Translations under genes and position numbers: made by a program
The notes under the pieces: model-generated
What the model was told of the DNA's origin: nothing
The model's database searches: none
What the model saw: only the letters and a program-made list of their open reading frames with translations
Shown: positions 1 to 43,650 of the stretch, in pieces
How the letters are laid out: each line of letters starts with the position of its first letter
Numbering within the stretch: position 1 is the first letter of the stretch
From: Muribaculaceae bacterium
GTDB taxonomy: Bacteria; Bacteroidota; Bacteroidia; Bacteroidales; Muribaculaceae
Length of the DNA stretch: 43,650 nucleotides
Assembly: GCA_017454355.1 (NCBI GenBank)
Contig: JAFTDD010000015.1
Span: 1 to 43,650, forward strand
Reading direction: 5' to 3'

Positions 1-117
1 GAGCATAACACGCGTGTGAACGCGGCCAAGCACATCTCGAAAAGACTCCTTTATCTTATAGTAGCGGAGTTCCCTGTCGTGTTCCGGACTGTATCTTATG
101 ACTGAAGTGAAGTACAT
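1..117 (-). CDS. IS1634-like transposase, N-terminal fragment (runs off window)
   Basis: The minus strand reads an open 39-codon frame from the ATG at 117 to the window edge, starting MYFTSVIRYSPEHDREL and continuing through YYKIKESFRDVLGRVH. This start (a short beta strand, then 'YYKIKESFRD..GRVHTR') resembles the beginning of IS1634/IS4-superfamily DDE transposases of Bacteroidetes, which open with a 'YY.L.ESYR...G+...' pattern. The catalytic DDE residues would lie outside the window, so function cannot be checked. The presumed IS end lies 160 bases upstream, near 276. The assignment rests on the N-terminal pattern only and is moderately sure. Confidence 0.6.
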   Translation of the reverse strand, partial: MYFTSVIRYSPEHDRELRYYKIKESFRDVLGRVHTRVML

Positions 118-236
118 CGCCGCAAAGATACAACAAAAAAACGTAACCTGTGGGTATTACAAACCAACTTGCAGGAAACGCCACATTTGAAAATCAACCA
201 ATTGCCACCTTTCTCCTACCGAAAATAACCACAAAA

Positions 237-276
237 AACGCTGAAAAAAAATTTCAGCGTTGAAGTTGGGTTAGAT
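237..276. repeat. Presumed IS terminal sequence with hairpin
   Basis: Positions 255-276 contain CAGCGTTGAAGTTGGGTTAG followed by AT. The same 22 bases occur at 3721-3742, and their inverse at 3690-3709, in a perfect palindrome. An inner hairpin pairs 237-246 with 252-261 around five A residues. Because the transposase gene reads leftward from 117, this is in the right place to be the 5' end of that IS. The other end lies outside the window, so neither terminal inverted repeats nor a target duplication can be confirmed. Confidence 0.5.
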
Positions 277-421
277 AACAAAGGCTGCACCTCAGCATAG
301 TTCAAGCAAGCTTGACTCTGCATTCGGTTTGCACGATTGTTGCGATGAGCCGAGCGCACCGCAGGAGAGCGCACCCAAGAAGAAAGCCACACGCAAGAGC
401 GCAAAGAAAGAGAGCAAGTAA
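275..421 (+). pseudogene. Truncated 3' end of a Lys-rich protein gene
   Basis: A frame with no ATG is open from the TAG at 272-274 to the TAA at 419-421. It ends in a strongly basic tail (SAPKKKATRKSAKKESK). A Lys/Arg/Ala-rich C-terminus is typical of small DNA-binding or mobile-element proteins. The frame begins exactly where the presumed IS end stops, so the likeliest explanation is that the IS insertion removed the 5' part of the gene. It could instead be chance coding, since only 48 codons remain. Confidence 0.35.
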
Positions 422-427
422 TTTGAA

Positions 428-467
428 GTTTAACAAGGTGGGCGAGCCTCACAAGCCGCCCACCACA
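428..467 (+). promoter_or_regulatory. Leader hairpin module, copy 1
   Basis: GTTTAACAAGGTGGG (428-442) begins a stem pairing GGTGGGC (437-443) with GCCCACC (458-464), followed by ACA. The hairpin ends 16 bases before the ATG at 481. A second copy with the same lead sequence lies at 876-907, before another small ORF. A conserved lead plus a compensating stem points to a regulatory RNA element or translation leader. No Rfam family is recognised. Confidence 0.5.
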
Positions 468-480
468 AACACCAAGCACT

Positions 481-720
481 ATGAAAAGAGAATTGAAAAA
501 AGCGATTTCGACAATCCGCAAAATTCAGGACGCAGTTTTTAACATCTGCACCGAGAGAAGTTTGAGCATTGACTGCTCGAACTATGAAGGTCGCCAGTGG
601 TGGACAATCTTTGCACACAACAAGAGCACAAGAGAGAAGTGTGAAATGTGGCAAATCCACGAAGGCGATGACTATGAGGGAATTATTACCGAGATTACTA
701 ACTATCTTAACAAGCAGTAA
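481..720 (+). CDS. Small hypothetical protein, 79 aa
   Basis: The start MKRELKKAISTIRKIQD follows the leader hairpin at 428-467 by 16 bases. The 79-residue product is soluble, with no signal peptide or membrane segment. It has an amphipathic N-terminal helix, then a compact mixed region (..EGRQWWTIFAHNKS..CEMWQIHEGDDYEGIITEITNYLNKQ) that looks like a small alpha/beta fold. The next small ORF starts two bases after its stop, so the two are probably cotranscribed. The family is not recognised. The setting, small plus-strand ORFs next to an IS end in AT-rich DNA, suggests cargo of a phage or integrative element. Confidence 0.55.
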   Translation: MKRELKKAISTIRKIQDAVFNICTERSLSIDCSNYEGRQWWTIFAHNKSTREKCEMWQIHEGDDYEGIITEITNYLNKQ

Positions 721-721
721 A

Positions 722-868
722 ATGAACAAGAGAGTAAAAAAGCAGGTTGAGCACATTTGCTATTATTGCAAATTTTCATGTGCTTGTGGCTGGCACTTGT
801 GGTATTGCACCAAGCACGATGAAGATGTGAGCGAACAAAATTCCTGCAATGATTGGGAAGAAGAATAA
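722..868 (+). CDS. Small Cys/His-rich hypothetical protein, 48 aa
   Basis: The ATG at 722 follows the previous stop by one base, implying translational coupling. The 48-residue product starts MNKRVKKQVEHICYYCKFSC and contains a CxxC pair, a CxC and further Cys and His residues (CGWHLWYCTKH), with an acidic end. Such spacing suggests a tiny zinc-binding or treble-clef-like domain, but no family can be named. Longer upstream in-frame starts exist but would overlap the preceding gene heavily, so the short form is preferred. Confidence 0.5.
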   Translation: MNKRVKKQVEHICYYCKFSCACGWHLWYCTKHDEDVSEQNSCNDWEEE

Positions 869-875
869 CAAGAAT

Positions 876-907
876 GTTTAACAAGGTGGGGAGCAATCCC
901 CACCACA
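876..907 (+). promoter_or_regulatory. Leader hairpin module, copy 2
   Basis: GTTTAACAAGGTGGG (876-890) repeats the lead of copy 1. GGTGGGGA (885-892) pairs perfectly with TCCCCACC (897-904) around a GCAA loop, a GNRA tetraloop. The hairpin ends 17 bases before the ATG at 922. The stem sequence differs from copy 1 but pairing is kept, which supports a selected RNA structure. Confidence 0.5.
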
Positions 908-921
908 TTTCAACCGAGACA

Positions 922-1152
922 ATGAAAGCAACAACAAAACAAATCGAACCGCTGAAGAAGCTGCACCACTATTATCAAGGCGTAGACATCAGCGCACTGG
1001 ACATCAAGCACGCATCGAAGATGATTTCGGTATTGCTGACGATGAAGAAAAATCGTTGGAATTTCAAGTATCTTGCCAGCCTTTCTGATGAGTTTTACGA
1101 CATTGAGGAACAAGCCTTCGGCAATCAGCTGACTCCAGCCGAGAGTTGGTAA
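922..1152 (+). CDS. Small hypothetical protein, 76 aa
   Basis: I chose the ATG at 922 (MKATTKQIEPLKKLHHYYQG) because it sits 17 bases after leader hairpin copy 2, as in the gene at 481. An upstream ATG at 853 would read through the hairpin. The 76-residue product is mostly helical and basic in the middle (..KHASKMISVLLTMKKNRWNFKYLASLSDEF), with no signal peptide. The family is not recognised. It is the last plus-strand ORF before the convergent minus-strand toxin operon, and the two stop codons are only about 30 bases apart. Confidence 0.5.
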   Translation: MKATTKQIEPLKKLHHYYQGVDISALDIKHASKMISVLLTMKKNRWNFKYLASLSDEFYDIEEQAFGNQLTPAESW

Positions 1153-1181
1153 TTATACGGTTGAAGCCATAGGATAACCAA

Positions 1182-1715
1182 TTAATATAAATCAGGGATT
1201 AAAAAAGATAAACAAATAGGACCAAACATTTTATCTGGACTATTAATGTCATTTTCCAATAATTTTGTACTTTGGTTCCATTCGAATAATACTTTATGAT
1301 TATTATCGCATATAGTAAAATAGTATAAGAATGGCGTATAATTACTATCTATAACTTTCTGTTTAAGTACGTGTTCAGTATTGATTAAAGAAAATAACTG
1401 TTGCATCATTTGGTCATCTTTTGGTAAATGGACAGTATTATATTGATAACAGAGTGCTGTCAAATGTGAATCGGCATAGAATACACTATAAAAACTGATA
1501 TTGTCAATTGCAATCATCCATGAAGTAATACCATTACAACCACTCATGTAAAACGCGCAATATGACTTTCCTGCCACACTGTCTTTTAGTTGCGAATTCG
1601 CAATTAAATTTGATAATCCATTTCTCTGCCCCTCATAAAAACAATCAAAATCAGATGCTAAAGATATTGACTTCGAGAGAATGGATATAATTATTAAGAT
1701 ATAAAATTGTTTCAT
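1182..1715 (-). CDS. Secreted putative immunity protein of the mini-RHS toxin, 177 aa
   Basis: The product starts MKQFYILIIISILSKSISLA, a typical signal peptide, so it is exported to the periplasm or envelope. The mature part has several cysteines and no recognised domain. Its ATG overlaps the stop of the upstream RHS/metallopeptidase gene by four bases (ATGA, 1712-1715), giving tight translational coupling. A small unknown gene directly after a polymorphic-toxin gene is the usual place for the cognate immunity protein. That role is inferred from position only. Base composition is AT-rich like its two operon partners. It could instead be a chaperone or a lipid-free accessory factor. Confidence 0.55.
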   Translation of the reverse strand: MKQFYILIIISILSKSISLASDFDCFYEGQRNGLSNLIANSQLKDSVAGKSYCAFYMSGCNGITSWMIAIDNISFYSVFYADSHLTALCYQYNTVHLPKDDQMMQQLFSLINTEHVLKQKVIDSNYTPFLYYFTICDNNHKVLFEWNQSTKLLENDINSPDKMFGPICLSFLIPDLY

Positions 1716-2521
1716 CTAAAAGAAGGTAAAGCTGTGGCATTTGGTACCAAGGTTTTTGGACCATGATTAATTCCAGTATTAATAAAAGGAATCCCCATCA
1801 TTCTAAGAATCAAGTTCTCTGTTTGAACAGCATCAATATGTTGTTGCATTTCAGATGTGTGTCCTATTGACAATGAACGCCCATGCCCAAAGATTTCGTG
1901 TCCAGTAGTTACGGAAATCCCATTAAGATGCAATAGCGGATCCATCAAAATTACAGAGTACGTTCCATTATTAATCTCAGTGGTTACACCACCGCCACCA
2001 ATAGATTTCACCAAAAAAGCAGGAATGCCGCCATATCTATCCATTGTCCTCTGGACATCAATATAACTTGGCAGCAGTGGAGAAATAGTTTCTGTTCCTC
2101 TGTTAGACAGTAAACCATCGCTATTTAAATACTCAACAAAATGCTTAGATGGAGAGTTAATGGTATTAACAACAATATCAACCATAGCTTGTTGATCTCC
2201 ATTTAAAGTTAGCCCATATAATGCGGCAGATAATGCATCATCATTAATCTTTGCCAATGAATATCCATTCTGTTTTTTCCCTGACTGAACAATAAGCCCC
2301 CTAAATTGCTCAAATTCATCACCCGGGAAAATGGCTCTGATATCTTGTACTGCCATTGCCGCATCATCGCGTGTTACTCCCCTAATCTCACAACCACTAG
2401 GGTCAATATACCGAATAGGATTTCCAGCGCAATAAGCATAGGGAGATAAATGACCATAAGCGTAAGCGACATTAAAAATGCTAGCACATAAGCATAACAA
2501 AATACTAATTACCTTATTCAT
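1712..2521 (-). CDS. Secreted mini-RHS protein with HExxxH metallopeptidase-like toxin domain, 269 aa
   Basis: I chose the start MNKVISILLCLCASIFNVAYA (signal peptide, residues 1-21) over an in-frame ATG 12 codons upstream. Directly after the signal peptide is a scrap of RHS core, SPYAYCAGNPIRYIDPSG (about residues 26-43), the conserved sequence that precedes the variable toxin tip in RHS proteins. The remaining ~225 residues hold GHEIFGHG (H208, E209, H213; HExxxH rather than the classical HExxH) and TENLILRMMGIP (E235), like the 'ENxxRxxxGxP' that follows the zinc site in RHS/T6SS metallopeptidase toxins. The usual kilobases of RHS repeats are absent, so this is an orphan tip given its own export signal. 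It overlaps the gene before it by 8 bases and the one after by 4. Metallopeptidase activity is inferred. Confidence 0.7.
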   Translation of the reverse strand: MNKVISILLCLCASIFNVAYAYGHLSPYAYCAGNPIRYIDPSGCEIRGVTRDDAAMAVQDIRAIFPGDEFEQFRGLIVQSGKKQNGYSLAKINDDALSAALYGLTLNGDQQAMVDIVVNTINSPSKHFVEYLNSDGLLSNRGTETISPLLPSYIDVQRTMDRYGGIPAFLVKSIGGGGVTTEINNGTYSVILMDPLLHLNGISVTTGHEIFGHGRSLSIGHTSEMQQHIDAVQTENLILRMMGIPFINTGINHGPKTLVPNATALPSFR

Positions 2522-3539
2522 ATCCTTGTTTTTTTTGATGTTCTTGTAAAATACCATATCCTGATTCCCAACGTTGCTTAAGTTCTTCTGTTAATTGTGT
2601 CATATAAGTGTTCGCTAATTGTTGCTGAGATTCCATTATTAATAGGTCTAAATAATCAGTATAGTAATCCGCTAGTCCTCCATTCTTTTTTAAGTAGTTG
2701 AGGAGAAGTGTCTCGGCAGATTTTCCCTTAATAATAATTGCATTAGGATTCATCGGGTAATACCGTAATGACATTTGCACGCAATCTAATGTGAATTTAT
2801 CGTATTTATGATACTTCGCATTATATCCAAATGCTAAATCAGTCAATTGTGCTGCAACTGTTTGTCTATCGCTTAGCGGTGTTAAATATGTGCCTTTCGA
2901 GATGGCTGAATCAGAAATGGCAAAATACTCTTTTATCCAAAATGTGGGTTGATATTGGTGCGATGTCAATTCTACATTAACCCATTCTTCAGGGTAAAGA
3001 TTATCTTCATCTTTGTACATTATAAAACAATGTCCTGGACCATGAGCAATGTAAGCTTTCGCCTCTATAGCTTCCGCAAACAATTTGTATGCCCATGGTA
3101 ATGAGTGACACTGGCCTTTATGAGACTTAAGCACCCTTGACACAAACTGATTTCTCCAATCATTAGTGGGGATTTCTCCAGTAAAATCGTAGGTATAAGG
3201 TTTATAGTTGTTGCCAGACCATGGGTTAAAAAAATATTCGCACAAGGCCATTTGTTTTGCCGTCTTATACTTTTCTAAGTGATTAACAGAAATAAAACTA
3301 TTAATAAAATTTGATACACGATTGATTTCTTCACAAAAGTCCTTTTCATAATCAAGATTCCCATCAAGATAAGCCCACTCAGACAAAAAAACAGCTCGTT
3401 TTATTGAAAGATCTGTTATTCCTTCCAACATCGATGTCATCTCTTTATAAGCCATCACGTATCTTTTGTCAACATCTTGTGAGAAGACATTTTGACAAAA
3501 CAACACAAAACAAACAATTGTAAACAACAGCTTTTTCAT
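2514..3539 (-). CDS. Secreted transglutaminase-like (Cys-His) protein, 341 aa
   Basis: The start MKKLLFTIVCFVLFCQNVFSQ at 3539 gives a clear signal peptide; a longer start five codons upstream does not improve it. Residues 138-195 carry KSHKGQCHSLPWAYKLFAEA (C144), then AHGPGHCFIMY (H170), then EEWVNVEL (N188/E190). This is the Cys...His...acidic order of transglutaminase-like/SirB1-type folds. The rest is helical, with TPR-like spacing in the C-terminal third. It is the first gene of an AT-rich three-gene operon and its stop overlaps the mini-RHS gene by 8 bases. It may process, crosslink or mature the toxin, or degrade a target itself. The substrate cannot be told from sequence. Confidence 0.6.
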   Translation of the reverse strand: MKKLLFTIVCFVLFCQNVFSQDVDKRYVMAYKEMTSMLEGITDLSIKRAVFLSEWAYLDGNLDYEKDFCEEINRVSNFINSFISVNHLEKYKTAKQMALCEYFFNPWSGNNYKPYTYDFTGEIPTNDWRNQFVSRVLKSHKGQCHSLPWAYKLFAEAIEAKAYIAHGPGHCFIMYKDEDNLYPEEWVNVELTSHQYQPTFWIKEYFAISDSAISKGTYLTPLSDRQTVAAQLTDLAFGYNAKYHKYDKFTLDCVQMSLRYYPMNPNAIIIKGKSAETLLLNYLKKNGGLADYYTDYLDLLIMESQQQLANTYMTQLTEELKQRWESGYGILQEHQKKQGYE

Positions 3540-3684
3540 TCGACAAAGATACAAATAATTTTTATATTGAGTACTTTTCGGGTAAAAAAAATATGTCTTT
3601 TGGTGCAGGAATGGCAGGACGCAGTTTCAACTGGCAAGTGCAAAATTAGCCAATCATTTTGAAAAAAACATTTTTTGGTGTATC

Positions 3685-3745
3685 GAAACCTAACCCAACT
3701 TCAACGCTGTAAATTTTTTACAGCGTTGAAGTTGGGTTAGATTTC
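3685..3745. repeat. Perfect 24-bp palindrome built from the IS-end sequence
   Basis: Arm 3690-3713 and arm 3717-3740 are exact inverse complements around TTT. With one C:A mismatch the pairing extends to 3685 and 3745. Each arm contains the 22-base sequence seen at 255-276 beside the transposase gene. It can be read as two IS ends with nothing between them (a MITE-like ghost), or as a strong bidirectional hairpin terminator. Confidence 0.65.
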
Positions 3746-3776
3746 AAAATTGAGATTATTCACTAATTTTCATCAT

Positions 3777-3940
3777 AAGAATATTTCACGAAAGTTCATG
3801 GAAATTCACGGGATGCAAAATTTTACGATAAAGATTTTACGGATTTTTCGTGAGAATAATAGACGAAAATAGACGGAAATAGACGAGAGAAATTTTAATT
3901 TTGGACAGGCAAACAACGAGTTACGGATTTTACGTGAGAT
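3777..3940. repeat. Composite dispersed repeat, copy A (degenerate)
   Basis: This 3' flank of the AAA ATPase gene contains TTCATGGAAATTCACGGGA, ACGGATTTTTCGTGAGA and repeated AGACGAAAATAGACGG-type stretches. They match the arms of the better-preserved copies at 10199, 11119, 13075 and 25311. The stretch 3541-3949 holds no gene that I can support, only the palindrome at 3685-3745 and this repeat. Confidence 0.45.
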
Positions 3941-3949
3941 AATTATTAG

Positions 3950-5266
3950 TCAGATGAACATCACGAAATAGACGGGCATATATGTGACTCCAGCCTCTGA
4001 AACGACCTCGCGGCTATTGGACAAGACAACAGCCTTCTTGACGTTATAATCGGCATTGGAGATGAACGTGTCTATCGCGCTGTGCACTTTGTAATCTTTA
4101 CCGGACTTAACCTCAAGCGGCATCACCGACAACAAATCAAAGCGTTCAACCAAGAAGTCCACCTCACCATGCTTTTTACTATCATAGTAATACAGTTTGT
4201 GGCCGTGGGCATGCAACTCTTGAGCGACCGCTGTTTCATAGACCGAACCGAGGTTAATGCTCGCCGCGTCGTCGAGCACGGCAGTGATGTTATTGCGGTA
4301 TAACACGCTCGTTAAAATGCCCACATCGTTAAGATAGAGTTTCAACAGATTTTTGACGCAGGACTCCAGCATTGGGAAACGAGGTTGAGACACCGCTTTC
4401 ACTTCGAGCGCAATGCCGGCTTGCAGCAGATACTCAAACTCATCGGCATAGTCGCTGAACCGCTTATTGCTCTTTCCCTCAATACTATTGACAAACAGGC
4501 GTTTGCGTTTGTTCTCCATATTTGAAGGGATTACGGCATAAAGGCTACGTATCTTCAACTTGTTCTGCCGGTCATATTGCGAGGCGTCATCGCCATAAAA
4601 GTCGTGTATCGACTGCTGAATGTCGCGCACCAGAGCCATATTGCCGCTTTCTACAAAGGTATTCACCGCGTCAGGCAGCCCACCCACAAGCAGATATTTC
4701 CTAAACAAGTCCATCAATTGGGAGTGCATCCCCTCGTCGAGGGATTTCTCTTCAAGATAATGTTTCCTCAAATACTCCATTACCTCCGCGTTCCAGCCAT
4801 TAGCCGTTAAGAACTCCTCAAAATCAAGAGGATACATGTGTTTAACCTCTATGCTGCCAATCGGTATCGAGACCGATTTGGCCAGTGCGACCCCCAACAG
4901 CGAGCCGCTGGCAATATAGGTGAAGCGATCCTCGGCCTTGAGAAACTTAAGCATCGTGAACAGGTGAGGATAGGCTTGGATTTCGTCAAGGAAAACCAAT
5001 GTGTCACTCTTATTCCCAAGTTTGCTTCCGAATTGAACGCTCAAGCGCATATATAGATCGGAGGGTGTTTTCACCGACCGATAGAACTGCGGGCCGTTGG
5101 CATCCTCCAACAGATTAACTTCGATATAATTTTTATACATCTGTTGACCCACGTGGCGGATTATATATGACTTACCCACCTGCCTCGCTCCGTCAATAAT
5201 CAATATCCGGTTTGATGAGGAAGTAAAATAATGACGTATCTCGTTCTCTATCTTGCGTTTGAGCAT
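3950..5266 (-). CDS. AAA family ATPase with DUF4143 domain, 438 aa
   Basis: I chose the start MLKRKIENEIRHYF at 5266; the upstream in-frame extension is a low-complexity Lys/Phe stretch from the direct repeats there. The AAA_14 domain has Walker A GARQVGKS (residues 26-33) and Walker B DTLVFLDEIQAYP. The C-terminal DUF4143 half carries GEVDFLVE..LEVKSGK, a PD-(D/E)xK-like nuclease signature. Length matches the family. These proteins are widespread, often in variable regions of Bacteroidetes, and their role is poorly known; defence or DNA metabolism has been suggested. It is a single gene, next to the foreign segment but more GC-rich than the toxin operon. Confidence 0.88.
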   Translation of the reverse strand: MLKRKIENEIRHYFTSSSNRILIIDGARQVGKSYIIRHVGQQMYKNYIEVNLLEDANGPQFYRSVKTPSDLYMRLSVQFGSKLGNKSDTLVFLDEIQAYPHLFTMLKFLKAEDRFTYIASGSLLGVALAKSVSIPIGSIEVKHMYPLDFEEFLTANGWNAEVMEYLRKHYLEEKSLDEGMHSQLMDLFRKYLLVGGLPDAVNTFVESGNMALVRDIQQSIHDFYGDDASQYDRQNKLKIRSLYAVIPSNMENKRKRLFVNSIEGKSNKRFSDYADEFEYLLQAGIALEVKAVSQPRFPMLESCVKNLLKLYLNDVGILTSVLYRNNITAVLDDAASINLGSVYETAVAQELHAHGHKLYYYDSKKHGEVDFLVERFDLLSVMPLEVKSGKDYKVHSAIDTFISNADYNVKKAVVLSNSREVVSEAGVTYMPVYFVMFI

Positions 5267-5331
5267 AATATTCGCACTTTTTCGTAAAAATAAGTGCCAC
5301 AAAAATACACTTTTTCCGAAAATTTTCAAAG

Positions 5332-5384
5332 AAAAAACGCATTTTTTCCGAATTTTTAGGGCTAAAAAACGCATTTTTTCCGAA
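5332..5384. repeat. Direct repeat upstream of the AAA ATPase gene
   Basis: A 21-base A-run/CGC/T-run sequence ending in CCGAA occurs at 5332-5352 and again at 5364-5384 (period 32). A weaker third copy lies near 5308. It may be part of the promoter region or a decayed repeat. No promoter consensus is clear. Confidence 0.4.
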
Positions 5385-5392
5385 AATATGGG

Positions 5393-5441
5393 GGACGGTT
5401 CTTCTGTTTCAGCGACAAGGCGTGAAACAGAAGAACCGTCC
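5393..5441. terminator. Perfect 19-bp hairpin after the Spy-like gene
   Basis: GGACGGTTCTTCTGTTTCA (5393-5411) pairs exactly with TGAAACAGAAGAACCGTCC (5423-5441) around an 11-base loop. It lies 21 bases past the stop of the Spy-like gene, so it may end that operon. The long perfect stem and the lack of a good T-run are unusual for a plain terminator; a REP-type mobile palindrome is an alternative. Confidence 0.5.
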
Positions 5442-5462
5442 TCGGCATTCTTGATTTAAAAA

Positions 5463-5975
5463 TCAGTCGCGCGCGCGGTCGCCGCGCTTGCCGCGACGGT
5501 CACCGCGGTCGCCACGGTCGCGGTCGCCATCGCCGTGACGGTGGCCGCGGGGATTGTGGCGCAGTTTCTCCTGCATCTTCTTCTCCACCTGGAAGAACTG
5601 GCGCAGTTGCTTGGCGGAGAGCACGGTGGCGAGTTTGTCAACAACGCCGAGGCGGATGTCGGCGGCCTTCTTCTGATTCTGCAGGCGCTCCTTGATGATG
5701 GCGGCCTCCTGCTCGACGGTCACGTTGTCGTCCTTGGAACGCTTCTTGTCCATCTTGCGGTCGCGCGGACTCACCGTCTGGCGCATCTGCGCGTCGTAGT
5801 CGCGGTAGATGGGCTCAAACTTGGCCTTCTGCTGGTCGGTGAGTTTCAGGCGGTAAACCATCTCGCGCATCTTGGCCTCAAACAGGCGGGTCTCCATGCC
5901 CTCGTCGGGCATCTCTTGGGCGATGGCGGTGGCACTGACCACGAGCATCATCGCGAGAAATAACATCTTCTTCAT
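5463..5975 (-). CDS. Spy/CpxP-like periplasmic protein (LTxxQ), 170 aa
   Basis: The signal peptide MKKMLFLAMMLVVSATAIAQ is followed by a helical domain with LKLTDQQKAKF and a second VLSAKQLRQFF, the paired LTxxQ-type motifs of Spy/CpxP periplasmic chaperone-like proteins. The C-terminal ~30 residues are a low-complexity Arg/Gly/Asp tail (..GDRDRGDRGDRRGKRGD..), which is not part of the family and may bind polyanions or metal. It lies 140 bases downstream of the anti-sigma gene on the same strand, so it is a likely target or member of that envelope-stress regulon. That link is inferred from order. Confidence 0.75.
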   Translation of the reverse strand: MKKMLFLAMMLVVSATAIAQEMPDEGMETRLFEAKMREMVYRLKLTDQQKAKFEPIYRDYDAQMRQTVSPRDRKMDKKRSKDDNVTVEQEAAIIKERLQNQKKAADIRLGVVDKLATVLSAKQLRQFFQVEKKMQEKLRHNPRGHRHGDGDRDRGDRGDRRGKRGDRARD

Positions 5976-6032
5976 AGTCTTGTGAATTTTTTATTTGAAT
6001 AATTGTCGTTACTTGATGAGTTTTTATGATTG

Positions 6033-6066
6033 GGCCACGCTATCGCGTGGGAAATCTTTCAAAATA
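6033..6066. repeat. Palindrome-plus-tail repeat, single copy
   Basis: GGCCACGC, a short loop and GCGTGG form a hairpin followed by GGAAATCTTTCAAAAT. The same tail, with related hairpins, recurs at 24313-24434 and, inverted, at 24592-24655. The copy lies between the anti-sigma and Spy-like genes. Confidence 0.55.
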
Positions 6067-6115
6067 AAAAAAAGGGATTGATTGATTTCCCGCCAGCCAG
6101 GGCGGCGCAACCATT

Positions 6116-6607
6116 TTAGATATAGTTGTCGTCGATGTCGTATTCGTCGCCGAAGCGTGCAGCGTAGGAGGCTAGCATCTCGGCATCGGCCTCGTCGAGG
6201 GTGTTGATAAACTTGTCGATGGGGCCGGGGTCGGCTGTAGCCTCGGCAGCGGTCTCGGTGGCCAATGTCGCGCTATCATCGGCGGTGTAGTCGATGGTGG
6301 CGAAGCCGAACTCATCGCGGACGCTGTCGGCGCCGGTGCTCGCGGCGAGCAGTGCACCGCTATCGGCTATGTTGCCCGCATTGCGGCCGGTGACGAAGAC
6401 GGCGAGAGTGACCACCAGCGCCACGGCTGCTGCTGCGGCCGCGACCGCCCAACGGCGACGCAGGGTGCGGCGGCGGGCCGAGCGACGGGCGGCAGCGCCA
6501 TCTATAGCGCGGCGCGTGGCGCGCTCCACAAGGCTGTCGACGTAGGCGGCGTCGGCATCGGCAAACGGCATCTCGCGGGTGAGAGTGTTGATGTTGTCTT
6601 GGCTCAT
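6116..6607 (-). CDS. Putative anti-sigma factor, single-pass membrane protein, 163 aa
   Basis: An N-terminal cytoplasmic segment of ~45 residues (..DAAYVDSLVERATRRAIDGAAARRSARRRTLRRRW) is followed by one membrane helix AVAAAAAAVALVVTLAVFV, then an acidic, Asp-rich periplasmic tail. Its start overlaps the stop of the ECF sigma gene by four bases (ATGA), the classic sigma/anti-sigma arrangement. No zinc anti-sigma (HxxxCxxC) motif is present, so it belongs to an unclassified type. Its role is inferred from topology and position. The coding DNA is very GC-rich and Ala-rich. Confidence 0.65.
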   Translation of the reverse strand: MSQDNINTLTREMPFADADAAYVDSLVERATRRAIDGAAARRSARRRTLRRRWAVAAAAAAVALVVTLAVFVTGRNAGNIADSGALLAASTGADSVRDEFGFATIDYTADDSATLATETAAEATADPGPIDKFINTLDEADAEMLASYAARFGDEYDIDDNYI

Positions 6608-7155
6608 AATGCGTTGGCTTTAAGATATTCTTTGATTTTCTCCACGGCGATGTGGTAACTTGTCTTGAGCGACCCGACGCTCTTGCCGGTCACGGCGGCG
6701 ATTTGCTCGTAGGGCATCTCGTCATAGTAGCGCATGTTGAAGGCGATGCGCTGGGTGGTGGGCAGCCGCAGCAGTGCTCGCTGGAGCAGTAGCGCGGCGT
6801 CGGGACCGTCATTGGCCGGAGCGGGCAACTTGGAGGCGAGGTCGTCGCTCAGGCTGTCGATGCTCTGGAAGAGCGACGTGCGGCGGCGCAGCGTCTGCAG
6901 CGCCTCGCGCGTGGCGATGCTATAGACCCACGCCATCAGGTCGCCGTCGCCCCTGAAGTCATCGAGTTTGTCGAGCACCTTGATGGCAGTCTCTTGCAGG
7001 GCATCCTCGGCGTCGTCGTGGTCCACAACGATGCGGCGCAGGTGCCAGTAGAGGCGGCGGCCGTAGCGGCGCATCAGAGTGGCGAAGCCCTCGTCCCTGC
7101 GGGACGGGTCGCGCAGTTGGCGCAGCAACTCTATGTCGGCGTTGGTAGTGCTCAT
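6604..7155 (-). CDS. ECF-type RNA polymerase sigma factor, 183 aa
   Basis: I chose the start MSTTNADIELLRQLRD at 7155; the 19-codon upstream extension has no conserved character. Region 2 contains DAEDALQETAIKVLDKLDDF and GDLMAWVYSIATREAL. Region 4 contains LPTTQRIAFNMRYYDEMPYEQIAAVTG followed by a helix-turn-helix (SVGSLKTSYHIAVEKIKEYL). The length is normal for ECF factors. It is followed by the overlapping anti-sigma gene and then a Spy-like gene, which suggests envelope-stress control. The target promoter cannot be read from this window. Confidence 0.93.
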   Translation of the reverse strand: MSTTNADIELLRQLRDPSRRDEGFATLMRRYGRRLYWHLRRIVVDHDDAEDALQETAIKVLDKLDDFRGDGDLMAWVYSIATREALQTLRRRTSLFQSIDSLSDDLASKLPAPANDGPDAALLLQRALLRLPTTQRIAFNMRYYDEMPYEQIAAVTGKSVGSLKTSYHIAVEKIKEYLKANAL

Positions 7156-7256
7156 TGCTCGTGCATCGGTTTTTGACTGTCGTTCACATGATAGATGCGC
7201 GACGATGCCCAAAGTTAAAAATCAGCGGCGATTTTTTTTTAAAAACCAAAAAATCG

Positions 7257-7287
7257 TTGCTTATCTCTCAACTAATCACTACTTTTG
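7257..7287 (+). promoter_or_regulatory. Bacteroidetes-type promoter of the amylase gene
   Basis: TTG (7257-7259) is followed after 20 bases by TACTTTTG (7280-7287), matching the Bacteroidetes -33/-7 consensus. The predicted 5' leader is about 65 bases and contains GTTCCGCGTGGAAC, which can form a small hairpin. Confidence 0.75.
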
Positions 7288-7359
7288 CAGGCTGTTCCGC
7301 GTGGAACGGCCAAACTAACGATTTATACTATTAAAAACCGGATCAAAATTCAACCCTAA

Positions 7360-9270
7360 ATGAGACGGAAACTACTACTGATTGCGGCTATAATTGCCGC
7401 GGCGATGGGCGCGGCGGCGGCTGTGCCTTGCGACATCAACATGGATGGCACGGTGGACGTGGGCGACGTGAACGCCGTGCTGGAGCGCATCCTCAACGGC
7501 GACAGCGCCGACGCACCGGCTGTCACTATCGACGACACCACGCCGCTGGGCGACAAACACCGCGTCATCTATGAGATGAACGTGGGCTCGTTCACCGCTG
7601 CCGGCACGCTACAGGCCGCCCAAGAGCGCCTGTCGGAACTCAGGACGCTGGGCGTTGACATCGTGTGGCTCATGCCAATCTATCCGCGAGGCGGCGGCAT
7701 CAACAGCCCCTACGCCGCCACCGACTTCAAGGCCGTCAACCCCAAGTATGGCACCGTGTCCGACCTCAAGAACTTTGTCACGCACGCCCACAGCCTGGGC
7801 ATGCAGGTGTGGCTCGACTGGGTGCCCAACCACACGGCCACCAACGCCCGATGGGTCACCGAGCACCCCGAATACTACGTCAAGAACGGCACCTCGATTG
7901 TCCACCCCAATAACTATAGCGACGTCTATCAACTCAACTACAACAACGCCGACCTGTGCGACGCGATGAACGACTGTCTCAAGTACTGGATTGACGAGGC
8001 CGACGTGGACGGCTACCGCTGCGACTACATCTCGAGCACGGCAATTCCCACGAGTTATTGGCAGTCGGCCATACCGCTCATCAAGGGCCACAAGGCCGGC
8101 AAGACAGTGTGGTTCCTGGGCGAGACCGACATCGTGCAGGACGTCAAGCGCCTGCTCAACGCCGGCTTTGACTACGACTACGCGTGGAACTTCCAGGGAC
8201 AGTTGGCGGCCTTCGGCCCCAACGGCAGTAGCGGCGAGAACCTGCGCTCGCGCTGCGCCGGCTTTATCAACGCCAGCAAGACGGCGACCGTGTCGCGCAT
8301 GGTCTATCTCAACAACCACGATGTGAACTATAACGACGGCGGCAAGTCGCTCACCGACCTCTACGGCAACAACCGCTACGCGTTGACCACGCTCATGTTC
8401 ACCATCTACGGCATGCCGCTGCTCTACAACGGTCAGGAAATCGGCTGCAACCAGAAGTTGGACTACTTCAACGACAGCAAGGTGAACTGGAACACGGTGG
8501 ACAGCAAGATGAAAAACACGGTGCGCACCCTGGCCTCACTGCGCCACACCCAGGCCGCGCTGGCCGACGATGTGGTGCCCACGTTCCACACCGTGAGCAC
8601 CAATAGCGTGCTGGCCTTCACCAAGGCAGCCGGCGCCTCCACAGTGCTTGTGGTGCTCAACATGGGCCAGAACACGGTGGACGTCACCCTGGGCGGCGTC
8701 ACGCCGGGCGACTACGTCAAGTGGCTCGACAGCAGCACCGTGAGCGCCGGTGTCGTCACTACGGTCGAGACGACAACCCTCTCCGCCACACCCACACTGC
8801 GCCTCGAGGGTAAGGGATACCGCGTGATGGTCATGGGCGGCAACAGCCGCTACGATGTCAACCGCGACGGCGCGGTGGACGTGGGCGACGTGAACAACGT
8901 GCTCGACTATATCCTCAACAACCCCGGCGGCGCAGTGCCCGACCCGCAACCCGCCGGCCACAAGATGTACGTTCACAGCGAACTGGGTTGGAGCGCCTAT
9001 GCGATGTACGTCTGGTCGTCGACCACCAATAGCGACGTGGAGGCCGCGTGGCCCGGCGTGACGCCCTCCGGCACAACCACCATCGCCGGCACGGAGTGGA
9101 TGGTGTTTGACATGAGCGAGGCCTACTCGCGCGGCAGCGACACCAACTGGATTATCAACAATAACAACGGCGGCGAGCAATATGACCTGATGACCAACTA
9201 TAACTTCAGTTCCGACACCTACGTGCGCGTCTCCGCCTCCGGCTCTTACACCGTCTCTCCCACCCCTTAG
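7360..9270 (+). CDS. Secreted GH13 alpha-amylase with two dockerin-like repeats and a starch-binding module, 636 aa
   Basis: A signal peptide (residues 1-21, no clear lipobox) leads into CDINMDGTVDVGDVNAVLE, a single calcium-loop dockerin-like repeat. The GH13 barrel follows: DWVPNH (D153-H158), GYRCD with nucleophile D222, FLGETD with acid/base E255, and NNHD with D321. A beta-sandwich domain C comes next, then a second repeat, YDVNRDGAVDVGDVNNVLD (~498-520), then a CBM26-like starch-binding module (~530-636; GHKMYVHSELGWSAYAMYVW). It should hydrolyse starch or glycogen alpha-1,4 bonds outside the cytoplasm. It has its own promoter and is not next to a SusCD pair. The two repeats share a near-identical DNA stretch coding for VDVGDVN. 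GH13 subfamily is not determined. Confidence 0.9.
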   Translation: MRRKLLLIAAIIAAAMGAAAAVPCDINMDGTVDVGDVNAVLERILNGDSADAPAVTIDDTTPLGDKHRVIYEMNVGSFTAAGTLQAAQERLSELRTLGVDIVWLMPIYPRGGGINSPYAATDFKAVNPKYGTVSDLKNFVTHAHSLGMQVWLDWVPNHTATNARWVTEHPEYYVKNGTSIVHPNNYSDVYQLNYNNADLCDAMNDCLKYWIDEADVDGYRCDYISSTAIPTSYWQSAIPLIKGHKAGKTVWFLGETDIVQDVKRLLNAGFDYDYAWNFQGQLAAFGPNGSSGENLRSRCAGFINASKTATVSRMVYLNNHDVNYNDGGKSLTDLYGNNRYALTTLMFTIYGMPLLYNGQEIGCNQKLDYFNDSKVNWNTVDSKMKNTVRTLASLRHTQAALADDVVPTFHTVSTNSVLAFTKAAGASTVLVVLNMGQNTVDVTLGGVTPGDYVKWLDSSTVSAGVVTTVETTTLSATPTLRLEGKGYRVMVMGGNSRYDVNRDGAVDVGDVNNVLDYILNNPGGAVPDPQPAGHKMYVHSELGWSAYAMYVWSSTTNSDVEAAWPGVTPSGTTTIAGTEWMVFDMSEAYSRGSDTNWIINNNNGGEQYDLMTNYNFSSDTYVRVSASGSYTVSPTP

Positions 9271-9339
9271 CCCACCCGCCTCTTCATAATCATGCGGCAA
9301 AAAAAAGGCGTTTTTCTTTTATTATTCAGGAAAAAACAC

Positions 9340-9347
9340 TAATTTTG
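9340..9347 (+). promoter_or_regulatory. -7 box upstream of the TPR gene
   Basis: TAATTTTG lies 70 bases upstream of the ATG at 9417 and matches the Bacteroidetes -7 box. The -33 position is a T-rich stretch without a clear TTG. Confidence 0.45.
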
Positions 9348-9416
9348 CACCCTTGACGGGACGGCAACACGCCGCCACGCAGTTAATGGCGTAAATAACA
9401 AAGACTTATCATAATT

Positions 9417-10178
9417 ATGGCTAAGAAACAAAATGGAAGTGCCCGCACCACCATCGAGGAGGTGAACGAGCAAATCACCGGCGCCGTGCAGCGCGTCGAG
9501 GACAACAAGAAGATGATTACCTATGTCCTCACGGGCATCGTGGCCGTCATCCTGCTCGTGGCAGGATACGTCTACCTGGTGCGCAACCCTAACATCGCCA
9601 AGGCCAAGGAAGACATCTCGGTGGCCGACATGGCTCTGATGCAGAACGACACCGCCAAGGCTCTCGCGCAATACCTTGCCGTGGCCGACCAGTTCAGCAA
9701 CAAGCCCGCCAACCGTGCCCACCTCAACGCCGCCATTATGCTTTATCAGCAGGGCAAGTTTGAGCAGGCCGCGAAGCAACTCGAGGACTACGACCCCGCC
9801 GGCAACCTCATCGGCCCGGCCTCGCAGTCGCTGCTCGGTGACTGCTACGTCAACCTCAAGCAGTACGACAAGGCTCTCAGCGCGTTTGACAAGGCCGTCA
9901 AACTTTGCGATGGCAACGAACTCTATGCTCCCTTGTTTATCCTCAAGAAAGCCACCGTGCTTCACGAGCAAGGCAAGTATGCCGACGAGGCCGCTGCCTA
10001 TCAAATCATCAAGGATAAATACCTCAACTTCGCCAACGAGAACCGCGTGAACGTCGACAAGTATATCGAGCGCGCCAACGCTCTGGCCGCCAACCCCGAC
10101 GCCGCCAAGAACCTCGTGGCACCCGCGGCGGCTCCCGCCCCCGCCGACACCACCGCCGCCCAACAGCCGGCGCAGTAA
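9417..10178 (+). CDS. Membrane-anchored TPR protein, 253 aa
   Basis: A charged N-terminal segment (~35 residues) is followed by one membrane helix MITYVLTGIVAVILLVAGYVYLV (about 34-56), then TPR-like helix pairs (..TAKALAQYLAVADQF.., ..QGKFEQAAKQLEDYD.., ..KQYDKALSAFDKAVKL.., ..QGKYADEAAAYQII..), and an Ala/Pro-rich tail. The layout is like YfgM-type inner-membrane TPR proteins that act in envelope protein quality control, with the TPR part in the periplasm. Tail residues (APAAAPAPADTTAAQQPAQ) are low complexity. It is a single gene downstream of the amylase with its own -7 box. Confidence 0.85.
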   Translation: MAKKQNGSARTTIEEVNEQITGAVQRVEDNKKMITYVLTGIVAVILLVAGYVYLVRNPNIAKAKEDISVADMALMQNDTAKALAQYLAVADQFSNKPANRAHLNAAIMLYQQGKFEQAAKQLEDYDPAGNLIGPASQSLLGDCYVNLKQYDKALSAFDKAVKLCDGNELYAPLFILKKATVLHEQGKYADEAAAYQIIKDKYLNFANENRVNVDKYIERANALAANPDAAKNLVAPAAAPAPADTTAAQQPAQ

Positions 10179-10198
10179 CACGGTAAACGTTACCGTCA

Positions 10199-10312
10199 CG
10201 AAAATTCCCGAAAAATTTAATTCCCGTGAATTTCCGTGAATTTTCGTGAATTAAAATATTCTACGGAAGTTCACGGAAATTCACGGGATGCTTTTTTTGG
10301 AAATTTTCCGTT
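10199..10312. repeat. Composite dispersed repeat, copy B
   Basis: CGAAAATTCCCGAAAAA, then TTCCCGTGAATTTCCGTGAA, then a short AT-rich centre, then the inverse GGAAATTCACGGGA and TTGGAAATTTTCCG. The two halves are inverse complements and could form a long cruciform or RNA hairpin. It fills the TPR/pyrH gap. Confidence 0.75.
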
Positions 10313-10353
10313 TATTGTTATTAACTCCAATTGCTCCTATTCCAAGAATAACC

Positions 10354-10388
10354 AATTAAGAATTAAGAATTATGAATAGTGAATTGAA
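10354..10388 (+). repeat. Heptanucleotide tract running into the pyrH start
   Basis: Five consecutive 7-base units (AATTAAG twice, AATTATG, AATAGTG, AATTGAA) run through the pyrH start codon at 10372 into codons 2-5. Similar 7-base tracts precede other genes in this window. Confidence 0.55.
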
Positions 10389-11091
10389 ATATAAGCGCGT
10401 GCTGCTCAAACTCAGCGGCGAGTCGCTCATGGGCGCGCAGGGTCACGGCATCGACAGCAACCGCCTGGCCGACTATGCCCGCCAAATCAAGCAGGCCGTC
10501 GTCGACGGCGTCCAAGTGGCAATCGTTATCGGCGGCGGCAACATCTTCCGCGGCCTGCAAGGCGCCTCGCGGGGCTTTGACCGCGTCAAGGGCGACCAGA
10601 TGGGTATGCTCGCCACGGTAATCAACTCGCTCGCCCTCAGCAGTGCCCTCGGCGCCGTGGGGCAGCCCTCACGCGTGCTCACCGCCATCGACATGCACCC
10701 CATCGGCGAGCACTACAGCAAGTGGCGCGCCATCGAGGCCATGGAGCAAGGCAAGGTGGCAATCATGTCGTGCGGCACCGGCAACCCCTTCTTCACCACC
10801 GACACCGGCTCGTCGCTGCGCGGCATCGAGGTGGAGGCCGACGTCATGCTCAAGGGCACTCGCGTGGACGGCATCTATACAGCCGATCCCGAGAAGGATC
10901 CCACTGCCACACGATTTGACCGCATCTCCTACGACGACGTGCTCGCGCGAGGCCTCAAGGTGATGGATCTCACCGCCATCGTGATGTGTAAGGAGAACAA
11001 CCTCCCCATCCATGTGTTCAACATGGACGTGGTGGGCAACCTCAACAAGGTGCTGCACGGCGAGCCCATCGGCACCGTCGTCCACCCGTAA
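10372..11091 (+). CDS. pyrH: UMP kinase, 239 aa
   Basis: PyrH phosphorylates UMP to UDP with ATP, the committed step to UTP and CTP, in the cytoplasm as a hexamer. The amino-acid-kinase fold is visible: KRVLLKLSGESLMG (residues ~8-21), the glycine-rich VAIVIGGGNIFRG (~49-61), DQMGMLATVINSLAL, GTGNPFFTTDTGSSLRGIE and KGTRVDGIYTADPEKDP. Length and motif order match bacterial PyrH. Its start lies inside a 7-base repeat tract, and composite repeats flank it on both sides, so it is likely transcribed alone. frr, its common partner elsewhere, is not adjacent. Confidence 0.97.
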   Translation: MNSELKYKRVLLKLSGESLMGAQGHGIDSNRLADYARQIKQAVVDGVQVAIVIGGGNIFRGLQGASRGFDRVKGDQMGMLATVINSLALSSALGAVGQPSRVLTAIDMHPIGEHYSKWRAIEAMEQGKVAIMSCGTGNPFFTTDTGSSLRGIEVEADVMLKGTRVDGIYTADPEKDPTATRFDRISYDDVLARGLKVMDLTAIVMCKENNLPIHVFNMDVVGNLNKVLHGEPIGTVVHP

Positions 11092-11118
11092 CCTGTAGAT
11101 GTCCTTAATTCCGACGGG

Positions 11119-11283
11119 CTCGATATTTCCCTCTCGAAAATTCCCGAAAAATATTATTTATCTCCCGTGAATTTACGTGAATTATCGTGAATAAATTTTG
11201 ATGATAAAAAAGAGTAAATAAAATATTTACGGAAATTCACGGAAATTCACGGGAGAAAATTTTCGTGAGCATATTCAAGGCTG
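11119..11283. repeat. Composite dispersed repeat, copy C
   Basis: CGAAAATTCCCGAAAAATA, TCCCGTGAATTTACGTGAA, an AT-rich centre, the inverse GGAAATTCACGGGAG, then the cap GAGCATATTCAAGGCTGCG. The cap overlaps the last codons and stop of tcdA. The repeat sits between the convergent pyrH and tcdA genes, where it could serve as a two-way terminator. Confidence 0.75.
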
Positions 11284-11997
11284 CGCGAGACTCCGCACGA
11301 TGTGGCCGGCTATCGTCAGGCCGGCGGCCGCCGGCACAAACGCGTTGCTCGCCGGCACGTGCTCCTCGCTGTCGCCGTAGGCGACCTCAACGGGCGCCTC
11401 GGGGCTATACACCGTCAGGAAGTGGTTGATGCCCTCGCGGCGCAGGCGCTTGCGTAACACGCGCGCCAGCGGGTCCATCATCGTCTTGGTGATGTCCGCC
11501 ACACGGAAAGCCGTCGGGTCCAACTTATAGGCCGCGCCCATCGAACAGATTATCGGCACGCCCTGGCGCGTGCAACGGCGGATCAGTTCCATCTTGGCGC
11601 TCACCGTGTCGATACAGTCGGCCACATAGTCAAACGATGTGAGGTCCACCTCGTCGGCGTTCGTCGGCAGGTAGAACATCCGCCGTGCGATGACCCGGCA
11701 CTCCGGGTTAATGTCGCGCACGCGCTCGGCGGCAACCTCCACTTTCGGCCGACCGACGGTGCTGTGCAGCGCCACCAGTTGGCGGTTGATATTGCTTACG
11801 CTCACCACGTCGTTGTCAATCAGTTCCAGAGTGCCCACGCCGCTGCGCGCCAGCGCCTCCACCACATAACTGCCCACGCCGCCCACGCCGAACACCGCCA
11901 CGCGTGCGCGCGCCAACCGTTCCATAGCCTCCCGGCCCAGCATCAGCGCTGTGCGCTGGAACGGACCGCCGGCAATAGTGTTGTTTTCCTCTTTCAT
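11275..11997 (-). CDS. tcdA: tRNA threonylcarbamoyladenosine dehydratase, 240 aa
   Basis: TcdA (YgdL/CsdL) is a ThiF/E1-like ATP-dependent enzyme that cyclises t6A37 to ct6A37 in ANN-decoding tRNAs. The Rossmann nucleotide loop VAVFGVGGVGSYVVEAL (~35-51), LIDNDVVSVSNINRQ, DYVADCIDTVSAKMELI and the family-specific ICSMGAAYKLDPTAFRVADI are present, as is the C-terminal TVYSPEAP. The length is normal. The stop codon is supplied by dispersed repeat copy C, so the last residues are repeat-derived. A TAACTTTG-type -7 box (inverse at 12002-12009) is close to the start. Confidence 0.9.
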   Translation of the reverse strand: MKEENNTIAGGPFQRTALMLGREAMERLARARVAVFGVGGVGSYVVEALARSGVGTLELIDNDVVSVSNINRQLVALHSTVGRPKVEVAAERVRDINPECRVIARRMFYLPTNADEVDLTSFDYVADCIDTVSAKMELIRRCTRQGVPIICSMGAAYKLDPTAFRVADITKTMMDPLARVLRKRLRREGINHFLTVYSPEAPVEVAYGDSEEHVPASNAFVPAAAGLTIAGHIVRSLAQP

Positions 11998-12036
11998 AGT
12001 GCAAAGTTACACATTTTTGAAAAAAAGTTGAGGATT

Positions 12037-12070
12037 TTTGCGTGTAATTAAAATAAAATGTGTAATTTTG
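12037..12070 (+). promoter_or_regulatory. Promoter of tRNA-Leu
   Basis: TTTG (12037-12040) and TAATTTTG (12063-12070), 22 bases apart, lie 11 bases before the tRNA. Confidence 0.6.
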
Positions 12071-12081
12071 CACCCGCAATC

Positions 12082-12165
12082 GCCCAGATGGCGGAATCGG
12101 TAGACGCGTTGGTCTCAAACACCAATGGGGTAACACCCGTGCCGGTTCGACCCCGGCTCTGGGTA
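12082..12165 (+). tRNA. tRNA-Leu(CAA)
   Basis: The acceptor stem GCCCAGA pairs with TCTGGGT (one G-U pair). The anticodon loop CTCAAAC gives CAA, read as UUG. A long variable arm and a T arm GCCGG/CCGGC around TTCGACC complete an 84-base class II tRNA. CCA is not encoded. Confidence 0.96.
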
Positions 12166-12173
12166 CAAAGCGA

Positions 12174-12215
12174 AACGCCAACCGTTTGTTTTCAATCGGT
12201 TGGCGTTCTTCTTTA
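12174..12215 (+). terminator. Terminator of tRNA-Leu
   Basis: ACGCCAACCG (12175-12184) pairs with CGGTTGGCGT (12197-12206), followed by TCTTCTTT. It begins ten bases after the tRNA. Confidence 0.8.
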
Positions 12216-12413
12216 ATTCGCATCGATTTTCCCACCGTGGCCATTATGAGGGCTCGGTTGGGGCGGTACTGAAACCATCTCTTGATGCTGAAGAGTCAAA
12301 GATCTATTCCTTTCGAGGTTGCGAAGCACGGGAATTTTTTTGACATAACCAATTTTTTTGCCGTTAATAATAGTTAATCACCTCGCTTTTCCGGGTAATT
12401 CTCTTGTGTTCAT

Positions 12414-13049
12414 TCACGATAGGAAGGTCGATAGATTGGCCTGCAGGCGCTCGGTGAGCGCGGTGGTGTCGATGCCGAGTGTGGCGGCCATAGTGTTGAT
12501 GACATCGGTGATGGGCAGCGGCGCGTCGTCGGTCTCGGCGAGCATACGCTCGGGTGGAGTGAATCGTAAGGCGTCGGCGTTGAACCGGTGTCCGAACGAG
12601 AGATAGAAGCCGGCCTCAAGCAGCGCGCGCGCCACATTAACGTTGCCGCGAAAGCCGTGTACCAGCGCCCGCACGCGGTGTGGAGCCGTCTCGTGCCAGA
12701 GTTTGATGAGCGGCCCGGAGGCTCTGACGCAGTGCACTATCAGAGGCTTTCCGGTGGCCTCGGCCACAGCGATATGCCGCCGCAGTGCCGCGAGTTGAGC
12801 CTCCATCGCCGGCCCTCGCAGGGTGTCCAGGCCGGTCTCGCCGATGGCGACAACCGTTGGTAGCGCGGCCGCGCGCTCCAGCAGCGCCTCCTCTCGGGCG
12901 TTGTTATCGCCCAGCCACCACGGGTGCAGCCCCGCGGCAAGGCGCGACGTGCCATCGATTGTCACGCCCTCTATCGCCTGCCGCGGCGACACCGCTATCA
13001 CGGCCCGAAGCGCCTCCGGCCGATGGCTATGACAGTCCAGCAACTCCAT
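12414..13049 (-). CDS. TatD family metal-dependent hydrolase, 211 aa
   Basis: TatD enzymes are cytoplasmic metal-dependent deoxyribonucleases/hydrolases with a TIM barrel. The metal motifs are visible: LLDCHSH at the start, AGLHPWW, AIGETGLD (~75-82), LIVHCVRASG, ALVHGFRG and AETDDAPL. I chose the start MELLDCHSH at 13049 because the HxH strand normally begins within a few residues of the start; an ATG five codons upstream is possible. It is somewhat shorter than the usual ~255 residues, mostly in loops before GETGLD. It is a single gene, between tRNA-Leu and repeat copy D. Confidence 0.87.
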   Translation of the reverse strand: MELLDCHSHRPEALRAVIAVSPRQAIEGVTIDGTSRLAAGLHPWWLGDNNAREEALLERAAALPTVVAIGETGLDTLRGPAMEAQLAALRRHIAVAEATGKPLIVHCVRASGPLIKLWHETAPHRVRALVHGFRGNVNVARALLEAGFYLSFGHRFNADALRFTPPERMLAETDDAPLPITDVINTMAATLGIDTTALTERLQANLSTFLS

Positions 13050-13074
13050 CCTTAAAGTTAGCAAGTTGTTATAA

Positions 13075-13328
13075 CTCCCGAAAAATTCTCACCTAAAATC
13101 CGCAACCTTGAATATGCTCCCGAAAATTTTCCGAAAATTCTCGAAAAAATAGTCTCCCGTGAATTTTCGTAAATTTTCGTAAAAAGTTTTAGACAAAAGA
13201 ACAAAAGGACAAAATATTTTACATAATCATAATAATAATTTTTATGTTTCTTATGTCTAAAAGAATTTCACGATAATTCACGGAAATTCACGGGAGATAA
13301 TTAATATTTTTCGGGAATTTTCGGGAGA
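13075..13328. repeat. Composite dispersed repeat, copy D (longest)
   Basis: The inverse cap (AATCCGCAACCTTGAATATG, continuing into CTC) is followed by CCCGAAAATTTTCCG and CTCCCGTGAATTTTCGTAAA. A ~70-base AT-rich centre comes next, then the inverse GGAAATTCACGGGAG and TTTTTCGGGAATTTTCGGGA. It occupies the whole gap between metK and the TatD gene. Confidence 0.75.
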
Positions 13329-13339
13329 CAGGAAGTGAG

Positions 13340-14638
13340 TCAGGCGGTTAGCCCGAAGGCGTTCTTGAGGATGTTGACGTAGTCGAGTTTCTCCCACGTG
13401 AACAACTCCACCACCACGTCGCGGTCGCCCTCGTAAGGGCTGTGGAAATGCTTGACCTTGACTTCCGGCTCGCGGCCCATGTGGCCGTAGGCCGCCGTCT
13501 CTTCATAGATGGGCAGCCGCAACTTGAGGCGCTCCTCGATGGCAGCCGGACTCATCACGAAGATTGACTCGAGAATTTGGGCAATCTCGGCGTCGCTGCG
13601 AGGAACGCGCGCCGTGCCGAAGGTGTTGACGTAGAAACTCACCGGTTGTGGCTCGCCGATGGCGTAACTCACCTGCACGAGTATCTCGCGGGCCAGGCCG
13701 GCGGCGACGGCATTCTTGGCGATGTGGCGGGCGGCGTAGGCCGCGCTGCGGTCCACCTTGCTCGGGTCTTTGCCCGAGAAGGCGCCGCCGCCGAGCGCGC
13801 CGCGGCCGCCGTAGGTGTCCACGATAATCTTGCGGCCCGTCAGGCCAGTGTCGCCGTGAGGTCCGCCAATCACAAACTTGCCAGTGGGGTTGACGTGGTA
13901 GATGATTTTATCGTCAAACAGCGCTTGCAGCGTTGCCGGCAGTGCGGCGATGACGCGCGGCATAAGGATGTTGCGCACGTCGGCCTCGATGCGGTCGTGC
14001 ATCGCCGTGTCGGCGGCCTCCTGAGCCTCGGGCGTGTCGTTGGCGGGCAGCACAAACTCATCGTGCTGGGTGCTCACCACAATGGTGTGGACGCGCACGG
14101 GGCACCGGGTCTCGCTGTCATACTCCACCGTCACCTGGCTCTTGGCGTCGGGGCGAAGGTAGGGCATCAGTTGCGTTGTCTTGCGGATGGCAGCCAGTTC
14201 GCGCAGGATGGTGTGGGCCAGGTCAAGCGTGAGCGGCATGTAACTCGGCGTCTCGTCGCAGGCGTAGCCGAACATCATTCCCTGATCGCCGGCACCTTGC
14301 TCGCCGGGAGTGGCGCGCTCCACGCCGCGGTTAATGTCGCCGCTCTGCTCGTGCAGCGCCGCCAGCAGGCCGCATGAGCGGCCGTCAAACATCAGTTCCG
14401 AACGGTCGTAGCCGATGCGCGTCACCACCTGGCGCACCGCGTCCTGCAGGTCAACGTAGGTGTTGCTCTTCACCTCGCCGGCCACCACCACCTGGCCCGT
14501 GGTGACGAGCGTCTCGATGGCAACCTTGCTCTGAGGGTCATAGGCCAAAAAACGGTCCAGCAGCGCGTCGCTAATCTGGTCAGCGACTTTGTCGGGGTGT
14601 CCTTCCGACACCGATTCCGATGTGAATAGATAGTTCAT
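13340..14638 (-). CDS. metK: S-adenosylmethionine synthetase, 432 aa
   Basis: MetK makes SAM from methionine and ATP in the cytoplasm. Family signatures are clear: [18 protein letters not shown] (residues ~9-26), [16 protein letters not shown] (the ATP-binding hexapeptide region), [20 protein letters not shown] and the P-loop-like [19 protein letters not shown]. The extra ~45 residues relative to the E. coli enzyme are normal for Bacteroidetes MetK. The start [18 protein letters not shown] fits exactly. A probable SAM-II riboswitch about 170 bases upstream would give feedback control by the product. Confidence 0.97.
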
Positions 14639-14685
14639 TGTTTTTTAAAAAAGTTTTGGGTGGCAACGCTAAGCACTATGACATC

Positions 14686-14766
14686 ATTCATAATTCATAA
14701 TTCACAATTCATAATTAAGCGTTCGTGTGCTGAGGTGGCGCCAATTATGAATTATGCATTAAGCCG
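14686..14766. repeat. Heptanucleotide tracts in the metK leader
   Basis: Units ATTCATA, ATTCATA, ATTCACA and ATTCATA run from 14686 to 14713 with exact 7-base period. Three inverse-type units (ATTATGA, ATTATGC, ATTAAGC) follow at about 14746-14766. They lie between the riboswitch candidate and the metK start. Confidence 0.55.
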
Positions 14767-14804
14767 ATGTGGCTATGCGCGGCTGCTACAATGTCTTGGG
14801 AAAT

Positions 14805-14857
14805 CGCATTTTAGCATTTTTTTTGGTGGTTGCAAGCAGCCAAATTTCTCCACCGTT
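14805..14857 (-). promoter_or_regulatory. Probable SAM-II riboswitch of metK
   Basis: On the minus strand GGTGG (14854-14850) pairs with CCACC (14829-14825). The 20-base loop ends in CTGCTTGCAA, and the stem is followed by an A-rich linker and TGCTAAAATGC. This P1/loop/TTGCAA/A-rich/GCTAAA order is that of the SAM-II (metA) pseudoknot riboswitch, which is known in alphaproteobacteria and some Bacteroidetes. Its position before metK agrees. The pseudoknot was not modelled. Confidence 0.6.
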
Positions 14858-14883
14858 GGGTTAAACATTATTGTTTGCGGCCA

Positions 14884-14891
14884 CAAAGGTA
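14884..14891 (-). promoter_or_regulatory. -7 box of the metK leader
   Basis: The minus strand reads TACCTTTG, a consensus -7 box, about 30 bases before the riboswitch candidate. No TTG lies at the expected -33 spacing. The predicted leader is about 240 bases. Confidence 0.5.
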
Positions 14892-14894
14892 CAA

Positions 14895-14986
14895 AAAATA
14901 ATTCATAATTCGTAATCTGCAATTCATAATTCTCATTTCAAAATTCATAATTAAGCGTTGAGAAGTCAATAATTATGCATTATGCA
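14895..14986. repeat. Heptanucleotide-period tract at the helicase 3' end
   Basis: Units such as ATTCATA, ATTCGTA, ATCTGCA, ATTCATA and ATTATGC keep a 7-base register for most of this AT-rich gap between the helicase stop and the metK promoter. Apart from the elements listed, I see nothing else in 14639-14986. Confidence 0.45.
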
Positions 14987-16903
14987 TTATGAGTTGTTAA
15001 TTGAGTTGACGTGGTCGTGCAGGGCGCGGTAGAAGGGGTGGCGCGACAAGGTGTCGCTGTCGCCGATGATGATGAGTTTGCTGCGGGCGCGCGTGATGGC
15101 GACGTTCATGCGGCGCAGGTCTCGCAGGAAGCCGATGTCGCCATGCTCGTTCTGCCGTACCATACTGATGATAATCACGTCGCGCTCCTGACCCTGGAAA
15201 CCGTCGACCGTGGCCACCGTGATGGCGCGCCGCAGCGGTTTAAGCGTCTTGCTGAGTTTGACCAGATGGCGCAGGTGGTGCACTTGGGCGCGGTAGGGCG
15301 AGATGATGCCGATGTCGATGCCCTCGTCGCGCAGCCGCGCGGCTCCGATGCGCTCCACATATTGTTCTGCAACCGCGATGGTGAGTTGCGCTTCGGCCTC
15401 GTTGAAGCGCCCGACGCCGCCGCGGCCGGTCTGCTCGCCGGTCTCACGAAACGGCACGGACGTATCGCACTCCACTCCTTTGTTACTCTCTACATCGTCC
15501 TTTGTTTCTATCCACTCCACTGGCGAGTCAAGGTCGAGGATAGAGCGGTGGCGCACGCTCGGGTCGCTCTGCACCCGGTCGTGGTAGAACCACCGGTTGC
15601 TGAAGGCGAGAATTTGCTCGTTCATGCGATATTGCACGCCCAGCATCGTCACCGCCGTGGGACACGTGCCGACGATGCGCTCCATCAGCGTCAGTCCCAG
15701 GCCTCCCTTGAGGGCGTCGAGCGTCTTGACGGTGGGCGGCAATTGGCAGTGATCGCCGGCCAACACCACGCGGTGGGCCTTGGCTATGGCAATCCAGCAT
15801 GCCGCCTCGAGGGCTTGCGCCGCCTCGTCGATAAAGAGGGTGCCAAAGCGAGTGCCCTCCAGCACACGGTTGCCACTGCCGGCAAGGGTGCATGCAATCA
15901 CGCGCGCGTTGTTAAACACGCTGTCGTGGATGCGCACCTCAAGTTCGGTGATGCGGCTCGACAGGCGTTCAATCTTCTGGTGGGCGCCTTCGGTCTTGTG
16001 GCGCGCCGAGCGCAGTTGTCGCAGCGCTTGCCGCATGGCCCACAGTTGCGGATAGTCGGGGTGGGCCTCATATTGCCGCTCGTAGGTCAGGCCCAGCATG
16101 CGGTCGGTCACGCGCGACGGGTTGCCCACTCGCAGCACCGCGATGCCGCGGTCGGCGAGTTGCTCGGCAATCCAGTCAACTGCCATATTGCTCTGGGCGC
16201 ACACGAGCACCTGGTTCTCGCGTCGCAGCGTCTCGCCGATGGCCTCCACCAGCGTCGTCGTCTTGCCGGTGCCCGGCGGACCGTGTACCACCGCCACGTC
16301 TTTGGCGCGCAGCACCATCGCCACAGCCTGCTGCTGCGTGGCGTTGAGCCACGGCAACGACGGACCGTCAAAGGCGAACCACTCCGGCTCTCGACGACCG
16401 TAGAAGGTGTTGCGCAACTGCGCCAATCGGCTGTCGGACGGCGCGCGCATCACGCGCTCCAATGCGCCGAGCATCAGCCGATAGGTCGTCTCGTCAAACG
16501 ATAACTGCACCCCCACCCGGTCGGCGCGGCGCAGGCGACCAGCGGCCTCCTCGTCGGGCACGGCCACGAGCATACGGTCGCCGTCCACAAGGCTCACCGT
16601 GGCGGCGAAGTCAAAGTAGCGTATATCGTCCAGACCGGTGACTTGGAAAAACATCACCGCCTTGCCCGGCTCAAAGTTGTGGTCCACCTCGGCAAGCGTG
16701 GCGTCGCGGCGTACCTCCACAGTTAACTGGTTGAGCGAGTTATATCGTTGGGCTCCCACCGCCACGGGCCACCAGCACTCGCCGCGTCGCGTCTTGCGGA
16801 TGGCGCCGTCCACCTGTGAGAGCCGCCGCAGTTCGTCGCGTTCGTAGTCGCGCTCCACCTCGATGAGGCGGTGTTGTTTCATCAGTTCGGTTATCGGCAG
16901 CAT
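14987..16903 (-). CDS. Superfamily 1 DNA/RNA helicase, Upf1/IGHMBP2-like, 638 aa
   Basis: An N-terminal beta-rich 1B-type region (~1-180) is followed by Walker A VVHGPPGTGKTTT (~206-218), Walker B LFIDEAAQALEAACW, motif III AGDHCQLPPTV, motif IV GVQYRMNEQI, motif V TVDGFQGQERDVIIISMV and motif VI RRMNVAITRARSKLIIIGD. The set is complete, so an active 5'-3' helicase is expected. Bacterial members are linked to DNA or R-loop processing, but their roles are little known. The coiled-coil gene upstream ends 17 bases before this start, so the two form an operon. Confidence 0.93.
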   Translation of the reverse strand: MLPITELMKQHRLIEVERDYERDELRRLSQVDGAIRKTRRGECWWPVAVGAQRYNSLNQLTVEVRRDATLAEVDHNFEPGKAVMFFQVTGLDDIRYFDFAATVSLVDGDRMLVAVPDEEAAGRLRRADRVGVQLSFDETTYRLMLGALERVMRAPSDSRLAQLRNTFYGRREPEWFAFDGPSLPWLNATQQQAVAMVLRAKDVAVVHGPPGTGKTTTLVEAIGETLRRENQVLVCAQSNMAVDWIAEQLADRGIAVLRVGNPSRVTDRMLGLTYERQYEAHPDYPQLWAMRQALRQLRSARHKTEGAHQKIERLSSRITELEVRIHDSVFNNARVIACTLAGSGNRVLEGTRFGTLFIDEAAQALEAACWIAIAKAHRVVLAGDHCQLPPTVKTLDALKGGLGLTLMERIVGTCPTAVTMLGVQYRMNEQILAFSNRWFYHDRVQSDPSVRHRSILDLDSPVEWIETKDDVESNKGVECDTSVPFRETGEQTGRGGVGRFNEAEAQLTIAVAEQYVERIGAARLRDEGIDIGIISPYRAQVHHLRHLVKLSKTLKPLRRAITVATVDGFQGQERDVIIISMVRQNEHGDIGFLRDLRRMNVAITRARSKLIIIGDSDTLSRHPFYRALHDHVNSINNS

Positions 16904-16920
16904 AGCGTGTCTATTGGGGC

Positions 16921-18639
16921 TCAGAAGAGGGTGAGTTGTCGCGGGTCGTCGATGATGGCTTTGGGTTCGGGTTCCGGGTTGAGGTCAGGCTCTTCGCGTG
17001 GCGGACTCGGTGGAGCGGGCACGAGCCAGTCGATGTCGTCAAGGTCGTCGTCGATGTCGCTCTCAACTTCGTCGCCGAGACCGCTCTCAACTTCGTCGCC
17101 GTTGTCGCTCTCAACCCTGTCGCCGAGGCCGCTTGGGCTTTCCTCTTGGGGACTGGGGGGCTCAATGCCTCTCGCGCCGTCTCGCGTCTCACCCGGCCTT
17201 CCCGGATCTTCTATCGTTTCTAGTGTTTCTAGGGAATCTAGCGTTTCTAGGGAATCTAGCGTTTCTAGTGTTTCTAGGGGATTTGGTGTTTTTAGGGGAT
17301 CTGGTGTTACTATGGAGGCTCGCGTTTTTTCTCCCACTCCTTTAGGAGGGGGTAGGGGGGAGGATTGTGAGGCTCTTCTCTTCAATTCGGCCTGGAGTGT
17401 CGCGACTTGCTGCTGCATCTCATCGAGGCTCACCTGCAACGCTTGGCGCCCGGTGGTGGCTTTCTCGAGTTGAACTCGCATATCGCGCAGTTCGATTGTC
17501 AGGGCGTCACGGCGGGCGGCGGCCTCATCGCGTTGGCTCTCGGTGTGCCGCAGGCGGGTGGCGGCGGCCTCGCTCTCGGCGCGTCGCTCGGCGCGCTCGG
17601 TGCGCAGGTCGCTCTCGGCTTGACGCAGGCGTTGCTCTTGAGCCTCCGTCTCACGGTTGCGGGCCTTCAGGCGTTGGGTGAGGTCATCAATCTGGTTGGC
17701 GAGTTCAATGTCGCGCTGATTGCGCAGGTTGTTTTCGCGGCGTTGCTTGCGTTCGGCTTCGGCCACGCGCTCGTTGAGCGCGGCCAGTTCAGCGCGTGCG
17801 GCGTCGGCCTCGGCGCGTGCCCGCTCCACGGCGGCGTCGCCCTCGATGGCTGCTGCGGCGGCGCGCTCGACCTCCGCGTTAAGGCGCGACACGGTGTCGC
17901 GTAACGTGTCGAGTTCGCCCAGTTTGTCCTCCATCTGTTTCTGAGTCTCGAGCAGAGTGCCGGCGCGGCGGTTGGCCTCGTCGAGGGTGGCGCGCACGGC
18001 CTCGGTCTCGGCGTGCGCCTCGTTGAGGGCCTCGGCGGCGGTGGCGGCGGCCTGCTCGGCGTCTTGCCGTGCCTTCACGGCCCGGTCGCGCTCGCCGGTG
18101 AGTTGGTCGATAACCTGCCGCAGGGCAGCCACTTCTTTGCCCAGAGCACTGTCGCCCACGCGGTGCTCCAACGCGTCGCAGCGTTGCTGGAGCACGTCGC
18201 GCTCGTGGCGCAGTCCGGCGAGTTGCTGCTCGAGAGTAGTGATGCGTGCCGCGCGCGAGTCAAGTTCTTCTTGCAGTTGCTTGTCGGCCTCGCCGGTGCC
18301 GCCCTCCGCCGGCTTCATCTGTTTGATGAGGGTCATCAACTCGTCGAGCGTCGCCTGCACATGGGCCGGAGCGGTGGCGGAGGGGGCGCCGGCTTCCGGT
18401 TGCGGTTGCGGCGCCGGTTGCGGTTGTAGATGCGGTTGCGGCACCGGTGCCGGCGTCGGGTGTGGCGTCGGCGTTTCGGCCTCAGGATCTAGCTTGACCG
18501 GCCGAGGCTCATCGTGCTCGTTTGGCTTGAACGGATTGATATATGGTTGGCTGGCGATGTCGATGTCGAGCACATCGTCGAGTTCGTCACCGTCGTCGTT
18601 GAAGCCGAAGGCCCGTTTCAGTTTATTGAAAAAACCCAT
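16921..18639 (-). CDS. Long coiled-coil protein with C-terminal clamp-binding-like motif, 572 aa
   Basis: The first ~45 residues are acidic (MGFFNKLKRAFGFNDDGDEL..). A Pro/Gln-rich linker (~55-90) is followed by a long coiled coil (~95-430) rich in Glu, Arg and Ala. Next come an in-frame Leu-Glu-Thr/Leu-Asp-Ser minisatellite (~445-480), acidic VES repeats and the extreme C-terminus RQLTLF. QLTLF fits the bacterial sliding-clamp (DnaN) binding consensus QLxLF. No enzyme domain is seen. It is cotranscribed with the Upf1-like helicase. I infer a structural or tethering role at replication or repair sites. A Bacteroidetes-type promoter lies at 18711-18742. Confidence 0.75.
   Translation of the reverse strand: MGFFNKLKRAFGFNDDGDELDDVLDIDIASQPYINPFKPNEHDEPRPVKLDPEAETPTPHPTPAPVPQPHLQPQPAPQPQPEAGAPSATAPAHVQATLDELMTLIKQMKPAEGGTGEADKQLQEELDSRAARITTLEQQLAGLRHERDVLQQRCDALEHRVGDSALGKEVAALRQVIDQLTGERDRAVKARQDAEQAAATAAEALNEAHAETEAVRATLDEANRRAGTLLETQKQMEDKLGELDTLRDTVSRLNAEVERAAAAAIEGDAAVERARAEADAARAELAALNERVAEAERKQRRENNLRNQRDIELANQIDDLTQRLKARNRETEAQEQRLRQAESDLRTERAERRAESEAAATRLRHTESQRDEAAARRDALTIELRDMRVQLEKATTGRQALQVSLDEMQQQVATLQAELKRRASQSSPLPPPKGVGEKTRASIVTPDPLKTPNPLETLETLDSLETLDSLETLETIEDPGRPGETRDGARGIEPPSPQEESPSGLGDRVESDNGDEVESGLGDEVESDIDDDLDDIDWLVPAPPSPPREEPDLNPEPEPKAIIDDPRQLTLF
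17216..17310 (-). repeat. In-frame 9-bp minisatellite inside the coiled-coil gene
   Basis: On the plus strand, units such as GTTTCTAGG and GAATCTAGC alternate about ten times with a 9-base period, coding for LET/LDS tripeptides. Because 9 is a multiple of 3, copy-number change would lengthen or shorten the linker without a frameshift. Confidence 0.65.
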
Positions 18640-18646
18640 AGATTAA

Positions 18647-18677
18647 GTACGAAGTACAAAGTACGATGTACGAAGTA
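18647..18677. repeat. Heptanucleotide tract before the coiled-coil gene
   Basis: GTACGAA, GTACAAA, GTACGAT, GTACGAA and GTA make 4.4 units of 7 bases. The tract starts 8 bases upstream of the start codon at 18639, within the predicted 5' leader. Confidence 0.6.
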
Positions 18678-18710
18678 ATGTTTTTTTACAGTTTTGTCGC
18701 AATTAAACTG

Positions 18711-18742
18711 CAAAGTTTGTGAAAAAAATCCAATCCTGCAAA
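18711..18742 (-). promoter_or_regulatory. Promoter of the coiled-coil/helicase operon
   Basis: The minus strand has TTTG (18742-18739), 20 bases, then AAACTTTG (18718-18711), one base off the -7 consensus. The predicted start near 18704 puts the heptamer tract in the leader. Confidence 0.55.
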
Positions 18743-18808
18743 CATTCTCCCGATTTTAACTAATTACAAGGGATTGTTGAATGAATACGAATTGTATTTT
18801 TATTCCCT

Positions 18809-18862
18809 TTTTACACGATTTTGAGATTATCAAAGAGGCAATTTTACACGATTTTGAGATTA
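18809..18862. repeat. Direct repeat in the gap upstream of the coiled-coil gene
   Basis: A 21-base sequence beginning TTTTACACGATTTTGAG occurs at 18809-18829 and 18842-18862 (period 33), upstream of the promoter. It could be a pair of regulator sites. Nothing else is evident in 18743-18958. Confidence 0.5.
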
Positions 18863-18958
18863 AGTGCAAATTTTTTACTTTTTTCTGAGGATAAACGCGG
18901 CGAGGGGTGACGCGCAATGTTGCGCGCCACCCCTCGCTGGTTGGTGTCGATAAGTGGG

Positions 18959-21778
18959 TTACTCGGCGGGGAGCATAACGACCTCGATGCTGTTGCCGGA
19001 GGCGAGAATCTTGTCGCGCACAAAGGCGGCAACCTTCTCCGGCGTCAACTCGTTGACCGTCTTCACATAGTCGGTCTCCATGTCAATGCCGTTCTCAACG
19101 TAGGAACTGATCACGTTCAGCCAGTGCTCGTTCTCCTTCACGTTGCCGGCGTGGTCCTTGAGCATGAGTTCCTTGATGTCCTTGAGGGTGGCGGGGTCAA
19201 CACTGGCGGCGACACTGTTCACCTCGGCGCGCATGATTGCTACGGCCTCGTCGGCCTTCTCGGGCTTCATCGGCGTGGCGCCCATGATGGTGGTGAAGGT
19301 CTTGTCGCCAACGCGCTGCGCGTAGCCGGCAGCCGTCGTGGTGTAGGCCGCGCCGGCATCCTCGCGAATCTTCTGCAAATAAATCTTCTCGAGCACCTGA
19401 CCGGCGGCCGAGGCGGCGATGCGGTTCTCGAGGTTATAGGGCAGCGCGGTGTTGTACCAGTACATGCGGGCGATGGCCTTCGGCGTCTCGCTCTTGTGCT
19501 TGAACGTGGTCACGTTGTGACCCGTGGGGCGCTCCATCACGTTCACCCACTTCTCGTGCTTCGACGGGTCGGCGGGCAGCGTGGCGATGTATTGGCAGAT
19601 GAGTTCGCGGATCTTGGCCTCGTCAAACGAGCCGATGAAGTAGAATGTGAAGTCGGCGGCGTTGGCCATGCGCTCGCGTGCAATCTCGAGCGTGCGGTCG
19701 ATGTTCACATCCTTGATATACTCGGCCTTGAAGGTGCGGTCGCGCCAACTGTGGTTGTTCAGGATAACGTTCACCGAGTCGGCAAACACGGCTTCGGGCT
19801 GGAGCATCTGGTTCTTGAGAATGGTCTCAAGTTGACCCAGCAGCAGGTTGGTGGCCTTCTCGTCCTTGCGGATGTCGGTCATCAGCAGGTAGTTGAGTTG
19901 GAACATGGTCTCGAGGTCCTTGAGGGTGCTCGAGCCGTTGATGCGCTCATAACTGGTGGTCACGCTCAAGTCGGCCTCGGCCTGCTTGCCGGCCATAGCC
20001 TTCTGCAACTCGTTGTGGTCGAAGTTGCCGCGGCCGCTGTAACTCACCACAGCGTCCAGCAGTTCGAGGTTGGCCCAGTCCTCCTTGCCGTAGAGCGAAC
20101 TGCCGCCACGGCTCTCGGCGAGCATCTTCACCTCGTCGGCCTTGTAGTCGGTCTTCTTGAGGATGACCTTGACGCCGTTGCTCAGCGTGAGTTCGGTGTA
20201 ACCGAACTTGTCGCCGGCCTTCTCGCTGACGATGCGGCCCGGAGTGGGCAGCTGGCTGATCAGAGGCTCGTCCTTCACGTTGTCGACGTAGGGCTCGATG
20301 TCGGCCGTGCGGGCGGCGTCGATGGCACCCTTGAGGCTCGCCGCCGTGGGATAGACGGCGCCCTCAATCTCCTGGTTGAAGTTGAGCACCACCAGGTTGC
20401 TGTCGTTCATGCTCACGTAGGCGCTGATGAGCTGGTTGGGCAGGTCGACGGGAAGCATCGGAGCGTAGGTCGACAGGAACTTGTAGTCATACTCGGCGCT
20501 CGTGATCGGCTCGTGCTCAAGGTAGTTGCTGGCCATCGCGCGGCCAAACCGGTCGTTGTTGATCTTGTCGCGGTTGTTGTAGGTATCCTCCACCTGGCTG
20601 AGGTACTCGTCGCGGGCGCGGGCATACTCGGTTGCGGTGAAGCCGAACTTGGCGGCGCGAATCGCCTCGGTCAGTGCGGCCTGCAACGCGGCCTCGGTCT
20701 GGCCGGGCTTGGGCAGGGCGGTAATCTCAAAGCAGTCTTTGGTCTTGGAGAAGATGTAGTTGCCGTCGCCGGCACTAGCCTGCAGGAACGGACAGTCAGG
20801 CTCCTGGGCACGCTCGCGCAGGCGGGCGTTCAACATGCTGCTCACCATGCGGTTGCCGTATTGCATCATCATGTACATCTGGTCACCCTTAATCTCGTCG
20901 GGAATCGGGTCGTGCTTGAACATCACCTCCACCAGGCTGTACTGCTGCTCCTTGTCCTTGTCGATGACGATGATGGGCTCGGCATTGTCGGGCACCTCCA
21001 CGTCAACCACCTGTGCGGCGTTGGCCTGCAGGGGGATGGGAGCGAAGAGTTCCTTAATCTTGGCCTCGGTGCGGTCCACGTCGATGTCGCCAACCACGAT
21101 AATCGCCTGGTTGTCGGGACGATACCACTTGTGGTAGTAGTCGCGCAACTCCTGATGCTTGAAGCCGTCAACGACGCTCATCAAGCCGATAGGCATACGC
21201 TTGCCGTACTTCGAGCCCGGGTAGAGAGCCTCGAGGTTGCGCTCAAACATACGTTGTGCCGGGCTCAAACGCAGGCGCCACTCCTCGTGAATCACGCCGC
21301 GCTCCTTGTCAATCTCCTCGCCCTCAAGAAGCAGACCGTTGCTCCAGTCCTTGAGGATGAGCAGGCAAGAGTCGAGAGCCTCAACGCGAGTGCTGGGCAC
21401 GTCGTTGATGTTGTACACCGTCTGGTCGATGCTGGTGTAGGCGTTCAGGTCACGGCCAAACTCCACACCCAACGTGCGCGTGTAGTCGATCACGCCGTTG
21501 CCGGGGAAGTTCACAGTGCCGTTAAAGGCCATGTGCTCCAGGAAGTGGGCCAAACCGCGCTGCGACTCCTCCTCCTGGAGGGAACCCACGCGCTGCGCAA
21601 TGTAAAAGTTCACGCGATGCTCAGGATAGTTGTTGCGCATCACGTAGTAGGTGAGCCCGTTGTCGAGCTTTCCGGTGCGCACGGCCGGGTCTTGCTCAAT
21701 CGGACCCATGCTCTGTGCCGACGCGGTGAGCGACCCAATGGCCAGAGCCGCCATCACCAAATGCTTGAATTTAATCAT
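18959..21778 (-). CDS. M16 family zinc metallopeptidase, secreted, 939 aa
   Basis: The signal peptide MIKFKHLVMAALAIGSLTASAQ places it in the periplasm. The inverted zinc motif HFLEH (H78, E81, H82) lies in RGLAHFLEHMAFNGT, with a downstream glutamate in GVIHEEWRLRLSPAQRMF as the likely third ligand. The fold continues through the second, inactive M16 half (from about residue 520), giving the pitrilysin-type clamshell in one chain. It should degrade peptides inside a closed chamber. Length matches the Bacteroidetes family. It has its own promoter at 21828-21858 and is not in an obvious operon. Confidence 0.95.
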   Translation of the reverse strand: MIKFKHLVMAALAIGSLTASAQSMGPIEQDPAVRTGKLDNGLTYYVMRNNYPEHRVNFYIAQRVGSLQEEESQRGLAHFLEHMAFNGTVNFPGNGVIDYTRTLGVEFGRDLNAYTSIDQTVYNINDVPSTRVEALDSCLLILKDWSNGLLLEGEEIDKERGVIHEEWRLRLSPAQRMFERNLEALYPGSKYGKRMPIGLMSVVDGFKHQELRDYYHKWYRPDNQAIIVVGDIDVDRTEAKIKELFAPIPLQANAAQVVDVEVPDNAEPIIVIDKDKEQQYSLVEVMFKHDPIPDEIKGDQMYMMMQYGNRMVSSMLNARLRERAQEPDCPFLQASAGDGNYIFSKTKDCFEITALPKPGQTEAALQAALTEAIRAAKFGFTATEYARARDEYLSQVEDTYNNRDKINNDRFGRAMASNYLEHEPITSAEYDYKFLSTYAPMLPVDLPNQLISAYVSMNDSNLVVLNFNQEIEGAVYPTAASLKGAIDAARTADIEPYVDNVKDEPLISQLPTPGRIVSEKAGDKFGYTELTLSNGVKVILKKTDYKADEVKMLAESRGGSSLYGKEDWANLELLDAVVSYSGRGNFDHNELQKAMAGKQAEADLSVTTSYERINGSSTLKDLETMFQLNYLLMTDIRKDEKATNLLLGQLETILKNQMLQPEAVFADSVNVILNNHSWRDRTFKAEYIKDVNIDRTLEIARERMANAADFTFYFIGSFDEAKIRELICQYIATLPADPSKHEKWVNVMERPTGHNVTTFKHKSETPKAIARMYWYNTALPYNLENRIAASAAGQVLEKIYLQKIREDAGAAYTTTAAGYAQRVGDKTFTTIMGATPMKPEKADEAVAIMRAEVNSVAASVDPATLKDIKELMLKDHAGNVKENEHWLNVISSYVENGIDMETDYVKTVNELTPEKVAAFVRDKILASGNSIEVVMLPAE

Positions 21779-21827
21779 AACTGTTGAAAATAGTATTTGA
21801 AAAAACGTTTTTCCACAATATAGACTG

Positions 21828-21858
21828 CAAAGTTAATGCAAAAGTTGCAAACGGCCAA
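21828..21858 (-). promoter_or_regulatory. Promoter of the M16 peptidase gene
   Basis: The minus strand has TTG (21858-21856), 20 bases, then TAACTTTG (21835-21828), matching the consensus exactly. The leader is about 40 bases. Confidence 0.75.
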
Positions 21859-22002
21859 TTTTTTTCTCTTTAACTTCGTCGCCCTCGGCGTTTGCCGCTC
21901 CTTTGCATGCTGCGGCGGGGCTGCGCTAAGGCTATAATGTTACGAAGTGGTTAAATTTTCTACTGAAACCGGTTGGTATTGAAACAACAGGCTCCAAAAA
22001 TT

Positions 22003-22033
22003 TTGCGGCTCCAAAAAAATATGGCTATTTTTG
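22003..22033 (+). promoter_or_regulatory. Orphan plus-strand promoter
   Basis: TTG (22003-22005, in TTTTG) and TATTTTTG (22026-22033) are exactly 20 bases apart. Downstream there is no plus-strand gene, only a terminator-like hairpin at 22133-22162. Confidence 0.65.
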
Positions 22034-22039
22034 CACCGT

Positions 22040-22162
22040 GCGGCGTGACTGCGTTGCACAGTGTCTTATACCATGACATTTGGGTTTAGTTAATTTTTTT
22101 GGAGTACTATCGAGATTGGTATCACGATGCAGGGCGACGGTCATTGACCGCCGCCTTTTCTG
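22040..22162 (+). ncRNA. Candidate small RNA (~120 nt)
   Basis: The region runs from the predicted start of the orphan promoter to a hairpin GGCGACGGTC/GACCGCCGCC (one mismatch, 3-base loop) followed by TTTTCTG. The longest ATG frame inside is six codons, so it is probably non-coding. It lies between the M16 peptidase gene (divergent from it) and the radical SAM gene (convergent with it). No known family is recognised. Confidence 0.5.
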
Positions 22163-22184
22163 TAGTAGGCTATGTCTCAAATTG

Positions 22185-22946
22185 TCACTGGACGGCGTGG
22201 CCGGCGGCGCGCACCCGCGCGGCAATCGCCTCAATGTCGTCGCGACTAACCACCTGCAGCGTGTCGAGCGGCGGACGGCGGTCGATGCTGTAGAGTTGCA
22301 CCAGGCGCGGCTTGATGACGGCCAACGCCTCCAGCAGCGCGTCAACCTCCTCGGCGGTGGTGTTGTCGATGGGCTCGCCGTCAACACTGCCGCGCAGCAG
22401 CATCGTCTGGACGATACACTGCCCGGCAAACGACTTCAGGTTGTTGATAATCGCCTCGGGGTTGATGTCATGCGACACCGGACGGTTCACCAGCCGCAGC
22501 GTGCGCGCCACGGCGCTGTCGAGTTTGAGCACGTTGTTGTCGACCAGCCGCAAGGCGGCGGCCACATCAGACTTGTGGGCCATGGTGGCGTTGCTCAGCA
22601 CGGTCACCGCGGCAGTGGGGTAGTAGCGGTCGCGCAGGCGGATAACGTCCTCCACGATGGCCTTGAAGTCGGGGTGCAGCGTCGGCTCGCCATTGCCGCT
22701 GAAAGTGATGGAGTTCAGCGTCTCGCCCGCCTCTTGCAATTGGCGCAGGCGAGCGTCGAGGGCGCGGTGCACGGCGTGTCGCGATGGAATTCCGTCGCGG
22801 CCGGCACCCTGACTGTTGAGACCCGCCTCACAGTAGACGCAGTCAAAAGAACATACCTTGCCGTCATTCGGCATCAGGTTCACGCCCAGCGATGTGCCCA
22901 GGCGGCGGCTGTGTATCGGTCCGAAGACCGTTTCGTGAAATATCAT
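22185..22946 (-). CDS. Radical SAM protein, 253 aa
   Basis: The cluster motif CSFDCVYC (CxxxCxxC) lies near residue 33 in NDGKVCSFDCVYCEAG. It is followed by SITFSGNGEPTLHPDF, the GGE-type SAM-binding strand with 'GNGEP', and VTVLSNATM. The opening FGPIHSRRLGTSLGVNLMP is typical of the small 'radical SAM, wyosine-like/YfkB-like' proteins common in anaerobes. There is no partner gene that reveals the substrate. A short GGTTGAGA repeat and a hairpin precede the start. The fold assignment is sure, the reaction is not. Confidence 0.88.
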   Translation of the reverse strand: MIFHETVFGPIHSRRLGTSLGVNLMPNDGKVCSFDCVYCEAGLNSQGAGRDGIPSRHAVHRALDARLRQLQEAGETLNSITFSGNGEPTLHPDFKAIVEDVIRLRDRYYPTAAVTVLSNATMAHKSDVAAALRLVDNNVLKLDSAVARTLRLVNRPVSHDINPEAIINNLKSFAGQCIVQTMLLRGSVDGEPIDNTTAEEVDALLEALAVIKPRLVQLYSIDRRPPLDTLQVVSRDDIEAIAARVRAAGHAVQ

Positions 22947-22957
22947 TTTTTATGAAA

Positions 22958-23002
22958 GGTTGAGAGGTTGAGAGGTTGAGGGGGCGGCCACGAGGTGGCC
23001 GC
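22958..23002. repeat. GGTTGAGA tandem repeat and hairpin before the radical SAM gene
   Basis: Three units of GGTTGAGA (22958-22980) begin 11 bases upstream of the start codon at 22946. Next to them GCGGCCAC (22984-22991) pairs perfectly with GTGGCCGC (22995-23002) around GAG. Confidence 0.55.
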
Positions 23003-23024
23003 ACACCGAACGTTGTTGCCGCCG

Positions 23025-24293
23025 TCAAGTTCCCCCTCCTGAAGGAGGGGGTGGGGGAGGCTCTGGGGGGAGGACCTGTGGGTCCAGGAACTGCAGCCAC
23101 TGCTTTGCCACAAGACGGTGGTCAAAGCGCGAGGCCACGCTGCGGTGCTGGGCGTTGCGGTCCAAGCGGCAGTCGGCCGCCCAGCCGATGCCCTCGGCAA
23201 GGCTCTGCGGGGTAGCCTCGGCCACAAAACCGTCCTTGAGGTGGGTGACAATGTCGCGCTGACCGCCGCCACCAGTGGTGACGGCCACGCAGCCTGCCGC
23301 CATCCCCTCCGACAGCGTGTAGCCAAACGACTCGACACGCGAGGTGGACAGCACAACGTCGGCGCGAGCATACACCTCGCGCGGATCGTCGACGTAGCCC
23401 ACAAACGTGTGGTCAAGCGCCACAGCGTCGAGCGCGCTGTCGTTGCGCAGCCCGCCGTAGAAGATGATGTGCAGCCGCGAGGCCAGTTGCGGACTGCGCT
23501 CGGCAATCAGGCGCGAGGCCTCCACGAGCAGTGGCAGCCCCTTGACCGGGTCGTCGAGGCGCGCGGCGCCCATCGTGAGCACCACTTTATTGTCATGGTC
23601 GCCATACATCGCGTCGTGCAGCCGCCGCGTGGCGTAGGCCGCGCAGTCGAGAGGGTTGGGAATGACCGTGACCGTCTTGCCGCGCAGCAGGCTGCTCATG
23701 CCGGCACAGGCCGCCATCCAGTTGCTCACGGCGACAAAACGCATGTTGGGAGCGCGGTAGAGGTCGGCCTTGCGGCGGTGAACCTCAGCGGCCAGCCGCC
23801 ACTTGGCCGGCGGCAGCAGCGGGCAGCGCTCGCAGCCCATCGTCCACCCTTGGCAACCATCGGGCAGGTGGCAGACGCCCGTCATCGGCCACTGGTCGTG
23901 CAGCACCCACACCACCGGCTTGCCGATGGCCAGCAGTGCCTGCAGGCCGTCGAGCGACAGCGTGCCCTGGTTTACCCAACCCAGCACGATGGCATCGGCC
24001 CATTGCACCCACGGGTGGGCGGCGATGTTCACTCCGTGGCTCGCCGGATCGATGAGCCACAGCGTGGAGCGCTTGAAGCCGTTGTTCCACAGCACGCCCG
24101 CGCGCTCGGCAACAAACGCCAGGCGACGCTGCCACCCGGTGCCGGCCACGTCCACTTCGGGCCGCCCCGTGCGCGCGTCGGTCACGAGCAGGCGGGCCTC
24201 GGCGCCCACGGCCTTCAGACCGTCAAGCAGTCGCATCGAGGCGATTGCCGCGCCGCCAAGCGCGTCGCTATGATTGATAATGAGAACTTTCAT
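23025..24293 (-). CDS. Glycosyltransferase family 4 (GT-B), 422 aa
   Basis: I chose the start MKVLIINHSDALGGAAIASM at 24293, five codons inside the longest frame. The N-terminal Rossmann half contains PVVWVLHDQWPMTGVCH and a Cys-containing segment CQGWTMGCERCPLLPP, typical of the Bacteroidetes surface-polysaccharide GT4 group. The C-terminal half has the donor-site ESFGYTLSEGMAAGCVAV with the E-x7-E pattern. It transfers a sugar from a nucleotide donor in cell-surface glycan synthesis; donor and acceptor are unknown. The last ~20 residues (..PPEPPPPPPSGGGT) come from a GC palindrome that intrudes on the 3' end. It is isolated from any polysaccharide cluster here. Confidence 0.92.
   Translation of the reverse strand: MKVLIINHSDALGGAAIASMRLLDGLKAVGAEARLLVTDARTGRPEVDVAGTGWQRRLAFVAERAGVLWNNGFKRSTLWLIDPASHGVNIAAHPWVQWADAIVLGWVNQGTLSLDGLQALLAIGKPVVWVLHDQWPMTGVCHLPDGCQGWTMGCERCPLLPPAKWRLAAEVHRRKADLYRAPNMRFVAVSNWMAACAGMSSLLRGKTVTVIPNPLDCAAYATRRLHDAMYGDHDNKVVLTMGAARLDDPVKGLPLLVEASRLIAERSPQLASRLHIIFYGGLRNDSALDAVALDHTFVGYVDDPREVYARADVVLSTSRVESFGYTLSEGMAAGCVAVTTGGGGQRDIVTHLKDGFVAEATPQSLAEGIGWAADCRLDRNAQHRSVASRFDHRLVAKQWLQFLDPQVLPPEPPPPPPSGGGT
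23032..23051. repeat. CCCCCTCCT/AGGAGGGGG palindrome inside the glycosyltransferase 3' end
   Basis: Nine-base arms with a 2-base loop lie inside the last codons of the glycosyltransferase gene. A related element (CCACTCCT, then AGGAGGGGG and a GGGGGGAGG tail) lies at 17331-17364, within the coiled-coil coding sequence. Confidence 0.55.
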
Positions 24294-24312
24294 TGGCGAT
24301 AGTCCCAAAATA

Positions 24313-24434
24313 TTTCTATATAGGCCGCCTACGGCGGGAAATCTTTCAAAATCTTTCTATATAGGCCGCCTACGGCGGGAAATCTTTCAAAATCTTTCTA
24401 TATAGGCCGCCTACGGCGGGAAATCTTTCAAAAA
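24313..24434. repeat. Three tandem copies of a 41-bp palindromic unit
   Basis: TAGGCCGCC recurs at 24321, 24362 and 24403, giving an exact 41-base period. Each unit contains GGCCGCCTACGGCGGG, which can fold on itself, and then AAATCTTTCAAAAT. The array fills most of the gap upstream of the glycosyltransferase gene. There are no unique spacers, so it is not a CRISPR array. Confidence 0.8.
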
Positions 24435-24550
24435 TCCTTCATTTTGTAGGGCCTGGCCTTGGCCTGGCCGCCTGCGACGACAATTAAAGTCAACAAATTT
24501 AACAAATTAAACAAATATTTCTATGAATAATTTCATTAAAATTTTACAGA

Positions 24551-24655
24551 TTGCCGCCTTCGGCGGGAAATTTTATCAATAAAAAGATTTTTGAAAGATT
24601 TCCCACGCGTCAGCGTGGCTAATAAAAAGATTTCCCACGCGCCAGCGTGGCCTAA
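24551..24655. repeat. Related palindromes downstream of the RNase H gene
   Basis: GCCGCCTTCGGCGGGAAA (24553 on) is followed by two inverse-orientation copies of the tail plus CCCACGCGTCAGCGTGG and CCCACGCGCCAGCGTGG hairpins. They are of the same family as 6033-6066. Apart from these repeats I see no gene in 24294-24669. Confidence 0.65.
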
Positions 24656-24669
24656 ATTTGACGGATTGC

Positions 24670-25299
24670 TCACTTGCGGCCGAAGTCGGCCGGAATTTCG
24701 CCCCAATGCTCGGTGTCCCATTTGAGGACGGCGTTGGACCACGTGTGGGTCTGCACCCATCGCTCGGCACGTTGCAGCAACTCCATCACGCGAGCGTTGG
24801 CCGCCGTGGGCTGTATCTTGGTGTTGGCGCGACGGTTGCGCAGCCACGCCAGGGCGGTGCGGCTGTCGCTATAGATGGCCGTGTGGGTGTTTTGCTGCTG
24901 CGCCAGCATCGCCAGGGCATGCACCAGAGCGAGAAATTCGCCTATGTTGTTGGTGGCGTCGTCAAACGGCCCCTGGTGGAACAATTCGGCGCCGGTGGGC
25001 ACGTCCACGCCGCGGTACTCCATGCGTCCCGGATTGCCCGAGCACGCGCCGTCCACGGCGATGCTGTCTCGGACGATGCCCGGTAGGGCGGCATAGTTGA
25101 CATAGGTCTGCGGCCCGCGCGCCACGGCGCGCAGGATGCCCTCATCGTTCACTCCGGCGCGGTAGGCCTCCACAGCCTCTATCTGACTGTCGAACGCCTT
25201 GTATCGCGCGCCGGGGTAACCCTTAACGCGCTCCTCACAGTCGGCCCACGAACTGCACACGCCAGGCTCGGTGCCAACCCAAACAACGTACCACTTCAT
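24670..25299 (-). CDS. rnhA: Ribonuclease HI with N-terminal viroplasmin domain, 209 aa
   Basis: RNase HI cuts RNA in RNA-DNA hybrids, such as R-loops and primers. I chose the start MKWYVVWVGTEPGVC at 25299, four codons inside the longest frame. Residues 1-45 form a caulimovirus-viroplasmin/RNase H1 hybrid-binding domain (..YKAFDSQIEAVEAYRAG). The catalytic domain shows AVDGACSGNPG (first Asp), NIGEFLALVHAL (Glu), IYSDSRTALAW (Asp) and a C-terminal KWDTEHWGEIPADFGRK (fourth acidic residue), so the DEDD set appears complete. This layout is common in Bacteroidetes RNase H. It stands alone between repeat arrays. Confidence 0.92.
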   Translation of the reverse strand: MKWYVVWVGTEPGVCSSWADCEERVKGYPGARYKAFDSQIEAVEAYRAGVNDEGILRAVARGPQTYVNYAALPGIVRDSIAVDGACSGNPGRMEYRGVDVPTGAELFHQGPFDDATNNIGEFLALVHALAMLAQQQNTHTAIYSDSRTALAWLRNRRANTKIQPTAANARVMELLQRAERWVQTHTWSNAVLKWDTEHWGEIPADFGRK

Positions 25300-25310
25300 T
25301 TTCTTAAACA

Positions 25311-25445
25311 ATAAATAATTTCATAAATTCCGCAATTCGATATTTCTCTCTCGAAAATAATCGAAAATTCCCGAAAATTTACGCAAATTTACGAGAGATT
25401 AATTTCCGTAGATTTTCGTGAGCATATTCAAGGTTGCGGATTTTA
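25311..25445. repeat. Composite dispersed repeat, copy E
   Basis: CGAAAATTCCCGAAAATTTA and ACGAGAGATTAATTTCCGTA are followed by the cap GAGCATATTCAAGGTTGCGG and ATTTTAG. The cap is the exact inverse of the one in copy D. The right arm is eroded. It fills the gap between the AlbA_2 and RNase H genes. Confidence 0.65.
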
Positions 25446-25504
25446 GAGATTGAAATAAACAGCGCAAAGGTAGCGCATTTTCTATAGATAGCCAAGCCAT
25501 CGCC

Positions 25505-27007
25505 TCAGATATATGGCAACGTCTGCACGTCGGTTGCAGTACCGCCATCGGCAATGCGGTAGCGCTGCCGTGGACTGTTGGGGCTTGCGGCGTCGGTGGG
25601 CTCCAGCACTCCGGCATCGAGTAGCGGCAAGAGCACTCGTCGCCGGAAAGTGGAGCGACTGCCATAGCCGGAAGCGCGCATCATTGACGGCACCGACTGT
25701 GGCTCAACACGGCACAGGTCATAGACGGCTTGTGCCGCCGCCTCATCACCGCGACCCAACGCCGGGCAGCGTTGACGCCAGTCAACCGGCTGTCGCGAAC
25801 TCACGACGTATTCCGTTATTGGCTCGGAGGCCATGTTGACCGGTAAATCCGGATTGCGGCGCCGCATAATTATTGCTTTGAACTGGATGCCATTGTCATC
25901 AACAAGTTGCAACTCCGGCTCCTCCTTGGCAGCGCGCAGGATGCCCGTGCCAAGTCCGCGATAGTCCATTAACTTGGCGCAGAAACTCGCCATCAGCGGG
26001 TTGCGCTGGCACGTGCGTCCAAAGCGGATTGCCTCTACGTCGATTCCCGAGGGCAGGCCGCCGGGGCTGACAATCTCAACGCGGTTGTCAAAAATCATAA
26101 TCCTCACCGGCGCCTGTTGCAGGTAGTCGCGGTGGACAAGGGCGTTCTGCAACAACTCCGACAGTGCCACGCCTGACACCTCCAACACTCCGACGCTATT
26201 GAACGACTGGCCGTTCTGCACGTGGTGCAGATTGGAATTAAGGAAATCAAAGCCTTGCTCAAACAGGCGTGGTATGGTTCCCACGAAGTCGCGGCTGTCA
26301 TAATATCGCATGCCGGCCATATCATTGCCGTAGAACCTCACAGCCTTGATGCCCATGGCCGGTTCAAAACGCTGTGGCTCGCGCCCGAAGAACATCAGTC
26401 CGGCAAGCGTCAAGCGTCCGTCGTCGGTGGCTATCTGCAGATTGCGCAGCAAGTTCTCGAGGGGTAGGTTAATCGCCGATGACCGCTTGCCATAAAATTT
26501 GAACAAGTAGTCGTCAAGTAGCGTATTGTCAATGTCGCTTATAGTGGTGCCTCTCACCCCCGCCTGGTCAGGCCGGTAGTTGCCTGACTGCTGGAATAGG
26601 CTCAAAATGTCCTCATTGGAAACGACGCGCCGCTTGTCGCCTCCTTGCTTGACCCATATCGCGCCGGAGTTGTCTTTGTATGGCTTGTCGCCGCCCTCTG
26701 GCACCGAGATGACCATCACGGCTTTGCCGTCGACCGGAATGGTGTCGGTGAGAACGTAGATTGGTGGCTGGATGTTGTTGGTGGCAACGTTGGCGATGGT
26801 GCTGTTGATGCGCTGTAATTGCTCGTAGTCAAGGCCTATCACTTTACCGGTCTTGTCCTCTACTCCAAACAAAATAGTGCCGCCACGGCTATTAGCCATG
26901 GCAACAATCTCGGCGGCGAGACTATTGGCGTTCTCAAGCCGGAGTTTGAACTGCACTTGGCTGTTCTCTCCCAATTGGCACATTTGTTTTATCGTGTTGG
27001 CATTCAT
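25505..27007 (-). CDS. AlbA_2 (Schlafen-type) / RecG-like putative regulator, 500 aa
   Basis: The N-terminal AlbA_2 (old name AAA_4) domain shows VQFKLRLENANSLAAEIVAMANSRGGTILFGVEDKTGKVIGL (in parts, residues ~18-58) and a strongly conserved WVKQGGDKRRV. The middle has the HATPase-like C-terminal half of this family, with ELLQNALVHRDYLQQAPVRI, VEIVSPGGLPSGI and MDYRGLGTGILRAAKEEP. Winged-helix-like residues form the C-terminus. Such proteins are annotated as transcriptional regulators or RecG-like ATP-binding proteins, but true helicase motifs are absent. The role is unknown. A promoter candidate lies at 27038-27068. Confidence 0.85.
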   Translation of the reverse strand: MNANTIKQMCQLGENSQVQFKLRLENANSLAAEIVAMANSRGGTILFGVEDKTGKVIGLDYEQLQRINSTIANVATNNIQPPIYVLTDTIPVDGKAVMVISVPEGGDKPYKDNSGAIWVKQGGDKRRVVSNEDILSLFQQSGNYRPDQAGVRGTTISDIDNTLLDDYLFKFYGKRSSAINLPLENLLRNLQIATDDGRLTLAGLMFFGREPQRFEPAMGIKAVRFYGNDMAGMRYYDSRDFVGTIPRLFEQGFDFLNSNLHHVQNGQSFNSVGVLEVSGVALSELLQNALVHRDYLQQAPVRIMIFDNRVEIVSPGGLPSGIDVEAIRFGRTCQRNPLMASFCAKLMDYRGLGTGILRAAKEEPELQLVDDNGIQFKAIIMRRRNPDLPVNMASEPITEYVVSSRQPVDWRQRCPALGRGDEAAAQAVYDLCRVEPQSVPSMMRASGYGSRSTFRRRVLLPLLDAGVLEPTDAASPNSPRQRYRIADGGTATDVQTLPYI

Positions 27008-27037
27008 TTCTTGACCGTGTTAGTTGTTTTGTCGCCG

Positions 27038-27068
27038 CGAAGTTAGTCATTCTTGAACAAGTAAACAA
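27038..27068 (-). promoter_or_regulatory. Promoter of the AlbA_2 gene
   Basis: The minus strand has TTG (27068-27066), 20 bases, then TAACTTCG (27045-27038), one base off the TAnnTTTG consensus. Confidence 0.5.
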
Positions 27069-27176
27069 GTTTTTGGTCAACTTTTTCTCGATTTTTCTCT
27101 CATTTTTATTGTTTTCGGTAGTGTTTTGAATGTATTACTTGGTCGTACTTGTTCATTTTTTGGGCAAGTATGAGTG

Positions 27177-29006
27177 TTAGGACAGTCCTTGTAGTTCGAC
27201 GAGGTGGCTGTAGGCGCCGCTGCGGGCGAGCAGTTCGTTGTGGGTGCCGCGCTCGATGATGCGGCCGTCTTGCAGTACGCAAATTTGTGTGGCGTTGATG
27301 ATGGTGCTCAGGCGGTGGGCGATCACAAGGGTGGTGCGGCCGCGCATGAGGTTGTCGAGGGCTTGTTGCACGAGGTGTTCGCTCTCGGTGTCGAGCGCGC
27401 TGGTAGCCTCGTCGAGGATGAGCACGGGCGGATTCTTGAGGATGGCGCGGGCGATGGACACGCGTTGGCGCTGTCCGCCGCTCAACCGGCAACCGCGGTC
27501 GCCGATGTTGGTGTCGAAGCCTTCTTCGGTCTCCATTATAAAGTCGTAGGCGTTGGCGATGCGTGCGGCTTGCTCGATTTGCTCGCGCGTGGCGTCGGGC
27601 TTGCCGAAGGCGATGTTCTCGGCAAATGAGCCGTTGAACAGAATCGCCTCTTGGTTCACGTTGCCCATCAGGGCGCGCAGGTCGTGGATGCGGTAGTGCC
27701 GGATGTCGTGCCCGTCGAGGGTCACGCGTCCGCTCTGTACGTCGTAGAAGCGCGGCAGTAGGTCGGCGAGTGTTGTCTTGCCGCTACCGCTTTGTCCCAC
27801 CAGTGCCACTGTGGCACCGCGCGGGATGTCGAGTGTCACGTGGTCAATCACGGTGCGCTCACCGTAGGCAAACGTCACGTCCTCAAAGCGGATGCCGCTC
27901 TCGAGGCGAGGTGCCGGCAGCGGGCACTCGGGGTCGGAGATGGTGACGGGAGCACTCAAGATTTTGTCGATGCGCTGTATCGACGCCTTGCCGCGCTGGA
28001 TGCTATAGGTGGCGCGGCTCAGGTCTTTGGCGGGATTGATGATGCTGTAGAAGATCACCATGTAGTAGATGAACTTGGGCGCGGTGATGGCACTGGTGCC
28101 GTTGAGGATGAGCGTGCCGCCAAACCACAGTACGATAGCGATGGTGGCCGTGCCCAGAAACTCGCTCATCGGGTGGGCAAGATCGTAGCGGCGGTTCAAG
28201 CGCGTGACGATGTCGCGGTAACGCTCGTTCTCGCGGCTAAAACGGTCACGGGCCGTCTGTTGGGCGTTGAACGCCTTGATGATGCGCAGGCCGCCGATGG
28301 TCTCCTCGATGTTGCTCAGCAGCACGCCCCACTGGTTCTGACCCTCGAGGCTCACGCGCTTGAGGCGCTTGCCCACGCCGCCCATCACCAGGCCGGCCAG
28401 CGGCAGCAACACGAGCACAAACACGGTCAACTGCCAACTCACGAAAATCATCATTCCCAGGCATGCCGCAATCATCACGGGGTTCTTAAACATCATGTCG
28501 AGCGACGACATCACGCTATTCTCCACCTCGGTCACGTCGCCACTCATGCGCGCCATCACGTCGCCCTTTCGCTCGCCGGTGAAGAAACCCAGTGGCAGCG
28601 CCACAATCTTGTTGTAAATCTGGTTGCGAATGTCGCGCACCACCCCCGTGCGGATGGGAATCATACAGAACGACGCCAAATAGGCGCAGCCGGTCTTGAG
28701 GCCGGTCATCACTACCAGCGCCACCGCTATCGAGGCCAGCGCCGTCGACGCGCCGTACTCCTCGATTATCCATTGCACGCCATAGTAGAAGTTGTTGACA
28801 GCAACCTTGCTCAGGCTCGCCTCGTCCCACTCCATAAACTCGTAGGTGGCCGTGTTCAGCCCGAAGAGCATCTCCAGAATGGGAATAATCAGCGCGAATG
28901 AGAAGAGCGTCAATATCGCCGTGAGGATATTGAACAGCACGTTCAGCGCTAGATAGTGCTTATATGGCGGCACAAAGCGCGCCAGCAGCGAGAAAAATCC
29001 ACTCAT
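27177..29006 (-). CDS. ABC exporter (MsbA-like, fused permease and ATPase), 609 aa
   Basis: An N-terminal six-helix permease (residues ~1-340; e.g. YLALNVLFNILTAILTLFSF and ALASIAVALVVMTGLKTG) is fused to an ATPase with Walker A LVGQSGSGKTTLADLLPRF, Q-loop NVNQEAILFNG, signature LSGGQRQRVSIARAIL, Walker B VLILDEATSALD and H-loop VIAHRLSTI. It acts as a homodimer in the inner membrane, exporting lipid or a hydrophobic substrate; MsbA-type lipid A flipping is possible but not provable. A 12.7-copy heptamer tract begins 11 bases upstream of the start codon, so expression may vary with tract length. Confidence 0.94.
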   Translation of the reverse strand: MSGFFSLLARFVPPYKHYLALNVLFNILTAILTLFSFALIIPILEMLFGLNTATYEFMEWDEASLSKVAVNNFYYGVQWIIEEYGASTALASIAVALVVMTGLKTGCAYLASFCMIPIRTGVVRDIRNQIYNKIVALPLGFFTGERKGDVMARMSGDVTEVENSVMSSLDMMFKNPVMIAACLGMMIFVSWQLTVFVLVLLPLAGLVMGGVGKRLKRVSLEGQNQWGVLLSNIEETIGGLRIIKAFNAQQTARDRFSRENERYRDIVTRLNRRYDLAHPMSEFLGTATIAIVLWFGGTLILNGTSAITAPKFIYYMVIFYSIINPAKDLSRATYSIQRGKASIQRIDKILSAPVTISDPECPLPAPRLESGIRFEDVTFAYGERTVIDHVTLDIPRGATVALVGQSGSGKTTLADLLPRFYDVQSGRVTLDGHDIRHYRIHDLRALMGNVNQEAILFNGSFAENIAFGKPDATREQIEQAARIANAYDFIMETEEGFDTNIGDRGCRLSGGQRQRVSIARAILKNPPVLILDEATSALDTESEHLVQQALDNLMRGRTTLVIAHRLSTIINATQICVLQDGRIIERGTHNELLARSGAYSHLVELQGLS

Positions 29007-29016
29007 AAACTAAAAA

Positions 29017-29105
29017 GCATGTAGCATGTAGCATGTAGCACGTAGCATGTAGCACGTAGCATGTAGCACGTAGCATGTAGCACGTAGCATGTAGCACGTA
29101 GCATG
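29017..29105. repeat. Heptanucleotide tandem tract before the ABC exporter gene
   Basis: Units GCATGTA and GCACGTA, 7 bases each, run 12.7 times. After the first three units they alternate strictly. The tract lies between 11 and 99 bases upstream of the start codon at 29006. A 7-base unit is not a multiple of 3, and slippage would change leader length. Confidence 0.85.
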
Positions 29106-29182
29106 CCATACTATACCTATTATATAACGCACCGCCGCGCCGTTTATTATAAGCCCGCGCGCTGCCGAAAAACTACAACAAA

Positions 29183-29216
29183 TTTGCTGCAATTTACAAA
29201 AAAATTACTACCTTTG
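29183..29216 (+). promoter_or_regulatory. Plus-strand promoter with no annotated gene
   Basis: TTTG (29183-29186) and TACCTTTG (29209-29216) are 22 bases apart. Downstream are three 33-bp repeats and a 20-codon ORF. Confidence 0.5.
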
Positions 29217-29229
29217 CATCGCCCATAAA

Positions 29230-29322
29230 CCTCATTTTGGTGCGAAAACGCCAATTCCAAAACCTCAATTTGGTGCGAAAACGCCAATTTCAAAACCTCA
29301 GTTTGGTGCGAAAACCTCAATA
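29230..29322. repeat. Three direct repeats of 33 bp
   Basis: CCTCA followed by a TTTGGTGCGAAAAC core starts at 29230, 29263 and 29296, an exact 33-base period; the last copy is partial. In one frame they would encode an 11-residue repeat (KPQFGAKTPIS-like) with no ATG upstream. They lie in the predicted leader of the transcript from 29183-29216. Confidence 0.7.
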
Positions 29323-29358
29323 ACTGTCTGGCTGTCTGTGTGCTCCGGTCGCTTGTCT

Positions 29359-29421
29359 ATGGACGCAAAAAAGTCAGGTAATCGCGCCACTAAAGAATTG
29401 TACCAAAACAACAAGAAGTAA
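29359..29421 (+). CDS. Possible 20-aa small protein
   Basis: MDAKKSGNRATKELYQNNKK and a stop are read in the same frame as the 33-bp repeats upstream. It is very basic. Only the promoter at 29183-29216 and the shared frame support it. A repeat GTCAGGT..ACCTGAC flanks much of the ORF and could make an RNA hairpin instead. The other stretches of 29106-29483 hold nothing I can name. Confidence 0.25.
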   Translation: MDAKKSGNRATKELYQNNKK

Positions 29422-29483
29422 GTGACACTTGACCTGACATTTCCTTAAAAGCACTCCGCACTCAACACTTCGTACTTAACTCG

Positions 29484-29557
29484 TGGTCCCACTTGGGCTT
29501 GAACCAAGGACTCCCTGATTATGAGTCAGGTGCTCTAACCGACTGAGCTATAGGACC
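29484..29557 (-). tRNA. tRNA(CAU), probably tRNA-Ile2
   Basis: The acceptor stem GGTCCTA pairs with TGGGACC. The anticodon stem CCTGA/TCAGG encloses CTCATAA, giving CAU, and the T arm encloses TTCAAGC. It lacks initiator features. The C4-G69 and C5-G68 pairs match the TilS lysidine determinants known in E. coli, so Ile2 (AUA-reading) is preferred over elongator Met. CCA is not encoded. Confidence 0.9.
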
Positions 29558-29725
29558 TGCGTCGCAGATGGGCGCGCACCGTCGCGCCAACCCCGCGTTT
29601 GCGGCTGCAAAGTTACTACAAAATCGTGAAACCACGAAATTTCCCGCCACCTTTTTTTCAAAACAAGCGGGGGCGACACCCGTTTCCGAGCCTCGCCCCC
29701 GCGTCAAATGCTATACGCTACGTCA

Positions 29726-30625
29726 TCAACGACGGGTCCACTGGGTGATGGCCACCGGGTAGGTATTGTCGTTGCGCGTGCCGCGGATGTACCACGAGTA
29801 GCCGCGGCCGATGTACAGCGTCCACCAGTCGGTGAAACCAGTCACATTGCCTTTACTGTTGGTGAACGTCAGTTGGCCCTGCTCGTTGCCGTCCTCATCG
29901 AAGTAGATCACGTCGAGGTCGCGACGCTGTGAGCCGCCACTGTTATAGACGGTCTTGTGCACCGGCGTGAGGAACCAACTGGTGGCCTCGCCAAAGGCTA
30001 CAGGCTCGGCGACGGGAACATACTCCTTGCTGGCGTCGTCCTGCATGCGCACCTGCAGTTTGCCCTTCATCGGCTGGCCCTTCTCGTCCATCATGAAGTT
30101 GTAGAAGCGCACGGCGGCCCAGTCGGCCTGGCCGTCAACGCCCGTGGTGGTGGGGATGTCATAGTCCTCGCTCACCACCGCGGGGTCGCTGTCCTTATCA
30201 TAGATGACCACGGCGGCGCGCTTGCCCGCTTCAATCGTGAAGTTCTTGTCGTAGTAGAGTTGCACGATCATCTCATTGGTCGTCTCGTCAATCTGAGTGT
30301 TGCCCTTCTCGTTGAGCACAGCGCGGTAAAGTTTGATATTCACCGTGCCGGCGTCAACCGTCTGGTAGATGCTCACGCCGCCACCGGGGAAGCCGTTGTA
30401 GCGGGCGAGAATCTCGGCGTTGTTGTTCTCATAGCGCTTGCCGTTGAGTTCGATGCGGTAGATCTTCTCGGCGGCGGTTGTTCCAACCGGCTCCATGTAC
30501 ATCACCTGCACCATCGCCTTACTGCTGTCCACCTTGTCCATCGGGAACTCCACCTCCCTGTCCTTGCAGGAGGTGAAGACGGCGGTCAGCGCGAGCGCGG
30601 CAGCAATATATTTGAAAATTTTCAT
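29726..30625 (-). CDS. Surface lipoprotein of the SusCD locus, 299 aa
   Basis: The start MKIFKYIAAALALTAVFTSC at 30625 gives a lipoprotein signal with Cys20, followed by charged KDREVEFP as expected for a surface-exported SLP. The mature protein is beta-rich with no enzyme motif. The C-terminal ~100 residues (..TNSKGNVTGFTDWWTLYIGRGYSWYIRG..) resemble carbohydrate- or ligand-binding beta domains of SusE/F-like position, but no named family is certain. It lies 60 bases after the SusD gene, the third gene of the operon. It is likely to sit on the cell surface with SusCD and help capture the ligand. Confidence 0.7.
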   Translation of the reverse strand: MKIFKYIAAALALTAVFTSCKDREVEFPMDKVDSSKAMVQVMYMEPVGTTAAEKIYRIELNGKRYENNNAEILARYNGFPGGGVSIYQTVDAGTVNIKLYRAVLNEKGNTQIDETTNEMIVQLYYDKNFTIEAGKRAAVVIYDKDSDPAVVSEDYDIPTTTGVDGQADWAAVRFYNFMMDEKGQPMKGKLQVRMQDDASKEYVPVAEPVAFGEATSWFLTPVHKTVYNSGGSQRRDLDVIYFDEDGNEQGQLTFTNSKGNVTGFTDWWTLYIGRGYSWYIRGTRNDNTYPVAITQWTRR

Positions 30626-30685
30626 TGTCAATTGATGTTTAAGTTATTTACTGTTCAATTAGTATTAACTCTCTCTCGACTGCAA

Positions 30686-32605
30686 TCACTTGGGTTGGTC
30701 GCCGGGATAAGCGAACCACGGCATCGAGCAGTGGTAGTTGTCGGCATCGCCGGCGATGGGCTTCAGGCTCTTGAGAGCCGGCATGTTCCACATGTACTCC
30801 GAGTTGTAGCGCGGACGCACGCGGTAGCACGGCGAACCCTCGTTGTTCTTGTTGTAGGCAGCCTTTCGGCCCTGCACCTGTGCCGGAGCCAGATAGAAGC
30901 CCTTGAACACCTTGGAGGGATCGTCGTCACGCTTCTGGGTGATGCTCGTGGCATCCCAGCCGTTGCCGTTGCTCGGGTACTCGCCCGTGTACTGGATGTC
31001 GTACTGGTACTTGCGCTGGTCGACCCACTCCTCCATGGCACCCCACGGATAGAGGGCAACAAACTTCTGCATCATAATGTGGCTCAGCGAGAAGTCGCTC
31101 TGTGACAGACCGCCCACATACGGACCGGCCAAATACTCGGCGGCCAACTGGTTGAACTGAGCGGCGGCCACGATGTCACCCATGTGCCAGCCGTTCTCCA
31201 CCTTGCCGGCAACCAGATACTTGGCGGTGAACTCCATGTCGGCAGCGACAGCCTTCTTCCAAGTCTCGAAAGCCGTTCCCTTGTCGCCAAAGCGGTACTG
31301 AGCCTCGGCCAGGTCGAACAGGATTTCGGCGTAGGTCGTCAGGATGTAAGGAGCGTTGTCGCGATAGAGCCAACGGCCGTCACCCGCGTTGTTGAGCGTG
31401 ATGGACGACGTGGCGTAAGGCGTGTTGAACAGCGAGGGGACATTGGCGTCGCCCTTGCCTTCCGGATCAAGGATGCTGTTGTTGAGCAGCGAACTGCTCG
31501 TGCCGGTGAACGTGCCGCCGAAGAACACATAGTCCTTCAACTTCTCCACGTCGGTCTCGGTCTCCTTGCCCATACCGCTCTTGGTGCTGAGTTTGGCCAG
31601 CGGGCGCGGGTCGAAGTGGCCGGCATCGTTGAGCGTGTCGCAGATGATCTGCTTCTCGGCCAACTCATAGCGCATGTTGGCCTTGTCGTAGTTGTCGACC
31701 TGGATCCAGTCGCCGTTGGCATCATACTTGGGCACGCGGCCGGTCATGATCTCGACGGCATACTCGTGGGGATAGTACACGCGGGTCAGGTTGCCGCGGT
31801 TCACGCCCCAGAAGTTGTTGTAACTGCCAAACGGGGCGTCCGAGCCGCCGCCGGCCACGGTCACCGTGGCATTGTCGTCGTTGCTCGAGAAAGCCAACTC
31901 GGCGTGCTTCACCAACTCGTCGTAGTACTTCTCCTGGAAGTCCTTCTTGTTGGTGAGCGAGGCGAGGTTGCGCACAATCACGGCGTGGGCAAACTTGATC
32001 CACTTCTCCTTGTCGCCACCGTAGATGAAGTCGTTGTCCTTCAACTTGGTGCCGTAGTTGTGGGTATCCTCGCGCTCGAGGTACTCGATGGCCTGCTCGG
32101 CCCAGGCGCGCACCTGCGGATAGATATCCTCCTGGTAGTCGTAGTCAAACGAGAGGTTCGCCGTCTGGAAAGCCTGCTTCATCGGCAACTCGCCGTGATA
32201 CTTGGTGAGCATGTCCCAACCGAAGGCCTTGATGGCCAAGCCGATGCCGGCGAGCGTCCACTCCTCGTTGGCGACACTCTGGTTGATCATGTTCTCGAGG
32301 TTCATGCCCTGGGTCCAGTACACCATGCGCCAAATCTGACCGGCGGCGTCGCTGCTGGCGGTGTAGTAGTGGTTGGCAAAGTTGGTGTAACTCGTGGTGC
32401 CGAACATCTGAGTGAGCGGTCCGGCGGCACGCAGGTCGTAGTAGACCTCCTGGTAACCCTGCTCGATGCCGGCCAGATAGAGGTAGCCGTCAACGTAACT
32501 GGGAGCGTCCACGTTGTTGTTCACATCGAGGTAGTCGTTGCAACCTGTCGCGGCAAAGCCGAGTGACAAGGCTGCGACCAACATTAATATAGAATGTTTT
32601 TTCAT
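30686..32605 (-). CDS. SusD-like nutrient-binding outer membrane lipoprotein, 639 aa
   Basis: I chose the start MKKHSILMLVAALSLGFAAT, with lipobox ATGC and N-terminal Cys, at 32605; the 35-codon upstream extension is untranslated leader. The sequence fits the SusD-like_2 group (CNDYLDVN..., early LAGIEQGYQEV..., TPR-like helices, then EILFDLAEAQYRFGDKGTAFETW and DQRKYQYDIQY). SusD caps the SusC barrel and delivers glycan or peptide ligands. It lies 50 bases after the SusC gene and 60 before the lipoprotein gene. Ligand is unknown, and no glycoside hydrolase is nearby. Confidence 0.93.
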   Translation of the reverse strand: MKKHSILMLVAALSLGFAATGCNDYLDVNNNVDAPSYVDGYLYLAGIEQGYQEVYYDLRAAGPLTQMFGTTSYTNFANHYYTASSDAAGQIWRMVYWTQGMNLENMINQSVANEEWTLAGIGLAIKAFGWDMLTKYHGELPMKQAFQTANLSFDYDYQEDIYPQVRAWAEQAIEYLEREDTHNYGTKLKDNDFIYGGDKEKWIKFAHAVIVRNLASLTNKKDFQEKYYDELVKHAELAFSSNDDNATVTVAGGGSDAPFGSYNNFWGVNRGNLTRVYYPHEYAVEIMTGRVPKYDANGDWIQVDNYDKANMRYELAEKQIICDTLNDAGHFDPRPLAKLSTKSGMGKETETDVEKLKDYVFFGGTFTGTSSSLLNNSILDPEGKGDANVPSLFNTPYATSSITLNNAGDGRWLYRDNAPYILTTYAEILFDLAEAQYRFGDKGTAFETWKKAVAADMEFTAKYLVAGKVENGWHMGDIVAAAQFNQLAAEYLAGPYVGGLSQSDFSLSHIMMQKFVALYPWGAMEEWVDQRKYQYDIQYTGEYPSNGNGWDATSITQKRDDDPSKVFKGFYLAPAQVQGRKAAYNKNNEGSPCYRVRPRYNSEYMWNMPALKSLKPIAGDADNYHCSMPWFAYPGDQPK

Positions 32606-32655
32606 AATGTTTACCTTATTATATAATGTGTTGCACATTTCCACATCACTCATCA

Positions 32656-35600
32656 TCAGAACGTGACGCTCAGGCCAATGGTGTAGGTGCGTGGGTTGGG
32701 CAGCGACCATGTGTCGAAGCCCTCGCCACCCGAGCCACCGGCGGCTGCGCTCATGGTGTTGCCCACCACGTCATAGCCGGTGTAGTTGGTCAGCGTGAAC
32801 AGGTCATTGCCGGCAACGTAGATGTTGGCGGCCTGGATGATGCCGCGGGTCACCTTCTTCAGGAAGGCCTTGGGCACGTTGTAGTTCAGGCGGAGTTCGT
32901 TCAGGCGCAGGTAGTGGATTTTCTTCTGCACCCACGGCTCATAGTAACTCGTGAACCACGGGGTGTAACCACTCGAGGTGGGGTGCACGGCCACAGTCGA
33001 GAAGTTCGGGTTGTAGGTGCCCGGGATCTCGACACCGTTCTCGTCGTAGCGCGGGTTCTCGTGACCGTCCTGCAGCACGCCGTTGAACACATAGTAGCCC
33101 GAGTTGCGCATATCGACGCTCTCCTCGCTCTGGCCGTCTTGAGTCATGAAGTACTTGGTGCCGTTGACCACGGTGGCGTTGATGCGGCCCGAGAACATGG
33201 CGCTCAGGCGGAAGTCGCGGTAGGTCAGCGCGGTGGTGATACCGAAGCGCAACTTGGGCTCGCGGTCGCCGACGACAGTCCAATTGGAATCGGTGACGGG
33301 CAGACCGGTGGTCGGGTTGATGAGAATCTCACCCTTGTCGTTGCGCTTGTAGGTCAGCGCGGTGATGGCGGTGATGGGGTTGCCCACGCTGGTGCCGTTG
33401 CGGATGTTACCCACGTTCCATGTGTAGGCGTTGTAGTACTCCGTCAGGTTCTCGGGCAACTCGGTGACCTTGCTGCCGGTGTGGCTGGCGTTGAAGCCGA
33501 TGTTCCAGGTGAAGTTCTCGGTCTTGACCACGTCGGCGTCGATGTGCCACTCCCAGCCCCAGGTCTTGAACGTACCCACGTTGAGGGTGTTCAGAATGAA
33601 GCCGGTGGCGTAACTCATGCGGAAGCCCTCGACAATCTGATCCGTGCAACGGGTCCAGAAGTAGGTGAAGTCCGTGTTGATGCGGTTATCCCACAAGCGG
33701 GCCTCGAGACCGACCTCCCAACTGGTGTTCATCTCCGGCTTGAGGTTGCGGTTCGGGCCGGTGAAGCCGTACTTGTAGCCGCCGCCGGTGAGTTCGGTGG
33801 GCTCCAATTCGGGATCGATGGCGTTGGGGCTCGCGTCCTTACCGACCTGCGCCACAGCGCCACGAATCTTCAGGTAGTTGAGCCAACCCAGGTTCTTCAT
33901 ACCGTTCAACTCGGTGGGAACAAAGGCAAGTTCGGCCGCGGGATAGAAGTAGTGGTTGTTGTCCTTGGGCAGCGTCGAACTCCAGTCGTTACGGAAGCGG
34001 AAGTTGGCGAACAGCATATTGTTGTAGCCCAACTCCAACTGGCCCGAGATAGCCTGGATGCGGCGCTTGGTGGAGCGCTTCTTGCTCACCACGGTCGACG
34101 GGTCGCAGTTGTTGATCGAGTAGAAGTCAATCACCTGGAAGTTCGAGCCATAACTCGCCAAACTAGTCACACCCTTCTCATACTGGTGGTAACCCACCTG
34201 CACGCCGAAACTGAACTTGTTGTCGAAGAACACGTTGCTGTAACCGGCCAGAATGTTGATCGTCGGGTCGTTGGTGTTATACTTGACAAGGTTGTAGGTG
34301 CCGCCCTTGGTCACGCTCTGGTTGTTGGTGGCGTAGTACGGGTGGGTGGCGTACTCATACTGTGACGTGCTGATGTCCCAACCGAACTGGCCGCGGATAT
34401 AGGTGTGCTCAATCGGCGTGATGTTCAGCGACAAGGCCGTGATAAAGCGGTCGGTCTTGTCGTTGTTCTTGTTCTTGTACATCGCGAAGAGCGGGTTCAG
34501 CAGGTCGGTGTCGGTGTAGTATTCCGGATATCGCATGTGCATGCCGTCCTCGGCCATATAGTTGCTCATGTCATCGACGGCGGGCCAGCGGTAGGCGCGG
34601 TAGAGCGGGCCGGCGGTGTAACGCTGCACCTTGTTGTTGCTCATGTGCACATACTGCATGCTGCCCTCAAACGAGATGTACTTGCTCAACTCGGCGCGGC
34701 CGGCCAGCGACAGGTTCTGACGCTTGAGGTTGGTGGTCTTGATCACACCGTCCTGGTCGATGAACGACGCGCTACCGCGGATACTCATCTTGTCGTTACC
34801 GGCCGACACACTCACGTTGTGCTTGTGCATGAAACCGGTTTGCAGGATGGCCTTGGTGTTGTCGTAGCGCTCAAAGTTGTGGGCGTTCGGGCCACCGTAC
34901 ATGCGGGTGTAGTAGTAGTTGGTCGCGCCGTAGGCACCGTTGTTGTAGGTGTCCTGGATCTTGGGCCAGCCGTAGGCCTTGGACCACGACAACTGGTTGC
35001 TGTAGGTCACCTTGGCCGTGCCGCGCGTACCCTTCTTGGTGGTGATGATGATGGCGCCGTTGCTCGCGTCGCTACCGTACAGAGCGGCAGCCGCGGCACC
35101 CTTCAGCACCGTCATGCTCTCAATGTCGTCGGGGTTGAAGTCGTTACCGCGCGAGGCGAAGTCGCCGTTACGCACGTTGTTGCCCGACGTGTCATCGTCG
35201 ACGGCAAAGCCGGTGGCGGCGTTGAACGACGAGTTGTTCATCGGGATACCGTCCACGATGTACAGCGGCTGGTTGTTGCCCGACAGAGACGTCGCGCTAC
35301 GCAGGATAACCTGGGTCGAAGCACCCGGGGCGCCACTGGTGTTGGTCACCGTCATACCGCTCACGCGGCCCTGCAGGGCGCTGATAAAGTCGGTACGACC
35401 ACTCTCGGTGATGTCGCTCGCCTTAACATTCTGGGCGCTCGAACCCACCGAACGCGCGATACGCTTCATACCGAACTCGGCGGTAATCACCACCTCCTCC
35501 AGTTCCTTACTGTTGGTCTTGAGCGTGACATACTGTGCCGAGTTGGCCGGCACCGATGTCACATCATAGCCCACATACGAGAACTCAAGCACATCGCTAG

Positions 35601-35841
35601 GCGATGCCTTGATTGAATAGCGACCGTTAAGGTCGGTCACGGTGCCGCGCTTGGTACCCTTGACCTTAACTGTCACGCCAATCAGAGGTTCACCGTCGGC
35701 ATCCTTGACGACGCCGGTCACCTTGTCGCTGTTGGCCTGTGCGGCAGCCGTGAAACCCGTGTTGGAATGATTGGTCGTCATTCCAACCGGGGCGCCACAC
35801 GCTATTGCAAGCGCGGCCAACAAAACTAATTGTTTTTTCAT
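32656..35841 (-). CDS. SusC/RagA TonB-dependent outer membrane transporter, 1061 aa
   Basis: I chose the ATG at 35841 (MKKQLVLLAALAIACGAP); a GTG two codons earlier is the only longer start. Order: signal peptide (1-35), carboxypeptidase-regulatory-like domain (VTGVVKDADGEPLIGV.., ~43-115), TonB box region ELEEVVITAEFGMKR, plug with SGMTVTNTSGAPGAS and QPLYIVDGIPM, then the 22-strand barrel ending in TYTIGLSVTF. It imports SusD-bound ligand into the periplasm using TonB energy. It is the first gene of a SusC-SusD-lipoprotein operon, with a consensus promoter at 35984-36015. Confidence 0.96.
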   Translation of the reverse strand: MKKQLVLLAALAIACGAPVGMTTNHSNTGFTAAAQANSDKVTGVVKDADGEPLIGVTVKVKGTKRGTVTDLNGRYSIKASPSDVLEFSYVGYDVTSVPANSAQYVTLKTNSKELEEVVITAEFGMKRIARSVGSSAQNVKASDITESGRTDFISALQGRVSGMTVTNTSGAPGASTQVILRSATSLSGNNQPLYIVDGIPMNNSSFNAATGFAVDDDTSGNNVRNGDFASRGNDFNPDDIESMTVLKGAAAAALYGSDASNGAIIITTKKGTRGTAKVTYSNQLSWSKAYGWPKIQDTYNNGAYGATNYYYTRMYGGPNAHNFERYDNTKAILQTGFMHKHNVSVSAGNDKMSIRGSASFIDQDGVIKTTNLKRQNLSLAGRAELSKYISFEGSMQYVHMSNNKVQRYTAGPLYRAYRWPAVDDMSNYMAEDGMHMRYPEYYTDTDLLNPLFAMYKNKNNDKTDRFITALSLNITPIEHTYIRGQFGWDISTSQYEYATHPYYATNNQSVTKGGTYNLVKYNTNDPTINILAGYSNVFFDNKFSFGVQVGYHQYEKGVTSLASYGSNFQVIDFYSINNCDPSTVVSKKRSTKRRIQAISGQLELGYNNMLFANFRFRNDWSSTLPKDNNHYFYPAAELAFVPTELNGMKNLGWLNYLKIRGAVAQVGKDASPNAIDPELEPTELTGGGYKYGFTGPNRNLKPEMNTSWEVGLEARLWDNRINTDFTYFWTRCTDQIVEGFRMSYATGFILNTLNVGTFKTWGWEWHIDADVVKTENFTWNIGFNASHTGSKVTELPENLTEYYNAYTWNVGNIRNGTSVGNPITAITALTYKRNDKGEILINPTTGLPVTDSNWTVVGDREPKLRFGITTALTYRDFRLSAMFSGRINATVVNGTKYFMTQDGQSEESVDMRNSGYYVFNGVLQDGHENPRYDENGVEIPGTYNPNFSTVAVHPTSSGYTPWFTSYYEPWVQKKIHYLRLNELRLNYNVPKAFLKKVTRGIIQAANIYVAGNDLFTLTNYTGYDVVGNTMSAAAGGSGGEGFDTWSLPNPRTYTIGLSVTF

Positions 35842-35983
35842 ACGCACATTAGTTTTTTGTGAGTAATTAAGTGATAATTAAAAGGTTTGTCTCTCTTTGG
35901 TTAAATCATCCGACTGTTCCGCTCGCTACGGCAACCAATAGTGTTGAAGGCCAACGGGCGCGCGAAACATTATATCGGACAGG

Positions 35984-36015
35984 CAAAATTATATTATTTT
36001 TTGAAATCAGACAAA
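35984..36015 (-). promoter_or_regulatory. Promoter of the minus-strand SusCD operon
   Basis: The minus strand has TTTG (36015-36012), 20 bases, then TAATTTTG (35991-35984), matching the consensus. The leader is about 135 bases, long enough for an RNA regulator; no known one is recognised. Confidence 0.75.
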
Positions 36016-36165
36016 TTTTTGTTATTTTTTTTTAAAAAAAGCACAACGATTTTAACATTATCGTAATAGCACGATGGCCCTAAAACGGCTTCACATCGCA
36101 TAGTTTCGTCTACTGTGAGTTGTTAACCGGATTTCAATAATATTGATATTTTTTTTCAACATTTT

Positions 36166-36197
36166 TTTGGATTATTGACATTTTTTTATCAATTTTG
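36166..36197 (+). promoter_or_regulatory. Promoter of the plus-strand SusCD operon
   Basis: TTTG (36166-36169), 20 bases, then CAATTTTG (36190-36197), one base off the -7 consensus. The leader is about 110 bases. With the opposite promoter it makes a divergent pair separated by 150 AT-rich bases (36016-36165), the natural place for a shared regulator to bind. Confidence 0.6.
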
Positions 36198-36316
36198 CAA
36201 CGAATTTGATACACGCGGAGCGCCCTTGCGCGCCACCGCGATGTGGAAATGAGAACCAACAATCATTGCTTCAACTAATTAACAAATCATTATTAACCAT
36301 TAAACAAAGTTCGCTT

Positions 36317-39300
36317 ATGAAAAAATCGCTCGCTCTATTAGGAGCATTATTACTGGCATGCGGAGCGCCCACGGCGATTGTCAACGCCGCGCCGGCGCCG
36401 CAGGCGGTTGCTCAAGCGACAGCAATCGTGACCGGCACTGTCACCGATGCACAGGGAGAACCCATCATCGGAGCCAGCGTCACAGAGATTGGCACCAACC
36501 GAGGCACGGTCACCGATGTCGATGGCCGGTACTCGCTCAAGGTGGCCCCGGGAGCAAAACTCCAAATCTCGTTTATCGGTTACAAGACACAGACCATCAA
36601 GGCCCAGAACGACGCCCGCGTCAGCCTGGCCGACGACAACGCCCTTCTTGACGAAATCGTTGTCGTGGGTTACGGCACCCAGAAGCGCGTCAACCTCACC
36701 GGCGCCGTCACAACCGTCGACGTCGACAAGACCCTCACCTCGCGCCCCGAGCAGGATGTCACTAAGGCTCTCCAGGGTGCTGTGCCGGGCTTGAGCGTCA
36801 TCAACAGCAGCGGTAACCTCGACGACAGCCCCTCGCTCACCATCCGTGGTGTGGGTACCCTCAGCAACAGTGCCACCAGTTCGCCGCTCATCATCGTGGA
36901 CGGTGTGCCCATCGAGGACCTCTCGATGGTCAACGGCGACGACATCGCCTCAATCAGCGTCCTCAAGGATGCCGCCTCGGCCTCTATCTACGGTACCCGA
37001 GCAGCCTTCGGTGTGATCCTCATCACCACCAAGCAGGGACGCAAGGGTGAGCGCGTCAGCGTCAAGTACAGCAACAACTTCGCGTGGGACCACGCCACCA
37101 AGTTGCCCGACTTCCCCGATGTGCCCACGCAACTCGAGGCCGCTATCCGCGCCAAGAACCGTCAGAGCCCGGGAGCAAGTGTCGAACTCTTCGGTATGTA
37201 CTTCGACCAATTGCTGCCCTACGCCCAGAAGTGGAAGGAGCAGAACAGCGGCAAGCTCGGCTACGGCGAGATGCGACCCTACGTCGACGACAACAACGTG
37301 GGCGACTACCGCTTTGTGGGCAACCAGCCGTTCTACTATGCCGACTTTGACATCCGGGACATCTGGTATCAGAAGGCAGCGCCGGCCCAGAGCCACAATG
37401 TGTCAATCAGCGGCTCGAGCGCCAAGACGACCTACTATGCCTCGTTCGGTTACAGCGGCAAGGAAGACCTGATGAAGTTCGCCCCCGGCAAGCGCACGCG
37501 CTACAACGCCGCCGTGAGCCTCACCACCGACCTCACCGACTGGCTCACCGTCGGTGTGCGCGCCAACTATTCTCGCCGCAACTTCGACCGCGCCGAGACC
37601 TACAACAACATGTACCAGTACCTCTGGCGATGGGGCTCGTTCTTCATCCCCAGCGGCACCATCAACGGTGAGGACTTCCGCGTCATCGCCATGCAGAAGC
37701 AGGCCGACCGCCGCGTCAACACCCACGACATGACGCGCCTCAACGCCTTCCTCAAGGCCCACATCACCAAGGACCTCACCCTGCACGCCGACTTCACCTA
37801 CCAGATCAACAACGTCAACCGCAAGTGGAGCGACTTCCCCATCTACGGTATGAACTGGAGCGGCACTACGCCGGGCTACATCGTCGGCCAGAACAGTTCG
37901 GCCACCTTCCGTGGCAACGAGAAGGCCAACACCTGGACCGCGCAGGCCTACCTCGAGTACGCCAAGTCGTTCAAGGACGCCCACAACCTCAAGGTGATGA
38001 TCGGTCTCATGGGCGAGGAGCGCAAGTATGACTACTTCGGCGCCCAGCGCAGCGGCCTCTATAACACCGACTATCCCGAACTGGCCCTCACCTACGGCGA
38101 CCGCGCCAACTGGGCCATCGGCAGCAGCACCAGCGGCAAGCAACTCTCGTGGCTGCGCGGCGACTATGCCACCGCCGGCTACTTCGCCCGCATCAACTAT
38201 GACTACAAGGGCATCTACCTGCTCGAGTTGAACGGCCGCTACGACGGCTCGTCCAGTTTCCCCGGCAGCGACCGCTGGGCATTCTTCCCCTCGTTCTCGG
38301 TGGGTTACCGCTTCAGCCAGGAGAAATATTGGGACGGCATCCGTGACGTGGTCGACAACGCCAAGTTGCGCTTCTCGTTCGGCGAAATCGGCAACGAGGC
38401 CGTCGGCGACGCGATGTATCTCGAGACCATCGGCGTGAGCACTATCAACTACCTCGACGCCAACGGCAACAAGTACAACGCCTTCGGCATGCCGGCATGG
38501 GTGTCGAGCACACTGTCATGGGAACGCATTCGCACCATGAACCTCGGTCTCGACCTGGGCTTCCTCAACGACCAGATCACCTTCAGCGGCGAAATCTTCC
38601 AGCGTGAGACGCGCGACATGCTCGCTCCGGGCTCGGCCCTGCCGCCCAGCGTCGGCACCGGCGCGCCCTACACCAACAACGGCACCCTGCGCTCGCGCGG
38701 TTGGGAGTTCACCGTCAGCTGGCAGAAGCAGTTCAACAAGGACCTCGGCCTCTACGCCAACTTCTCCATCGGCGACAGTAAGGTCAAGGTCACAAAGTGG
38801 GACACCGACAGCAAACTCATCGGATACCCATGCAACTCGGCCTATGCCTACACCGGCATGACATGGGGCGACATATGGGGATTTGAGACCGACCGCTACT
38901 TCACCGAGGACGACTTCAACGGCAAGAACGCTGACGGCTCGTGGAACTACAAGGACGGCGTGGCCAGCCAGGTTGGCATCCAGACCAACCAGTTTGTCTA
39001 TGGCCCGGGCGACATCAAGTTCAAGGACCTCAACGGCGACGGCGTCATCGATGGCGGAGCCGGCACCGAGGAAGACCACGGCGACCTCAAGGTCATCGGC
39101 AACATGCTGCCGCGATACGAGTACAGCTTCCACCTGGGTGGCACATGGAAGGGCTTTGACCTCGACCTCTTCTTCCAGGGCGTCGGACGACGCAAGATGT
39201 GGACCCAGAGCGCCTTTGTCTTCCCCGAGATGCGCGAGGCCGACCTGGCCATCTTCGCCAACCAAACCAGCTACAACATCTATGAGCCGGAGAACGGCAT

Positions 39301-39682
39301 CGTCAACATCAGCCAGAGCAACGACTTCCCCTGCCTCTACCCGGGCAACGAGTATGCCGGCAACGTGGTCGGCCTCAGCGGTGAGGGCGGCTGCCACAAC
39401 TACTATCCCCAGACCAAGTATCTGGTTGACCTGAGCTACCTGCGCTTGAAGAACATCACCCTGGGCTACACCCTGCCCGTCAACATCACCCGCAAGGCCT
39501 ACATCCAGAAACTGCGCATCTACGCCAGCGTCAACAACCTGGCTCTGCTCCACAACGGACCGGGCAAGGTGCCTGTCGACCCCGAGATGAACGCCGGACA
39601 AGGTGCCCTCGGTTACGGCACCTGGGGACGTACCTACCCCATCAGCCGCACATGGTCCTTCGGACTCCAGGTCACTTTCTGA
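36317..39682 (+). CDS. SusC/RagA TonB-dependent outer membrane transporter, 1121 aa
   Basis: I chose the start MKKSLALLGALLLACGAPT at 36317; the 37-codon upstream extension starts with a non-ATG codon inside the promoter leader. Order: signal peptide (1-24), carboxypeptidase-regulatory-like domain (VTGTVTDAQGEPIIGAS.., ~39-115), TonB box LLDEIVVVGYGTQKR, plug with GLSVINSSGNLDD and SPLIIVDGVPIEDL plus GDDIASISVLKDAASASIYG, and barrel ending in SFGLQVTF. The canonical SusC signature GYGTQ...SVLKDA is complete. The SusD gene follows 53 bases later. It is from a different SusC subgroup than the divergent one. Confidence 0.97.
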   Translation: MKKSLALLGALLLACGAPTAIVNAAPAPQAVAQATAIVTGTVTDAQGEPIIGASVTEIGTNRGTVTDVDGRYSLKVAPGAKLQISFIGYKTQTIKAQNDARVSLADDNALLDEIVVVGYGTQKRVNLTGAVTTVDVDKTLTSRPEQDVTKALQGAVPGLSVINSSGNLDDSPSLTIRGVGTLSNSATSSPLIIVDGVPIEDLSMVNGDDIASISVLKDAASASIYGTRAAFGVILITTKQGRKGERVSVKYSNNFAWDHATKLPDFPDVPTQLEAAIRAKNRQSPGASVELFGMYFDQLLPYAQKWKEQNSGKLGYGEMRPYVDDNNVGDYRFVGNQPFYYADFDIRDIWYQKAAPAQSHNVSISGSSAKTTYYASFGYSGKEDLMKFAPGKRTRYNAAVSLTTDLTDWLTVGVRANYSRRNFDRAETYNNMYQYLWRWGSFFIPSGTINGEDFRVIAMQKQADRRVNTHDMTRLNAFLKAHITKDLTLHADFTYQINNVNRKWSDFPIYGMNWSGTTPGYIVGQNSSATFRGNEKANTWTAQAYLEYAKSFKDAHNLKVMIGLMGEERKYDYFGAQRSGLYNTDYPELALTYGDRANWAIGSSTSGKQLSWLRGDYATAGYFARINYDYKGIYLLELNGRYDGSSSFPGSDRWAFFPSFSVGYRFSQEKYWDGIRDVVDNAKLRFSFGEIGNEAVGDAMYLETIGVSTINYLDANGNKYNAFGMPAWVSSTLSWERIRTMNLGLDLGFLNDQITFSGEIFQRETRDMLAPGSALPPSVGTGAPYTNNGTLRSRGWEFTVSWQKQFNKDLGLYANFSIGDSKVKVTKWDTDSKLIGYPCNSAYAYTGMTWGDIWGFETDRYFTEDDFNGKNADGSWNYKDGVASQVGIQTNQFVYGPGDIKFKDLNGDGVIDGGAGTEEDHGDLKVIGNMLPRYEYSFHLGGTWKGFDLDLFFQGVGRRKMWTQSAFVFPEMREADLAIFANQTSYNIYEPENGIVNISQSNDFPCLYPGNEYAGNVVGLSGEGGCHNYYPQTKYLVDLSYLRLKNITLGYTLPVNITRKAYIQKLRIYASVNNLALLHNGPGKVPVDPEMNAGQGALGYGTWGRTYPISRTWSFGLQVTF

Positions 39683-39735
39683 TCAAGAGACTGTGTTTAA
39701 CTTTTCTGCAACATCTCTAAACAACAAGAAAGACT

Positions 39736-41442
39736 ATGAAAAAATCAATTATATTAGCGATGGCTGCCACAGCCCTCGTGTTGGGTGGCTGCAACAAGCT
39801 GCTTGACAAGGAGCCACGCGACAAGTTCATCAACAACCCGTCGTTCTGGAGCAACCAGAAGCAGGTCGAAAACTACTGCAACTCGTTCTATGAAAACTTC
39901 CCGAGCTACGGCACCGGCGGCACCTACGGCGAGTTCTACTTCCTCAGCCTCGGCGACGACCAGGTCAACCCCAACTTCGACAACTGGGCCTACACCGCCG
40001 TCCCCGGCTCGACAACCGACTGGAACAAGCCATTCACCGAAATCCGCCGGGCCAACTACCTCATCAACAACCTGACAACCTCCACCCTCAGTGAGAGCGA
40101 GCGAGACTACTACACCGCCATCGGACGCCTCAACCGCGCCTACCAGTACTTCAAGCTCGTGCGGGCCTACGGCGACGTGCAGTGGCTCGAGGAGGTGCCA
40201 CTCAACGACGACCCCAACGACCCGCTCGTCCAGGGAGCGCGCACCGACCGCGACGTGGTCATCGATAAGGTGATTGAGGACATCGACTTCGCCATCGACC
40301 ACCTCGGCAGCGGTAACAAGATGGTCTGGAGCAAGGATATGGCCTTGGCGATGAAGAGCGACATCTGCCTCTATGAGGGCACATATTGCAAGTATCGCAC
40401 CGCCGCCGACAACGGCAAGGCCGCCGACGCCGCGCGCGCCAACAACTACCTCAACCTCTGCGTCAACGCGTGCGAGCAGCTCATGGACGCCGGTTACTCC
40501 CTCTGCGCCAACTACGGCGACATCTACAACTCGCTCGACCTCAAGAGCAACACCGAGATCATCTTCATGCGCAACTACGAGAAGGACGTCCTCGGACACA
40601 GCACCGTCGACTACACCACCGGCTCGACCGCCCAGCGCGGACTGAGTAAGGATGCCTTTGACGCCTTCCTCTTCACCGACGGCAAGCCGCTGGCAACCAC
40701 CTCGCTCGACAAGAGCGACGTGGCCACCCTCGACGCCAACGGTTATTACAGCATCGAGGGCCCGCTCGCCGTGCGCGACAAGCGCCTCGGCGTGCTCATC
40801 GACCATGTGCTCGCCTTCAAGGGACACGGATACGCACGCGATGCCGCGCTGGCCGAGATGACCTCGCCCACCGGATATACCATCGCCAAGTATGACAACG
40901 ACAAGATGGGCGACACCAACAGCACCAAGAACTACTATCGCAACCAGATCGGCAACGGCTACACCGACGGACCGATCTACTGGCTCGCTGTCATCTATCT
41001 GAACTATGCCGAGGCAAAGGCCGAACTGGGCTCCTGCACCGATGCCGACCTCAACCGCAGCGTCAACCTGCTCCAGGCGCGCGCCGGCCTGCCCGCCCTC
41101 ACCACCTCGCCCGCCGTTGACCCCGCCAACGACTGGGACATCAGCAGCCTGCTCTGGGAAATCCGCCGCGCTCGCCGCTGCGAGTTGATGACCGACAAGG
41201 GTTACCGCTACTGGGACCTCGTCCGCTGGCACAAACTAGACAAGCTCGATACCAACAAGTATCCCAACATCGCTCTGGGTGCCAACATGAGCGCCGTCAC
41301 CGACTGTGAGGTCGACCTCAAGGACGGCTACGCCATCGGCAACGCCGCCACCCGCACCTACGACAAGAAGTACTACTTCTACCCGGTGCCGAGCAACCAA
41401 CTCTCCCTCAACAAGAGCTGCACCCAGAACCCCGGCTGGTAA
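39736..41442 (+). CDS. SusD/RagB outer membrane lipoprotein, 568 aa
   Basis: The lipoprotein signal MKKSIILAMAATALVLGGC is followed by NKLLDKEPRDKF, typical of RagB/SusD. Family features are present: FTEIRRANYLINNL, then ARLNRAYQYFKLVRAYGDV-type TPR helices (GRLNRAYQYFKLVRAYGDVQ), and a C-terminal LLWEIRRARRCELMTDKGYRYWDLVRWHK, the classic SusD end motif. It binds ligand at the cell surface with SusC. The gene follows its SusC by 53 bases and is the last gene of the operon, with a large hairpin downstream. Confidence 0.96.
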   Translation: MKKSIILAMAATALVLGGCNKLLDKEPRDKFINNPSFWSNQKQVENYCNSFYENFPSYGTGGTYGEFYFLSLGDDQVNPNFDNWAYTAVPGSTTDWNKPFTEIRRANYLINNLTTSTLSESERDYYTAIGRLNRAYQYFKLVRAYGDVQWLEEVPLNDDPNDPLVQGARTDRDVVIDKVIEDIDFAIDHLGSGNKMVWSKDMALAMKSDICLYEGTYCKYRTAADNGKAADAARANNYLNLCVNACEQLMDAGYSLCANYGDIYNSLDLKSNTEIIFMRNYEKDVLGHSTVDYTTGSTAQRGLSKDAFDAFLFTDGKPLATTSLDKSDVATLDANGYYSIEGPLAVRDKRLGVLIDHVLAFKGHGYARDAALAEMTSPTGYTIAKYDNDKMGDTNSTKNYYRNQIGNGYTDGPIYWLAVIYLNYAEAKAELGSCTDADLNRSVNLLQARAGLPALTTSPAVDPANDWDISSLLWEIRRARRCELMTDKGYRYWDLVRWHKLDKLDTNKYPNIALGANMSAVTDCEVDLKDGYAIGNAATRTYDKKYYFYPVPSNQLSLNKSCTQNPGW

Positions 41443-41462
41443 CCAACGCCTCTCCAATAATC

Positions 41463-41509
41463 ATTAGCCCCGCGGGGCGACACTCATGTCGCCGCCCCGC
41501 GGGGCTAAT
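41463..41509. terminator. Large GC hairpin after the plus-strand SusD gene
   Basis: ATTAGCCCCGCGGGGCGACA (41463-41482) pairs almost completely with the inverse at 41487-41509 (three extra bases). It lies 20 bases after the stop codon. There is no T-run, so it may act as an mRNA-stabilising or terminator structure, or as a dispersed palindrome. Confidence 0.6.
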
Positions 41510-41650
41510 CTGTCCAAATCGCCCACCACGCCGCGCCACCCCCGCGCCGCCGCCCCCGCGCGCGACTGTTGGCCATGGCGCGCGCCCCCGCGCCGCCCCT
41601 CTTGCCCATGTCAATGATTTTCACTACCTTTGCACCCGGTTGGAGTAACA

Positions 41651-41685
41651 ATTATGCATTATGCATTGTGAATTATGAATTGATT
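41651..41685 (+). repeat. Heptanucleotide tract before the DUF389 gene
   Basis: Five 7-base units (ATTATGC twice, ATTGTGA, ATTATGA, ATTGATT) end two bases before the start codon at 41688. This tract is in the same position as in pyrH. Confidence 0.6.
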
Positions 41686-41687
41686 TA

Positions 41688-43163
41688 ATGGAAACAAACC
41701 TCTGGAACGAAATCAAGGCCTTCTTCCGCCTGCAAGACTATATGGAAGACGAGCAGGCCATCGTCACGCGCATCAGCGACGGCGTCACCTTCAAGGGTCC
41801 AACCCTCTGGGTCCTCATCTTTGCCATACTCATCGCCTCGCTCGGCCTCAACGTCAACTCCACAGCGGTTATCATCGGCGCCATGCTCATCTCGCCGCTA
41901 ATGGGACCCATCATCGGCATGGGCCTCGCTGTGGGCATCAACGACCTCGACCTGCTCAAGCGCGCCGCCCTCAACTTTGCCGTCGCCACTGTTATCAGCA
42001 TCCTCACAGCCACCCTCTACTTCCTCATCACCCCCCTGAGCGAGGCCCAGAGCGAACTGCTGGCACGCACCTCTCCCACCCTCTACGACGTACTCATCGC
42101 CTTCTGTGGCGGAGCCGCCGGCATCATCGCCCTCTGCACCCGCGGCAACACCAACGTCATCCCCGGCGTGGCAATCGCCACCGCCCTCATGCCGCCGCTG
42201 TGTACCGCCGGATACGGCCTCGCAACAGGCCACCTGCTCTACTTCGCCGGCGCCTTCTTTCTCTTCTTTATAAATACGGTCTTTATAAGTCTGGCGACAT
42301 ATATGGGAGTGCGCCTTATGGGCTTCCACGAGCGCGAGTTCGCCTCGCCCGAGCGAATGCGCGCCACTCGCCGCGTCCTCATGACCGTTGTCATCCTCAC
42401 CATGATTCCCGCCGCCTTTATGACCTTCAACATCGTCCGCGACAGTTTCACCGACGGCAACGTCAAGCGTTTCGTCAAAGCCGAACTGCGCCAGAGCGGC
42501 ACACAGGTGCTCAGTACAAGTCTCGATAACGACGCCCACACGCTGCGCGTGGTCGCCGTGGGACGCATCCTCGACGACAACCTGCTCGAGACGGCCTACA
42601 AGCGCCTGGGCGACTACGGCCTCCAGGGCTACAAACTCAGCGTCATTCAAGGCTCGCAAAGCGACAGCCTGCTCTCCCTGGGCGGACGCCTCGCCATGGA
42701 CGCCTCCTCGCGAGAGAGCGACCGCCGCAAACTCCTCGAACTCTCCGCCACCACCGCCGCCCTCAACGACAGCCTCGCCCCCTACACCCGCCTCGACGCC
42801 GTCGCCGCCGCCCTCAACCGCGAGGCCGCCGCCCTCTTCCCCACGGTCGCCTCCATCGGACTGGCCCGCGTCGCCGCCACCACCTCGCCCACCTCTACCG
42901 CTGCCTCGCCAGCCTCTACGCCCGCCCCACGCGTCGCCTCCACCGCTGCCTCGCCAGCCTCTACGCCCGCCCCACGCGTCGCCTCCACCGCTGCCTCTAC
43001 GCCCGCCGCCGCCCGTCCCGACACGACCACCCTCACCCATTACGTCGCCGCCATTGTCACCACCACCGACGGCCGCCCCCTCTCCGCCGCCGACGCCGGC
43101 CGCCTCCACTCCTGGCTCCAACTCCGCCTCGCCGTCGACTCCCTCGCCATCTTCTCCCGATAA
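41688..43163 (+). CDS. DUF389 membrane protein, 491 aa
   Basis: The start METNLWNEIKAFFRLQDYME follows the heptamer tract directly. A multi-helix membrane region (~40-250) includes LWVLIFAILIASLGLNVNSTAVIIGAMLISPLMGPIIGMG (in parts), the TIGR00341/DUF389 signature with a conserved 'ISPLMGPI' helix turn, and GGAAGIIAL and GVAIATALMPPLCTAGYG. A soluble C-terminal part follows. The last ~100 residues are a low-complexity Ala/Ser/Pro/Thr tail with a 15-residue repeat (45 bp, 42894 on). The function of DUF389 proteins is not established. It is transcribed alone. Confidence 0.9.
   Translation: METNLWNEIKAFFRLQDYMEDEQAIVTRISDGVTFKGPTLWVLIFAILIASLGLNVNSTAVIIGAMLISPLMGPIIGMGLAVGINDLDLLKRAALNFAVATVISILTATLYFLITPLSEAQSELLARTSPTLYDVLIAFCGGAAGIIALCTRGNTNVIPGVAIATALMPPLCTAGYGLATGHLLYFAGAFFLFFINTVFISLATYMGVRLMGFHEREFASPERMRATRRVLMTVVILTMIPAAFMTFNIVRDSFTDGNVKRFVKAELRQSGTQVLSTSLDNDAHTLRVVAVGRILDDNLLETAYKRLGDYGLQGYKLSVIQGSQSDSLLSLGGRLAMDASSRESDRRKLLELSATTAALNDSLAPYTRLDAVAAALNREAAALFPTVASIGLARVAATTSPTSTAASPASTPAPRVASTAASPASTPAPRVASTAASTPAAARPDTTTLTHYVAAIVTTTDGRPLSAADAGRLHSWLQLRLAVDSLAIFSR
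42894..43010 (+). repeat. In-frame 45-bp repeat in the DUF389 tail
   Basis: Two full 45-base units start at 42894 and 42939, with a third partial unit from 42984. They code for the 15-residue STAASPASTPAPRVA. Copies are nearly identical at the DNA level, suggesting recent slippage. Confidence 0.75.
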
Positions 43164-43171
43164 AAAAACTG

Positions 43172-43329
43172 GCAAAGCGCCCGAGTGGAGTGCAAAGCGC
43201 CCGAGTTGCAAAGCGGCCTCGCCGCTTTGTCATCGTGTCGCCGTTCCGCTTTGTGCCCGTGTCTGCGTTCTCCCGTGTCTGCGTTCTATAAAAGGAGTTG
43301 TGTGCAAAGCGGCCGTGCCGCTTTGTTTC
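43172..43329. repeat. CAAAGCGGC palindromes and short direct repeats
   Basis: CAAAGCGGC pairs with GCCGCTTTG around 3-base loops at 43209-43229 and again at 43305-43325. GCAAAGCGCCCGAGT occurs twice (43172 and 43192). CCCGTGTCTGCGTTCT occurs twice near 43255-43290. They follow the DUF389 stop and may terminate it. No gene is visible in 43164-43528. Confidence 0.65.
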
Positions 43330-43528
43330 AGTGTCGTCGTGTCGCTTTATCGCCGTTGTCGCGCGTTGCCCGCCGCGATTTTCTCTCTGAAGGCGATTTC
43401 TTGAAAAAGTCAAAAAATCCAGTTAAGAGCCTCTGCCGGCTAAACGGCTGTCGTTGTTCAAGTTGCAATTTGTCATCAAAAAATCCGAAATTTTTTTTCA
43501 AAAAAAATCGCAAAAAAACGCTGAAAAA

Positions 43529-43560
43529 TTTTGCCATGTCAAATATTCGCTGTACCTTTG
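43529..43560 (+). promoter_or_regulatory. Promoter at the right edge
   Basis: TTTTG (43529-43533), 19 bases, then TACCTTTG (43553-43560) matches the Bacteroidetes consensus. Confidence 0.7.
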
Positions 43561-43566
43561 CACTCG

Positions 43567-43650
43567 CAAAACGGGACAGGCCTTCCCGCTGGGGAGGTCA
43601 GCCGGATTTTGCGGCGCAAAATCGGCCCTTTGGGGCTCAGGAAAGCGCGA
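43567..43650 (+). ncRNA. Start of a structured RNA or leader (cut by the window)
   Basis: After the promoter there is no ATG-led frame in the visible part. CGGGA/TCCCG makes a small hairpin, and GATTTTGC pairs with GCAAAATC around GGC, with GCC/GGC extending it past a bulged G. GGCTCAGGAAAGCG near the end recalls a conserved RNase P stretch but lacks the required GUCC. The identity is open. Confidence 0.35.

What the first reader, a model, noticed from the sequence alone, without database searches (positions are those of the whole stretch)
1182..3539. Three-gene secreted toxin cassette built on an RHS tip without RHS repeats
A signal peptide is joined directly to the last ~18 residues of an RHS core (YAYCAGNPIRYIDPSG) and then to an HExxxH..ENxxR metallopeptidase-like tip. 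The gene overlaps a Cys-His transglutaminase-like gene on one side (8 bases) and a secreted small unknown (putative immunity) on the other (4 bases). All three carry signal peptides, so the toxin would act in the periplasm, the cell surface or outside, not in the cytoplasm of the producer. The DNA is AT-rich: one 60-base row (2761-2820) counts 20 G/C, against 43 in a row of the SusC gene (38101-38160). Orphan RHS tips are known; an exported, repeat-free one with this partner looks unusual.
Basis: partly seen in the sequence, partly recalled or inferred. Interest (0 to 1): 0.85.

Follow-up and report, generated by a model that had tools for sequence, protein, structure and literature searches.

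The report
Exported RHS-tip toxin with transglutaminase partner
A bacterium carries a small three-gene weapon-like module (an enzyme-fold protein of the transglutaminase kind, a stripped-down exported toxin candidate and its likely antidote), one of many such modules with interchangeable toxin ends in related bacteria, a kind that our searches did not find described.

Summary
In detail: a TG-like gene, a toxin-like gene and a small gene (3539-1182, minus) overlap by 8 and 4 bases; the toxin candidate is a signal peptide joined to the last ~20 residues of the RHS core and an HExxxH..ENxxR tip. It is neither a one-off nor an assembly error: four other genera of the family carry the trio. The TG is the constant partner. 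All 13 near-complete copies found in 198 family genomes stand directly upstream of a short RHS-tail gene; over family and order 48 of 52 lie near one (5 judged by eye), the other 4 being cut by contig ends. Tips are exchanged: 19 clusters in 37 genes, with N-terminal parts 82-90% alike carrying tips 14-21% alike. TG and short RHS are fused in two loci. The TG keeps Cys, His and Glu (53, 53, 52 of 54). The same tip ends a TssD (Hcp) protein in a type VI locus, so it is very likely an effector domain. Best reading: a compact exported polymorphic-toxin class with a dedicated transglutaminase-fold partner. Toxicity, metal binding, TG chemistry and exit route are not shown.

The parts
2514..3539 (-). 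TG1: exported protein of the transglutaminase/papain-like kind (341 aa); C144, H170, N188, E190 as candidate active-site residues; signal peptide ending NVFS|Q (by eye)
   Evidence: PF13369 E=6.7e-4 (below cut-off); C and H in 53 of 54 and E in 52 of 54 aligned TG proteins (1 D, 1 gap)
1712..2521 (-). Exported short RHS-tip toxin candidate (269 aa): signal peptide, RHS-core remnant, HExxxH..ENxxR tip
2459..2521 (-). Signal peptide of the toxin, about residues 1-21 (AYA|Y)
   Evidence: sequence; hydrophobicity rule
2393..2458 (-). RHS-core remnant, about residues 22-43
   Evidence: TIGR03696 positions 55-75 of 76; S26, Y28, P35, D40, G43 invariant in the 37 proteins of A6
1712..2392 (-). Tip A, residues 44-269, predicted metallopeptidase-like toxin domain
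   Evidence: H208, E209, H213, N236 invariant and residue 235 E or D in the 8 aligned tip-A proteins; same tip on a TssD protein
1182..1715 (-). Predicted immunity protein with signal peptide, 177 aa
   Evidence: 22.6% identical (E=1.2e-7) to the small gene behind the tip-A cassette of L074, E=0.001 to an orphan copy in L037; no BLAST match at E<=1e-3 to the small genes of L033-L036
255..275 (+). 21-bp repeat left of the trio
3689..3741 (.). Hairpin of the same 21-bp repeat right of the trio (3689-3709 minus with 1 mismatch, 3721-3741 plus)

Best explanation
The trio is a compact polymorphic-toxin module. The toxin gene has no RHS repeat cage and keeps only a signal peptide, the end of the RHS core and a C-terminal toxin tip; the small gene is its immunity protein; both are encoded in overlap with a transglutaminase-fold protein (TG), and all three are exported by Sec (predicted from sequence). 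The tip is probably a zinc peptidase that acts in the cell envelope of other bacteria, and the exported immunity protein protects producer and kin (inferred). The TG is the constant part: tip and immunity change, TG and RHS tail stay (shown by comparison). Hence the TG most likely acts on the shared N-terminal piece of the toxin, either cutting at the RHS junction in trans in place of the missing RHS self-cleavage domain, or joining the toxin to a surface or carrier; which of the two is open. How the toxin crosses the outer membrane is unknown.
For: Trio with 4-base TG/toxin overlaps in 4 other genera. TG directly upstream of a short RHS-tail gene in 13 of 13 near-complete family copies although the tips differ. 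Over family and order, of 52 near-complete TG genes 28 have an RHS-tail ORF of the same strand within 100 bases or fused, 15 more within 4 kb, 5 more by eye with degenerate tails (L170, L186 twice, L191 twice); the last 4 (L180, L190, L193 twice) are cut by contig ends; reversed-protein control 0 of 391 ORFs, 39 forward. TG and short RHS in one ORF in L189 and L191. 19 tip clusters in 37 proteins; N-parts 82-90% and tips 14-21% identical in L174/L177 and L175/L183/L187 (the L187 tip is cut by the contig end). Recognised toxin families among the tips: Ntox21 (2), M91 (2), Toxin-JAB1 (1) of 37. Orphan tip-A-type immunity genes behind the tip-B toxin of L063, and a tip-B remnant behind the tip-A toxin of L033. 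Tip A on TssD in a T6SS locus. Signal peptide in 32 of 37 TG-linked toxins against 15 of 55 other short RHS genes. dN/dS about 0.1 for toxin and TG and 0.46-0.48 for immunity in L035/L036.
Against: No toxicity, immunity or enzyme activity shown. Single-sequence structure models were useless. No Pfam or PDB relative of tip A, and most TG-linked tips have no Pfam family at E<=0.01. TG Pfam support is weak: 10 of 30 members match PF13369. Tip A also occurs without TG (L074, L076). Of 26 strong N-domain places, 2 have no TG in the fetched stretch (L196, L199). The small genes behind tip A do not form one recognisable family: the window's has no match to those of L033-L036. Five family loci hold only TG fragments (L070-L073, L078). 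The SP controls were hand-picked and only from the family, while the TG-linked set spans the order. Two TG-linked toxins (L188, L192; Ntox21) have an immunity gene without signal peptide, so envelope action is not universal.
Confidence: 0.7

Rival explanations
1. Silent cassette: the short RHS gene is a displaced orphan tip kept as donor for recombination with a full-length RHS gene, and the signal peptide is incidental.
For: Short RHS genes without signal peptide are common in the family (40 of 55 non-edge genes among the loci examined); L074 and L168 hold such cassettes of tip A and of another tip; the own genome has a 1968-aa RHS gene on another contig (L130).
Against: Signal peptide in 32 of 37 TG-linked genes; an N-domain whose 26 strong matches all lie in open frames of at most 380 aa, or 686 when fused; constant TG; purifying selection.
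Confidence: 0.13
2. The TG is no enzyme but an anchor or chaperone that holds the toxin at the surface, like the inactive transglutaminase domains of long RHS toxins described in PMC3482391. (A variant of the best explanation that differs in the role of the TG.)
For: That paper (section 19 read) places TG domains after the signal peptide of RHS toxins and proposes peptide binding; here TG and toxin are also fused in two loci.
Against: The paper's domains lost one or more of C, H, D; here C and H are kept in 53 of 54 and an acidic residue in 53 of 54. No TG match lies in a frame above 693 aa.
Confidence: 0.3
3. An exported enzyme pair for nutrition or wall remodelling, unrelated to antagonism; the small gene is an accessory protein.
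For: All three proteins look exported; no T6SS TssC was found in the genome; most tips have no known toxin family.
Against: Tip exchange, recognised toxin families among some tips, fast evolution and orphan copies of the small genes; the tip on a TssD protein.
Confidence: 0.07

Closest known systems
Polymorphic toxins with RHS repeats (PMC3482391; section 19 and passages seen)
   Same: Variable C-terminal toxin, immunity gene 3' of it, signal peptide for the Sec route, tip cassettes and leftover immunity genes
   Different: No RHS repeats, only the end of the core; separate TG gene(s) as constant partner
'Inactive transglutaminase' RHS toxins (PMC3482391, section 19)
   Same: Transglutaminase-fold domain, signal peptide and RHS toxin belong together
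   Different: There one polypeptide with RHS repeats and a broken triad; here usually separate genes, no repeats, C-H-E kept
Displaced (orphan) RHS tips (name recalled; examples)
   Same: Short gene that begins near the RHS junction, followed by a small gene
   Different: Own signal peptide, in many loci an own ~70-aa N-domain, and a TG partner
Bacteroidales T6SS TssD (Hcp) proteins
   Same: Tip A at the C-terminus of a TssD protein (L076)
   Different: The window's toxin has no TssD part; no TssC in 14 of 14 TG-bearing family genomes (the same search rings in G433)
Peptidase_M91 / Tox-HopH1 metallopeptidase tips
   Same: HE..H and [DE]N motifs in similar order; a short RHS gene on contig C76 of the same genome is M91 (E=1.5e-13)
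   Different: HExxxH, not HExxH; no Pfam M91 match for tip A; profile comparison aligned 40 columns only (59% probability)
TANFOR polymorphic toxins (PMC7073777; passages only)
   Same: Polymorphic toxins of Bacteroidetes, mostly with signal peptides
   Different: Large proteins with a TANFOR domain; 0 occurrences of transglutaminase in the text

Membership tests
Polymorphic toxin system | Constant N-terminal part with exchanged C-terminal tips | tested here: met
Polymorphic toxin system | Small gene directly downstream of the toxin | tested here: met
   found within 250 bases for 33 of 37 TG-linked toxins (4 without, some at ends)
Polymorphic toxin system | Immunity type follows the tip type | tested here: inconclusive
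   window and L074 agree, L035 and L036 agree, L033 and L034 agree, but these groups are not recognisably related to each other by BLAST
Polymorphic toxin system | Tip is toxic and the small protein neutralises it | not testable with these tools
   needs the bench
RHS proteins (full type) | RHS repeats that form a cage | tested here: not met
   only positions 55-75 of TIGR03696; no repeats seen
RHS proteins (tip) | Conserved NPxxxxDPxG-type junction before the tip | tested here: met
   (36 of 37 match TIGR03696 at E<=0.01; window below the curated cut-off)
Transglutaminase-like superfamily | Sequence match to the family | tested here: inconclusive
   of 30 members 10 match PF13369 and 3 PF01841 at E<=0.01; the window's match is below cut-off
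Transglutaminase-like superfamily | Cys-His-Asp triad | tested here: inconclusive
   C 53/54, H 53/54, E 52/54 and D 1/54 in place of Asp; activity untested
Peptidase M91 / Tox-HopH1 | HExxH zinc motif with [DE]N | tested here: not met
   HExxxH in 8 of 8 tip-A proteins; no Pfam match; partial profile match
T6SS effector | Carried by or encoded with T6SS parts | tested here: not met
   for the window: no TssC (PF17541, the only T6SS model searched) in its genome (89% complete) or 13 TG-bearing relatives; met for the homologous tip in L076
T9SS cargo | C-terminal T9SS sorting domain (recalled) | tested here: not met
   no Pfam match at E<=1 in the toxin; SprA present in 14 of 14 TG-bearing family genomes

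The most novel reading that the evidence does not exclude
A class of exported polymorphic toxins in Bacteroidales-like bacteria in which an active transglutaminase-fold enzyme, in trans or fused, replaces the RHS cage and its self-cleavage: it processes or covalently mounts any toxin that carries the short RHS tail, so tips can be exchanged without the long shell.
Probability: 0.3. Interest if true: 0.82.

Novelty: new variant of a known kind. Interest (0 to 1): 0.64.

Why it matters
RHS toxins are thought to need a large repeat shell that encloses and releases the toxin (recalled). A recurring form that keeps only the junction and brings a conserved enzyme-fold partner would show which part of the architecture is essential, would point to an undescribed maturation or mounting step, and would add a toxin class to the arsenal of these bacteria. 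It also gives many unnamed short 'RHS core domain' genes a testable role.

Tried and rejected
Assembly error or hidden full-length RHS: rejected (the motif search was crude). L003 (Mucilaginibacter), the only genome-contig hit: a small unrelated ORF seeded by a shared peptide, dropped. Viral contigs: no relatives of tip or TG. Plasmids: none for the tip; for the TG five distant rhizobial matches of 22-30% identity. PDB by sequence: nothing convincing for toxin, TG or immunity profiles. M91 membership: a 40-column partial match only. Tip A in relatives: 0 of 60 other genomes. Envelope immunity as a special mark of the TG class: rejected, controls show the same (57 of 63).

Limits of the counts. 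The signal-peptide test is a home-made hydrophobicity rule, not SignalP. The RHS-tail pattern misses degenerate tails (five found by eye). The 60 control stretches were picked by hand from the listings (that was cut short); 12 control genes at stretch ends were left out of the 55. Two sets of 37 TG-linked proteins were used: that, and A6 (A6 has L170 and L191 in place of L178 and L187). In one search the HELFH tip of L066 clusters with tip A at E<1e-4, so the family's 13 loci hold three clusters, or four kinds by motif. The N-domain model A9 was built from 15 TG-linked proteins; of the 26 places at E<=1e-6, 11 were not in it: 8 of the 11 have a TG in the locus (L198 only a fragment seen by eye), 2 have none (L196, L199), 1 is at a contig end (L200).

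Full report
What was checked. The toxin candidate is a signal peptide followed by the end of the RHS core (TIGR03696 positions 55-75 of 76, below the curated cut-off) and a 226-residue tip with HExxxH and ENxxR. The base-composition claims are exact. Pfam matches neither the toxin nor the small gene; the first gene has a weak transglutaminase match.

Conservation of the trio. In 198 genomes of the same family four others, in four other genera, carry the trio in the same order (L033-L036). TG and toxin overlap by 4 bases in all four. TG proteins are 49-52% and toxins 46-53% identical to the window's, the small proteins only 16-18% in a forced alignment; by BLAST the window's small protein matches none of these four at E<=1e-3. 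The close pair L035/L036 gives dN/dS of 0.09-0.12 for toxin and TG and 0.46-0.48 for the small gene; a second pair (L188/L192) gives 0.23-0.35 for toxin and TG, and L033/L062 0.07-0.12 for the TG. The nine cassettes compared and the window's are all poorer in GC than their surroundings, and tip A was found in none of the 60 other genomes searched as relatives, so the window's copy was probably acquired.

The constant gene is the TG. A TG profile (A2) hits 14 of 198 family genomes in 19 places. All 13 near-complete copies (at least 200 aa and 150 profile positions) stand directly before a short RHS-tail gene (from 53 bases overlap to 28 apart, depending on the start chosen), but that gene ends in different tips: tip A (HExxxH; window, L033-L036), tip B (..NNCATAVQ.., membrane-type small proteins; L062-L065), a HELFH tip (L066, related to tip A) and a lipase-like GHSMGAG tip (L067-L069). 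The six other places are fragments in five loci; four lie next to toxin or immunity-like genes or remnants (L070-L073), one (L078) does not visibly.

Outside the family. The TG profile hits 23 of 393 genomes of the order in 44 places (three genomes also in the family set). All 63 rows of the two searches (three places in both) were covered by 48 stretches; they hold 52 near-complete TG genes. 28 have an RHS-tail ORF on the same strand within 100 bases or fused, 15 more within 4 kb, 5 more by eye, and the last 4 are cut by contig ends. The reversed-protein control of the pattern gave 0 of 391 ORFs, the forward one 39. In 11 of 28 loci outside the family there are two TG genes, often one of about 350 and one of about 450 aa. 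Many of the short RHS proteins there have an own N-domain of about 70 residues (..NPFxxYGY..LTLSNGK..) between signal peptide and RHS tail. Searched on its own it has 26 matches at E<=1e-6 in 16 of 393 genomes; 15 of the 16 also have a TG; none lies in a long RHS frame (at most 380 aa, or 686 when fused). In L189 and L191 TG, N-domain, RHS tail and tip are one protein. The window's family mostly shows a reduced form: with tips A, B and HELFH the mature protein would begin about at the RHS tail.

Tips are exchanged. 37 TG-linked proteins fall into 19 tip clusters. Pairs with 82-90% identical N-parts outside the family have tips of 14-21% identity; in the family, where the N-part is only signal peptide and tail, L035/L062 have 88% and 16%. 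Behind the tip-B toxin of L063 lie two small genes of the kinds found with tip A (48% and 46% identical to those of L035 and L034); behind the tip-A toxin of L033 lie a tip-B remnant (80% identical to L062 over 139 residues) with a membrane-type gene and another small gene 30% identical to L033's own. Recognised toxin families are few: Ntox21 in 2, Peptidase_M91 in 2, Toxin-JAB1 in 1 of 37; most tips match nothing in Pfam.

Tip A is very likely an effector domain. An order-wide search finds it in 4 of 393 genomes: the window; a cassette without signal peptide behind an RHS frame of at least 2000 aa (cut by the stretch) and before a relative of the window's small gene (L074); a TG-flanked short RHS protein (L075); and the C-terminus of a protein with a TssD (Hcp) domain (PF17642, E=7.6e-15) near tssC (PF17541, E=6.3e-224) (L076). 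In the 8 tip-A proteins aligned (window, L033-L036, L074-L076) H208, E209, H213 and N236 are invariant and residue 235 is E or D. A zinc peptidase is likely but not shown. It resembles the M91/Tox-HopH1 tips of the same bacteria in the order of motifs, but the spacing HExxxH differs and the profile match is partial.

Is the TG active? In an alignment of 54 TG proteins C144 and H170 are kept in 53 and E190 in 52 with one D; the remaining row is a fragment. In PMC3482391 (section 19 read; other passages seen) transglutaminase domains of RHS toxins are described as inactive, within long repeat proteins, and as possible anchors. The form here differs in all three points. Of the searches of the papers library, the one for transglutaminase, Rhs, immunity protein and toxin together gave two papers, this one and an unrelated clinical one; the others listed none with this arrangement, judged by title and start of abstract. 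Subscription journals are mostly not held, bioRxiv not at all.

Export and delivery. A home-made signal-peptide rule finds one in 32 of 37 TG-linked toxins and in 15 of 55 other short RHS genes of the family (Fisher p=1.5e-8; controls hand-picked and from the family only, so the p-value is no more than a guide). The downstream gene is exported or membrane-bound in 31 of 33 TG-linked cases, but also in 57 of 63 controls, so envelope-directed tips look like the rule for RHS in this family. TssC was found in 0 of 14 TG-bearing family genomes (it rings in G433; other T6SS or contractile-system genes were not searched). The T9SS protein SprA is in 14 of 14, but no sorting domain was recognised in the toxin. 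The exit route is unknown.

Mechanism. Shown by sequence: overlapping genes, constant TG and RHS tail, exchanged tips and small genes, fused forms. Inferred: Sec export, peptidase activity in the envelope, immunity. Proposed: because TG and RHS tail stay while tips change, the TG acts on the tail. In long RHS proteins the core cuts itself at the junction (recalled; papers on it appear in the listing); the short form lacks the part that does this, so a TG-fold cysteine enzyme could cut or attach in its place. An anchor without catalysis remains the main rival.

Noticed in passing
window 255-275 and 3689-3741: A 21-bp repeat stands left of the trio and as a hairpin right of it; a search of the genome with up to 2 mismatches shows two further near copies. 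It could mark a mobile element, or be a terminator.
   Followed up: partly
window 853-1152 (+): Small ORF with a weak match to the helical domain of BREX BrxC (PF25792, E=0.0014, below cut-off), next to the AT-rich trio.
   Followed up: no
L002/L038 (same genome, contig C76): A second exported-looking short RHS gene with most of the RHS core (TIGR03696 12-75) and an M91 tip, followed by a small gene; the TG profile matches only once in this genome, in the window.
   Followed up: partly
L130 2473-8379 (same genome, contig C92): A 1968-aa RHS protein with signal peptide, so the genome also holds the long form.
   Followed up: partly
L108, L115, L119, L120: Short RHS genes whose signal peptides resemble each other or that of a neighbouring longer RHS gene (by eye), suggesting loss of RHS cages elsewhere too, without a TG seen.
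   Followed up: partly
L188 5838-7636 and L168 1418-3057: Three tandem copies of the small gene behind one toxin (L188 without signal peptide, Ntox21-type tip; L168 with signal peptide).
   Followed up: no
L076 971-5338: T6SS locus of the Bacteroidetes type with a TssD-domain protein that ends in tip A: a specialised Hcp-type effector candidate.
   Followed up: partly
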